This document shows positions 1-50,457 of a stretch of DNA of 50,457 nucleotides, piece by piece (positions within the stretch are counted from its first letter, which is position 1; each line of letters opens with the position of its first letter). Below the pieces are notes generated by a model. That model saw nothing but the letters and a program-made list of their open reading frames with translations. It searched no databases and had not been told where the DNA came from. The stretch spans positions 1 to 50,457 of the forward strand of contig JABSRB010000039.1 of NCBI GenBank assembly GCA_013215375.1. Direction: 5' to 3'. Origin of the DNA: Oceanospirillaceae bacterium. GTDB lineage: Bacteria; Pseudomonadota; Gammaproteobacteria; Pseudomonadales; Balneatricaceae. The position numbers and the translations under genes are program-made.

Positions 1-1
1 T

Positions 2-66
2 CCCCTCAGACGGGGCGATTCTGCTTTCTTTCAAGCAGACGGGTTTGCTGGCTTCGCCGAGCAAAC
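2..66. other. run of three small stem-loops at the left edge
   Basis: Three consecutive hairpins are visible: CCCC/GGGG (2-5 with 12-15), CTGCTT/AAGCAG (21-26 with 33-38) and GTTTGCT/AGCAAAC (43-49 with 60-66, with an inner GGC-TTC-GCC). They sit next to the terminator at 69-105. They could be the 3' end of a structured RNA or of a gene ending left of the window, or a REP-like intergenic repeat. No RNA family was recognised. Confidence 0.35.
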
Positions 67-68
67 AC

Positions 69-105
69 AAAAAAGCCCGCTCAAAATATTTTGAGCGGGC
101 TTTTT
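69..105. terminator. bidirectional Rho-independent terminator downstream of ygiQ
   Basis: A near-perfect palindrome: an A-run, GCCCGCTCAAAA, a very short loop, the complementary arm, and a T-run. It works equally well on both strands. It lies 72 bp past the ygiQ stop on the minus strand, and may also stop transcription entering from the left. Confidence 0.85.
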
Positions 106-176
106 AAGCGATTAAATAGAGATAAATTAGGCGAAACCTAAATCACCGAGTCACCCTCGGGAATATCTATTAACGG

Positions 177-2426
177 CTAACTACGTTTTATTGACTTCTT
201 ACGTGTGCTTTTCTTACCGCTACTCTTCTTGCGAGCATTAGCTGCAGCTCTAGCGATAACCTTACCACCTGCCGTCTTAGCTTTTTTAGCCGTACTCACG
301 GTCGAGGCCTGAACCTTGTCAGCAGCTTTCGTAGTCGTTATTTTAGGTTTTTTCACAAAGTGATAACCCTTTTTCTTTTCCTCTGCCGGTACTAACTGCC
401 AATCTGCTGTACCGATCAGATCGGTACGACCCATATTGGTTAATACACCGCGCAATCTATCCCAATTAGTCTCATCGTGATAGCGTAACAATGCTTTTTG
501 CGTCACCCGCTGCTCATACTCCCTGGGAATATAGATTTTTTCACTCTTATAAGTGATTTTTTTCAGTGGATTACGACCAGAGTGATACATCGCAGTCGCC
601 AGTGACATCGGAGATGGATAGAACGTCTGCACTTGATCCACTCTAAACTTATTCTTTTTCAACCACAGCGATAAATTAAGCATATCCTCGTCTTCACTAC
701 CCGGGTGAGCAGCGATGAAGTAGGGAATTAAATATTGCTTTTTCCCCGCCTCTTTTGAGTATTTATCAAACATGCGCTTAAACTTATCGTAGGTGCCCAT
801 GCCCGGCTTCATCATCATGTTTAAGGTTTTTTCTTCACTGTGCTCAGGCGCAATCTTTAAATACCCTCCCACATGATGCGTGACTAATTCTTTAACGTAT
901 TCTGGATCTTCCACTGCTAGGTCGTAACGTAATCCTGAAGCAATAGCTATTTTGTGCACACCAGGAATTTTACGTGCCTCGCGATACAACTGCGTTGTTT
1001 CACTGTGATCTGTGACCAAGTTCTTACAGATAACGGGGTAGACACAAGAGAGCTTGCGACACGAAGACTGGATAGCATCACTCTCACAATTCAAGTGATA
1101 CATGTTAGAAGTAGGACCACCCAAGTCCGTAATCATACCGGTAAAGCCTGGCACTTTATCGCGAATTTCTGCAATCTCTTTAAGCACTGACTCTCTTGAC
1201 CTACTTTGAATCACTCGCCCTTCATGCTCGGTAATTGAGCAAAAAGTACAGCCACCAAAGCAGCCGCGCATGATGTTCACTGAAAAACGAATCATGTCAT
1301 ATGCTGGGATTTTACGATTACCGTATGAAGGGTGCGGTATGCGCTGATAAGGCAAACCAAATACCGCATCCATCTCTTTCGTGGACAAAGGGATTGGCGG
1401 CGGGTTAGCCCATATCTCTTTATTGTCGTGGCGCTGCACCAACACTTTTGCATTGTGCGGGTTAGACTCTAAATGCAGCACTCTTGATGCGTGCGCATAC
1501 AGCGCAGAATCTTTGCTTACTTTTTCAAAAGAAGGCAAACGTACATAAGTCGTATCTTTATCTAAACGCTGTTTACCTTTTAAAGGCTCGGGAATAATTC
1601 TAATAGGGACAGCAACGACTTCGCCCGTATCCCCTTTCTTGCCATCAGCACACTTTTTCTTGTCTTCTTCGTACACATAGGGGTTAGGTAACTCCTCTAC
1701 GTTACTAGACCAGTCAATTCTGGAAGAATCTACTTCTATAAAACCCGCAGGCACATGATCTCGCAGCACTACAGTTCCACGCAGATCAGTAATATCGGCA
1801 ATATCGACCCCATCAGCTAAGGCATGTGTAATATCGATAATAGCGCGTTCAGCGTTGCCGTATAATAAAATATCCGCACCGGAATCTATCAATACCGAAC
1901 GCCTAACTTTATTGCTCCAATAATCATACTGAGCAATACGTCTTAGACTTGCCTCTATGCCACCAATGACGAGAGGCACTTCTTTGTACAGTTCGCGACA
2001 GCGCTGTGAGTACACAATAACAGCACGATCCGGGCGTTTCCCCTCGGCTCCATCTACTGTGTAGGCATCATCGTGACGCACTTTTAGATCGGCAGTGTAT
2101 CTATTAATCATGGAGTCCATGTTGCCAGCGGTAATACCAAAATATAGATTTGGCTTCCCCAACGCAGCAAAATCAGTAGTGCTCTGCCAATCCGGCTGAG
2201 AGATAATGCCCACTCTAAAACCTTGCGCTTCTAATGAGCGCCCCATCACCGCCATACCAAAGCTAGGGTGATCGATATAGGCATCGCCTGTCACAAGAAT
2301 AACATCACAGCTATCCCAGCCCAGCAATTCCATTTCTTGTCGAGTAGTTGGTAAAAAATCGGCGGCGCCGAAACATTCAGCCCAATGTGGCTTTTTGGCA
2401 AAGAGGTATTCTGCAGTTCTGATCAT
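177..2426 (-). CDS. ygiQ: YgiQ family radical SAM protein
   Basis: A 749-residue member of the YgiQ family (UPF0313), close in length to E. coli YgiQ. An N-terminal B12-binding-like/YgiQ-specific region carries family blocks such as GWDSCD, LVTGDAY and [13 protein letters not shown] (about residues 36-113). The radical SAM core follows, with the Fe-S motif CxxxCxxC at Cys389, Cys393 and Cys396 inside [12 protein letters not shown]. The last 55 or so residues are a Lys/Ala/Thr-rich basic tail of low complexity that could bind nucleic acid. The substrate of the family is not known. The start is taken at the ATG that aligns with the family N-terminus; its ribosome-binding site is weak. The gene is followed by a strong terminator and stands alone, divergent from modABC. 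Confidence 0.93.
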
Positions 2427-2656
2427 TAAAGTTACACGTAGTCATTATAGGTTTATAGACTGTCCGACCTACAACGTTTTGTTAGACTGGACATAAGGCA
2501 GGGATGCTGTAAACATTTCTAGACAGCAATACTCCATTATCTCAGAAAATGAGATCAATTCCTATTACTTTAAATGCTTGCTAGATACATCGGGGTTAAT
2601 TAACGACAAACAAATGATAACTGCTACAATCAACAACATCTTTTTAGGGTATGACT
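2427..2656. promoter_or_regulatory. divergent ygiQ/modA intergenic region
   Basis: This 230-bp spacer between divergent genes must hold both promoters. An inverted repeat ATCTCA-N5-TGAGAT lies at 2539-2555. It does not match the ModE operator consensus and no clear ModE site was seen, so molybdate control of modABC cannot be claimed from this sequence. Confidence 0.3.
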
Positions 2657-3445
2657 ATGTTAGCTATCAAATACTTGCGACTTTTAGGCGTGTTGTTATC
2701 ACTGATTTTAGCATCTAGCGTTTTACAGGCCAAAAACACCACTCTCTTTGCCGCCGCCTCATTGACCCAACCTTTAGATGAAATAATTAAACACTATCAT
2801 CAGCTAACGGGACACAAAGTAACTGCGGTTTATGCAGCTTCTTCTACCTTAGCCAGACAGATATCCCATGCAGCGCCCGCTGATCTATATATTAGTGCCA
2901 ACCAAAAGTGGATGGACTTTTTAGTGACGCAAAACAAAGTACAAACAGGTTACTTAAGCAACTTATTGCAAAACCGCTTAGCCTTAATAGCTCCTATCTC
3001 AAGCGAGCTCAGTCATTTAGAGCTAAACCAGCTAACAGAGATTGGCGATAAACTGGGCAACAGTAAAATGGCCGTAGGCAATACCGATCATGTTCCTGTG
3101 GGCATTTATGCCAAACAGGCTCTGCAGAGCCTACAATTATGGAATTCTCTTAAAAGGAAACTGGCATTAACCGCTAATACTAGAGGTGCGCTCGCCTTTG
3201 CAGAAAGAGCGGTAGTCCCTTTAGCCATCGTCTATAAAACAGATGCAGACTCCTCAAAGAAGGTCAAAACCTTGGCGATATTCCCCGAGAGCAGCCATGA
3301 CAAAATAATTTACCCCCTCGCTTTAATCATCCAAAAACAACCCACTGATATTACTGCTGTCGACTTTTACCACTATCTTTTATCCAGTGAGGCGGCGACT
3401 GTTTTCCAACAGTTTGGCTTTACCACCATTGCAAAAGCGAAGTAG
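2657..3445 (+). CDS. modA: molybdate ABC transporter, periplasmic binding protein ModA
   Basis: A 262-residue periplasmic binding protein for molybdate or tungstate. It has a cleavable signal peptide (hydrophobic stretch, then about SVLQA-KNT), followed by the family opening LFAAASLTQPLDEI, where the Ser of AAASL binds oxyanion. Further family blocks are SSTLARQI and NTDHVPVGIYAKQAL. The upstream ATG at 2651 lies directly on the AGGGT ribosome-binding site; the ATG at 2657 has normal spacing and was chosen. It is first in a modA-modB-modC operon, 72 bp ahead of modB. Confidence 0.93.
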   Translation: MLAIKYLRLLGVLLSLILASSVLQAKNTTLFAAASLTQPLDEIIKHYHQLTGHKVTAVYAASSTLARQISHAAPADLYISANQKWMDFLVTQNKVQTGYLSNLLQNRLALIAPISSELSHLELNQLTEIGDKLGNSKMAVGNTDHVPVGIYAKQALQSLQLWNSLKRKLALTANTRGALAFAERAVVPLAIVYKTDADSSKKVKTLAIFPESSHDKIIYPLALIIQKQPTDITAVDFYHYLLSSEAATVFQQFGFTTIAKAK

Positions 3446-3517
3446 CCATCTACCCCTTTGATGCCATTGGATAAAGTTTGCTATGATGTGCGGTAATTAA
3501 AGAGGCTAAACTACACA

Positions 3518-4216
3518 ATGTTATCGGAATTTGAAATCCAAGCTATTTCACTGAGCTTAAAAGTCGCTGTCAGCGCCGTTGGCATTAGCTTGCCATTTGC
3601 TATTCTCAGTGCTTGGTTATTAACCCGAACCCAGTTTTGGCTTAAACCCTTATTTGACGCTTTGCTGCATTTGCCCTTGGTATTACCACCTGTGGTCATC
3701 GGCTATTTGTTACTGATTAGCTTCTCGCCCAATGGCTTCATTGGCGCCCCACTGGCTAAATATTTAAATATCAATATCAGCTTTAGCTGGCAGGGAGCCG
3801 CTCTGGCGAGTGCCATTGTGGCCTTCCCCCTAATGGTACGCGCCATCAGATTAAGCTTATTAGCGGTTGATAGAAATTTAGAGCAAGCCGCCAGTACTTT
3901 GGGGGCTAGCCCGCTAAGGGTATTTAGCACTATCACTTTACCGTTAATGATACCTGGTATTATTAGTGGCGTTATTCTCGCGTTTGCCCGCAGCTTAGGC
4001 GAGTTTGGTGCCACCATCACTTTTGTGTCCAACATCCCTGAGATAACCCGCACCATTCCACTGGCGATGTATAGCTTTATTCAAACTCCCGGTGCTGAAT
4101 ACCAAGCCCTGCGGTTATGCATTATTGCCATTATCATCGCACTGTTAGCCCTTATTGCCTCCTATTGGCTTGAACATAAAACACTGCAAAAAATAAGTGG
4201 AAATAAAGGCCTGTGA
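3518..4216 (+). CDS. modB: molybdate ABC transporter permease ModB
   Basis: A 232-residue inner-membrane permease with about five hydrophobic segments. The ABC-permease coupling (EAA) motif is visible as EQAASTLGASPLRVFSTI (about residues 127-144), and ARSLGEFGATITF is typical of ModB. It forms the channel for the ModA-bound oxyanion and docks on ModC. It has a GAGG ribosome-binding site. Its TGA stop overlaps the GTG start of modC (GTGA), indicating translational coupling. Confidence 0.94.
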   Translation: MLSEFEIQAISLSLKVAVSAVGISLPFAILSAWLLTRTQFWLKPLFDALLHLPLVLPPVVIGYLLLISFSPNGFIGAPLAKYLNINISFSWQGAALASAIVAFPLMVRAIRLSLLAVDRNLEQAASTLGASPLRVFSTITLPLMIPGIISGVILAFARSLGEFGATITFVSNIPEITRTIPLAMYSFIQTPGAEYQALRLCIIAIIIALLALIASYWLEHKTLQKISGNKGL

Positions 4217-5304
4217 AAATAAAGCTGAATGCCGTACTCAATGAATTTGAGCTATGCATAGATACAGAAATAGCTGACAGCGGAATATGCGTGATCTTTG
4301 GCCGCTCTGGGTCGGGAAAAACCAGTCTAATCAATTTAATCGCAGGACTTGAAACGCCAATATCAGGCGTCATCAGTCACGGTGATCAATGTTTTTACGA
4401 CAGCGATAAAAACATCAATTTACCGACCCACCAAAGAGACATAGGTTATGTATTTCAACAGGCAAGATTATTCCCACACCTCGACGTAAACGCCAACCTC
4501 AGATATGGCTATAACGAAACAGCAGATGCCAATCAAGTGCTATTGAAACGAGTCATTGATCTACTGCAAATAGACGCTTTATTAAAGCGCTTTCCCTCTT
4601 CACTTTCTGGAGGCGAGCAGCAACGCGTTGCTATCGGCCGTGCTTTATTGAAGCGCCCCAAATTACTGCTAATGGATGAACCACTGTCTTCCTTAGATCA
4701 CCCCAGAAAAAAAGAGTTACTTACCTACCTAGAGCAACTCAATAAGACTTTTAAATTGCCTATTTTGTATGTCACCCACTCTCTAGATGAAGTACTTTAT
4801 CTCGCCGATGAAATGCTCGTTTTAGATCAAGGTAAATTGTTATTACAGGGGGACGTTGAGTCGGTATGGAATCACCCTAAGATGAAACCTTGGCTAGGCC
4901 ATGATCAGCAATGTGCACTGCTGCATACCAAGGTGTCAGCACAACATCCTAAGCACCCACTGACCGCTTTGGATTTGGGTGATGGACAACAGCTTTGGGT
5001 CACAACAATCAACTCTGAATTTGGCGCACCCGTGCGGCTACGTATTTATGCAAAAGACATATCTCTAACCGCAGAAAAAGCTACCCGCACCCAGACAAGC
5101 ATCCGCAACATTATCAAAGCCTGCATCGTTGACATTGACATTCAACAGACCAATGTCAGCATTAAATTAGCCCTTGGCAGCAATTTCTTGTGGGCAGATA
5201 TCACCCTCTGGGCGCTAGAGGATTTACAACTGAGTGTTGGACAACACATTTACGCGCAGATAAAAGGCGTGAGCATAAAAAACCAAGACTGGGTGACAAA
5301 CTAA
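4213..5304 (+). CDS. modC: molybdate ABC transporter ATP-binding protein ModC
   Basis: A 363-residue ATPase driving molybdate import. It has Walker A GRSGSGKT (residues 30-37), a Q-loop around [10 protein letters not shown], the signature LSGGEQQR (131-138), Walker B LLLMDEP (151-157) and the H-loop in YVTHSLDE. The C-terminal 70 or so residues are a Mop/TOBE-type oxyanion-sensing domain (around [14 protein letters not shown]), as usual for ModC. It starts at GTG overlapping the modB stop. The gene ends convergently with ruvC, with the two stop regions overlapping by 4 bp and no terminator between them. Confidence 0.94.
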
Positions 5305-5816
5305 CGCCAACGCCCTTGACTGCGACCAGAGACACCCGCCATTTTCACCAATCCTGCTCGGGTATTTGAATGACACAAGGCAATCGCCAGCGCATCGGCA
5401 GCATCTTCCTGAGGCAGCCCTGGCAGCTTTAATATTCTCGACACCATATGTTGCACTTGAGACTTATCAGCCGAACCCTTACCTACCACCGCCTGTTTAA
5501 CACTGCGGGCAGCGTACTCATACACATCCAATGATTGTTGAGTAGCAGCGACGATAGCCGCGCCTCTCGCTTGGCCCAACTTTAAGGCAGAGTCAGCGTT
5601 TTTGGCCATAAACACTTGCTCAATAGCAAATTCCTGAGGGCTATACATTTCTATTACTTGGGTAACACTGTCGAAGATTTGATTAAGCCGGTCCGCCAAA
5701 TCACCATCTTTCATGCGAATACAGCCACTGGCAATGTACTCATTTTTATTACCAATGTTATTAATCACCCCATAACCGGTAATACGAGAACCGGGATCAA
5801 TACCTAAAATAATCAT
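5301..5816 (-). CDS. ruvC: crossover junction endodeoxyribonuclease RuvC
   Basis: A 171-residue Holliday-junction resolvase (E. coli RuvC has 173). The acidic catalytic residues are visible: Asp7 in GIDPGSR, the Glu of FAIEQVF, and the Asp pair in [14 protein letters not shown] near the C-terminus. It normally acts with RuvA and RuvB, which are not nearby; in many gammaproteobacteria ruvC sits directly upstream of ruvAB. Here it is last in a ridA-alr-ruvC run. Its start overlaps the alr stop by 4 bp, implying translational coupling. Confidence 0.95.
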
Positions 5817-6910
5817 TGTGCAGTCGCATCTCTATTTACATACTTTCTAGGCACCCGCTTAGTCACACCAGTAAAAAGCGTATAGGGAATTGTCGATGCT
5901 GCTTTTGCCACTTCTGTCACCTTTAAAGCATCACCCCAGAGCTCTACATCAGAGCCTATTTTCACGCCTTTAAGCCCAGTAACATCAACGGTAACCATGT
6001 CCATAGAAATACGCCCAGCGATCATAGCGCGCTGCCCTGCCACCATAATAGGGCTGTCATTAACAATATGACGATCATAACCATCGGCATAACCTATCGC
6101 AATAGTGGCAATCATCTTTGGCGTTTCACAGACAAAGCTAGCCGCATATCCCACCGCTTCACTATTGCTCACACTGCGTAAAGCAATAACTTGGGTGGTA
6201 AAATGCATCGCAGGCTTTAGCTTATCGGCAATCGGATGAGCAACGTCAAAAGGAGACGCCCCGTACATCATCAACCCCACTCGCAACCACTGTCGATGGC
6301 TGGCTTGGTTAGAGAGTATTGAAGGCGAATTAGCGAGGGACTGTTCAGCGTTTAATCCTGCACACGCCTGATCAAATAACGTAATTTGAGCCGTGGACAT
6401 TTCACTATTCAGATCATCGGCACAAGCCATGTGCGTCATCAAAACTATTTCGGCGACATTATCCATATCTTGAAGCTGATGATAAGCATCAATGAATTCG
6501 CGACTGTTTAGACCTAAGCGATGCATCCCAGAATCCATTTTTAGCCAGATATTAATAGGCTGACTTAAACTTGCATTTTTTAGCCAATCTAACTGATAAG
6601 TACTATGTAGCGCAGTCCAAAAATTATTCTCTGCAATGATAGGCAATTCATCAGCGCTAAAAAACCCTTCCAACAACAGCACTGGGTTACTCACACCCGC
6701 CTCTCGTAGTTCAAGCGCTTCTTCAATACAAGCAACTCCAAAAGCATCGACCCAAGGGGCCAGTTTATTTGCCACAGCAACTGCTCCATGACCATAGGCA
6801 TCCGCTTTAATAACAGCCATCGCTTTGGCATTTTTTGCCTGAGACTTTGCCAGTTTAAAATTGTATTCAATTGCCGATAAATCTATTATCGCCTGTGCCG
6901 CTCTTGCCAT
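5813..6910 (-). CDS. alr: alanine racemase
   Basis: A 365-residue PLP-dependent fold-type III racemase making D-alanine for peptidoglycan. The PLP lysine is Lys35 in [11 protein letters not shown]. The C-terminal beta domain carries the catalytic tyrosine region (AVGYAASF), followed by IGYADGYDR and [11 protein letters not shown], all standard for Alr/DadX. An AGGT ribosome-binding site precedes the ATG. It lies 34 bp downstream of ridA and overlaps ruvC. Pairing with ridA is sensible because RidA clears reactive enamine/imine products of PLP enzymes. D-alanine made here could also feed the D-amino-acid aminotransferase encoded near 42 kb. Confidence 0.95.
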
Positions 6911-6944
6911 TTATCTATGTACCTATATCTTTCTATGTAATCTA

Positions 6945-7331
6945 TTAACCAACGACCATAATAGCTTCGATTTCAATATCAACAGCCTTTGGCAACGCCT
7001 TCACTTCGTAGGCAGCACGAGCAGGATATGGCTGTTCAAAATAACGCGCCATCACTTCATTTACCGCTGCAAAATTAGCTAAATCTGCCATCAGTATGGT
7101 CAATTTTGCAATATCATTCATAGAGCCTCCAGCCGCTTCAGTGATTGCCTGCAGATTTTCAAAAACACGCACAGCCTGCGCTTCAAATCCACCTTCAACC
7201 ACTTCCATTGTTACCGGATCCAAGGGAATCTGCCCTGAAATATAGACCGTATTACCTACTTTTACTGCTTGAGAGTATGTGCCTATTGCCGCAGGCGCCT
7301 GATCTGTTGATATAACACTACGATTAGCCAT
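6945..7331 (-). CDS. ridA: RidA family 2-iminobutanoate/2-iminopropanoate deaminase
   Basis: A 128-residue RidA/YjgF protein, which hydrolyses reactive imines formed by PLP enzymes. Family blocks seen are [23 protein letters not shown], the [11 protein letters not shown] region, [28 protein letters not shown] (active-site Arg) and a C-terminal VDIEIEAI. An in-frame ATG lies six codons upstream at 7349, but a GGAAG ribosome-binding site is correctly spaced only for the ATG at 7331, giving MANRSVI. It is the first gene of the ridA-alr-ruvC group. Confidence 0.94.
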
Positions 7332-7809
7332 GATGTCTTCCTTAATCAATACGAACTTTTAATTTTATGAATAGTTATTAATATTCATTAAAATAACAAC
7401 AATGAGTTACTAGTACTTGCCCGCTGCAACTTAACATCGACCAACCACAAGTAAAGACCCATTCAAATTTCTAAATTTATGATAAAAATATCGGATTTGA
7501 AAAATACCTTGCGAACAAGATGATTTCAATTAAAAAAACACTATCGGGATAGAAATACTCCCGTTCTCCAACCAACCCTTTAAAGCGAGCCAACCGGTCT
7601 ATTCCAAGTAATCAAATTTAATACGTTTATACCAAAACACAAAAGGATAATCTAGAAATAAAGAAATATCAGAGAATTATTTATTGTATTTTTCTCTATT
7701 ATTAGGTTTAATTAATGTGGCTTTAACAGATGTAATAAAACTGATTTCTCCAAAAAATCACTAGTTCTGAGTGACACTCAGCGACAAAAACTAATGAATG
7801 TAGATAAAT
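7332..7809. promoter_or_regulatory. AT-rich divergent spacer between ridA and lrp
   Basis: About 480 bp without a credible ORF, strongly AT-rich with many A/T runs. It must contain the promoters of the ridA operon and of lrp. AT-rich DNA of this kind is typical of Lrp autoregulatory regions, but no specific binding site could be assigned by eye. Confidence 0.4.
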
Positions 7810-8277
7810 ATGCGCAAACTTGATCGAATTGACAGAAACATCCTCCGTATTTTACAAAATGAAGGTAGGATCTCTTATACAGAGCTCGCCGATAATGTTG
7901 GACTTTCAACCACCCCTTGTATAGAACGAGTCCGAAGGCTTGAAAAAGAAAATTTCATTGAAGGCTACTATGCGCGTCTGAGCCCGAAAGCCCTTGGCTT
8001 CGACATGTTAGTCTTTGTTGAAATTGCCTTATCTTATCAGTCACCTGACGCATTTGAGACTTTCAATGAAGCGGTAAAGTTGCTGCCTTATATTCAAGAG
8101 TGCCATCTTGTCTCCGGAGATTCCGACTACCTCCTTAAAGCTCGCATCAGAGACATGTCTGAATATCGTGCTTTATTAGGTGAGATGTTACTTACTTTAC
8201 CCGGTGTTAAAAACTCTAAAAGCTACATTGTGATGGAAGAAGTAAAAGAAGGCGTTGCCCTACCCATCAAAGGCTAA
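7810..8277 (+). CDS. lrp: leucine-responsive regulatory protein (Lrp)
   Basis: A 155-residue Lrp/AsnC global regulator. The N-terminal winged HTH (about 5-60) has LDRIDRNILRILQNEGRI and VGLSTTPCIERVRRLE, nearly identical to E. coli Lrp. The C-terminal RAM domain (about 66-145) carries LVFVEI, IQECHLVSGDSDYLLK and VMEEVKE. Similarity is high enough to call Lrp rather than a generic AsnC paralogue. It stands alone. Directly downstream lies the array of small-RNA-like repeats. No Lrp site was identified there, so a regulatory link between the two is only a possibility. Confidence 0.93.
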   Translation: MRKLDRIDRNILRILQNEGRISYTELADNVGLSTTPCIERVRRLEKENFIEGYYARLSPKALGFDMLVFVEIALSYQSPDAFETFNEAVKLLPYIQECHLVSGDSDYLLKARIRDMSEYRALLGEMLLTLPGVKNSKSYIVMEEVKEGVALPIKG

Positions 8278-8292
8278 TATTTTACAACTTTT

Positions 8293-8317
8293 AAGGGCTA
8301 TTCTCCGAAAAGCCCTT
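8293..8317 (+). terminator. stem-loop after lrp, weak terminator
   Basis: A perfect 7-bp stem AAGGGCT/AGCCCTT with an 11-nt loop, 15 bp past the lrp stop. It lacks a downstream T-run, so it is at best a weak intrinsic terminator. Confidence 0.45.
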
Positions 8318-8405
8318 CACTACTGCTTCATCTCCCCTGCACTTTTCACATTTCGCCTATTCAGCAAGGCTTAATATAACCCCACACTAAGCGGTGAAAA
8401 ATCAC

Positions 8406-8447
8406 CCCTTGATGCTTTAGCTCCCCACCGAACTCATCTCTATTAAA
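8406..8447. repeat. diverged dispersed repeat, copy 1
   Basis: The stretch from CCCTTGATG through CTCTATTAAA resembles 32138-32177, with the same order of sub-blocks (CCCTTGATGyTTTAG, then CTCTATTAAA) and scattered differences. It is probably an old intergenic repeat or mobile-element remnant. Confidence 0.4.
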
Positions 8448-8540
8448 GCACTTCTAAGACCGTTTTTACTCCTCTTTTGTTCACTATACGTACAGCTACA
8501 TTCCTAATGTTTTTGTATTTTAATAACCGATAAATTGTTT

Positions 8541-8553
8541 AGGAATTTATCCT
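8541..8553. promoter_or_regulatory. inverted repeat upstream of sRNA unit A
   Basis: AGGA-N5-TCCT lies about 45 bp before the inferred transcript start of unit A. The same element recurs at 8896-8908 at the head of unit C. This position suits an activator binding next to a poor -35 region. It does not match the TGTAAG-N6-CTTACA GacA box. Confidence 0.35.
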
Positions 8554-8591
8554 ATGTTTTTAGCCCACCACATACAGCACAATTCACCCAT

Positions 8592-8742
8592 GGAGAGCTT
8601 AGGAAGGATCCTAAACAACCCCTTGGAGGGGAGCTCAAATGCTACTGATGGATCAAGTAGTATCGGCACGGAAGTCGAAAAAGATTTTATCAAGGACGGA
8701 CAAAATCTGGATTACTGGATGCTATTTATAGCCTCAGTGATT
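8592..8742 (+). ncRNA. CsrA/RsmA-titrating sRNA-like unit A (most diverged copy)
   Basis: First of seven tandem units. It shares with the others ATGGAGAG at the 5' end, AGGAAGGATCC, a CTACT/AGTAG stem around GATGGATCA, and CGGC-ACGGAA-GTCG. Its 3' part differs: a stem AGATTTT/AAAATCT encloses two GGA motifs, and a last stem (ATTACTG paired with CAGTGAT) replaces the terminator seen in units B-G. It may end here or read into unit B. A -10-like CACAAT lies at 8578-8583. The short ORF that can be drawn through it is not credible. Confidence 0.5.
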
Positions 8743-8751
8743 TAATCGTAT

Positions 8752-8882
8752 GGAGATAGAAAGGATTCTATATTTTCTCAGGATTTGAGAACTCAATATG
8801 CTATTCAAGGATTCGGATAGTATCGGCAAGGACGTCGAGATCAAGGGCTCTGAAATGGATAACATTCGAGCCCTTTTATTTT
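8752..8882 (+). ncRNA. CsrA/RsmA-titrating sRNA-like unit B
   Basis: Second unit, about 130 nt, with seven GGA motifs. It contains CTAT/ATAG around TCAAGGATTCGG, the conserved CGGC-AAGGAC-GTCG hairpin, and a terminal hairpin AAGGGCTC/GAGCCCTT with ATGGAT in its loop, followed by TTTTATTTT. A -10-like TTTAAT (8741-8746) precedes it. The 5' and 3' ends are inferred from the promoter-like hexamer and the terminator. Confidence 0.65.
8843..8882 (+). terminator. terminator of sRNA unit B
   Basis: Stem AAGGGCTC/GAGCCCTT with a GGA-containing loop, followed by TTTTATTTT. Confidence 0.75.
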
Positions 8883-8945
8883 GCTCCAGTTTTTAGGAAA
8901 TTGTCCTATGTTTTTAAAAACGTTATTCGAGCATTATACACCCAT

Positions 8946-9075
8946 GGAGAGTTAGGAAGGATCCTATGAAAATCCTCGGATAGGAACTCACATGCTACTC
9001 ACGGATGCAGTAGTATCGGCAAGGAAGTCGAAATCAAGGGCTCGAATATGGATATCATACGAGCCCTTTTATTTT
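8946..9075 (+). ncRNA. CsrA/RsmA-titrating sRNA-like unit C
   Basis: Third unit, about 130 nt. GGA motifs fall in or beside hairpins: ATGGAGAG at the 5' end, TCCT-CGGAT-AGGA, CTACT/AGTAG around CACGGATGC, CGGC-AAGGAA-GTCG, and the terminator hairpin with ATATGGATAT at its tip. The leader before it is about 15 bp longer than in other units and carries AGGA-N5-TCCT (8896-8908) and GTTTTTAAAAAC. A -10-like CATTAT lies at 8932-8937. Confidence 0.72.
9036..9075 (+). terminator. terminator of sRNA unit C
   Basis: Stem AAGGGCTCG/CGAGCCCTT followed by TTTTATTTT; the strongest terminator of the array. Confidence 0.82.
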
Positions 9076-9079
9076 GCCT

Positions 9080-9116
9080 CTCAAAACTTTTTAGGAAATT
9101 TTGAGAATAGTAAAAT
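9080..9116 (+). promoter_or_regulatory. promoter block of sRNA unit D
   Basis: An inverted repeat CTCAAAA-N12-TTTTGAG (9080-9105) ends 5 bp before a -10-like TAAAAT (9111-9116). Unit E has the same spacing with ATCAAAA/TTTTGAT, so the outer pair has changed on both sides together. There is no good -35 hexamer, which suggests activator dependence. Confidence 0.45.
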
Positions 9117-9120
9117 TAAG

Positions 9121-9253
9121 GAACTTTGAGTGAGTATGGATATTCAAAAATCCTCGGAATGGATCTCAAAATGCTACTAACGGATTAGTAGTATCGGCAA
9201 GGATCTCGAAATCAAGGGCTCTGATAGGGATATCATATACGCCCTTTTATTTT
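9121..9253 (+). ncRNA. CsrA/RsmA-titrating sRNA-like unit D
   Basis: Fourth unit, about 133 nt, one of the two best-formed copies. In order: GAGTA-TGGA-TATTC (one G-U pair), ATCC-TCGGAAT-GGAT, the perfect CTACTAA-CGGA-TTAGTAG, the AAGGAT motif in the CGGC region, and a terminator whose inner stem TGATA/TATCA presents GGGA. Five GGA-bearing hairpins in so short an RNA is the hallmark of RNAs that sequester CsrA/RsmA. It is 178 bp in phase from units C and E. Confidence 0.78.
9214..9253 (+). terminator. terminator of sRNA unit D
   Basis: Outer stem AAGGGC/GCCCTT, inner stem TGATA/TATCA with loop GGGA, then TTTTATTTT. Confidence 0.75.
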
Positions 9254-9257
9254 GCCT

Positions 9258-9294
9258 ATCAAAAATTTTTTAGTCGTTTTGATGGTAGTACAAT
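9258..9294 (+). promoter_or_regulatory. promoter block of sRNA unit E
   Basis: Inverted repeat ATCAAAA-N12-TTTTGAT (9258-9283), then TACAAT (9289-9294), a good -10 hexamer. The layout is the same as in unit D. The -35 position is only a T-run. Confidence 0.48.
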
Positions 9295-9299
9295 TAAGG

Positions 9300-9431
9300 A
9301 ATTTTGAGAGAGTATGGATACTCAAAAATCCCCGGAAAGGATCTCAAAATGCTGCTAACGGATTAGTAGTATCGGCAAGGATGTCGAAATCAAGGGCTCT
9401 GATAGGGATATCATATATGCCCTTTTATTTT
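9300..9431 (+). ncRNA. CsrA/RsmA-titrating sRNA-like unit E
   Basis: Fifth unit, about 132 nt and the clearest. The five hairpins are GAGTA-TGGA-TACTC, ATCC-CCGGAAA-GGAT, CTGCTAA-CGGA-TTAGTAG, CGGC-AAGGAT-GTCG, and the terminator with GGGA at the tip of TGATA/TATCA. CAAGGATGT matches the core of the published CsrA SELEX consensus (RUACARGGAUGU). The sequence drifts freely between hairpins while GGA and pairing are kept. A translated ORF through it has no relative and its frame is not kept between units. Confidence 0.8.
9392..9431 (+). terminator. terminator of sRNA unit E
   Basis: Outer stem AAGGGC/GCCCTT, inner TGATA/TATCA around GGGA, then TTTTATTTT. Confidence 0.75.
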
Positions 9432-9476
9432 GCCTATCAAAACCTTCATAGACGGTTTTAAAGACAAAATATTGGA

Positions 9477-9606
9477 AGTTTGAGTCAGTACGGATGCTAA
9501 AAATTCCTAGGACAGGAACTCAATTATCACTCATGGATGCTGTGGTATCGGCAAGGATGTCGAACAAGGGCACTGATATGGATTTCATATTTTCCCTGTT
9601 ATTTTA
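9477..9606 (+). ncRNA. CsrA/RsmA-titrating sRNA-like unit F
   Basis: Sixth unit, about 130 nt. It keeps AGTA-CGGA-TGCT, TTCCT-AGGAC-AGGAA, ATCAC/GTGGT around TCATGGATGCT, and CGGC-AAGGAT-GTCG. Its final hairpin is weak (AAGGG paired with CCCTGTT), so termination is probably inefficient. A -10-like CAAAAT lies at 9465-9470. The stem sequences differ from units D and E but the pairing survives, which favours RNA-level selection. Confidence 0.65.
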
Positions 9607-9641
9607 TCTATCGATTTATTTGATAAAGATAAAATAAGCGC

Positions 9642-9770
9642 AACAGAGCTGAATGGATACTATTTTCCCAGGGTCGGGAACTCAAATAACAACTAACGGA
9701 TAATGTTGTTATTACATGGACGCAACGTTAAGGGCCTGTATATGGAGATCATAAGTGCCCTTTTATTTTT
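9642..9770 (+). ncRNA. CsrA/RsmA-titrating sRNA-like unit G
   Basis: Seventh and last unit, more diverged. It keeps GAATGGATAC, TTCCC/GGGAA, AACAAC/GTTGTT around TAACGGATAAT (completely different stem bases from units C-E but the same fold), and a final hairpin AAGGGC/GCCCTT with ATGGAG in the loop and a T-rich tail. The CGGC hairpin is degraded to ACATGGACG. A -10-like TAAAAT lies at 9630-9635. It could be a decaying copy. Confidence 0.55.
9734..9770 (+). terminator. terminator of sRNA unit G
   Basis: Stem AAGGGC/GCCCTT with an ATGGAG-containing loop, then TTTTATTTTT. Confidence 0.65.
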
Positions 9771-9849
9771 CCTATTGAAAACTTCAGTGGCCGATTACAA
9801 ACCTAGATCCCACCTTTCTAATCTACAAATACAAATACAAAATTTTGGT

Positions 9850-9875
9850 AAAAAAAAGCCTGCTATTAAACAGGC
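9850..9875 (-). terminator. Rho-independent terminator of tal
   Basis: On the minus strand GCCTG, an 8-nt loop, CAGGC and seven or more T, 27 bp after the tal stop. Confidence 0.85.
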
Positions 9876-9901
9876 ATTTATAGAGAATTGTATTTTACAA
9901 A

Positions 9902-10855
9902 TTATAGTTTGGCTAATAACTGCTCTAACTTAATTTGATCGGTAACAAAACCATCAATACCTGTCGCTAGCTTTTCACTAGCCATAGCATCTGCTTTTAA
10001 TTCTTTAGCAAATGTAGCCTCATCAATGCTAACAGCCACTTGGTCGCAACTGGCAGAACTTGCATCTAAACGGCGCTCTAAAGGCTCCATCAGTTCATCT
10101 AACTGCTGCATAAGCTGTGGGCTAATAGTTAGGCGATCACAACCTGCTAGAGACTGTATTTCACCGATACTTCTAAAACTTGCTCCCATCACAATCGTTG
10201 CATAGTTATTAGCTTTGTAAAAATTATAAATGCTAGTCACTGATTGCACACCAGGATCATTAGCACCTGTGAAATCTTTCTCTGGGAAACTCGCTTTATA
10301 CCAATCTAAGATTCTGCCGACAAAAGGCGATATCAAAAACACCCCAGCATCGGCACAAGCAGCCGCTTGCCCAAAACCAAACAACAACGTCAAATTACAA
10401 TTGATACCTTCTTTCTCCAATTGCTTTGCCGCTTGAATCCCCTCCCAAGTAGAGGCTGTTTTGATCAAGATCCGGTCATTTTCAATCCCAGCACTATTGT
10501 ACAAATCAACAATTTGATGGGCACTATCTAAAGTCCCCTGTACATCGTATGACAAACGGGCATCAACTTCTGTAGAAATTCTACCTGGTACTATTTTAAG
10601 TATTTCAAGACCGATAAGAACGGCCAACTTTTGCGTCATGTTAGCCAGTATTTGAGCATCACTACCGCCTTTTGTACGCGCCCAAACTTTGGCTTCATTG
10701 AGCAATGGTGCATAGGCGGGAAGCATACTAGCCTTAAGCAACAAAGACGGATTAGTTGTCGCATCAACGGGAGTAAACTTTTCAATAGCCGCGATATCTC
10801 CGGTATCTGCGACAACTGTGGTCATGGCTTTTAACTGATCTAATTGACTTAACAT
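9902..10855 (-). CDS. tal: transaldolase
   Basis: Transaldolase of the non-oxidative pentose phosphate pathway, moving a dihydroxyacetone unit from sedoheptulose 7-phosphate to glyceraldehyde 3-phosphate. With the start at 10855 it has 317 residues, the same as E. coli TalB, and the Schiff-base lysine falls at Lys132 in [10 protein letters not shown] as in TalB. Other blocks are [10 protein letters not shown] and [12 protein letters not shown]. An upstream in-frame ATG at 10897 would add 14 residues with no family support and would overlap dusA. A GGAT ribosome-binding site precedes the chosen start. It lies 16 bp downstream of dusA and is probably co-transcribed, as in Pseudomonas. Confidence 0.95.
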
Positions 10856-10871
10856 GCTCTGTGTATCCTTT

Positions 10872-11864
10872 TTATAAAAATGCTTCAACTTTTGCAAAAG
10901 CTTGATTTAGGACCTTGATACCAGCATCCTTTTTGTACGCTTGTTCACTAATTTCTCTTCTAAACTGTTTCCCACCCCGCATTCCGTGAAACAACCCTAA
11001 CATATGACGTGTTATATAACTTAAAGGAACGCCCATTTGCAACTGTTGCTCTATATATGGCAACATATTTTCCAGCACTTGAGTTCTAGAAATGACTTCA
11101 TTTGTGTCATTAAATAAACGCGAATCGACTTCGCTGAGTATCGCATAGGGGTTGTGATAAGCTTCCCGGCCAATCATAACGCCATCCACATGCTCTAAAT
11201 GCTGCTGCGCCTCATCAATTGTTTTAACACCACCATTTAAAATAATTTCTAAATCGGGAAAGCGTTTTTTCAACCGATAAACTCGGTCGTATTGCAGAGG
11301 TGGAACATCGCGATTTTGCTTGGGGCTAAGCCCAGATAATATCGCTTTTCTGGCATGTACAACAAATGTTTTACAGCCTGATTTATGTACTATATCGACA
11401 AACTGCTCAAGTAATTCATCAGAATCTAAATCATCGATGCCCAATCGGTGTTTAACAGTAACCGGAATGCTCACTGCATCTTGCATTTTAGCCAGGCAAT
11501 CTGCGACTAACTGCGGATGCGCCATCAGACATGCACCAATCATGTTGTTCTGCACTCTGTCACTGGGACAGCCTACATTTAAATTGACTTCATCATAACC
11601 ATAATCCTCAGCCATTTTGGCGCACAGGGCCAACTCATCGGGATTGCTCCCCCCTAGCTGCAAGGATATAGGATGCTCAGTATCGTTATATTTTAAATGC
11701 CGATCTTTATCCCCATAGATCAACGCACCGGTAGTGACCATCTCGGTATACAACAAGGTATTACCGCTGATTATCCGGTGAAAATGACGACAGTGTCTAT
11801 CTGTCCAATCCATCATCGGCGCAACACTGAAACGATTTGAAGGGTACTTACTCATATAAAACAA
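10872..11864 (-). CDS. dusA: tRNA dihydrouridine(20/20a) synthase DusA
   Basis: A 330-residue FMN/NADPH enzyme reducing uridine 20/20a in the tRNA D-loop. The TIM-barrel starts with [39 protein letters not shown] contains the catalytic cysteine region, followed by [28 protein letters not shown] (DusA-specific) and LNGGVKT. The C-terminal domain has [18 protein letters not shown]. Family length and these DusA blocks exclude DusB and DusC. Two start codons three residues apart (11864 and 11855) are possible. It is the first gene of the dusA-tal pair. Confidence 0.94.
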
Positions 11865-12581
11865 CCAATTATCAAGATCAAAATCTATAAAATAGCCACC
11901 AGCAGATTTAATATCGAAATGGCATTTTGAAAACGCGAAATTATATCAGATTAATCAAGGGCGAAAAGCCTTTATCTCTGACAATTTGGACTAACTAGCT
12001 GGTTCTTTTAAAATGACTAAGATGATCATTTTACCTTATAAAATGACATGAAAGATAAAGATGCTATTTCAGAGGATTTCTGGCCCGTTTTATTAATGAC
12101 GACTCGCTGCCTGCTAGCTTAGACAGAAACTTATCCTGACTGTTTATGGGTGCATCTAACCATAATGCCTAACAACGCAGCTTTTATTTTGGCGGATGGC
12201 GGCCAAAGTAGGGGCTAGTACAAATGCCTAATTTCATTTCACTATCATTTACTCTCACTAATAAGTGAATTCGACTGAAGTAGTGTGTTTACTGTGTTTT
12301 CATCTGTCGAGAGCGCTTTAGGTTGCTTGCAAATCGTACAGATGTTTTAACTTTGTGCTAACAAAGAACATGAGATCGCTGGTATAAAATATACGCGAAT
12401 ATAGCCCAATCTGGGGCATATATTATTGTGCTTAACAGTAATTTTCGTAAAGGGGATTAACGATAATCCATGGATGCCACTTTAAGTTTTTGATTAGACT
12501 TAAAATAGCTTACTGATCTGCCCCAGAAGCGTTTTAAATTGCTTTAAAGTAGGTAACATTCATTAAATGTAGAGGCATATC
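11865..12581. other. 717-bp intergenic region without a credible gene
   Basis: No ORF with coding character or recognisable RNA was found. It holds the dusA promoter on the left and, on the right, the leader of the small secreted protein at 12582, which has a GAGG ribosome-binding site. A GCCTAAC near 12166 resembles an attC end but no partner site was found. Confidence 0.5.
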
Positions 12582-12815
12582 ATGAAAAGATTAATAACTT
12601 CTTTAGCAGCGCTAGTGTTGAGTATTGGTATGATATCAATGGCTGGTGCAGCTCCGCCTGATGGCAAGGGGAATGCGCAAGGCGGCAATAATTCTGGCCA
12701 TGGACATGATGAAGGTAATAATGGCCGCGCTAACGGTAAGGGACATCAGGACGGTCATACTGGCCATACTAATGGGGTTGGCCATACTGAGGAATCCGTC
12801 GTTGATCCTGAATAA
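12582..12815 (+). CDS. small secreted Gly/His/Asn-rich protein
   Basis: 77 residues. A clear signal peptide (MKRL, a hydrophobic core, cleavage near AGA-APP) is followed by about 50 residues built almost only of G, N, H, D, K and T, with imperfect GHxxGH units such as GKGHQDGHTGHTNGVGH. No family was recognised. The spaced histidines suggest binding of divalent metal such as Ni, Zn or Cu in the periplasm, or a matrix or storage peptide. This is inference from composition only. A GAGG ribosome-binding site supports the start. It stands alone between two long non-coding spacers. Confidence 0.7.
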   Translation: MKRLITSLAALVLSIGMISMAGAAPPDGKGNAQGGNNSGHGHDEGNNGRANGKGHQDGHTGHTNGVGHTEESVVDPE

Positions 12816-13376
12816 CCTCCTAAAACTGCATAAGCCTCGTTTTCTAGTGAATTCGGGGTGCCTTCTGAATCAACACAGATGTTAAACTCTTCATTTTACT
12901 GAGTTAAAGTGTCAGTACTTTTCAAGCAGTTTTAATTCTTCATTGCGGTAATCTCATTTTAATTTAAACTCAGTGATTTATCTAAAAGTCGCTACTTGTA
13001 GGAAGTGATTAGTCATAATTTTCTAGATGCACATTTGATTCTCAGTACGTCTCTAACTAGTTCGTTATGCGTCAAAAACTGGCTAATATAGTGATGGATT
13101 CGATTGGCTAAAAATAAAATTTATAAATTTCAATGATATAAAGTGCATATTGTTTTCAAAGCGCCTTATAAGCGCCGCGAGTGTTTCAACTTAAAAAACA
13201 GTGCCTTCCTAGTGTGTTTCAAGCGATAGCTCCCCTTCATGAGATGTCTAAAAGGGCTTGGATTATTCAAGCTAGCTGCTAAAGCAGCCTGATGGAAGTC
13301 CACATCACTAGAGCTGCGACATCATGACCTTTTAATGAGATGAGGAGGAAAGCTTCGATTAGTTATAGCTGGCACT
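12816..13376. other. 561-bp intergenic region
   Basis: No credible ORF. A short hairpin GCTGCTAAAGCAGC lies near 13276-13289. Nothing else is recognisable. It separates the small Gly/His protein (+) from a binding-protein gene that ends here on the minus strand. Confidence 0.4.
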
Positions 13377-14219
13377 TTATTTTAGCCAGCGGTCGACTAT
13401 TACTTGGTACTCACCACTTGCCTGCATCGCTAATAGTTCTGCCCAAAAACGTTCTCCAAGAACTTCTAGCTGAGGATAATTCGAATTTTTCACAAAAGAT
13501 AATGGGTAGCCTTTACTAAAGAGCACCTTGTCATAATGAGTTAACCCGCTCGCCATTTTTTCACTCTCACTATTATTCTTGAGCTTTTTTATTTCAGTTA
13601 AACCAATAGATAAATCTGCAATGACTACATCCACTCGGTTTTTTAGCAGTAATTTAAAACATACTTTTGACTCGCTTGCCGAGACGATGAGCGGATGATA
13701 ATCGCGTCTATCGGGAGTATATTGGCTCAGCTTCTCACCTTGCTTTATGTTGGCGTATGGAAATGCCTGCCAAAATGACTGATGATATGAGAAACCATTT
13801 ACAATACACACGGATTGCTGGTTATCTAAGACAGCTTTGTAACTCCCGTCTATCTCTAGCTTTCTTTGTTCATGAGTAAAAAAGACATAGCGCGAGACCC
13901 ACAAATCAGTGCCTAACTTAGGGAAACGTAAATAGGGCTCCCTGCTCTTTTTTCTGGAGGCGGAGATTACTGCATCGCCAGTACCGCGCTTAATCGAGAG
14001 CCACGCTCTAGTCCAAGGCTGATGCTTATAAACTAGCTTAACATCCAATTTTTTCGCGATGCGATTGAGGATATCTATATTAATTCCCTTAATACTGCCA
14101 TCAGCAGCTTCAAACTGCCATGGAGGAAAAGGATCAGATATGATGATTAGCTCTCTTGCACTAACCGTCGGCAAGGCAAATAGGCATAAGAAAATAACGC
14201 GCCAAGTAGATTTAAACAT
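13377..14219 (-). CDS. periplasmic solute-binding protein, family 3 (orphan)
   Basis: 280 residues. The signal peptide ends near TVSA-REL. The SBP_bac_3 fold opens with LIIISDPFPPWQF and GSIKGINIDILNRIAKKLDVK, followed by PWTRAWLSIKRGTGDAVISASRK. Such proteins bind amino acids or related small polar ligands. No permease or ATPase gene is adjacent, so it may feed a distant transporter or work as a sensor input, for example for the chemoreceptor encoded just upstream. Ligand unknown. The start was set at the ATG with GGAG about 10 bp upstream; a TTG three codons earlier is too close to that GGAG. Confidence 0.82.
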   Translation of the reverse strand: MFKSTWRVIFLCLFALPTVSARELIIISDPFPPWQFEAADGSIKGINIDILNRIAKKLDVKLVYKHQPWTRAWLSIKRGTGDAVISASRKKSREPYLRFPKLGTDLWVSRYVFFTHEQRKLEIDGSYKAVLDNQQSVCIVNGFSYHQSFWQAFPYANIKQGEKLSQYTPDRRDYHPLIVSASESKVCFKLLLKNRVDVVIADLSIGLTEIKKLKNNSESEKMASGLTHYDKVLFSKGYPLSFVKNSNYPQLEVLGERFWAELLAMQASGEYQVIVDRWLK

Positions 14220-14471
14220 ATGCAACAATCTCCGAAATCAAGAAAACTTTCCCATATTCATCATTACAACTCCTATATTGTACAGATATAAAATATAGCG
14301 TTTAGACCGATACTTAGAGCCTTCTAGGCAAAATTCTGAATATTAGTTAAAGCTCTCTGGTAATAGGTCAATTAGATACGTAGGCCGTCGCAACCAACAA
14401 CAGATCGTTGGAATAGCTTGGGGATTTAATGATTGAGAGAGTAGGACTAAAAGGTATTAAAAATTCATAGG

Positions 14472-14514
14472 CGCCACTTAACTTATTGTGCGCGTTCAAA
14501 TAAGTTAAGTGGCG
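14472..14514. repeat. perfect 16-bp inverted repeat between binding protein and chemoreceptor genes
   Basis: CGCCACTTAACTTATT (14472-14487) and its exact complement (14499-14514) are separated by 11 nt. There is no real T-run on either side. It can act as a transcript-stabilising hairpin or weak terminator at the 3' end of the chemoreceptor gene (40 bp past its stop), or be a small palindromic repeat. Confidence 0.7.
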
Positions 14515-14554
14515 TTTGAAATGAGTAGATATTGCTTTAGTAACAGGAAGATTA

Positions 14555-16243
14555 CTAGATTTTGAAGCGGGAGATCATCGTTTGTAGGCTGGCCGCCATG
14601 TCTGCTAAACCTTCTGTGGAGTTGGTGGTTTCTACCACCGCGGAGGCATTTTTCTCAGCCAGAGTATTTAACAAAGCGATATTGTTCTTAATATCTTCTG
14701 ATACAGAGCTCTGCTCTTTTGCCGCATAGGCAATTTGTGTATTCATATCATTAATGGAGTTAACAGCGGTGGTAATAGTCTCTAACGACACTCCAGCTTG
14801 AGAGGCGCGTTCAACACTTTCCTGTGCTTGCACTCTACCTGTTTCCATCACATCCACCGCATTTTTTGCCCCCGCTTGTAACTTGACGATCATCTCTTCG
14901 ATTTCAGCTGTTGATTGCTGGGTGCGAAAAGCAAGAGTTCTCACCTCATCGGCAACAACGGCAAAGCCCCTGCCCTGTTCTCCTGCTCTGGCGGCTTCTA
15001 TGGCGGCATTTAAGGCCAATAAATTGGTCTGCCCTGCAATGCCCTTTATCACATCAACAACTCGGCCAATCGCGTCACTATCCAGACCTACCTGATTAAT
15101 AGCATCAGCAGCATTTTCCACCCCTTTAGCCAGCTCTTGAATTGATTCTATGACACCACTTACCACTATTTGGCCTTCACTGGCTTCTGAGTTTGCCTCT
15201 TCCGCAGATTCTGCCGTAGCAGAAGCGTTATCAGATACTTCTTTAACCGTCGCCGACATTTGCCCCACTGCAGCAGCAACTTGTAATACTTGGTTCTTCT
15301 GCTCATCGATACTTATATTAGTTTCACGGGTGATTGCCGTCAAATTAGCCGTTGACTCACTGAGTAATGAGGAAGACTCTGACATTTCAGTCACCATTAC
15401 TTTTAAATTATTTCGCATATCTAGAAGTGCTTGCTCTAACCTGCCAATGGCACCTTTATGTAATACTTTTATGTCACTGTTTAAATCACCTTCGGCAATT
15501 TTTTCGGCAACCCGCAGCGCACCGTAGACTCCATTTGAAATAGAGTTCTTAATGAATAAAGACATGAAAACAATCACTAACATCGATAACACCCCACCGA
15601 TGATCAGCACATTGAAGGCGTTTGATTTTTTACTAGCCGCTGCATCTGTCGCTTCTTGGGTAAAACGTTCCAGCTCAACCAGCAGACTTTCTAGCTCATG
15701 ATCTATGCTCTCTTCTTCCGCTTCAACCACTTCACTAGCCACAATCGCCTGATGAATTTCACCTTGATTGATTAGCTTAAACACTATTTCTGCGTGCGTT
15801 ACATAATCTTTGTGCTCGAGTTCGACTTTACTCAATAACTCATTCACATGAGCGTACTCTTTGACCTCTTTTTGCAGCTGAGCAGTAGCCTGCTGCCTTT
15901 TCGCTAAACTCTCACCTTCATTAAGTATTTCATTTACTTTATCGCTGTACTGATGAAACTTTTTTACTGAAGCCGAAAATTTATTTGCAGCCTCTTTCTC
16001 TGAGCCTATTTCAATGCCAAATCGCAATGCCCTTTCAAAAAATATGGCTTGCTCTAACTGATTAATCGTTATTTCAGAGACAACGTTAGTAATTTCTACA
16101 TCATGGGCAATGCCCTTTAACTCTTTACCAATACCTTCTAAAGAGATAAGCGCGTAGCTAACACAACTTGCCAGCACCAATAAAATAACGACTAATAACG
16201 CTATAAATTTAGCTTTAATAGTCATATAAGAAAAAGCATTCAT
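14555..16243 (-). CDS. methyl-accepting chemotaxis protein
   Basis: A 562-residue transmembrane chemoreceptor. TM1 is at about residues 10-32 and TM2 at about 230-250 (VLIIGGVLSMLVIVFMSLFI). The periplasmic domain between them is all-helical, of four-helix-bundle type, about 190 residues. A HAMP-like segment is followed by the signalling domain with the invariant tip [20 protein letters not shown]. It has no C-terminal CheR/CheB pentapeptide. Ligand unknown. The ATG at 16243 has AAGGA correctly spaced; a 21-residue longer reading lacks one. The neighbour downstream is an orphan binding protein. Confidence 0.93.
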   Translation of the reverse strand: MNAFSYMTIKAKFIALLVVILLVLASCVSYALISLEGIGKELKGIAHDVEITNVVSEITINQLEQAIFFERALRFGIEIGSEKEAANKFSASVKKFHQYSDKVNEILNEGESLAKRQQATAQLQKEVKEYAHVNELLSKVELEHKDYVTHAEIVFKLINQGEIHQAIVASEVVEAEEESIDHELESLLVELERFTQEATDAAASKKSNAFNVLIIGGVLSMLVIVFMSLFIKNSISNGVYGALRVAEKIAEGDLNSDIKVLHKGAIGRLEQALLDMRNNLKVMVTEMSESSSLLSESTANLTAITRETNISIDEQKNQVLQVAAAVGQMSATVKEVSDNASATAESAEEANSEASEGQIVVSGVIESIQELAKGVENAADAINQVGLDSDAIGRVVDVIKGIAGQTNLLALNAAIEAARAGEQGRGFAVVADEVRTLAFRTQQSTAEIEEMIVKLQAGAKNAVDVMETGRVQAQESVERASQAGVSLETITTAVNSINDMNTQIAYAAKEQSSVSEDIKNNIALLNTLAEKNASAVVETTNSTEGLADMAASLQTMISRFKI

Positions 16244-16431
16244 TAAGTAATTCCTTTTAAATTTCTTTAATAATTTCAATGTTATGTATCGGCAATAAGT
16301 TAGCAAACAATAGCAATTAATTCATTTTAAATTAATGTTATATGAGCTCTGTGCTTTAAGAACAATAATTAGCCTAAATATTGCTTACAATACCTTGATG
16401 ATAGCGCTAGTGAGGGTATGAAAAGTTCGGT

Positions 16432-17169
16432 TTAGCTGGGTTTTCTTAATCTATGGAACTGCTCTAACTCCCAAGGTCGCATCGCCAACAGCAAACCTAC
16501 TCTCTTTCGCTGGCTAACAGGTAGTTTGGCATCTTGCTGGTTTAAAGAAGCTGCTTCTCGGGTTAGCTCCTCCAACCTTCGCTTAAGAATCTCTAAGGAG
16601 GAGGCGGAATAAGTACCCGGCATATAAAAACGAAAGCTTTCCGCCTCTTTAAAACCTGCCGACAGGAAGTCTTTTATCACAAAATGAGTAACGTAACGCT
16701 CCAGCGGGCCATTGGGTAGCCACTTAAAATCTTGGGCTATTAATACCCGATATTCATTACCTGGCAGCAGTTCAATCATTTTCAATTTATCAAGTTTGGC
16801 CAGTAATTGGATGCACTCGTGCTCAGAAATTTGATATTGGTCAATTATCTCCGCCATTGTCCAAGCGTCGCGCACACAGACGGCAACGAGTAATAATTGG
16901 ATGTCATTAACCAATTGCTGCTCTTGCTCTTTGGTCAAAGTCGTCACTAATTCTTTTTGTCGCTCGATCAACAGCACTAACTCAGTGATGGTCAACTTAA
17001 GAGCAAGACAGATTTGCTCTAATCTCTGCAGGCTTATCGCCTGTTTAGCAAACATACGCTTTACGTTAGCCTCACTCATTTTTAACGTATTGGCGAGAGA
17101 CAGATAGGTAATACCTTGCTGCTTTAACAGCCCTTTAATCACTTGTGTTATTTGTTCTACTTGGCTCAT
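16432..17169 (-). CDS. XRE-family helix-turn-helix regulator
   Basis: 245 residues. The N-terminal Cro/C1-type HTH (about 7-60) reads KQQGITYLSLANTLKMSEANVKRMFAKQ. The rest (about 70-245) is a helical region with a second HTH-like stretch (TMAEIIDQYQISEHECIQLLAKL, about 104-126) and no recognised ligand domain. It is divergent from the secreted-protein genes at 17303 and 17656, which makes these plausible targets, with an inverted repeat lying in the shared promoter. The function of the regulon is unknown. Confidence 0.82.
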   Translation of the reverse strand: MSQVEQITQVIKGLLKQQGITYLSLANTLKMSEANVKRMFAKQAISLQRLEQICLALKLTITELVLLIERQKELVTTLTKEQEQQLVNDIQLLLVAVCVRDAWTMAEIIDQYQISEHECIQLLAKLDKLKMIELLPGNEYRVLIAQDFKWLPNGPLERYVTHFVIKDFLSAGFKEAESFRFYMPGTYSASSLEILKRRLEELTREAASLNQQDAKLPVSQRKRVGLLLAMRPWELEQFHRLRKPS

Positions 17170-17232
17170 AGTATTATATTTCTATACTTTAAGTGGACAT
17201 AAACTATACAACATCCAATAAAGTTTATCTTT

Positions 17233-17252
17233 AGTATTTTATTTATAATACT
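17233..17252. promoter_or_regulatory. inverted repeat over a -10-like TATAAT
   Basis: AGTATT-N8-AATACT with TATAAT (17244-17249) inside it, in the 133-bp divergent spacer between the XRE regulator and the 17303 gene. A related GTATTATA lies near the XRE start. It is a candidate operator for the XRE protein; no experiment supports this. Confidence 0.35.
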
Positions 17253-17302
17253 GTCCCTGCACTTTATTTTGACTAGACAACAATGAATATAAGGAAATTA
17301 TC

Positions 17303-17620
17303 ATGAAACATTTAATACGTATCGGTACCATTATTACGCTACTGGCTAGCTCATCACTAGTCGCAGCATCCCCCGCTTCAATCGCGCACTCTTCACAGGC
17401 GAGTAAACACAGCGCATTGGCCGCGGGTCACCTGATCATCGCAGGCGCTAAAACTGCAGCAACGGTAGTCGCAATACCGTTAATCATATTAGGTGAAGCA
17501 GGCAAAGTAAGTACCACCGCAGGCACCAGCTTATTAAAGTCGGCCAAAGCCTATACGCCATTAGAAATAACAGACACCGTTATCACCCAAGATCCTTCAC
17601 CAGCCGCTGCTATGCAATAA
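17303..17620 (+). CDS. small secreted protein of unknown function
   Basis: 105 residues. The signal peptide is MKHLIRIGTIITLLASSSLVAA-SPA. The mature part is Ala/Ser/Thr-rich with one hydrophobic stretch (GAKTAATVVAIPLIILGEAG, about 47-66). No family was recognised. A clear AAGGAAA ribosome-binding site supports the start. It lies 35 bp upstream of the DUF2145 gene and is likely co-transcribed with it, both opposite the XRE regulator. The two may work together in the periplasm. Confidence 0.7.
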   Translation: MKHLIRIGTIITLLASSSLVAASPASIAHSSQASKHSALAAGHLIIAGAKTAATVVAIPLIILGEAGKVSTTAGTSLLKSAKAYTPLEITDTVITQDPSPAAAMQ

Positions 17621-17655
17621 ATTGTCGAAAAGTTGGTTAATTACAGGGAATTGTT

Positions 17656-18450
17656 ATGAAAAATTTATTCACTAGCTTATTACTTATCCTCTGCCTACCT
17701 GCTTTTGCAGGGAGTCAGAGTCATAAGAAATCTAATTATTCTACAGAACAAATAGTTAAGTTTTCTAAACAAGTGGAAAATTACGCCGCTAAACAAGGCG
17801 CTAGAGCTTTTATTATTGGCAGAATAGGCCGGGATCCAAAAAAATTACCGAAAGGAATTAAATTCACTCATACCGCCATTGCCTTGTATTCAAATATAAC
17901 CCTAGATAACGGCAAACAGGTTAAGGGCTACGCCATTCACAACCTTTATCAAAGGGAAGGGCAAGCTAACAAAAGCGACTTAGCCATTGATTACCCCGTT
18001 GATTTCTTTTGGGGAGCTAAACGTCTAACAGCAGGCATTACTATTCCAACGGCTGCAGTACAGCAAAGATTGATAGACGCTATCAATAATGGAGTCGGCG
18101 CTAAAGTGCATATCCCCAATTACTCGGTGATATCAAACCCGATGAACAAACAGTTTCAAAACTGCACAGAACATACTTTGTTAGTACTCAACGCTGCTAT
18201 TTATCAAACCACTGACTTAGATCGCTTATATGAAAATAACAATAATTATTTCAAGGCACAGAAGGTACGGATTAGCCCTTTAAAATTGCTACTAGGTTCG
18301 GCTTTTGTAAAAGGAGTCACTACCCGAGATCATAAATCAGCCATTAAAACGACCACCTACACGAGTATTGCAAAATACCTTAAAGACTATGGATTACTGC
18401 ATAAGTCCGTTATCTTGGACATAGACGGCAACGTCAACCAACACATTTAA
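17656..18450 (+). CDS. DUF2145 family secreted protein
   Basis: 264 residues. The signal peptide ends near AFA-GSQ. The body matches the DUF2145 pattern: RAFIIGRIGRD, FTHTAIALYS (His72), IHNLYQREGQANKSDLAIDYPVDFF, and QNCTEHTLLVLNA with Cys170. A conserved His before a downstream Cys in this order is what a permuted NlpC/P60 (papain-like) fold would show, so a periplasmic hydrolase or amidase activity is possible but not shown. Its partner is the small secreted protein just upstream. A long hairpin follows the stop. Confidence 0.75.
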   Translation: MKNLFTSLLLILCLPAFAGSQSHKKSNYSTEQIVKFSKQVENYAAKQGARAFIIGRIGRDPKKLPKGIKFTHTAIALYSNITLDNGKQVKGYAIHNLYQREGQANKSDLAIDYPVDFFWGAKRLTAGITIPTAAVQQRLIDAINNGVGAKVHIPNYSVISNPMNKQFQNCTEHTLLVLNAAIYQTTDLDRLYENNNNYFKAQKVRISPLKLLLGSAFVKGVTTRDHKSAIKTTTYTSIAKYLKDYGLLHKSVILDIDGNVNQHI

Positions 18451-18460
18451 GCTAAAACCT

Positions 18461-18503
18461 AACACAAACACGCTAATAGCTGCCTATTAGCGTGGTTAGT
18501 GTT
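18461..18503. terminator. long stem-loop between convergent genes
   Basis: A perfect 10-bp stem ACGCTAATAG / CTATTAGCGT (18470-18479 with 18484-18493) and a 4-nt loop, with further pairing of AACAC and GTGTT outside. There is no strong T-run. It sits between the convergent DUF2145 and creA genes and may slow or stop both transcripts. Confidence 0.5.
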
Positions 18504-18509
18504 GCTGAC

Positions 18510-19001
18510 TTACCAGGGCCTAATAGGCACCGTAGAAATACTATTTTTAGGGGAGCCATCCACTAACTTATCAGAGTAAACCAGATAAATTAGTACATTT
18601 CTTTTTTTGTCTAAAAATCGTACCACTTGCAGCGTTTTAAATAAGATAGACGTCCTTTTCTTAAATACTTTTTCGCCGTCAACTAACGCTTCTTTTACTT
18701 CAATAGGGCCCACTTGTCGACAGGCTATAGAGGCATCAGAGGTATCTTCAGCCAAGCCAAAACTGCCGGATATTCCGCCTTTTTTAGCGCGAGACAAATG
18801 ACAGGAAACGCCACTGACTTTGGGATCATCGAAAGCTTCAATGACCAACTTATGATTGGCGCCAATCAATTTAAAACTGGTGACAACGCTGCCTATTTCC
18901 TCACCATGAACCTGCATACTACTTGCTAAAATCAGCATTACAGAAGGTTTAACAACATAACTATTAAACAGCTTGATAGGTTTTTTAAAGATTAAAAACA
19001 T
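18510..19001 (-). CDS. creA: CreA family protein
   Basis: A 163-residue CreA protein, a conserved periplasmic family of unknown function. The signature runs EEIGSV, then [60 protein letters not shown] and [18 protein letters not shown], very close to E. coli CreA. The N-terminus has a Lys-containing start and a hydrophobic stretch before EEIG, consistent with a signal sequence. An in-frame ATG at 19043 would add 14 residues. Neither start has a strong ribosome-binding site, and the shorter form fits the family better. There is no creBCD nearby, as is common outside enterics. Confidence 0.88.
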
Positions 19002-19132
19002 AATATTACCAATATTGATTATTCTTAAATGAGAATAGTCCATTTAGCTTAACATGCTAAAACCAGCATTAGCCTGAAAAGCATCTAATAATGATGAGTG
19101 GATCGTTTAATAGAGCGATTAAATACTCGCTG

Positions 19133-20182
19133 CTATTCTTTCGCCAGTAAATCACTTAATAGCAACATATTCGCCAGCTGCTTTTTTTGATGTTCTTTAA
19201 GCACTTGAGATACTGACTCATGTTCGCCGTGTAATCGCACTAGTGCCCGCGACGAATCAGCCAGCGCTAACGCCATCTTTAACTCTTGCTGATTAGCGAC
19301 TATCTCAAAGGTTTCGCTGACTTGTTTAGCCGTGACAAGTACCGCAAACTGCAGCGCAGGGGAACGCCACTTTAGATCATCGGCAATGAGAGTATAGCCG
19401 TGCAAAGATAGTTCACTGTCACTTTGGTGGCTTACTTTAAACCTCAGCCAGCTGCTACTTTGGTTGATACCTAAAATTAATCTTACATCACTGTTTTGAT
19501 TAGATGCATTTGGCTGGATAAGATAAGCACCATACTCTTTATTGTAGTCAATTAAGGTTTCTAGCAATAAATCAGCTATTTTGGTACTTTGCGCATAAGT
19601 GCTACTGATTGTGCGGATATACTGCAACTGCTGGTTTTCGATGACTCGATTGTTGTTTAACAAATAGTATTGTTTACCAAAGCTATTATATTCACCGACA
19701 ATCTCAGTCTTAGAATTTTTGACCATTGGCTGCACTACATAATTAGTCATCAAAGAAACGGATGATATCGGAGAGTTATTACCGTACTTACCACCATCTC
19801 GTTGCAGTGATAAAAAGTAAAATTTTTCACCATTTTCCAGTACAACGGGGAAGTATTCATAATTTTCGCCATCTGACTTAACAGCAACTGCCGTATCAAA
19901 ATATCCTTTCATACCCAGATAACGAAGATAAGAAAGTCTATTACGGCATTTATTACGATAAGTGTTGGCGCAAAACCGCACATAACCCATTTTTTGCTGC
20001 TCTTTGCTCTTCACCTTGAAAGCAAACACCTCTTTGCCCTCTGGGTTAAAAATAAAATCTGATGCCGCGTTATAACGCAGCGGGACTTCTGTCACAAACG
20101 CCGCTTTATCTATTCTAATAAACTGACAGCCACTTAACATAAAAACCGCTGTCATTATCATTAAACAAACTTTCATTCGCAT
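19133..20182 (-). CDS. putative lipoprotein of unknown function
   Basis: 349 residues. The N-terminus is a type II signal peptide with lipobox LSGC (Cys19 or so), predicting outer-membrane anchoring. The body is mostly soluble, beta-rich in appearance, without a recognised domain; it contains RFCANTYRNKCRNRLSYLRY with two cysteines that could form a disulphide. An AGGTGAG ribosome-binding site precedes two ATGs two codons apart (20182 and 20176). It appears monocistronic. No function is offered. Confidence 0.7.
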   Translation of the reverse strand: MRMKVCLMIMTAVFMLSGCQFIRIDKAAFVTEVPLRYNAASDFIFNPEGKEVFAFKVKSKEQQKMGYVRFCANTYRNKCRNRLSYLRYLGMKGYFDTAVAVKSDGENYEYFPVVLENGEKFYFLSLQRDGGKYGNNSPISSVSLMTNYVVQPMVKNSKTEIVGEYNSFGKQYYLLNNNRVIENQQLQYIRTISSTYAQSTKIADLLLETLIDYNKEYGAYLIQPNASNQNSDVRLILGINQSSSWLRFKVSHQSDSELSLHGYTLIADDLKWRSPALQFAVLVTAKQVSETFEIVANQQELKMALALADSSRALVRLHGEHESVSQVLKEHQKKQLANMLLLSDLLAKE

Positions 20183-20376
20183 AACTCACCTGGTGATTAA
20201 TATATTTATCTGAGTTTTATCTTTTAATTAAAATAGTTAATGTTTTTAACTAATTATGATCATGACTGCTCTGTTAATGAATAAATAAAAACAAATGTAT
20301 CAACTTATCACTTTTACACCTTCCCTATTATTGCTATAAAGCCTTAATCAGAAATGAACACCAAAGGAGGTAATAT

Positions 20377-20547
20377 ATGTTTAATTGGCTTTATGCTGAT
20401 ATTAGCTTATTTATCTTAAGTGCAATTTTAATAGCTTGCGGCTTTTTCTTTGCCACTAAACATCCACATTGGACGCTTCTAACCTTAGCGGCATCTTCTT
20501 GTTTTATAATTATAGGCATAATCAGTGAAGTAATGAGAATAATTTAA
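20377..20547 (+). CDS. 56-residue membrane peptide
   Basis: A short ORF, MFNWLYADISLFILSA and so on, ending EVMRII. It is preceded by a near-perfect Shine-Dalgarno AAAGGAGGT eight bases before the ATG. Two hydrophobic segments (about 8-26 and 33-52) separated by KHPHW suggest a small two-helix inner-membrane protein. No family was recognised. The strong ribosome-binding site and clean membrane pattern make it credible despite its length. Confidence 0.6.
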   Translation: MFNWLYADISLFILSAILIACGFFFATKHPHWTLLTLAASSCFIIIGIISEVMRII

Positions 20548-20814
20548 ACTAAAAGCCGATCAAAAATCACCCACCTTACTCAATAAACCGCCAAGTAAAC
20601 AATAATAATATACTCATTTGATCAGTCTCTAATATCTGCTTAATAGCCGCTCCCTCAGTTCACCTCGCTCATAAAATTAATTCAGATCAAAATTCACTCA
20701 TATCACCGCTGCTACGCCACTAAACAATCTTCTAACTTCAGCCATGACTAGATTACAACGCTGATCCAAACAAGCTTAACGACCTGCCTGAAATTTCAAA
20801 AAAAAAAAAACACT

Positions 20815-20838
20815 TATATATGTTTATTCATATATAAT
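20815..20838 (+). promoter_or_regulatory. probable ArsR operator over the arsR promoter
   Basis: TATATATG-N6-CATATATA (20815-20836) is a perfect 8-bp inverted repeat overlapping a consensus -10 TATAAT (20833-20838), with another TTCATATATAA just downstream at 20843-20853. ArsR-type repressors bind AT-rich dyads of this sort and are released by arsenite. It lies 30 bp before the arsR start. Confidence 0.6.
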
Positions 20839-20865
20839 GAAATTCATATATAAAAGGTGATTTCT

Positions 20866-21213
20866 GTGAATCCAACTGACTTTTTTAAATGCCTGGGCGA
20901 TGACACCCGCTTAAAAATCTTACTGATGATATTACGCGAACAAGAATTGTGTGTGTGCGAGCTCATGATCGCCCTCGAAGATAGCCAGCCAAAAATATCC
21001 AGACACTTAGCGCTATTAAAAAAGAGCAACATACTCGTCACCAGTAAACAGCGCCAATGGGTGTATTACCGTCTCTCACCGCACTTACCTGAATGGTGCC
21101 TGCAAACACTAGCGCTATGTGCAACAGATAACAGCGCCTTTATTCACATAAACTGTCAAAAATTACTGAGCATGGGCGATAGACCTGAACGCTTAAAAAC
21201 CTGCTGCAATTAA
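20866..21213 (+). CDS. arsR: ArsR-family metalloid-responsive repressor
   Basis: A 115-residue winged-helix ArsR/SmtB repressor. The metalloid site ELCVCEL (Cys29, Cys31) lies at the start of the DNA-recognition region, as in plasmid R773 ArsR, followed by QPKISRHLALLKKSNILV and QWVYYRLSP. The C-terminus ends KTCCN, adding two more cysteines. A GTG at 20866 was chosen because AAGGTGA is correctly spaced for it; an in-frame GTG at 20857 overlaps that site. It heads the arsR-gapdh-arsJ operon and sits behind a dyad overlapping its own -10. Confidence 0.9.
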   Translation: MNPTDFFKCLGDDTRLKILLMILREQELCVCELMIALEDSQPKISRHLALLKKSNILVTSKQRQWVYYRLSPHLPEWCLQTLALCATDNSAFIHINCQKLLSMGDRPERLKTCCN

Positions 21214-21255
21214 TCGCGGCCGTATAAGACTAACAACACTGTAGGAATACCCTAA

Positions 21256-22269
21256 ATGAGCATTAAAATAGGCATCAATGGCTTTGGCCGCATGGGACGT
21301 TTGGCGATGCGAGCAGCATTTGATTGGCCTGAAGTCGAATTCATCCAGATCAATGACCCGGCGGGAAGCGCCGAGGCATTTGCTCACTTACTCACTTTTG
21401 ATTCGGTACACGGGCGCTGGCATCACAACGCCACTCATAACGATAATCAAATATTGATCAATGAACGCTCGATCCCACTCACCAATAACAGCAGCATCGC
21501 ACAGACAGACTGGTCGGGCTGTGATGTCGTTATCGAAGCATCCGGCAAGATGAAAACTCGTGCGCTGCTGCAAGCTTACCTTGAACAAGGTGTAAAACGA
21601 GTGGTTGTTTGTGCTCCAGTGAAAGAGCCTGGTGTGCTCAACATTGTGATGGGGGTGAATCAGCATTTATATGATCCCACCTTACACCCTATCGTTACCG
21701 CCGCCTCCTGCACCACTAACTGTATAGCACCTGTTGTTAAAGTGATTCAGCAGCATATCGGCATTAAACACGGCTCTATTACCACCATTCACAATATCAC
21801 CAATACACAGACCATATTGGACGCCCCCCACGCCGATTTACGGCGTGCTCGTGCCTGCGGCATTAGCTTAATCCCAACCACCACTGGCTCCGCAACGGCA
21901 ATCACGCATATTTTTCCAGAGTTAAAAGGCAAGTTAGATGGCCATGCTATACGTGTACCACTGGCGAATGCATCCATTACCGATTGTGTCTTTGAATTGG
22001 AGCGCCCCAGTAGCATCGAAGAGGTAAATAACTTATTCGCCAAGGCCGCAAAAGGCGAGCTAAAGGGAATTTTAGGCTTTGAAGAGCGCCCGCTGGTCTC
22101 TGTCGATTATAAAACGGATCCACGCTCCAGTATTGTCGATGGCCTATCCACTATGATCGTCAATAAAACCCAGTTAAAACTCTACGTTTGGTATGACAAC
22201 GAATGGGGTTATGCCAACCGTGCAGCTGAGCTCGCACTGATGGTGGGCCTATCAGATAAGCCAAGTTAA
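21256..22269 (+). CDS. ArsJ-associated glyceraldehyde-3-phosphate dehydrogenase
   Basis: A 337-residue GAPDH with NAD-binding [15 protein letters not shown] and the active-site Cys152 in [10 protein letters not shown], then [28 protein letters not shown] and [10 protein letters not shown]. In ars operons of this layout GAPDH uses arsenate in place of phosphate to make 1-arseno-3-phosphoglycerate, which ArsJ exports; it then breaks down to arsenate outside (established for the Pseudomonas system). Its TAA stop overlaps the arsJ ATG by one base, consistent with tight coupling of the two steps. A general glycolytic role is less likely given the context. Confidence 0.92.
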
Positions 22270-23501
22270 TGCGCAATTACTATCACCGGCTGACGCAACT
22301 ACCAGAGGGCATCAAACAGTATTTGCTAATTACTGCAAACTACTGGGCGTTTACCTTAACTGATGGCGCCTTGCGTATGCTGGTCGTGCTGTATTTTCAT
22401 CAACTAGGCTACGATGCACTGCAAATTGCTTTGCTGTTTGTATTTTATGAAATATTTGGGGTTGTCACTAACTTATTGGGAGGCTGGTTAGGGGCGCGCT
22501 TAGGTCTTAATAAAACCATGAACATCGGCCTCTTTTTACAAGTGATCGCACTGTGCATGCTGGCCGTTCCCGCGCAATACTTAACAATATTGTATGTCAT
22601 GGCGGCGCAAGCCCTGTGCGGTATCGCCAAAGACCTGAATAAGATGAGCGCCAAGAGCGCCATTAAAAGCTTAATTCCAGCAGATGAACAAGGTAAGCTG
22701 TATCGTGCTGTCGCCGCATTAACCGGCTCTAAAAACACCTTAAAAGGCATCGGATTTTTTTTAGGTGGCCTACTACTCAGCTTGTTTGGCTTTAAAGTAG
22801 CCGTACTGATCATGGCTGTCATGCTCAGCGCTGTATGGTTATTTTCAATAAAACGGTTAAATAAAGGCCTAGGCAAAAGCAAACTAAAACCCAAGTTCAA
22901 ACAAATATTCTCCAGCAGCGCCAACATTAACTTATTATCAGCAGCGCGGTTGTTCTTGTTTGGCGCCCGCGATGTCTGGTTTGTGGTAGCGCTGCCTATT
23001 TATCTAGCCCAAACATTCAATTGGGATCACTGGTACGTTAGTGCTTTACTCGCCTGCTGGGTAATTATTTACGGCCTAGTACAATCCCAAGCGCCGCACA
23101 TCACCAGTGCCACCCCTGGAGCCAAAAACGCCCTACACTGGTCTGTGCTCTTACTGTTCACCTGCACACTGATTGCACTGACCTTGCATTTTGACTTTTA
23201 TATCCAACAGCTGTTAATTGTTGAACTACTGATCTTTGGCGCGGTGTTTGCCGTTAACTCCGCCGTGCACAGCTATTTAATTGTCAGCTACGCAACAGCC
23301 GATGGCACCTCGCTAGATATAGGTTTTTATTATGCAGCCAATGCGTTGGGCAGGTTGATAGGCACGGTGTTATCGGGTTGGGTATATTTAGAGCACAGCT
23401 TAGAAGCTTGCCTTTGGGTCAGTGCTTTATTTGTCGCTATCAGTGTAATAGTCACTGCTAAATTATCCAGTGACGACATGCGCAATACAGCGCAGAACTA
23501 A
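22269..23501 (+). CDS. arsJ: organoarsenical efflux MFS transporter ArsJ
   Basis: A 410-residue major-facilitator protein with about 11-12 hydrophobic segments and cytoplasmic loops typical of ArsJ (GARLGLNKTMNIG, CGIAKDLNKMSAKSAIKSLIP, AVAALTGSKNTLKG). It exports the labile 1-arseno-3-phosphoglycerate made by the upstream GAPDH, giving arsenate resistance without a reductase. No arsC, arsB or acr3 is present in the window, which fits this alternative pathway. The start overlaps the gapdh stop (TAATG). Confidence 0.92.
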   Translation: MRNYYHRLTQLPEGIKQYLLITANYWAFTLTDGALRMLVVLYFHQLGYDALQIALLFVFYEIFGVVTNLLGGWLGARLGLNKTMNIGLFLQVIALCMLAVPAQYLTILYVMAAQALCGIAKDLNKMSAKSAIKSLIPADEQGKLYRAVAALTGSKNTLKGIGFFLGGLLLSLFGFKVAVLIMAVMLSAVWLFSIKRLNKGLGKSKLKPKFKQIFSSSANINLLSAARLFLFGARDVWFVVALPIYLAQTFNWDHWYVSALLACWVIIYGLVQSQAPHITSATPGAKNALHWSVLLLFTCTLIALTLHFDFYIQQLLIVELLIFGAVFAVNSAVHSYLIVSYATADGTSLDIGFYYAANALGRLIGTVLSGWVYLEHSLEACLWVSALFVAISVIVTAKLSSDDMRNTAQN

Positions 23502-23561
23502 CCCTTTTCCTAGAAAATCTACGTGTTATGATTGGCCCGATATCAATTTATGGAGCCAATC

Positions 23562-24566
23562 ATGAACCCAGTTTTAGTCGATATAATGCGTGGAGATTTC
23601 CTTGAGAGCCAACACCGCGGAGCTGTTTATGTCTGTGATGATAAAGGCAGTGAATTACTCTCGATTGGCAACGTGGATGCGATGTTATTTCCACGCTCCG
23701 CTATTAAAATCATGCAGGCACTACCATTGGTTGAATCTGGTGGCGCGGCCAAATTTGGGCTCAATAACCAACAGCTGGCACTGACTTGCTCATCCCATGG
23801 CGGCGAAGCGGCACATACTGAAACAGCCACCTCTATATTGCAACGTATCTCGCTGCGCCAAGCGCATTTAGAGTGTGGTGCACACATGCCTATGCACAAA
23901 CCCAGCGAGTATCAACTAGTACAAGCGCAGCAAGCACCTTGCGCACTGCATAATAACTGTTCAGGCAAACACGCTGGTATGTTAGCTTTTGCGGTACATA
24001 AAGGTATTACTACCAAAGGTTATATTGATATCGCGCACCCAGTACAGCAAGCTGTCGCTGCGGTTATCAGCGACCTCACAGAATATGATATCACTAGCGC
24101 CCCCTGCGCACTCGATGGCTGTTCAGTCCCCACTTGGGCGGCGCCCCTTAAGTCATGGGCCCAAGCGTTTGCCAAAATATCACGTGGTAATGGGCTGGGT
24201 CAGACACGTCGAGATTCATTGCAACAATTACAACAGGCGGTTATGGCAGAGCCCTATTATGTAGCAGGTACCGACCGATACTGTACCAACGCCATGGCAA
24301 AACTGAACACCCCTATTTTTATTAAAACCGGTGCTGAAGGCGTTTTTTGCGCCACTTTGCCAGAGCGCGGTATTGGCATTACTTTAAAATGTGAAGATGG
24401 ATCCACTCGCGGGGCAGAAATGATGCTTAGCGCGACGCTTAAAACGTTGGGACTATTGAAAAGTTCTGATCAGCAATGGTTAGATACAATGTTAAATATC
24501 AGCAGCAAAAACGCCAATCAATTTGAAGTGGCCAGTATCTTACCTGCTAAATACTGGCAGTTTTAG
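23562..24566 (+). CDS. asparaginase (AnsA-type, thermolabile L-asparaginase family)
   Basis: A 334-residue protein of the asparaginase II (Rhizobium etli AnsA-like) family, distinct from the E. coli AnsA/AnsB fold. Family blocks are RGDFLESQHRGAVYVCD, FPRSAIKIMQALPL, SCSSHGG near TCSSHGGEAAHT, LHNNCSGKHAGMLA, DGCSVPTWAAPL and KTGAEGVFCATLPERGIGI. It hydrolyses asparagine to aspartate and ammonia. The ATG at 23562 has GGAG at proper spacing; an upstream ATG at 23532 does not. It lies 60 bp after arsJ but is unrelated in role. The stop codon touches the 7-bp tandem repeat that follows. Confidence 0.9.
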   Translation: MNPVLVDIMRGDFLESQHRGAVYVCDDKGSELLSIGNVDAMLFPRSAIKIMQALPLVESGGAAKFGLNNQQLALTCSSHGGEAAHTETATSILQRISLRQAHLECGAHMPMHKPSEYQLVQAQQAPCALHNNCSGKHAGMLAFAVHKGITTKGYIDIAHPVQQAVAAVISDLTEYDITSAPCALDGCSVPTWAAPLKSWAQAFAKISRGNGLGQTRRDSLQQLQQAVMAEPYYVAGTDRYCTNAMAKLNTPIFIKTGAEGVFCATLPERGIGITLKCEDGSTRGAEMMLSATLKTLGLLKSSDQQWLDTMLNISSKNANQFEVASILPAKYWQF

Positions 24567-24637
24567 CTGTGAGCTGTGAGCTGTGAGCTGTGAGCTGTGA
24601 GCTGTGAGCTGTGAGCTGTGAGCTGTGAGCTGTGAGC
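24565..24637. repeat. 7-bp tandem repeat AGCTGTG, 10.4 copies
   Basis: Ten perfect copies of AGCTGTG plus AGC, starting inside the stop codon of the asparaginase gene. It is the left flank of a palindromic intergenic repeat; related heptamers (AGCTTCT, AGCTTTT) flank the other side and the second copy at 40.6 kb. Copy number is likely variable through slippage. Confidence 0.97.
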
Positions 24638-24710
24638 AATAAATTTTTGTTTTAACATCAAAATCTATCAATATATTTTTTTAGCTTTTACTGTCTTTTC
24701 TTAATCTTTG

Positions 24711-24834
24711 CCTCCGTGTTCTCTGTGCCCTCTGTGGTAAATTATTTTTAAAAGATTTTTCACCACAGAGATCACAGAGGCGCTTCGCTACACAGAGAAA
24801 ACCTGAAACATTTTAACTTCTAGCTTCTAGCTTC
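24711..24834. repeat. palindromic dispersed repeat, copy 1, with AGCTTCT heptamers
   Basis: The left arm CCTCCGTG...CTCTGTGGT (24711-24738) pairs with the right arm ACCACAGAG...CACAGAGG (24762-24780). It is followed by GCGCTTCGCTACACAGAG and AAAACCTGA, then two to three copies of AGCTTCT (24815-24834). The same arrangement occurs at 40680-40820. Both copies sit between the 3' ends of convergent genes. The last heptamers encode the C-terminus of the cyclase that ends at 24813. Confidence 0.9.
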
Positions 24835-25736
24835 AAGATAACTTGATTTCGACCGGCGTGTTTTGCTTGATAAAGGGCTTCATCTGCCCTGGCTATCAGT
24901 TTAGTGATATCGAGATCGCCTTCATGGTGCACATAACTTGTGACGCCACAGCTAATCGTTACCGAAATTGAAAACTTATCGATAATAACTGGCTTCGCTG
25001 ACACCATATCGCAAATTCGTTGATAGACAATCGTGGCGTTTTTTATGTTGTCGACAGGGGTAATAACCAAAAATTCTTCACCACCATAACGACCTAATAA
25101 ATCATTCACCCGTAGTGCATCTTGCATGCGTTTTGTCACTTCTATTAATACTTCATCGCCCGCTAAATGACCGTAGGTATCATTGACTTGTTTAAAGTGA
25201 TCTATGTCACACATGCCAATACATAAAACCTGCTCTTGGCGCTCAACACGTCTAATTTCTTTGGTTAAAGCTTCCAAGATAGCGCGGCGATTGAGCAAAC
25301 CTGTTAACGCGTCATTACTGGCTAACAGGGTTAATTTCTCCAAAGTGTTGTTTAATGTTGTTTGCAGTTCAACCATGCGTCTACCCACTGCAATTCTGAC
25401 GCGCAATTCATCATTATTAAACGGTTTAGCGATGTAGTCATTAGCGCCCTTTTTCAGCCCTTCAACAATATCTTGTGTTTCAGTACGTGAGGTAAGCAAG
25501 ATGATATAAGGAGGATTATCTTTAAATTTTTCACTGACCCGCTGACAAAACTCAATGCCACTGAGACGCGGCATCTCCCAGTCAATCACTATCAACTGCG
25601 GGGCATCATCCGTTTGTAATAACTCCCAGGCAGCTTGACCGTCTTCCACAGAGACCACATCATAGCCCCACTTAGTGCATACCGAACTTAAAATTAATCT
25701 TGAGGTTTTATCATCCTCTGCAACGAGTAGCTTCAT
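24813..25736 (-). CDS. response regulator with GGDEF diguanylate cyclase domain
   Basis: 307 residues. A receiver domain (1-120) has EDD at 7-9, phospho-acceptor Asp52 (VIDWEMP) and Lys104 in IAKPF. The GGDEF domain (about 138-300) has an intact active site GGEEF (218-222) and an inhibitory I-site RVND (209-212), so it should make cyclic di-GMP and be feedback-controlled. Its ATG overlaps the kinase stop (ATGA), so it is translationally coupled to the hybrid kinase and is the likely phosphorylation target. The final residues LKLEARS are written by the neighbouring 7-bp repeats. Confidence 0.93.
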   Translation of the reverse strand: MKLLVAEDDKTSRLILSSVCTKWGYDVVSVEDGQAAWELLQTDDAPQLIVIDWEMPRLSGIEFCQRVSEKFKDNPPYIILLTSRTETQDIVEGLKKGANDYIAKPFNNDELRVRIAVGRRMVELQTTLNNTLEKLTLLASNDALTGLLNRRAILEALTKEIRRVERQEQVLCIGMCDIDHFKQVNDTYGHLAGDEVLIEVTKRMQDALRVNDLLGRYGGEEFLVITPVDNIKNATIVYQRICDMVSAKPVIIDKFSISVTISCGVTSYVHHEGDLDITKLIARADEALYQAKHAGRNQVILKLEARS

Positions 25737-28700
25737 AACAATGCCTGCTCCATAGCAACTTTCAGCCTGTTAAATTCAATTTCCAGCTGAGTGATATTCT
25801 CTTCAATTTCTTTAAGGTTTCCGGCCTTACCGGCCTGCTCAAGTTTCAGTGCTAGAGCACTTAAAGCGATACCCCCAACGTTGGCAGACGCACCTTTAAT
25901 TTGGTGCATAATGGCCCCTGCCTGCTTTGCTTGGTTTTCTTTCACACTCACTTTGAGCTTATCAAGTTGCTCAACTAAATCTACGGCGAAAATTTCTGCA
26001 ACGGACTTCATTAGTTCAGCATCGTTCATGAGCCTGCTCGCCATGTCTTCATAGTCAAAAATGACCTTATCACCCTCGGTCTTATTTTGACTGACCTCTG
26101 GCTCAAGTTCGATGGCTGCCTCAGACGCTACTTTAGTCTTTTTAGGTAGCCATTTAGTCAGCATATCAATCACTTTTTTAGGTTCTATAGGCTTTGATAA
26201 ATAGTCATCCATACCCGCATCCAGACATTTTTGTCTATCGCCTGCCATCGCATTAGCCGTCATCGCTATAATAGGAATAGCACTATTCTTTATTCCTAGA
26301 GGCTCTGACCGTATTTTTTGGGTCGCCTCATAACCATCTAAAATAGGCATTTGGCAGTCCATAAAGACTAACTCGTGGGTACTAAGCCCCTGCAATGCGA
26401 CTATCGCTTCCTCGCCATTTCCAGCGAGGTCCACAGTGACTCCTAATACACGTAATAAACCTTCTATCACCAATTGATTGGTTGGGTTGTCTTCCACCAC
26501 TAAAACATGCGCTTTAAAAATTGCCTGCTCTTTGGAGGAATATCGAGTGATAAATTCTGGCGCGGACTTTTTAAGATCAGACACCAGCAATAACACATCG
26601 AATAGCTCAGATTGATGAATGGGTTTCGTGATATAGCCTTTAAAACCAGCAGCTTTCATTTTAACGGCATCACCACGCTGGGCTTGTGAGGAGGCCATTA
26701 TTAACTTGGTAGCAGCCAATTGCGGATCAGCTTGGATCTGCAGGCATAAATCTAAGCCTGTAGTATCTGGCATGTGCATATCTAAAATAGCGATGGTGTA
26801 GGGCCTAAACTCTTGTGCAGCCCGAGCTAACTCTGCCATAGCAGCTTTTGCACTGTCCACGACAGTGTGCGGGACTTCCCAAAGACTGTGTAGCTGCTGC
26901 ATTAAATCTCGGTTGGTTTCATTATCATCGACGATTAATACTTTTTCATTTTTAATATTAGAATTATAAATAGGCGTATCTGTTAGCGCTTCAGCCCTTA
27001 AAAGTGGCAACGTAAACCAAAAAGTTGACCCTTTTCCTACTTCACTGTTGATACCTATATCGCCACCCATCAACTCAACTAATTGTTTACAAATTGATAA
27101 ACCTAACCCCGTACCACCATATTTCCTGGTAGTAGAGCTATCTGCTTGAGTAAATTTGTCGAATAAATGCTGTTGCTGCTCATCACCAATACCAATACCG
27201 GTATCTCTAATTTCAAAACGATACAGCCTTTGCTCTGCGCTCTGCTCAACGAGTTGCACAAATACCGCAACTTCGCCCTCCTCAGTAAATTTAATCGCAT
27301 TGCCAATTAAATTAGTCAGTATTTGTCTTATCCGGCCAGGATCGGCCTTAACCCATTGTTGGATGATGGGAGTGGCGGGACAAATAAGTTGTAGATTTTT
27401 CCGCCCCGATTGAAAACTCATCGTGGTACCCACGTCTTCAACCATTTGCCCTAAATTGAAAGGGATTAGCTCAAGATCTAATTTACCAGCCTCTACTTTT
27501 GAAAAGTCCAAGATATCATTGATAATACTTAACAAGCCTACCGCAGATGACTTAACGGTATTGGCTAATTTGTGTTGATCTACGCTGAGTTCGGTTTCTA
27601 ACAGTAGGTTGGTCATACCGATAACGCCATTCATCGGTGTGCGTATTTCATGACTCATGTTGGCTAAAAAGTCTGCCTTAGAATGACTGGCAACTTCTGC
27701 CAGCTCTTTAGCGATGACCAGTTTTGCTAAGTTTTCTTTTTGCTCAGTGACATCCGTGCGAATGGAAGTAAAGCCATCGACTTGCTTTTCAGCATTAAAA
27801 TTGGGCACAATAGTGGTATCAACCCAGTAGTATTGGCCGTCCTTCGTTTTATTACGTACTTCATCACACCAAACATCACCCGCTAACACCGTTTTATGCA
27901 TCTCTTGCCAATAACTTTTAGACTGATTATTAGAGTTTAATAATCGGTGTTTTTGACCGAGTAGTTCATGCTCAGCATAACCACTTATCTGAATGAACTT
28001 ATCATTTACATATAAAATGGTGCCCTTAAGATCTGTCATTGACACAAGAGAGTGTTGGTCTAAGGCAAACTTGGCAGATTCAGCTTGAATTTTCGCTTTT
28101 AATAAATCAGAGGCATCTGCTTCTGCCTGAATTTTTGCATCTAACAATTCAGCAGTACTTAGCTCTGCTCTCTCTTTTGCCACAGTGAGCAACCTAGCAT
28201 CTTTTTTCTTTTGCGTAATGTCAGTACGGATTGAGGTAAAGCCATTCACTTTATTGTTTTTATCAAAATTGGGCACTATCGTAGTATCAACCCAATAGTA
28301 ATGACCATCTTTGGCTCTATTACGGACTTCATCGTGCCAGATGTTTCCCGCTAATACCGTCCTATGCATTTCTTGCCAATAAGATTCTGACTGGTTTTGT
28401 GAATTGAGAATTTTATGTTTTCTTCCAATCAGTTCAGCTTTGCTATAACCACTTACCTCAGAAAACTTATCGTTAACATAAGTAATATTGCCTTGTTTGT
28501 CTGACATAGAGACTAACGAGTGCGCATTCATGGCAAACTTTTGGTTTTTTAATGGTGTCATCAACGCATTCACTTGATGCTTTGATTCGTTGCTAAGCAG
28601 TCTTAATAGGATATAAAAAAAGACACTAAAAACCACAATAAAAATCACAGATAACTGATAGCTACCGCTTTGCTGCCATGACAATTGCTGATCAATGGGA

Positions 28701-29281
28701 ACATTCACTTCTAACACACCACGTACATCACCTAATTTCCAGCCCACTTTTGGCGTCAAAGGATGCGTATTATGACAATCAACACAAGCTTGCTGCGTTA
28801 AAAGATCAGCGATAGCGACTCGCACTATGCTACGTCCGGCTATTTTTTCAATTGCAACAAAAGGCTCATTAGGTTTTAGATTAAGCTGTTTCCATGCTTG
28901 TTTCTGAAAGGCATCTAATACCCTATTGGCACGTGCAGGAAATGGATAAGCGGAATAGAGGTTAATTTGTAAGCCACTAGATTTAGAAAGTTCACTTAGT
29001 TCATGAATCATCGTTGCTGGGAGAGGAATACTATTTATTTTATCTTTGTAATCACTTGATGCAGAAACCAAACCTGCTGCTGTCAGTTTGCTGACTACAT
29101 TTTTTGTGTAGTAATTTCTTAATCGGGAATATTGCTTCGCTGTATTTTGCGCCACTAAGGTAGCTTCTTTGACAGTACTCTCATTAAAAACAAACGGTAC
29201 GATACTGATGATAATTAAAATACCAAGAATGGCTAATCCTAATATCTGCCTCCATAAAGAGCGTATTATATCTTGCTGCAT
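25733..29281 (-). CDS. hybrid sensor histidine kinase: DUF3365, two PAS, HisKA, HATPase, two REC, HPt
   Basis: A 1182-residue membrane kinase. TM1 is at about 12-33. A periplasmic DUF3365-type domain carries a haem-binding motif CVDCH (166-170). TM2 is at about 210-228. Two near-identical PAS domains (about 250-360 and 408-515) follow, each with [11 protein letters not shown] and FTSIRTD. HisKA has [11 protein letters not shown] (His544). The ATPase has N, G1 and G2 boxes ([24 protein letters not shown]). Receivers have Asp834 and Asp975, and the HPt domain has His1126 ([13 protein letters not shown]). The haem suggests sensing of redox or diatomic gas. The ATG at 29281 has GGAG; an upstream ATG at 29308 does not. 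The output is the overlapping diguanylate cyclase. Confidence 0.94.
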
Positions 29282-29771
29282 TAATATCTCCGTTTTATCT
29301 AAAAACAATTAATGTCAGTGTTTAATAACATTATATACACTAATAAATTCACTAGTAAGCTCAAGGCCTCCTGCTTAATTGTAGTTCTTTTAACAAAAAA
29401 ACCATTATTAATATTAACTTAACAGCGTTTTTGCTTATATAACATACTGAATGAGCAGCTTTTGCCGTAAAAGAGACGTGAGAATCTAGAATGAGTGGAG
29501 GATTATCTCAACGGAGATTAAGTAGAAACCTTATAAGTTATTTAGCGAAACAACAGATGTTAACTAAACGAAAATCTCAATTTTCATATGGAAAGCTATT
29601 TTTATAGCCTCTTAAGTGTAGTCATTTATAGAGACTGCATCGATAACTCACATTCAGATACTTGGCCGTTGTGACTGTTACGACTGAGTTTCACCGTTGA
29701 CAACTATACCTAGTCGCGCTCAGATTAAATCAATGGCACAACTACAATAGACGACTGTTTCTGGTCGAGCA
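29282..29771. other. 490-bp intergenic region
   Basis: It contains the promoter of the kinase-cyclase operon on the left. No credible ORF, RNA or repeat was seen in the rest. It is AT-rich near the kinase start. Confidence 0.45.
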
Positions 29772-30500
29772 CTATTTAATAAATGAGGCCACTTCTGTTT
29801 GTGTTAAGTAGCGCCATTCGCCTACTTCAACATCTAGTGCAACGTCACCAATTTTTTCGCGATGCAGAGCGACTACCCGATTTCCAATCGCTGCAAACAT
29901 GCGTTTAACCTGATGGTATTTTCCTTCGATGATAGTTAGCAGCACTTCCTTGTCAGTGACTATTTCTAAGTGTGCAGGCAAAGTAAGTTGCAGCTCTCCT
30001 TGCAGCTCAATACCCATTTTAAACCTAGCGACTAGCTTGTCTTTGGCCTCATCTGTAATGCTAGTAGACAACAATACACGATAGACTTTTTTACATTGCT
30101 TGGTAGGCACAGTAATATTGTAAGTCCAACGTCCATCATCCGTTATTAAGACTAAGCCTGTGGTATCAACATCTAAACGCCCCGCTATATGCAGCTCCTG
30201 GACTCTATCTATAGCCAAATCATTAAACAGTGAGGGGTACCCTTTCTCATCGGTACTGGAACATATAACTCCCGCAGGTTTATGCAGTAAAAGGTAACGA
30301 AAAGCGCGTGTTTTCAGCCGCTGACCCTCTAGAAAAATACAGTTGTTCTCATGCACTTGAGTCGATGCATTGATAATATCACCATCATTTTCAACCCCAC
30401 TCATAAGCCCATTCACCAACACCTCGCCAGCATTTATCCGCTCAACGGCTTCAGCTTTAGTTAACTCGGTACTTTTACATATATATTTATCTAGGCGCAT
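29772..30500 (-). CDS. rsuA: 16S rRNA pseudouridine(516) synthase, RsuA family
   Basis: 242 residues. An N-terminal S4 RNA-binding domain (MRLDKYICKSTELTKAEAVERINAGEVLVNG, 1-31) is followed by the RsuA/RluB/E/F catalytic domain with HKPAGVICSS, the catalytic Asp110 in AGRLDVDTTGL, and KYHQVKRMFAAIGN. Length and the EGKYHQVKRM block fit RsuA, which modifies U516 of 16S rRNA in the small-subunit decoding region. RluE and RluF differ in length. It appears to be a single gene with its own promoter. Confidence 0.88.
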   Translation of the reverse strand: MRLDKYICKSTELTKAEAVERINAGEVLVNGLMSGVENDGDIINASTQVHENNCIFLEGQRLKTRAFRYLLLHKPAGVICSSTDEKGYPSLFNDLAIDRVQELHIAGRLDVDTTGLVLITDDGRWTYNITVPTKQCKKVYRVLLSTSITDEAKDKLVARFKMGIELQGELQLTLPAHLEIVTDKEVLLTIIEGKYHQVKRMFAAIGNRVVALHREKIGDVALDVEVGEWRYLTQTEVASFIK

Positions 30501-30695
30501 GGAAAATAATCAGCAATGAATAAGCCAAGTATTATGCTTGCCTTGCAGCGGATTATCAAAGAACGCACTGGGATAATTAACATACGAGAACGTTAAAATT
30601 ATTAATCATAGGGAAGGTTTTACTAACGCCGCTACTTACATAGCCAAAATAACCCTACAGCCACATGTCGCTTAGCAGCAGATCAGATGATGCGA

Positions 30696-31181
30696 TTAAA
30701 CACAATCTTCACGTAATTGACTGACAATATCCAGCATTATCCACAGCTCACCTTTCGTAAATGAATTGACACTTTGGTCCCCTCCCAGAAAGGGATAAGG
30801 TTGCGGGATATAGATATCATCTCCTTCAAGCGCACCCAGCTGATTACGAATATTTTGCACCTGCTCAGGCTTTAGAACGTACTCTAAAAATCCTGGATCC
30901 AACAACACGCTCTCCTCAAACTCCTTGATGGAAGAAAATGCCCCATACGATTTAGCCGCTCCCCTAAAAGGATAAAAAACAGCATAATCGTTATTACTTG
31001 GGTTGAACAAAAATATATGCCCAAGATTAGAGTAGCCGACTATTTTTTCATAATGTTGGTAGTCATTGATCCAGCAACCAATGGCAGCGGAGCTCTGTGG
31101 CTCAATCAGCCGATAAATATTTTCGGCACCTTGAGACAAACCACTGTTAAGCGCCAATAAAAGTACGATAATGTTTTTCAT
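30696..31181 (-). CDS. secreted protein with DUF1851/Tdi1-like immunity domain
   Basis: 161 residues. The signal peptide cleaves near SQGA-ENI. The remainder resembles the C-terminal part of T6SS immunity protein Tdi1 (DUF1851): GYSNLGHIFLFNPSNNDYAV, an F-rich acidic helix, then EGDDIYIPQPYPFLGGDQSV, matching the family pattern in which a DE-x-Y block precedes a P-x-LGG block, and a last helix ending VSQL. Tdi1 itself is cytoplasmic, so a signal peptide is odd; it could protect against a periplasmic toxin or have another role. No effector or T6SS gene is nearby. The family call is from remembered motifs and needs a profile search. Confidence 0.55.
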   Translation of the reverse strand: MKNIIVLLLALNSGLSQGAENIYRLIEPQSSAAIGCWINDYQHYEKIVGYSNLGHIFLFNPSNNDYAVFYPFRGAAKSYGAFSSIKEFEESVLLDPGFLEYVLKPEQVQNIRNQLGALEGDDIYIPQPYPFLGGDQSVNSFTKGELWIMLDIVSQLREDCV

Positions 31182-31240
31182 ATTGAAATATATTAATCTA
31201 ACCTACTGTTATTTAAATAAATTATTTATAAACACAAAAA

Positions 31241-31882
31241 TCATTTTTGAGCTTCATAAATAAAACCGCAGCCAAAGCCGATAAAAGTAATACCCGAAAT
31301 ACGCGCCAGCAACTTTCTTGCGCTTAGATCTACCAAGCGCCCCTTCATTTTGAAAGCTAATAATGCATAAATGCCATGCACTGTCGCCACAATGCAAATG
31401 ACAGAAATAAACATAATGCCAAACTGTAAAGGGACGGACTTTGTCTGATCCAAGAAGGCTGGAAACACTGCTGACAGAAACAAGATAGATTTGGGATTGC
31501 TATAGGAGATCAACATCGCCTTAAATATAAGCGTGAAGGGAGAGCGCTCCATTTTTTGCTCACGACCAAGCGCCAAGTCAAATCCTTGGGCTTCGCCCAA
31601 TGAAGCGCTTAACATTTTCAATCCCATCCACACTAAATAAATGCCTCCGGCTATTTTCATAGCGCCAAACACAGCAGGTACTGCCAACAACAAAGCACCA
31701 ACCCCTATAGCGGCTGCTAAGGCAACCGTAAAGAGGGCTATTAAATTACCAAGGATTGTATAAAAAGCCCCCTTCGCTCCCAAGTTAAGCGTTTGCACAA
31801 TAACCGCAATCACATTGGGCCCAGGCGAAATAGATGCCACCCCTAAGATTGAGGCAAATATTATCCAGCTCGCTAAATCCAT
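31241..31882 (-). CDS. LysE family translocator (amino-acid exporter)
   Basis: A 213-residue inner-membrane protein with six hydrophobic segments. It has the LysE/RhtB hallmark SPGPNVIAVIVQTLNLGAKG (about residues 21-40), a G-rich TM2/3, LVWMGLKML, and SNPKSILFLSAVFPAFLD in the second half. These proteins export amino acids or homoserine/threonine lactones; the substrate here is not predictable. The ATG at 31882 has AAAAGGAG eight bases upstream; a GTG three codons earlier overlaps that site. The stop region is only 60 bp from the secreted protein's start. Confidence 0.92.
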   Translation of the reverse strand: MDLASWIIFASILGVASISPGPNVIAVIVQTLNLGAKGAFYTILGNLIALFTVALAAAIGVGALLLAVPAVFGAMKIAGGIYLVWMGLKMLSASLGEAQGFDLALGREQKMERSPFTLIFKAMLISYSNPKSILFLSAVFPAFLDQTKSVPLQFGIMFISVICIVATVHGIYALLAFKMKGRLVDLSARKLLARISGITFIGFGCGFIYEAQK

Positions 31883-32189
31883 TTCAATCACTCCTTTTAT
31901 TTATCAGTGCTCACAGCTCAGGATCCGCCATTATTAGCAGAGACATCGTATCAGTCATTTCTTAATGACAAGGTTCTATTTTCATAGGCGTAATCACAAC
32001 ATATTAATTGGCTTTGGTATGTAATATAGATCCCCGGGGCATGCCCTCTCGTGTCGTGAGCCTTCACTTACGGATGCGGGGTACTCCTAGTTACTTTTGG
32101 TTCTTACAAGTTCGTGCCCCAAAGGGCGGGGAATTAACCCTTGATGTTTTAGACCCGCCTAATTCAGCTCTATTAAATTTTGTAGATCA
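31883..32189. other. intergenic region with repeat remnant
   Basis: A GC-rich block from 32030 to 32135 (ATCCCCGGGGCAT, GGGGTACTCCTAGTTAC) contrasts with the AT-rich surroundings and leads into the dispersed repeat at 32138. It may be a remnant of a mobile or palindromic element. An ORF crossing it is not credible. Confidence 0.4.
32138..32177. repeat. diverged dispersed repeat, copy 2
   Basis: Similar to 8406-8447: CCCTTGATGTTTTAG followed by CAGCTCTATTAAA. It lies directly past the stop of the binding-protein gene. Confidence 0.4.
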
Positions 32190-32939
32190 TCATTGACCCA
32201 TCCAGCGTATACGAGCATCTCTGACGATACTCGTATATGTCCCATCAGCTTTCATCTGCTCTAAAGTAACCGCAATTTTTTGAGCTAATTGCTGATGTTG
32301 GTTATGCATAAAAGCGTATATTTTACTTTCCTCTAATTTACCCACTTCAATAACGTGGGAGAAAGCCGCTGTATTTTTCGTTATTTTTCCGCCTTGATTA
32401 CTGGTAGTAACTACAACATCTACTCTATTCGCCACTAGCAGCGCAAAGGCATGTTCATCGTCTTGTACACGTATAATATTGTCCGCTTCTAAAACCTGAT
32501 CGAGAATATTAGTAATATTTTTACGTCCCCGGTAATAGGCAACTTTCAGTCCGCGCAGATCCTTCCAAGATGATAAATGCAAAGGGCGGATAGCAAATGC
32601 CGCCACCGAGACCGACAGCAACTGCGATTCTACTCTTAATAAATTGGCATACTTACCTTTACTGACCTGATGAAAATTGTAAACCCTGTGTAATTCCCCA
32701 TCAAAAACACCAGAATTAGAGAGCTTTAATGAGCGTAAGCTTGGCCGATAACTTGCGTGAAATAGAATACCATTGCGTTTAAAAGCTTCTGCGAGTAGCG
32801 GTACTGTGATGCTGGGATTATAGGTATTAAGAGGCGCCCCTCCTGAAAAGGAGACCTCTTTTATACTCTGAGCATTGACCGTTTGAAAAATCAAGAAAGT
32901 GATGACTAAGAGCAAGCTAGTCATGGTATTTTTTTTCAT
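32190..32939 (-). CDS. periplasmic solute-binding protein-like (SBP family 3), orphan
   Basis: 249 residues. The signal peptide cleaves near TVNA-QSI. The body follows the two-lobe SBP_bac_3 pattern: NPSITVPLLAEAFKRNGI, RSLKLSNSGVFDGELHRV, LRGLKVAYYRGRKN, and EHAFALLVANRVDVVVTT, with IVRDARIRWMGQ at the end. It lacks the usual GYxPPF opening, so the ligand is unclear. No transporter genes adjoin it; a chemoreceptor gene lies upstream. GGAGGAG supports the ATG at 32939 rather than the upstream ATG at 32978. Confidence 0.75.
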   Translation of the reverse strand: MKKNTMTSLLLVITFLIFQTVNAQSIKEVSFSGGAPLNTYNPSITVPLLAEAFKRNGILFHASYRPSLRSLKLSNSGVFDGELHRVYNFHQVSKGKYANLLRVESQLLSVSVAAFAIRPLHLSSWKDLRGLKVAYYRGRKNITNILDQVLEADNIIRVQDDEHAFALLVANRVDVVVTTSNQGGKITKNTAAFSHVIEVGKLEESKIYAFMHNQHQQLAQKIAVTLEQMKADGTYTSIVRDARIRWMGQ

Positions 32940-32989
32940 TGTTATCTCCTCCTCAATATGAAAATCGCGAGAAAACACCGCAAAATGTT

Positions 32990-33256
32990 AATAGCAAACA
33001 TGACTAATTATTATACATTATTACCAACAATAGAACTTGTACCCCTATACCAACACAAGCACGGTTAGCGAAGTAAAAGGACCATTGAGATCTATAGATA
33101 AAGAGAGTTTTAACAAAACACTGCAGGACATGGTTGCTTATAAAGCCAAAATGCAATGTTGAAAAAGTAAACGGAGACCCAAGGATACTTGGGCATAATA
33201 TTCTGCGTTATAAAAGAGCCTGAGAAGTAATCACTTAACGGCTCAAAATTTATAAC
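32990..33256. other. short intergenic region with possible gene remnant
   Basis: The frame at about 33046-33164 reads protein-like (GPLRSIDKESFNKTLQDMV, then a stop) but has no usable start codon. It may be the tail of a lost gene. No match is known. Confidence 0.2.
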
Positions 33257-35446
33257 CTAGATTTTAAAGCGCACCACTAGCTGTTTTAATTGATTTGAGG
33301 TTTTGTCTAAGTTTTCACTGGCAATCACATTATCCTGGGCGGTAGCACTGGTCTGCTGAGTATAGTGACTTATTTCTCGAAGTTTTTTGGAAATATCTTC
33401 CACACTACTAATTCTAGAATGAGTTGAGGTTTCAATTTCACGGTTGACCAGCGAGATCTCCCCAACACTTTTTGCCGTGGTGTCTAAGGCATCGTATACC
33501 TGTTGCGTTGCCGTCACATTTTCTTCTACTTTGAGCATACCCTGCGCCATGGTTGTAGCACCCTGCTCGGCATTGAGTTGCAACTTTTCTATCAATTGTT
33601 GAATTTCTATCGTGGCGGCGCTGGTATTTTGTGCCAACTGTCTCACTTCATCTGCAACAACAGCAAACCCCCGGCCATGATCTCCTGCCCTAGCAGCTTC
33701 TATGGCTGCATTTAACGCGAGTAGATTGGTTTGCTCAGCAACCCCCCTGATTACGTTTAGTATCTTACCTATATCATCACTGTCATTTTTAAGCAGCTTC
33801 ATCGACTCCTCGGCCATGCTCATGGTCTCTGACAGCTGGGATATTTTAGCGACCGACTTATTAATACTCGTCATACTTAGCTGCACAGCATTTTCTGCAC
33901 TCACAGCATTTTCTACCGCCACTGAAGTATTTTCAGCGACCGACTTAAACATATCCGTTAACTGCTCGGCTTCATCGACAATTTCAACAGTGATCTGTTC
34001 TTGGTGGCTCAGAGACTCTTGAGTTTTCAGAGAAGTATTGTTCATACTGATAGCGCTTTTGGCGATCTCTTCACCGGCGTCTTTCATGTCACGAACGTTT
34101 TGATTCAGCCCCACAACCAGTGAATTCACATCGTTTATTAATACTTTTAACTCACCGACTGCACCTTTATCAGTGATGTTAGTCGTCAGGTCATTATTGG
34201 TAATGCGCTTAACCCCAGCGACAAAACGACTCAGAGGTTTAATGATGCAACGGCGCAAGACCACAATGATCACAATACTTAAAAACAAAGCAATTACGCA
34301 GATGCCAAGAATCATAATAGGGATAAATTTAGCATTTTGTTTAGCGCTTTGGGCACGTGTTTCAACTTGCGCTAATTTACCCGATTGATCCCCAGATACC
34401 TTGGCTTGCATAGCGGTGATCGATTCAGAAATGTTTTGTGCGACGGCAGGTATAACGCTTAGTGATTTACCTAGCTCCTTTAAATTGTCAGATAACAACA
34501 GGGCCAATGTTTGATTGGCCTTATTGGCATTATTTATAAGCGCTATGGATTGATCTAAAATCAAATTGCCTTCTTTACTGGCTTTTTTCTGTTGATCAAT
34601 CTGGGATTTTGCCGTGCTGGTAAACGTTAATGCTTTATCGATACCTTGCTTAGCTAACGCATTGGCCTGAGTGGCAATGCTGGTAGAAAGTGCCACGATA
34701 GCATCCCCCTGACTAATCAAAGCACGACTGCCAAATAATCTAAGCATAGGGTTTTGCTGTTTTGAGAATTCTTTGAGTTTTTTAGCAAATGGCTGAAGTT
34801 GCTTTTCTAAGGTTTGCAGCTCTTTGATCATTGATGCGCTGATTGCCACTTTCTTGCCCAGTGCGGTGATAATCTTCAACTGGCTAAAAATGGCTTTAAT
34901 ATTGATCTCGGCCTTGCCTAAACCTTTAGAGTCTTGATTAATAAGCTGAAATGTATTGATCAGTAACTGCATACTCTGGCGATCAACCTGCTGCGCCGCA
35001 TTGATTAACTCCTGCAGAGGGCCGCTAATCAACAGTAAATTTTGCTCAATCTTGCCGGTAGCACTATTTATAATAGCTAGGCCCTTATTATTTTTTGATA
35101 CTAGCTCTGCAAATTTTTCTAAAGCTTTGTCTATATCAACACTAGCCTGTTGATTATCTATTAACTTCGACTCTAAACTGTTGAGCTTTACATATGCTTT
35201 TTCGGCTTCAGACAGCTCAGCAACTTGGCTGGTTAAACTTTTGAGAGTCTCTATCCCCTGATTCATCCCCGATTGCACAGTGTTAATTTCTGTGCGCATG
35301 AAGTCTAGGTCGTCACTGAGACGAGACGTGCCGAAATAAGCGATAGCGCCTATTACAAACAAGAGTAAGGTTACGCAGTACACAGCACTTTGAATATAAA
35401 ATCCAATTGACCGTCCTACTGCTGAAGTATCCGAATTTATTAGCAT
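33257..35446 (-). CDS. methyl-accepting chemotaxis protein, long periplasmic helical domain
   Basis: A 729-residue chemoreceptor. TM1 is at about 17-37 ([16 protein letters not shown]). A long, almost wholly helical, Gln/Ser/Lys-rich periplasmic region of about 320 residues resembles a double four-helix bundle. TM2 is at about 375-395 ([21 protein letters not shown]), followed by HAMP. The signalling domain has the tip [21 protein letters not shown]. No methyl-esterase tether pentapeptide is present. Ligand unknown; the gene upstream of the orphan binding protein may share a signal with it. The ATG at 35446 has AGGTG; the 22-residue longer reading does not. Confidence 0.93.
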
Positions 35447-35956
35447 AATCAAGCACCTGATATTTTTTTTGTTGAGTAGCTCAATTCCACAATAAGTAAA
35501 TTTATCTATCAATACAAGAAATTACAGTAAATTATACTAAAACCATCTTTTTTATTACTTTTATTAAACATGCATATCTGCGCTATCGTTGCATCGATTT
35601 GCCAAGAATAACTCAAGCCTCTATTAACCTCTGTATGAGCTACGGTGACACAAAGGCTGTTGTAACAATTTTAACTGAGGGCGAGTTTAAGACTGAATTT
35701 TAATGGGGGGGTATTCTGCTGAAGAGGCCTGTTCAGACGATGCTCTTAACTGCAATCGTCAATGCTCAGAATTTAGGCTTGGTCGGGAAAAAATCATATG
35801 ATTCTGTATTCTAGACACATACGCTCTTTGACATTGCCTGCAGGGATGCAGGTACTTAGAATTTGTCGGGAACAAAATTCTGCTAACCTCCCGCTTAGCT
35901 TTCTTGCACAAAAAAGCCCCGATGTGGATCGAGGCTTAAAAGTATAAATCATTAAA
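35447..35956. other. intergenic region between chemoreceptor and tRNA-Ser
   Basis: No credible ORF. A small perfect hairpin CCTGCA-GGGA-TGCAGG lies at 35837-35852. Two imperfect direct copies of AGAATTT followed by GTCGGGAA occur near 35768-35790 and 35858-35875. The right part contains the tRNA terminator. Confidence 0.45.
35910..35940 (-). terminator. terminator of tRNA-Ser
   Basis: On the minus strand AAGCCTCGAT, a 4-nt loop, ATCGGGGCTT (one G-U pair) and six T, starting 17 bp after the tRNA CCA end. Confidence 0.8.
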
Positions 35957-36044
35957 TGGCGGTGAGGGAGGGATTCGAACCCTCGATAGGTTGCCCTATA
36001 CACACTTTCCAGGCGTGCTCCTTCGGCCACTCGGACACCTCACC
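35957..36044 (-). tRNA. tRNA-Ser(GGA)
   Basis: 88 nt including an encoded CCA. The acceptor stem GGTGAGG pairs with CCTCACC, the discriminator is G, and it has a D-arm and a long variable arm (class II). The anticodon loop CTGGAAA reads GGA (serine UCC/UCU) and the T-loop is GGTTCGAATCC. A T-run terminator follows. All features match bacterial tRNA-Ser(GGA), which is 88 nt in E. coli. Confidence 0.96.
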
Positions 36045-36272
36045 GCTGATGTAGGTTGATTGACACTACATTCCTTGGAACCTGCTACAAAGCCACGTTT
36101 CAAGAGCTGCGTATGCTACCAGAATTCAAATAAACGGCAAGGGTTTATCGCATTCAATTATCGTTTTATTTAAATGCTGATTTTAGTGGCAACTTGTTCT
36201 TAAGTTACAACATATGCCCTCTACTAGAATCGGTGATAACAAAAACTTATCAGGTGTAGAAATTATTTTTAA

Positions 36273-36473
36273 TTGGACTTATTCTGCCAATATACGACAA
36301 TCGTTTATTGGATAATTATTGGCGTGCTAATTCTATATTTAATTTGGTTAACAACTAGCCCGGATATTGCGTGCAATACCGTGATGATAGCGCCGCTAAT
36401 TGTTTTTACAGGCTTTTTTTCGATTGAGCACCCTACTGGTGTGTCCGGTCGATTGAGAAAGAAAAGTCTGTAA
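36273..36473 (+). CDS. possible small membrane protein
   Basis: 66 residues from a TTG start: two hydrophobic stretches (about 9-27 and 33-50) and a basic C-terminus RLRKKSL. The ribosome-binding site is poor and no family was recognised, so it may not be expressed. It lies in the spacer between tRNA-Ser and the D-glutamate cyclase operon. Confidence 0.3.
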   Translation: MDLFCQYTTIVYWIIIGVLILYLIWLTTSPDIACNTVMIAPLIVFTGFFSIEHPTGVSGRLRKKSL

Positions 36474-36583
36474 AATCAAGGAGCAAGCTAGAACACGAGC
36501 TGTTGCATGCAATATTCGGGCTAGCCTGCCGATCACTGTTTATCTTTCTTGTATGACGTTTACCATCATTCAGAGGTGCTTTA

Positions 36584-37372
36584 ATGGATACTAATATATC
36601 TCCCTACGATCTTAGACAACTTATTCGCAGTGGCGAGTTTACGCAAAATACTTCTGGTTACTCCCAAGGGTTTGTACAAGGTAATTTAGCTATTTTGCCT
36701 AGGGAATGGGCGCATGAGTTTTTACAATTCTGCCAACTCAATCCAAAGCCCTGTCCGATTATTGGTATGTCGAGCAACCCAGGTGATTTCCTGCTGCCAG
36801 ATCTGGGTCGCGATGTGGATATTCGCACCGATATACCGCGCTACCGCATCTATGAACACGGCGTTTTAAGCCGTGAAGTAACCTCAGTTAAAGATGTGTG
36901 GCGCGATGATTTGGTCACTTTCTTGCTTGGCTGTTCTTTCTCCTTTGAAGAGCCGCTGATCGCCGATGGCCTGGAAGTGCGCAACATTACTGAAAAAGTT
37001 AACGTGCCTATGTACCGCACTAACATCCCCTGTAAAAGTGCTGGTCGCTTCTCGGGAACGACAGTGGTTAGCATGCGCCCGATGATACCTAAAGATGCGA
37101 TTCGCGCTATTCAGATTTGTACCCGTTTCCCCTCCGTGCATGGCGCGCCATTACATTTTGGCAACCCTCAAGATATTGGTATTAGCGACATTAACACCCC
37201 TGATTTTGGTGATGCGGTCACCATTAAAGAAGTTGAAGTCCCAGTATTTTGGGCCTGCGGTGTTACCCCGCAAGTGGCTATTGAAAATGCTAAACCTGAC
37301 TTTTGCATAACCCATAGCCCAGGCTATATGTTAGTAACAGATATCCGTAATAGCTCACTGTCGATTATGTAA
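36584..37372 (+). CDS. D-glutamate cyclase family protein (DUF1445, putative hydro-lyase)
   Basis: A 262-residue member of the DUF1445/UPF0317 family, at usual length. Family blocks are [90 protein letters not shown] and [11 protein letters not shown]. In mammals this domain is one part of DGLUCY, which converts D-glutamate to 5-oxo-D-proline. A GAGG ribosome-binding site supports the start. It is first in an operon with pxpA, pxpB, pxpC and a DUF4392 gene (homologous to the other DGLUCY part), so a role in D-glutamate cyclisation is likely. The stop overlaps an in-frame pxpA ATG. Confidence 0.88.
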
Positions 37373-37383
37373 TGGGAAATATT

Positions 37384-38127
37384 ATGCCTACTAGAATGAA
37401 TTTAAACTGCGACCTCGGTGAGAGTTTTGGCTCTTGGAAGATTGGCATGGACGAAGCAGTTATGCCACATGTCGATCAGGCTAATATTGCCTGTGGCTTT
37501 CACGCCGGTGATCCGCTGGTGATGACTAAAACCTTAGCGCTAGCCAAAGAATACGATGTCTGCGTTGGTGCACACCCAGGCTATCCTGATTTGGTGGGCT
37601 TTGGCAGGCGCTCGCTCAATGCCAGCGATGCTGAAATTCAAAGCTTAGTCCAATATCAAATGGCAGCACTGGATGGCATGGCCGCTGTACAGGGCATCGA
37701 TATGCAATACGTTAAGCCACATGGCGCGCTGTATAACGACATGATGTCTAAAGATAAGGTGCGCAACAGTATTATGCAGGCAGTCGCCAGCTATCACCGC
37801 CCTATTGTACTGATGTTGCAGGGCACTCCCGATGCCGCAAAACATCGTGCAGAAGCTGAAAAACTGGGACTAGAAGTCTGGTTTGAAGCCTTTGCCGATC
37901 GCTGTTACGAAGACGACGGTCGCTTGATGGCACGCACTAAAAAAGGCGCGGTGCACTGTACTGAGAAAATGCTCGCCCAGGTACGACTGCTGTGTGAAAA
38001 AGGGACGGTCATCACCGCCTCTGGCAAGGAGATCGCGCTACATGCCAATACCTTGTGTGTACATGGCGATAACATGGATGGGGTCAATGCCATTGCTCAG
38101 ATCCGCCAAATTGTATTAGGTAATTAG
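37384..38127 (+). CDS. pxpA: 5-oxoprolinase subunit PxpA (LamB/YcsF family)
   Basis: 247 residues. The LamB/YcsF family opens with MNLNCDLGESFG and continues VDQANIACGFHAGDP, VGAHPGYPDLVGFGRR, VKPHGALYNDM, EAFADRCYEDDGRL and CVHGDN. With PxpB and PxpC it forms the bacterial ATP-dependent 5-oxoprolinase turning pyroglutamate into glutamate. An ATG at 37372 overlapping the previous stop is also in frame, but GGGA is spaced for the ATG at 37384. The operon order DUF1445-pxpA-pxpB-pxpC-DUF4392 is tight. Confidence 0.93.
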   Translation: MPTRMNLNCDLGESFGSWKIGMDEAVMPHVDQANIACGFHAGDPLVMTKTLALAKEYDVCVGAHPGYPDLVGFGRRSLNASDAEIQSLVQYQMAALDGMAAVQGIDMQYVKPHGALYNDMMSKDKVRNSIMQAVASYHRPIVLMLQGTPDAAKHRAEAEKLGLEVWFEAFADRCYEDDGRLMARTKKGAVHCTEKMLAQVRLLCEKGTVITASGKEIALHANTLCVHGDNMDGVNAIAQIRQIVLGN

Positions 38128-38130
38128 TAG

Positions 38131-38808
38131 ATGAGAATTGAAATTGCCGGTGAAAACTCGGTTATTATTTATTTCGCTGAGCAGACAAGCGCTGCGGTAT
38201 CGGCCAGTGTGCAACAGACTATGCACACACTTGAGAACTTACTCGGCAAACACCTAATCGACATGGTGCCCTCTTACGCATCCTTACTGGTGATTTACGA
38301 TGCCTTTAATACCGATCAGTATTTTGTGCGCAGCTGTATTGCACAGGCACTGACGCAACTGGCCAGCGCCGAATCGCAACCAGGTAATTTAATTGAACTG
38401 CCCGCATACTACAGCACTGAGTCAGGGCCTGATTTAGCGCAGTTAGCCAATAACGCTAAGCTATCTGTAGACGAGGTGATCGCTATTCATAGCGCTCAGG
38501 AATATCGTGTTTACGCCATCGGATTTGCCCCAGGTTTTGCCTATTTAGGTGAAGTTGATCCGCGTATTGCAGCACCGCGACTGTCCACACCAAGACTTAA
38601 AGTCCCCCGTGGTGCGGTGGCTATTGCCGACCGGCAAACCGCTGTTTACCCGGCGCAATCTCCCGGCGGCTGGAACTTAATAGGTTTGTGCCCCACACGT
38701 ATGTTCAACCCCTCAAATAAACCTTCTATGCCCGTGCAAGTCGGCGATAGAGTGAAATTCGCTCCTATCGATCGCGCCCAATTTTTAGCTTTAGGCGGTG
38801 AATTATGA
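38131..38808 (+). CDS. pxpB: 5-oxoprolinase subunit PxpB (KipI family)
   Basis: 225 residues of the KipI/allophanate-hydrolase subunit 1 family (carboxyltransferase domain C/D). Blocks: VPSYASLLVIYD, IELPAYYSTESGPDLAQLA, IHSAQEYRVYAIGFAPGFAYLGEVDPRIA, TPRLKVPRGAVAIADRQTAVYP and SPGGWNLIGLCP. It pairs with PxpC to handle the ATP-dependent step of 5-oxoproline cleavage. It starts 3 bp after the pxpA stop, and its TGA stop overlaps the pxpC ATG. Confidence 0.94.
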   Translation: MRIEIAGENSVIIYFAEQTSAAVSASVQQTMHTLENLLGKHLIDMVPSYASLLVIYDAFNTDQYFVRSCIAQALTQLASAESQPGNLIELPAYYSTESGPDLAQLANNAKLSVDEVIAIHSAQEYRVYAIGFAPGFAYLGEVDPRIAAPRLSTPRLKVPRGAVAIADRQTAVYPAQSPGGWNLIGLCPTRMFNPSNKPSMPVQVGDRVKFAPIDRAQFLALGGEL

Positions 38809-39743
38809 ACGCCTTTACAGTAAAACAGCCAGGGCTGCTAACGTTAATTCAAGATCGCGGTCGCTACGGCCAACATCGCTTGGGACTCACCAATGGAGGG
38901 CCATTAGACACTAGCGCCTTTGATTGGGCTAATCGTCTGTGCAGCAATGACATTAACGCCACCGCACTTGAAATCAGCATCGGCGGACTAGTGCTTGAAG
39001 CGCAAAGCGATACTTTTATCGCCATCACTGGTGCCGACATGGGGGTTAAAATAAACCACCAAGTCGTAGCGATGTGGTGCACTTTAAAAATAACCGCTGG
39101 CGATACCATTAGCTTTGGTTTCGCAACTGCGGGTGCGCGCGCCTATTTAGCAGTCGCTGATGGCTTTCAAATAGCAGCATCTTTTACTAGTACTGCGACT
39201 GTCTGCAGAGAAGCGATTGGCGGTATTGACGGCAACAAACTAAAAGCTGACGATTCACTGCCTTGCGCAAGCATTGCAAAACGAATGCTATTATCCCTGC
39301 CCGAGCCAGAAATCCCCGACTACTCGCAGCCAGTCAGCTTAAGAGTCATTCTAGGTTATCAGCAGGCAAGCTTTGATCAAGTACAGCAGCGCTTGTTTTT
39401 TACTAGCCAATACCAACTCAGCGATAAAATAGACCGGATGGGCTTTCGTCTGCAAGGACAGGCAATACACTCTGCTATTGAGGGAATTTTATCCGAGGGC
39501 ATCTGCCATGGCGCCATCCAAATTCCCGGTGACGGCCAGCCGATTGTACTGATGAATGATCGCCAAACCATCGGCGGCTATCCAAAAATAGGTTCGGTAA
39601 TTGCTCTGGATACCGCTAGGCTTTCACAACTTATGCCCGGCCAAGAAATTAGCTTCGAACAAATCAGCCTAGAACATGCGCACAACATCAATCATTTAGC
39701 CAAAGTGCGCCAGCAGAGCATTGCACTCATTGAACACCGCTGA
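38805..39743 (+). CDS. pxpC: 5-oxoprolinase subunit PxpC (KipA family)
   Basis: 312 residues of the KipA/allophanate-hydrolase subunit 2 family. Blocks: VKQPGLLTLIQDRGRYG, GLTNGGPLDTSAFDWANRL, LEISIGGLVL, ITGADMGVKIN, GARAYLAVADGF, SDKIDRMGFRLQG and ILSEGICHGAIQIPGDGQPIVLMNDRQTIGGYPKIG. It is the partner of PxpB in 5-oxoprolinase. ATGA overlap with pxpB indicates coupled translation at equal ratio. Confidence 0.94.
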   Translation: MNAFTVKQPGLLTLIQDRGRYGQHRLGLTNGGPLDTSAFDWANRLCSNDINATALEISIGGLVLEAQSDTFIAITGADMGVKINHQVVAMWCTLKITAGDTISFGFATAGARAYLAVADGFQIAASFTSTATVCREAIGGIDGNKLKADDSLPCASIAKRMLLSLPEPEIPDYSQPVSLRVILGYQQASFDQVQQRLFFTSQYQLSDKIDRMGFRLQGQAIHSAIEGILSEGICHGAIQIPGDGQPIVLMNDRQTIGGYPKIGSVIALDTARLSQLMPGQEISFEQISLEHAHNINHLAKVRQQSIALIEHR

Positions 39744-39761
39744 TAACAGCGTGGAGAATTT

Positions 39762-40622
39762 ATGAAAAAATCAAACTTTGACGAAGCAGCGCTGAGCAAA
39801 AAGATCGAAGATCTACTGGTTAAACGCAATTTACGCGGCATGAAAACCATACAGAGCGCACTGCAAACAGGTTATTACCTACGCGCTGCAAAAATATTAA
39901 ATGACTGCAAAGGCCATGTATTAATAGGCACGGGCTTTCCAGTGGTTGATACCTTTGAGACCGATGGCCCGGTCGGCGCTATCGCCCTTTACAATGCACT
40001 CGAAAAATTAGGCGCTACACCGGTAATAGTCTGCGGCCCACCCGTATCTCAAGCGCTTATGCAAGATTTCAGAGTGCATGAAATTCGCGTCGGCGAGCAT
40101 CAAGAACGCACTCTTGAAGCCTTCAAAGCCCTGTACCATTACCAGCCCGATGCCGTGTTATCCATTGAGCGTCCAGGCCAAGCGGCAGATGGCGGCTATT
40201 ACAATATGCGCGGCGAAAGCATTAGTGAGCGCACCGCCTGTTTTGATACTTTTATCAACAACGCTAAATGCCCAACTATCGGTATTGGTGACGGGGGTAA
40301 TGAAATTGGCATGGGCAATATTACCGAAGCGCTTAAAAGTCTAGATATTGTCAGTGCCACCACCAAAGTCGATGAACTGCTAATCGCCGACGTTTCAAAC
40401 TGGGGTGCCTATGGCATCATGACCTTGCTGAGCATTTGGAATGACGTGGACTTATTGGCCGACGTCAATTTAGAGGAGATCCTCACTTACCTGTCGGGTC
40501 ACGGTAGCGTCGATGGCGTAACACGCATCAATGAGCTCACTGAAGACGGTTTACCCTTTAGCGAAGGCGAAGCGGTAATTCTCGAATTACGCGAACTGAT
40601 CTCTTATCATTTAACTACTTGA
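39762..40622 (+). CDS. DUF4392 family protein, D-glutamate cyclase C-terminal-like
   Basis: 286 residues matching DUF4392, the domain homologous to the C-terminal half of mammalian D-glutamate cyclase. Blocks: HVLIGTGFPVVDTFETDGPVGAIAL, ATPVIVCG, LSIERPGQAADGGYYNMRGESIS, TIGIGDGGNEIGMGNI and VSNWGAYGI. A GGAG ribosome-binding site precedes the ATG. It is last in the operon with DUF1445 and pxpABC. In mammals both domains are fused, so here they probably form a two-subunit cyclase feeding 5-oxoproline to PxpABC. The chain contacts a heptamer repeat just after the stop. Confidence 0.88.
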   Translation: MKKSNFDEAALSKKIEDLLVKRNLRGMKTIQSALQTGYYLRAAKILNDCKGHVLIGTGFPVVDTFETDGPVGAIALYNALEKLGATPVIVCGPPVSQALMQDFRVHEIRVGEHQERTLEAFKALYHYQPDAVLSIERPGQAADGGYYNMRGESISERTACFDTFINNAKCPTIGIGDGGNEIGMGNITEALKSLDIVSATTKVDELLIADVSNWGAYGIMTLLSIWNDVDLLADVNLEEILTYLSGHGSVDGVTRINELTEDGLPFSEGEAVILELRELISYHLTT

Positions 40623-40630
40623 TAGTTATT

Positions 40631-40657
40631 AGCTTTTAGCTTTTAGCTTTTAGCTTT
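40631..40657. repeat. 7-bp tandem repeat AGCTTTT, four copies
   Basis: Four copies of AGCTTTT (last one truncated) 9 bp after the DUF4392 stop. It is the left flank of the second palindromic repeat. Confidence 0.95.
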
Positions 40658-40679
40658 AGATTGTCTTTCATAATCTATT

Positions 40680-40767
40680 CTCCGTGTTCTCCGTGGTCAA
40701 AAAAATCTTTTAAAGACTCTCTACCACAGAGGACACGGAGGCGCTTCGCTACACAAAGAAAACCTGA
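40680..40767. repeat. palindromic dispersed repeat, copy 2
   Basis: CTCCGTGTTCTCCGTGGT (40680-40697) faces ACCACAGAGGACACGGAG (40723-40740), followed by GCGCTTCGCTACACAAAG and AAAACCTGA. It is clearly homologous to 24711-24806, in the same orientation and also between two convergent gene ends. Confidence 0.92.
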
Positions 40768-40775
40768 GATATTTT

Positions 40776-40820
40776 AGCTTTTAGCTTTTGGCTTTTAGCT
40801 TTTAGCTTTTAGCTTTTAGC
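40776..40820. repeat. 7-bp tandem repeat AGCTTTT, 6.4 copies
   Basis: Six copies of AGCTTTT, one reading GGCTTTT, plus AGC. The right part overlaps the last codons of the LysR gene and encodes its C-terminal LKAKS. Confidence 0.95.
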
Positions 40821-41695
40821 CCGTCCTGCATTATCTTCTGCGCGCTATCTGCCAGTAGCTTTGGCAGCGCCTGCTCTTCATCGACCCTCCAGCTGCTACA
40901 AAAATCTAGCGAGGGCGGTACTATCTCCGTTTTTATTTGCTGCACTTCGCCACTGCTTAGCTGTTTTTCTACTAATACTTTTGGCAGCAATGCAATACCG
41001 ACCCCCTGGGTCGCTAAACTGATCAAACTCGCGACTGAACTGCAAGTATGAATCACCACTTTATTGGCATAGGGCTGACACAATTGCTGCAAATAATGCC
41101 AGGGAGCGGTATCTCTAGGGAAACTTAGCATAGGATGTTGAGCTAGCTGCTCGACACTCCAGCACTGCTCATCCCCTTGCAACCCTGCTACGCCTATCCA
41201 CACTTGCGAGTAGCTACACAACGCTTGGCTAGTTAAGGATTTATTGATTCCCTGCTCTGCCACCATCAAACTTAAATCTATTTGATGCTGCTGTAACTGT
41301 TTAGCCAAAACCGGCGTAACATCACTGGTTAGCTCGAACGAAATATGCGGATATATTTTCTGCCATTGACGCAGCAGCGGGGATAACCATAAATGCGCCA
41401 AAGTATCGGCAATGCCAATCTTGACACTTCCCTGCTGTTGCTCTTGCCCGGCGAGTACTTTCATCTCCTGGGAAATAGCGATAAGTTTTTCAGCATAAAC
41501 TAATAATTTCGCCCCTTTATGGGTGAGATGAGTACCGCTTTTATCACGCCGGAACAAACTCACTCCAAGCTCTTGCTCCAGCGCATTAATTCGGGCCGAG
41601 ATAGCAGGCTGAGAGACGTGCAAAAGTGCCGCAGCCGCTCTAAAACTGCCCAACTTAGCGACTTTGACAAATGAAGATAAATTCCGAATTCGCAT
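40802..41695 (-). CDS. LysR family transcriptional regulator
   Basis: 297 residues. The N-terminal winged HTH (1-60) reads MRIRNLSSFVKVAKLGSFRAAAALLHVSQPAISARI, and the LysR substrate domain (about 88-290) contains VKIGIADTLAHLWLSP, SLMVAEQGI and LATQGVGIALLPKVLVEK. It lies tail-to-tail with the D-glutamate/pxp operon and is divergent from the D-amino-acid aminotransferase gene, 262 bp away, which is its most likely target. The inducer is unknown but may be a product of this pathway. The last residues derive from heptamer repeats, so the original C-terminus may have been altered. Confidence 0.92.
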   Translation of the reverse strand: MRIRNLSSFVKVAKLGSFRAAAALLHVSQPAISARINALEQELGVSLFRRDKSGTHLTHKGAKLLVYAEKLIAISQEMKVLAGQEQQQGSVKIGIADTLAHLWLSPLLRQWQKIYPHISFELTSDVTPVLAKQLQQHQIDLSLMVAEQGINKSLTSQALCSYSQVWIGVAGLQGDEQCWSVEQLAQHPMLSFPRDTAPWHYLQQLCQPYANKVVIHTCSSVASLISLATQGVGIALLPKVLVEKQLSSGEVQQIKTEIVPPSLDFCSSWRVDEEQALPKLLADSAQKIMQDGLKAKS

Positions 41696-41957
41696 AATAA
41701 ATGAGTATCAATGATTGAGTTATGACTAGATTAACACGTAAATGCACACAACTCACACAGTAATATATTTCATAAAACAAGCTGTATGCAGAAGTATACA
41801 CTACAATATCTCTATATAGAGAAATTTTTTATTTAATTAATTATCAGCTTGCAAATATATAACTTTTGATCAAATATGCTAAATATTATCAGTAATGTCG
41901 TAGCTATATACGCTTTTGAAGCGCTAACTAAGACCTGTATTTTTTGTGAGGCAGACT

Positions 41958-42824
41958 ATGAGCACAGCATACCTAAACGGTGAATACCTACCATTGAGCG
42001 AGGCCAAAATCTCGCCACTAGATCGTGGTTTTCTTTTCGGCGATGGCATCTACGAAGTTATCCCCTACTACAGCGGAAAATCTGTCGGTTTAATCCCGCA
42101 TATTCAGCGCATGATTAACGGTCTTGCAGAGATAGAAATCAACTGTGACAAAACCCTTGAGCAGTGGATTACATTGCTAGACGATTTAATCGCCAAAAAT
42201 GATGGGGCCACACAAAATCTAGGGGTTTATGTGCACGTATCTCGTGGCACAGATGTGATACGCAACCACGCTTACCCTGAGAACGTGACTCCTACCATCT
42301 TTTGTTTCACTTTCGGCATCAAGGATCCAGAGCCAATTGATAGAACACAAGCAACCACTTACACTGTCACCACCACTGAAGATTTACGCTGGAAGCGCTG
42401 TCACATTAAATCCACAGCACTACTAGGCAATGTCATGCACTATCAACAGGGACACGCTAGCGGCAACAACGAATGCTTGCTGTACAACAGTAATAATGAA
42501 TTGACCGAAGGCAGCTCAGTCAATGCTTTCATCGTTAAAGATGGGGTAGTGATCACCCCCATTCAAGACAACCAAATATTACCAGGCATTACCCGCCGCA
42601 TTATTATCGATAGCATCAAAGCTGAAGGCTCTATTAAAATTGAAGAGCGCACTGTCACTATGGATGAAGTTCACAGCGCCGATGAAGTATGGATCAGTAG
42701 CTCATCTAAGGAGATAGCACCCATTGTAGCTATAGATGGGGTGAATGTAGGTAATGGTAAAATTGGACCTGTTTGGGAAAAGGCCTTTGCCATTTATACG
42801 GCAGCCAAATTTAACCATAGCTAA
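41958..42824 (+). CDS. class IV aminotransferase, D-amino-acid aminotransferase type
   Basis: A 288-residue PLP fold-type IV enzyme. It opens AYLNGEYLPLSEAKISPLDRGFLFGDGIYEVIP, the PLP lysine is Lys151 in CHIKSTALLGNVM, and ECLLYNSNNELTEGSSVNAFIVKDG and LPGITRRIIID follow. Overall it fits D-alanine aminotransferase, which interconverts D-Ala and 2-oxoglutarate with D-Glu and pyruvate. Branched-chain or aminodeoxychorismate activity is less likely. The ATG at 41958 has GAGG; a GTG four codons upstream overlaps it. It is divergent from LysR and next to a D-glutamate cyclase/5-oxoprolinase operon, giving a consistent D-glutamate theme. A terminator follows. Confidence 0.88.
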   Translation: MSTAYLNGEYLPLSEAKISPLDRGFLFGDGIYEVIPYYSGKSVGLIPHIQRMINGLAEIEINCDKTLEQWITLLDDLIAKNDGATQNLGVYVHVSRGTDVIRNHAYPENVTPTIFCFTFGIKDPEPIDRTQATTYTVTTTEDLRWKRCHIKSTALLGNVMHYQQGHASGNNECLLYNSNNELTEGSSVNAFIVKDGVVITPIQDNQILPGITRRIIIDSIKAEGSIKIEERTVTMDEVHSADEVWISSSSKEIAPIVAIDGVNVGNGKIGPVWEKAFAIYTAAKFNHS

Positions 42825-42831
42825 ATCAATT

Positions 42832-42856
42832 GAGCCCCAAGCGGGGCTCTACTTTC
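42832..42856 (+). terminator. terminator of the aminotransferase gene
   Basis: GAGCCCC-AAGC-GGGGCTC followed by a T-rich stretch, 7 bp after the stop. Confidence 0.75.
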
Positions 42857-42951
42857 TATTTATCATCCCCACATTTAATATCCCTGCCACTACGCTTACT
42901 TAACATTATTGCCTATAGTTATTACTTACAACTTGTTAGCGGAGATAATGG

Positions 42952-43737
42952 ATGCCTTTATTTGTACTTTTACTGTTCATTACTTTGAGCTCTTTTACTT
43001 ACGCCTCATCATCCACTCCTGTTAACGAGCTAACTATCTGCTGGGAGAAAGAGCTAAAACCACCCTACTTAACATTAGATACTGCAGGGCAGCCGACAGG
43101 CATAGCCGTTGAGTGGCTGACCACTATTTTTGCAGCGCAGAATATTAAATTAGTGAACAAGCTACTCCCCTGGAAACGTTGCTTAAAAGAGCTAAAGCTA
43201 GGCAATGTGGATATAGTCCCTAACGCGAGCTTTAAACTTAGCCGCACTCAAATAGCACATTACAGCGCAGCACTTTATACCACGCATTTATACCTCTATT
43301 ACACTAACAAGTTGCTAGCTGAAAAAGATCTAACACAAGCAGCCGCTTTCGCGCCTTACAAGGTAGGCGGGGTGAATGGATTCAACTACGGTTTCTTGGA
43401 TGATGCATTTAACATTGATACAGGGGCAAATACTCGGCGCTCACTGCTGAAGAAACTGCTAAAAGGTCGCTTAGATTTTGCCATTATGCAGCGCGAGGTT
43501 TATCTGGCGATACGAACCCAAGACCAAGCATCAACAGAGCCTCTTAAAGCGGTCCCCTCCCCGATAACGCATCAAGCTAAATACTTTGTGCTTATTTCCA
43601 AAAAGCACCCAAGGGCGGAGAGTATTAAAGAGAACTTCAACATTCAGCTACGTAAATTACGCGTCAGCGGACAGTATTTGCACATATTAAAAAAATACAC
43701 AGAACCTTTTTTTGAACAAAAAAAAGCCGCTAATTAG
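42952..43737 (+). CDS. periplasmic solute-binding protein, family 3 (orphan)
   Basis: 261 residues. The signal peptide cleaves near TYA-SSS. The body has ELKPPYLTLDTAGQPTGIAVEWLTTIF, LLPWKRCLKELKLGNVDIVPNASFKLSRTQ and a second lobe with YKVGGVNGFNYGF. It is an amino-acid-binding-like SBP without adjacent permease genes. GGAG precedes the ATG. The stop codon lies inside the stem of the ftsZ terminator on the other strand, so this gene and ftsZ share their 3' boundary. Confidence 0.82.
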   Translation: MPLFVLLLFITLSSFTYASSSTPVNELTICWEKELKPPYLTLDTAGQPTGIAVEWLTTIFAAQNIKLVNKLLPWKRCLKELKLGNVDIVPNASFKLSRTQIAHYSAALYTTHLYLYYTNKLLAEKDLTQAAAFAPYKVGGVNGFNYGFLDDAFNIDTGANTRRSLLKKLLKGRLDFAIMQREVYLAIRTQDQASTEPLKAVPSPITHQAKYFVLISKKHPRAESIKENFNIQLRKLRVSGQYLHILKKYTEPFFEQKKAAN

Positions 43738-43741
43738 CGGC
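43717..43741 (-). terminator. terminator of ftsZ
   Basis: On the minus strand a perfect palindrome GCCGCTAATTAGCGGC followed by nine T, 21 bp past the ftsZ stop. It overlaps the last codons of the convergent binding-protein gene. Confidence 0.88.
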
Positions 43742-43762
43742 AAAAAAAGAGAGACCAAACTG

Positions 43763-44995
43763 TTAATCAGCTTGGCGACGTAAAAATGCTGGAATATCTA
43801 GAAAGTCTAAATCACCGTTATGCGTGCCTGTTTTCTTCATATGCTGCTGTACCGGCTCTGGCGCAACTTCAACATGCTCTTGTAAGTGAGTACGACCACT
43901 GTGATCACGTGACTTAGCTTTAACTGGTAGATCCATTTGATGTTGTGAATAACCACCAGTAACGTTAGCACGTACTGAAGTTCCACCACTCGCAGCCACT
44001 TTAACTTGGGTTGTTTCAACTTTAACTTGTGCAGCAGATTGCGTCAGCAAACCTGTTGCAACGACAGTAACACGCAGCTCATCAGTCATATCTGGATCGA
44101 TAACCGTACCTACAACAACAGTCGCGTTCTCTGATGCGTACTCTTCTACGATTTGACCTACTTCGGTAAATTCACCTAAGCTAAGATCCAGACCCGCAGT
44201 AATGTTGACTAAAATGCCACTGGCACCTTTTAAGTCAACATCTTCAAGTAACGGGCTTTTAATCGCCGCTTCAGTGGCAACAATCGCGCGATCATCACCC
44301 GTTGCGCTGCCAGTACCCATCATCGCCATGCCCATAGAGGCCATAACTGCACGTACATCGGCGAAATCGACGTTGATCATGCCCGGACGCGTAATAAGAT
44401 CAGCAATGCCGCGTACCGCATTGGATAATACATCGTTCGCTGCATTAAACGCATTGATCAAAGAGCAGTTTTTGCCCATGACTTGCATTAACTTCTCGTT
44501 GGGAATAATGATCAGTGAATCGACATTATCCTTTAACTCATTAATTCCCTCTTCGGCGATACGCATACGCTTACGGCCTTCAAAAGGGAAAGGCTTAGTA
44601 ACGACGGCAACCGTTAATATACCTAATTCTTTTGCCACTTCAGCAACAATTGGCGCCGCACCTGTACCGGTACCACCACCCATGCCTGCTGTGATAAAGA
44701 TCATGTCTGCACCCTCGATCATCTCAGCTATCTGAGCACGATCTTCTTGGGCTGCCTGACGGCCTACCTCAGGATTAGCACCTGCGCCTAAACCTTTAGT
44801 GAGTTCGCCACCTATTTGGATCACAGAACCGGTTGCCATACCATGCAGTGCTTGCGCATCTGTATTGGCACAAATGAACTCAACCCCTTCTATGTCTGTT
44901 GTAAGCATATGCTGAACAGCATTTCCGCCGCCACCACCTACACCTATTACTTTAATAACGGCGTTTTCTGGTAGACTATCTGCCAGTTCAAACAT
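43763..44995 (-). CDS. ftsZ: cell division protein FtsZ
   Basis: A 410-residue tubulin-like GTPase forming the division ring. [27 protein letters not shown] opens the GTPase, the tubulin signature [13 protein letters not shown] lies around residue 107, and the T7 loop [11 protein letters not shown] contains the catalytic Asp. A variable linker follows, then the C-terminal DIPAFLRRQ peptide that binds FtsA and ZipA. The ATG at 44995 has AGGAG; the 20-residue longer reading (to 45055) has no family support. It lies 186 bp after ftsA. Downstream is not lpxC, as usual in gammaproteobacteria, but an unrelated convergent gene. Confidence 0.96.
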
Positions 44996-45181
44996 GATCT
45001 CTCTCCTTTTGGGCTCTGCCCTTTTATCTTTCCAATTTGGCTTATTGCTCGCCAATCAAAGTTTTAACAATCGCTTAACAATAAAAACTACAAAGCCATC
45101 ATTTACTTAAATTGACCAATACATATCTGCCAATCTTGTTTTTGTTCAATACATATCCAATTGAAATCTTTTTCAGTTGGA

Positions 45182-46486
45182 TTAAAAGTTTCCACTCAAC
45201 CAGGTTTTAAAACGGCTTACGATTCCCGGTTGATTCTTATTCTGTCTTGCCACCGCACTCGATGAAGGCTTAATCACATCGGGCGAGATTGGCTTGTTTA
45301 TTTCTACACTCGGCTTAGTCGGTGAAGCGCTGCTACTACTCGGCTGATCTTCACGCGCGTAATGCAACAAGCCAATACTGGTAGAGAAAATTGGGTTCTC
45401 TAAAATATCGCCCATGCCATTAACACCTTTTGGCATCGCCAAACGCACTGGCATATGGAATATCTCTTCTGCAAGCTCGACAGCACCTTCCATTTTAGAA
45501 GTACCACCGGTTAACACGATCCCTGCCGCAATAAGATTGTCGTAGCCACTTCTGCGTATTTCGTCTTGTACCAAGGTAAATAATTCGTCGTATCTCGGCT
45601 CTACTACTTCAGCCAGCGCCTGACGATTTAAGTCACGCGGTGGTCTGTCCCCAACACTGGGCACCTTAATTGTCTCATCGGCACTGGCCAGTTGCGCAAG
45701 GCAACAGGCGTATTTCACTTTCAATTGATCCGCATGAAAGCTAGGAGTACGCAACGCCATAGCGATATCATTGGTCACTTGATCGCCCGCCACAGGAATA
45801 ACCCCTGTATGACGGATAGAGCCTTGGGTAAAGATAGCGATATCAGTAGTACCACCGCCTATATCTACCATGCAGACACCGAGGTCTTTCTCATCTGGTG
45901 TTAATACAGCATAAGAGGATGCTAGCTGCTCTAAAACAACACCATCCACTTCCAGACCACAGCGGCGTACACATTTTTCAATATTTTGAATCGCATTTGC
46001 CGCACCCGTCACTAAGTGCACTTTCGCCTCAAGACGTACCCCCGACATCCCAAGTGGCTCTTTAATCCCCTCTTGATGATCGATTAGGTACTCTTGCGGC
46101 AATATGTGGATAATGCGTCTATCTGCGGGGATAGCGACAGCACTGGCTGCATCTATCACACGCTCTAAATCAAAGTCTGTCACTTCGCCTTCACGCACAG
46201 CCACGATACCGTGGGAGTTTTGAGAGCTTATGTGACTGCCGGCTATGCCGACGGTAACAGAGTGTATTTTACACCCTGCCATTAATTCTGCTTCTTCGAC
46301 CGCACGTTGTATTGAGCTCACTGTGGACTCAATATTAACCACCACCCCTTTTTTTAATCCTTTAGAGGGATGAGAGCCGACACCTATTACTTCTATTTGT
46401 CCGTCGGCTGAAATTTCTCCAACCAAACATACGACTTTAGAAGTACCGATATCTAAGGCAACGATCATATTGTGCTCAATTTCCAT
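45182..46486 (-). CDS. ftsA: cell division protein FtsA
   Basis: A 434-residue actin-like membrane anchor for FtsZ. It starts MIVALDIGTSKVVCLVGE after six extra residues. SHISSQNSHGIVAV lies in the 1C domain. The phosphate and adenosine motifs CMVDIGGGTTDIAIF and GIVLTGGTSKMEG are intact. The linker is Ser/Pro/Lys-rich, and the C-terminal amphipathic helix VSRFKTWLSGNF binds membrane. The start has only a weak ribosome-binding site. ftsQ, which normally precedes ftsA, is missing; instead there is 1.2 kb of non-coding DNA, so the gene must have its own promoter. Confidence 0.95.
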   Translation of the reverse strand: MEIEHNMIVALDIGTSKVVCLVGEISADGQIEVIGVGSHPSKGLKKGVVVNIESTVSSIQRAVEEAELMAGCKIHSVTVGIAGSHISSQNSHGIVAVREGEVTDFDLERVIDAASAVAIPADRRIIHILPQEYLIDHQEGIKEPLGMSGVRLEAKVHLVTGAANAIQNIEKCVRRCGLEVDGVVLEQLASSYAVLTPDEKDLGVCMVDIGGGTTDIAIFTQGSIRHTGVIPVAGDQVTNDIAMALRTPSFHADQLKVKYACCLAQLASADETIKVPSVGDRPPRDLNRQALAEVVEPRYDELFTLVQDEIRRSGYDNLIAAGIVLTGGTSKMEGAVELAEEIFHMPVRLAMPKGVNGMGDILENPIFSTSIGLLHYAREDQPSSSSASPTKPSVEINKPISPDVIKPSSSAVARQNKNQPGIVSRFKTWLSGNF

Positions 46487-47497
46487 TAACTAAACCGCTT
46501 GGTGTCATAAAAAATAAAATCTTACCCGCTACCAACCTTTCAATAACATCACTGTTAGTGATCTAAACGGGCTACTAAGATGAATCTCATCTTATTTCAA
46601 TTTACATAGCTATCAGCTGTCATTTACTGCAATGGGACGACCAAAAAACCATCGCCACTGATTTAATTTTAATCAGAAACAGTTGAAAAGTTATATATTT
46701 TTAGAATTATACGTCAGAGTTCAATATAAACCAGTAAAACTTCTTAAAAATATTAATAAGTAATGTACAAAAAATCACCAGAGGTTACCAGCTTTTTATT
46801 TTTTAATTATTAATCAGCTTTTCTCCGAGCCCTTATGATTAAAGGACTAGAGCTAAATGCTCATAAATTGATTAGATTTTTTATATTATCTTTATTAAAT
46901 AAAACCTCTTTAGATTATACATCATAAAATCAAGATTCAATTTTGATTTATATATAAATATCAAAATTGAATCTTGATTTAAATATTATAATCAAAAGGT
47001 TTATTTATGCATTTGGTGAAAAATCAAAACTGGATTTTGACTAGATTATCACTTAAAGTACCGTGAAAATATTTATAAAACGCTCAATAAACATACTTTT
47101 TATTTTGTTTTATTCAAAACCTCTTAAACAAGGCACAACATATAGTGCCAAAAACAAAAACCAGACACTACTGCAGGATTTTTAACGTATTTAAGACATG
47201 AAAACAGCTATTTTTATAAACAAAATTACCCAATTTTTATCTTTTTAAACTATTTAACCCGCTAAATATGAGAGCAGCATACAAAATTCAAGCCCACTCT
47301 CAGGCACAAAAAATGATAATGAGCTGCACCGAAAAAAACACGTCACCTACGCGCACCCTCTAAAAATATCATTGAGGAAAACTGAATTATCGACAAGAAT
47401 ACGCTGCTATCTGCTGTTTTCTATTAATATCAGGTAGAAACTCATAGAGAGCGCAGTAAAAGTTTGGCGTTTATGTCAATAAAGGAGGGCGGGGGGC
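46487..47497. other. long AT-rich region upstream of ftsA
   Basis: About 1 kb with no credible gene on either strand and high A+T content. It should contain the ftsA promoter. It holds a 54-nt palindrome (46927-46980) and a smaller one TCAAAA-N5-TTTTGA (47024-47040 or so). It could be a decayed gene such as a lost ftsQ, or regulatory DNA; no protein remnant was recognised. Confidence 0.5.
46927..46980. repeat. 54-nt near-perfect palindrome
   Basis: Arms of 21 bp (46927-46947 and 46960-46980) are exactly complementary. The centre TTATATATAA is itself palindromic, with only two unpaired bases. It is about 440 bp upstream of ftsA. The palindrome could form a cruciform or long RNA hairpin, or be a small inverted-repeat element. 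Confidence 0.9.
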
Positions 47498-47672
47498 CTG
47501 TCTAGTTCCCATCCAGAAACAGATGTCTACTGCGAAAGCCCCACTAGCTCGATCTGCTCACTACTAGATGTAGTTATTTGGAATGACCAAACGCCCACAT
47601 CTAGTATCGTGCATCTCAAGCAATTGGATCCCCCTCGCTACGACCCAGTTTCTGGATGAGAACTGTCTAGTT
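47498..47672. repeat. MITE-like element abutting rmuC
   Basis: A 175-bp segment with inner inverted repeats GTTCCCATCCAGAAAC (47505-47520) and its complement at 47648-47663 (15 of 16 match), flanked by direct repeats CTGTCTAGTT (47498-47507 and 47663-47672). It has a further internal stem ACTAGATGT/ACATCTAGT. There is no coding capacity. The right direct repeat contains the rmuC stop codon. It looks like a small non-autonomous element, though ten-base target duplications are unproven. Confidence 0.55.
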
Positions 47673-49139
47673 TTGATCTTCTTCTATATTGATGCTCGCT
47701 TGCAATCTTGCCGGTAATTTCTTTTTACCACTCACACCGAGCTTAGATAGCGCAACAGCCTGATTAACTAGATTACCTTTACCTGTCGACAGCCTTTTAT
47801 AACTATCATCATAGGCACTTTGAGCGCGGTCCAAATGCTTGCCTAAATCATCCATAGACTCCACGAAGCTGACAAACTTATCGTATAACTCAGCACCGCG
47901 CTTTGCGATCACTTGTGCATTTTGGTTTTGATGCTCAAAACGCCAAATGTTTTGCACCGTGCGTAATGTCACTAATAAGGTGGTGGGACTGACTAAAATG
48001 ATGTTTCTTTGAAAGGCGTAACGGAACAAGCCCTGATCATGTTCTAAAGCTAACATAAAGGCTCCCTCGACAGGCACAAACAACAAGACGAAGTCTAAGG
48101 TACGCACTCCCTCTAATTTCTCATAGGCTTTTTGACTCAAGCCACGAATATGATTGCGCATTGATTGTACGTGCTCAATCAAATTCTGTTCGCGCTCAGC
48201 GGCATCAGTGCCACTACAGTATCGCTCGTAACCGGTGAGGGACACTTTAGCATCGATGATCATGTCTTTTTCATCTGGTAACCTGATGATAACATCCGGC
48301 TGATAGCGTTTTCCCTGGGTGGTCAATGACACTTGCGTCTCATATTCATGCCCCTTGCGTAAGCCCGACTCCTCAAGCACCCTTTCAAGAATGACCTCTC
48401 CCCAGTTACCTTGTATTTTAGAGTCACCTTTTAATGCTTGCGTTAAGTTAATAGCATCTTGACTCATTTGCTGGTTCAACTGCTTCAGATGATCAATCTG
48501 TTGATAGAGTGCCTGCCGGTCTCTGCTCTCTTTGTCATACACATCTTCAACTTTACGTTTAAAATCACCTAACTGTTCACGCAGCGGGTTAAGTATCTGA
48601 CCAATAGACTCGCGGCTACTCTTGCTAAAGCTGGCCGTTTTATCTTCAAAGATCTGATTAGCGAGATGGGCGAAGTCTTGTTTTAGCTGATCGCGCGCTT
48701 GGCTAAACAGCTTTGACTTCTCTTCATTCATTTTCTGCTCGCTGATTAAGCGTGTTTCTAACTGAGTAATTTGATTATTGGCACTGACCAACAAATCTTT
48801 ATACTCTTCAAGCTGCGTTTGTATCTTCTGCTTTTCTAACTCAGACAATTCAAATACTGATATCTTCTCGCGCAATTGCGCATTGATGACTTGTTCTTGA
48901 TGAAGCAATTGCTCAACGGACATGCTGCGCTGCTGTAGCTTTTGGTTCTGTTGGCGCTGCACATCGAGCTGCGCGCTGATATTGTGCTCGCGCTCCTGCT
49001 GTAGCTGTAACTTAAACAACAACTGCTGGCGCTGCTTGGCACTGGAAACCACGGACCACAACAGTAATAACAGCCCAGCCACTAAAGCCACGACCGCTCC
49101 TACCACCACACTTTGCACATCTAATTCATTGAGCAACAT
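47667..49139 (-). CDS. rmuC: DNA recombination protein RmuC
   Basis: 490 residues. An N-terminal membrane anchor (about 8-30) is followed by a long coiled coil rich in Gln, Glu and Leu (about 35-190). The RmuC nuclease-like domain (about 200-440) contains KGDSKIQGNWGEVILERVLEESGLRKGHEYETQ, YQPDVIIRLPDEKDMIIDAKVSLTGYERY and VPVEGAFMLALE. It limits inversion at short repeats. The ATG at 49139 gives the usual MLLN membrane start; earlier codons would overlap the neighbouring gene. Its stop lies in the MITE-like element. It is 5 bp downstream of the small membrane-protein gene. Confidence 0.93.
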   Translation of the reverse strand: MLLNELDVQSVVVGAVVALVAGLLLLLWSVVSSAKQRQQLLFKLQLQQEREHNISAQLDVQRQQNQKLQQRSMSVEQLLHQEQVINAQLREKISVFELSELEKQKIQTQLEEYKDLLVSANNQITQLETRLISEQKMNEEKSKLFSQARDQLKQDFAHLANQIFEDKTASFSKSSRESIGQILNPLREQLGDFKRKVEDVYDKESRDRQALYQQIDHLKQLNQQMSQDAINLTQALKGDSKIQGNWGEVILERVLEESGLRKGHEYETQVSLTTQGKRYQPDVIIRLPDEKDMIIDAKVSLTGYERYCSGTDAAEREQNLIEHVQSMRNHIRGLSQKAYEKLEGVRTLDFVLLFVPVEGAFMLALEHDQGLFRYAFQRNIILVSPTTLLVTLRTVQNIWRFEHQNQNAQVIAKRGAELYDKFVSFVESMDDLGKHLDRAQSAYDDSYKRLSTGKGNLVNQAVALSKLGVSGKKKLPARLQASINIEEDQN

Positions 49140-49144
49140 ATTTT

Positions 49145-49486
49145 TTACCAGTAGAAATACAAAGCACAAGCGCTTATCAAGCTAGGCACTATCATCACCA
49201 ACAAACTCCACTTAATCCCAAGTAGTCTTTGCACTAATAAAATATGTACCATAGGAAAACTGACAAACATGCACGAAAGCGGTAGCGCCCAGTGCAAGTG
49301 TTTAAAACCATAGGCCATTGCGCCAAGCAAAGTGACCGCCGCTAAATTACCTGCCATCACCACAAAGAGAGCGCCATTATTAGTCGCCAAAAAACCTTCT
49401 CGTTGATCCTTTGGCACTTTATTAAGCGCACCCGCACTTAAAGCAGCCGACATAGAAACAAAACCTGCGATCAAAAAAAGTATCAT
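49145..49486 (-). CDS. small integral membrane protein of unknown function
   Basis: 113 residues with four hydrophobic segments (about 1-22, 42-62, 66-85 and 90-112) and a short charged loop KVPKDQREGF. No family was recognised. It is immediately upstream of rmuC and probably co-transcribed with it. The start is uncertain: ATG at 49486, GTG at 49495 with AAGAGG about ten bases upstream, or ATG at 49561 are all in frame. It is divergent from the YdbH-like gene. Confidence 0.65.
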   Translation of the reverse strand: MILFLIAGFVSMSAALSAGALNKVPKDQREGFLATNNGALFVVMAGNLAAVTLLGAMAYGFKHLHWALPLSCMFVSFPMVHILLVQRLLGIKWSLLVMIVPSLISACALYFYW

Positions 49487-49629
49487 TGGATTCACGTAAA
49501 AAAAACCTCTTATAAAATATTGTAGAGCGCACCGCTCAAGGGTGGGCCATTTTAACAGCATAGTAAATATTATCTATCGCCAACTGTATATCGCTGTTCA
49601 TCTTTGCCATTAAAACTTATTATCAATGA

Positions 49630-50457
49630 ATGCAAACACCTACCATAAAGTCATCACCGCAAAAAACATCAAGTTCGACCTTAAAGTTTTTGGGCTACAG
49701 CCTAGTCATCACCCTGTTTTTGCTCGTAACCGCTTTTTTGCTTAGCCCTCAATTAATCAGCACGTTAATCAACTGGCAGTTAGGAGCTTACCAGCTGCAC
49801 AGTGATGCAGAAATTGAGAGACCAAGTGGCAACCACCTATTAATCCCCAGTATCACGATTGCCCACATCGACCCCGAAAACACGGCCAAATTATCACTAC
49901 AGAATTTGCGTATTAACTACAATCTGGTAGATCTTGTTTTTTCACAGCGCATTCAATCGATACAAGTTGATGTACTCAAAATCCAGCTAGCCGGCGCAGT
50001 TCCAATCCCCTACCAAAGCGATGAAGACGCCAACAATACACCGCTAGATCTATCTGAGTTTTTACCCAACAAGATGTTAGAAGCGCTCCCTTTTGAGTCT
50101 TTAACTATTGATAACTTAACATTGGATTGGCATAGAGCTGATCAGCAACGATTAACGTTAGACGCCAAGCTTGGCATCGATAAACATGCACTGACGCTGA
50201 CCGCTAATTACCGAGAAAACCAACAGTTCATTACCAATTTTGAACTACAACTATCTGCCAACAATAAATTCACTATACTCACGACAACTGCTGAATCAGA
50301 CAAACACTCTTTAAGCCTGCAATTACAAGGCTCTATCCACCCAGATAACGGTCAAAATCAGACGGGGTTATCTATCAACACCCATACACAGATAAATACG
50401 AGCCACTATCTGGCTAATTCCCTATGGCTAGAGCCGTTGCTGGGCAGTGAATTCACT
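49630..50457 (+). CDS. YdbH/AsmA-like intermembrane transport protein, 5' part only
   Basis: An open reading frame of 276 codons running off the right edge, without a stop. MQTPTIKSSPQKTSS precedes one membrane-spanning segment (about 19-41, FLGYSLVITLFLLVTAFLL). The rest is a periplasmic, beta-rich region with repeated short Leu-x-Leu and Asp/Asn-rich strands, such as SLTIDNLTLDWHR and KLSLQNLRINYNLVDL. This layout is that of YdbH/AsmA-type bridge proteins for phospholipid transport across the periplasm. The family is inferred from layout and strand pattern, not from a decisive motif. An alternative ATG at 49626 is out of frame. Confidence 0.7.
   Translation, partial: MQTPTIKSSPQKTSSSTLKFLGYSLVITLFLLVTAFLLSPQLISTLINWQLGAYQLHSDAEIERPSGNHLLIPSITIAHIDPENTAKLSLQNLRINYNLVDLVFSQRIQSIQVDVLKIQLAGAVPIPYQSDEDANNTPLDLSEFLPNKMLEALPFESLTIDNLTLDWHRADQQRLTLDAKLGIDKHALTLTANYRENQQFITNFELQLSANNKFTILTTTAESDKHSLSLQLQGSIHPDNGQNQTGLSINTHTQINTSHYLANSLWLEPLLGSEFT

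Follow-up and report, generated by a model that had tools for sequence, protein, structure and literature searches.

What is encoded by the repeated DNA that separates an lrp-like regulator gene from the transaldolase gene tal in this Oceanospirillaceae genome, and what might a cell use it for? A preliminary description of the window (the whole stretch of 50,457 nucleotides analysed here) had interpreted this interval as an array of seven small RNAs that act as sponges for CsrA/RsmA. The upstream flank is a 155-aa ORF (7810..8277, + strand) whose lrp-like product scored 222 bits against the NCBIfam Lrp model NF008370, slightly below the 233 cut-off, and was 95–97% identical at the amino acid level in six same-genus genomes. 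The convergent downstream flank, tal (9902..10897, − strand, ORF as listed), gave tblastn matches in two of six same-genus stretches (G001 and G006). Between these genes, seven related modules (A to G) lie head to tail on the + strand. Copies of the marker TATCGGC are located at 8661, 8821, 9014, 9192, 9370 and 9546, giving spacings of 160, 193, 178, 178 and 176, and a degenerate seventh unit is found at ~9710. A first covariance model, built on 20 modules from seven genomes (six of the 20 from this window), recovered seven modules from the 5.0-Mb genome at E ≤ 0.01, all within the array (8585-8689, 8743-8883, 8939-9076, 9118-9254, 9296-9432, 9472-9606 and 9636-9770). Markers, spacings and covariance-model matches all agree with the seven tandem units originally placed between lrp and tal. 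A search of the 5.0-Mb genome for more of the array DNA turned up no second copy. The array is overlapped by ORFs of 63, 69 and 76 aa.

The array is rich in GGA. Between 8541 and 9772, GGA occurred 55 times on the + strand versus 12 occurrences of TCC, in comparison to a mean of 30.6 GGA (s.d. 3.6, maximum 44) in 1000 dinucleotide shuffles of the same interval. Windows of 132 nt containing at least six GGA accounted for 29/55 in the array versus 2/4894 elsewhere in the window (both strands). Alignment of 20 terminated modules, taken from this genome and six same-genus genomes, revealed a common shape. This included a first hairpin of the TAGGA-AGGA-TCCTA type, a second element whose GGA is usually flanked by short inverted repeats (by eye), a third hairpin of the CTACTC-AAGGA-..GTAG type, a fourth of the TCGGC-AAGGA-GTCGA type and, at the 3' end, a terminator hairpin whose upper part contains GGA and after which comes TTTTATTTT. 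GGA was present at these five characteristic places in 20, 19, 20, 20 and 20 of the 20 modules, with 19/20 modules possessing all five. Judging from the alignment and predicted folds, the many GGA motifs of each module are located mainly in hairpin loops, the terminator GGA often being partly paired in the folds. The modules also differ by indels of various lengths.

Compensatory change was apparent in this structure. Across the 20 genus modules, 93.1% of cells in the named structure pair, compared to at most 51.2% in slid versions, and the terminator helix was paired in 94.3% of cells. Changes on both sides were observed at 15/24 pairs, versus a shuffle mean of 4.1 (0/500 as high) and 4–9 in slid versions. 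In an alignment of 51 genus and family sequences, which was fitted to the model and so leans towards structure, both-sided changes were found at 22/24 pairs (202 cells), compared to shuffle means of 16.1 pairs and 50.4 cells and to 10–14 pairs and 24–45 cells in slid versions. The slid controls carry more weight, because related sequences can beat column shuffles without any structure. Four GGA positions were retained in 48, 47, 48 and 43 of these 51 sequences. The preliminary description had staked its reading on diverging units in related genomes keeping their GGA loops, and in both the genus and the wider family set the sequences have diverged with GGA still in its places in most of them.

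Repetition of the same GGA while the surrounding stems change by compensation is the known design of CsrA decoys. The genome encodes a single csrA gene (PF02599, 93.8 bits), the product of which closely matches solved CsrA/RsmA chains (best match, 1vpz). Together, the five retained GGA places, the compensatory stems and the resident csrA agree with the sponge interpretation first proposed, and we consider it very probable that the array represents tandem decoy (sponge) RNAs for CsrA/RsmA, on the strength of its sequence and predicted structure. Two other kinds of element were weighed against the same observations. Since the AGGA loops resemble Shine-Dalgarno sequences and could pair with UCC stretches, the modules might instead be multicopy base-pairing sRNAs (LhrC- or Qrr-like) whose loops pair with UCC-containing mRNAs, with no titration of a protein. 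Multicopy sRNAs of this sort exist, the Qrr RNAs being base-pairing examples. LhrC provides another multicopy precedent (PMC4132741). However, each module repeats GGA at five places, the stems compensate and the genome encodes CsrA, and this explanation appears improbable. A repeat of some other nature (a mobile element, recombination array or coding repeat) with a chance excess of GGA would fit the head-to-tail copies and the overlapping ORFs, but is hardly credible for an array with no other genomic copy found, with compensatory pairs, terminators and indels of various lengths, and with a place that is conserved across the genus.

The ends of the modules bear on how many sponge RNAs would be made. 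The end hairpins of B to G are each followed by a T-run of 6–7 in 8 bases (B 7, C 7, D 7, E 7, F 6, G 7), matching the terminator-like hairpins reported earlier for these modules; the weaker end reported for F corresponded to a terminator stem that is poor by eye. The end hairpin of module A has GGA inside it and no T-run (3 of 8). The A modules of relatives were followed by 0 (G006), 0 (G005), 1 (G002), 1 (G004) and 4 (G001) T in 8 bases, and G003 module A was also without a T-run (by eye). G001 was the least clear case. An extra module with a more T-rich hairpin tail (6, 5 and 4 of 8, respectively) lies between A and B in G002, G005 and G006. Because the end hairpin of A has no T-run, either here or in relatives, transcription of A most likely continues into B, giving one CsrB-like predicted RNA of ~293 nt, and the seven separate sRNAs envisaged previously would be six terminated units.

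Predicted transcript AB (8590..8883, + strand, predicted ends) joins module A (8585-8716, + strand) and module B (8743-8883, + strand) as its first and second parts, with a single terminator at its end and 18 GGA. It is preceded by an exact TAGGA-N5-TCCTA palindrome (8540..8554, + strand), the putative activator site, and by a −10-like CACAAT (8578..8583, + strand) of the putative AB promoter, the spacing of which from the palindrome is similar in the genus promoters (by eye). Predicted transcript C (8944..9076, + strand, ~132 nt, 8 GGA) also has an exact palindrome as its putative activator site (8894..8908, + strand) and a −10-like CATTAT of a putative promoter (8932..8937, + strand, by eye). 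Measured by hand, the predicted starts of AB and C are each ~43 nt from the palindrome centre. Within the array only these two have the palindrome upstream. Modules D (9118..9254, 7 GGA), E (9296..9432, 7 GGA), a close duplicate of D, F (9472..9606, 7 GGA) and the degenerate G (9636..9770, 5 GGA), all on the + strand, do not, although −10-like TAAAAT/TACAAT are found directly upstream of D and E (by eye). C to G would each form an Rsm-like predicted unit of ~130 nt. Predicted folds were better than shuffles for AB (z −2.78), C (z −2.24), D (z −2.59) and E (z −2.39), and were not better for F (z +0.32) and G (z −0.53). Four to seven GGA per unit were first reported; the single units C to G have 5–8 and the A+B pair has 18, and the total of 52 GGA in the predicted transcripts replaces an estimate of roughly 35 sites. 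A consensus scan of the array returned neither a terminator nor a promoter on the + strand; its terminator rule admits loops of 3–8 nt, which probably explains the missing + strand terminators.

We further investigated the occurrence of the array among relatives. It was located behind lrp in 7/7 genomes of the genus, which includes Rs2, a symbiont of the bone-eating Osedax worms. Osedax symbionts Rs1 and Rs2 have been placed in the Nitrincolaceae, genus Rs1 (PMC10199937), and on this placement we take the family of the window to be Nitrincolaceae. Copy number, a comparison that the preliminary description had recommended, ranged from 2 to 7 modules across the seven genomes, all counts being lower bounds: at least seven here, at least five in G002, G004 and G006, at least four in G001 and G005 and at least two in G003, with the contigs of G004 and G005 ending inside the array and that of G002 ending 140 bases past it. 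In a tree of 32 modules, the deep nodes of which were weakly supported, the A modules of six genomes grouped together, as did the B modules of five genomes with G003 B nearby, and the C modules of five genomes came together with the A clade nested among them. From this genome, D paired with E (0.94) with F adjacent (0.87), and G clustered with the last G004 module (0.99). Modules A, B and D of G001 were placed apart. These groupings suggest that the array is probably older than the split of the genus and grew in this lineage.

Beyond the genus, the first model matched 22/109 other family genomes and a wider second model matched 60/109, weak matches included. The second-model matches in the family were diverged and mostly single or dispersed, numbering at least one to three in most genomes and at least six in the highest. 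Across a sample of 390 genomes from the order, the second model matched 18, of which 12 belonged to the family of the window (own genome included). The six outside the family (E 6e-6 to 1e-3) were not counted as relatives because one hit inspected in each was without the palindrome. Among first-model hits, L244 (G005:C211), a weak hit to a T-rich stretch after a gene with no palindrome, was judged false and dropped from the G005 module count, as false were also the three weakest loci, L158–L160 (E 0.0016–0.0048), which had 1–3 GGA and no palindrome.

The TAGGA-N5-TCCTA palindrome, which is not part of either covariance model, has four exact sites in the 5.0-Mb genome, two of them in the array. 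It was found 40–93 nt upstream of 21/24 first-model family hits (17 exact, four with one mismatch), a set that counts in L158–L160 and leaves out L164, itself found via the palindrome, together with two weak family hits (G008:C1:4889634 and G079:C94). The chance expectation per stretch was 0.0007 for exact and 0.0013 for near-exact sites (from 1.33 Mb). Among 20 second-model hits not used in model building, located on 19 of 20 stretches chosen by hand from the hit lists (the remaining stretch being L244), the palindrome was exact at 13, had one mismatch at five and two mismatches at two. A near-match palindrome at C1:62.66 kb, between bioA-like and sfsA-like genes (named by eye), precedes a second GGA-rich predicted RNA in this genome. 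Located by the palindrome pattern alone, this RNA contains 7 GGA over 146 nt, and its terminator has a GGA-containing loop; its whole fold was not better than shuffles (z −0.86).

Which regulator might act at this palindrome? Allowing up to three mismatches, the canonical GacA box TGTAAG-N6-CTTACA gave just one three-mismatch site in 8301-9800 (at 8453) and just one three-mismatch site in 11 family loci. In comparison, this box was found with 0–1 mismatches at 8/8 RsmZ loci of one other family in the order, presumably derived from Pseudomonas kin, and the TAGGA palindrome was found at 0/8 of the same loci. The best GacA homologue (C43:24166-24816, 216 aa) is intact and scored 177 bits versus a cut-off of 280, and a BarA/GacS-like kinase of 923 aa scored 477 bits versus a cut-off of 890. 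A suspected nonsense codon in the GacA homologue was rejected, the flagged TAG being the natural stop. Synteny with uvrC gave no support for identification as GacA, as uvrC was not found among ORFs of at least 150 aa within ~6 kb on each side. Because there is no canonical box and both homologues fall below their cut-offs, we infer control by GacA rather than assign it: the palindrome would be an activator site, with a response regulator of the GacA type as leading candidate. A promoter palindrome that is common to the family loci and unlike the canonical GacA box would be new.

The restriction of the palindrome to AB and C raises the question of whether the whole array is in use. Only AB and C may work as sponges, with D to G representing decaying duplicates of little expression and the dosage being mostly a relic. 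In keeping with this, the palindrome is missing from D to G, the folds of F and G are weak, G is degenerate, and D, E and F form a group separate from other genomes. However, the folds of D and E are good (z −2.59 and −2.39), both modules have GGA at each of the five places and the −10-like TAAAAT/TACAAT stand just before them, and we regard decay of D to G as a tentative possibility deserving some weight. On the preferred reading, that of a sponge array for CsrA/RsmA, each ~130-nt module would present five GGA places, most of them in hairpin loops, mimicking CsrA sites in mRNA leaders, and the AB RNA would offer more than double the approximately five GGA sites of a module. Once transcribed, each RNA would take up several CsrA dimers, and this titration would free CsrA-repressed mRNAs. 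A putative activator would act at the palindrome before AB and C, which would form the regulated core, with D to G adding dosage via weaker promoters or read-through.

How does this compare with known sponges? The preliminary description had pointed to the Rfam models, and those for CsrB and RsmZ do not match the array. At gathering score nothing was found in the array, and at 18 family loci nothing was found other than tRNA/5S rRNA genes beside some of them; the CsrB, CsrC, RsmX, RsmY and RsmZ models gave no match in the array at E ≤ 10. A permissive scan of six loci (E ≤ 1) gave matches far below gathering, among which was a weak match to CsrB at L207, a locus elsewhere in the genome. Genome-wide, neither CsrB (RF00018; best 17.3 bits, outside the array) nor PrrB_RsmZ (RF00166) exceeded gathering, and the latter passed its cut-off in 17/390 order genomes (16 with at least one and one with at least two, far apart). 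The best reading is a CsrA/RsmA sponge system with no Rfam match, one that would work like a Csr/Rsm sponge yet lies outside the Rfam CsrB/RsmZ families.

Enterobacterial CsrB is comparable in size and number of sites to the predicted AB, which at ~293 nt and 18 GGA is in the style of CsrB/CsrC; unlike CsrB, AB is visibly two joined Rsm-size modules. The array resembles Pseudomonas RsmX/RsmY/RsmZ in its short terminated RNAs, GGA hairpin loops (which titrate RsmA there), upstream activator palindrome and multiplied copies, but differs in having seven modules in one array, the TAGGA-N5-TCCTA palindrome and no match to the RsmZ model. An rsmX-1/rsmX-2 tandem occurs in P. brassicacearum, and P. 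syringae has as many as five rsmX (PMC7911923). Azotobacter vinelandii has eight GacA-dependent sponge RNAs, RsmZ1-7 and RsmY (PMC12923157, PMC4824345), a high copy number that we liken to the array by number, the word 'tandem' being absent from the text of those two papers as available. Amongst marine gammaproteobacteria, Csr-related sRNAs comprise the three Pf1-Pf3 of Pseudoalteromonas and the two CsrR1/CsrR2 of Alcanivorax (PMC11882849, PMC9788540); these are similar by description, but number three and two RNAs, with no tandem described in the available text, versus seven tandem modules here. Among the matches listed in the open PMC literature, there was neither a Csr sponge in Osedax symbionts nor a sponge array this large. 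The dosage had initially been called unusual; this holds for the size of the array, which had no counterpart in the literature searched, whereas a high Rsm copy number has its precedent in A. vinelandii. The tandem array, the fused-plus-single layout and the family-wide promoter box would be the new parts.

A broader scenario, to which we give slightly less than an even chance, is that Nitrincolaceae run CsrA sponges from a box that is not of the GacA type, read by a GacA of altered specificity or by another regulator, and that in the genus with the Osedax symbiont a single sponge has become a tandem array that expands and contracts, in which terminator loss fused Rsm-size modules into a CsrB-size RNA. 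If true, this would give a direct view of the conversion between long and short types of sponge, the number of modules tuning the dosage. The fused A+B suggests that long sponges of the CsrB type can arise from the Rsm type by duplication and terminator loss, and since close relatives naturally span 2 to 7 modules, sponge dosage could be compared with CsrA activity across them. The non-canonical box also offers a direct way of testing what the Csr switch of this family is, and the covariance model together with the promoter motif supplies a means of finding further members. A marine bacterial family with animal symbionts among its members would gain a sponge family with no Rfam match, and in the array the cell would have an unusually large and expandable sponge with which to switch its metabolism.

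The genome that carries the array (G000) also encodes a putative second sponge RNA, located at L165:1500-1700 (G000:C1 ~62.66-62.86 kb) between a bioA-like and an sfsA-like gene (both named by eye) and preceded by the TAGGA-N5-TCCTA palindrome with one mismatch. This RNA was missed by the array model, the covariance model built from genus modules, when run at genome scale (12.7 bits). GGA hairpins in tandem (GTTCAGGATGAAC and GGCAAGGATGCC) were also found on the reverse strand in a stretch following a gene (L207 1501-1724; G000:C5:34358-34581). This stretch matched the CsrB model weakly (17.3 bits) and lacked the palindrome; it is possibly another CsrA decoy. The window itself encodes a large hybrid histidine kinase (25745-27727, minus strand; 1191-aa open frame), whose score against the BarA model (478 bits) was as high as that of the full-length BarA candidate elsewhere in the genome.

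In G396, a genome from the same order, the wider model, which includes diverged family members, returned six dispersed copies with equal scores (35 bits). The single copy inspected (L197) had no palindrome, and these copies are probably an unrelated repeat.

Outside the genus, sponge copies occurred in neighbouring pairs at L155, L142 and L229, with an exact palindrome before each copy. These adjacent pairs point to small-scale tandem duplication of sponges elsewhere in the family. A pyrE-like gene (by eye) was another recurring neighbour of sponges (L154, L156 and L140). In another genus, the single sponge at L145 was flanked by a tal-like gene and an RssC/HsbA-like anti-sigma antagonist gene (165 bits against NCBIfam RssC, below the 250 cut-off; scored for L145 only), and the same flanks were judged by eye at L139 and L151-L153 in other genera. 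The upstream neighbour is lrp in the window versus the RssC/HsbA-like gene at these loci, whilst the tal side of the locus looks ancestral, as these single sponges of other genera also adjoin a tal-like gene.
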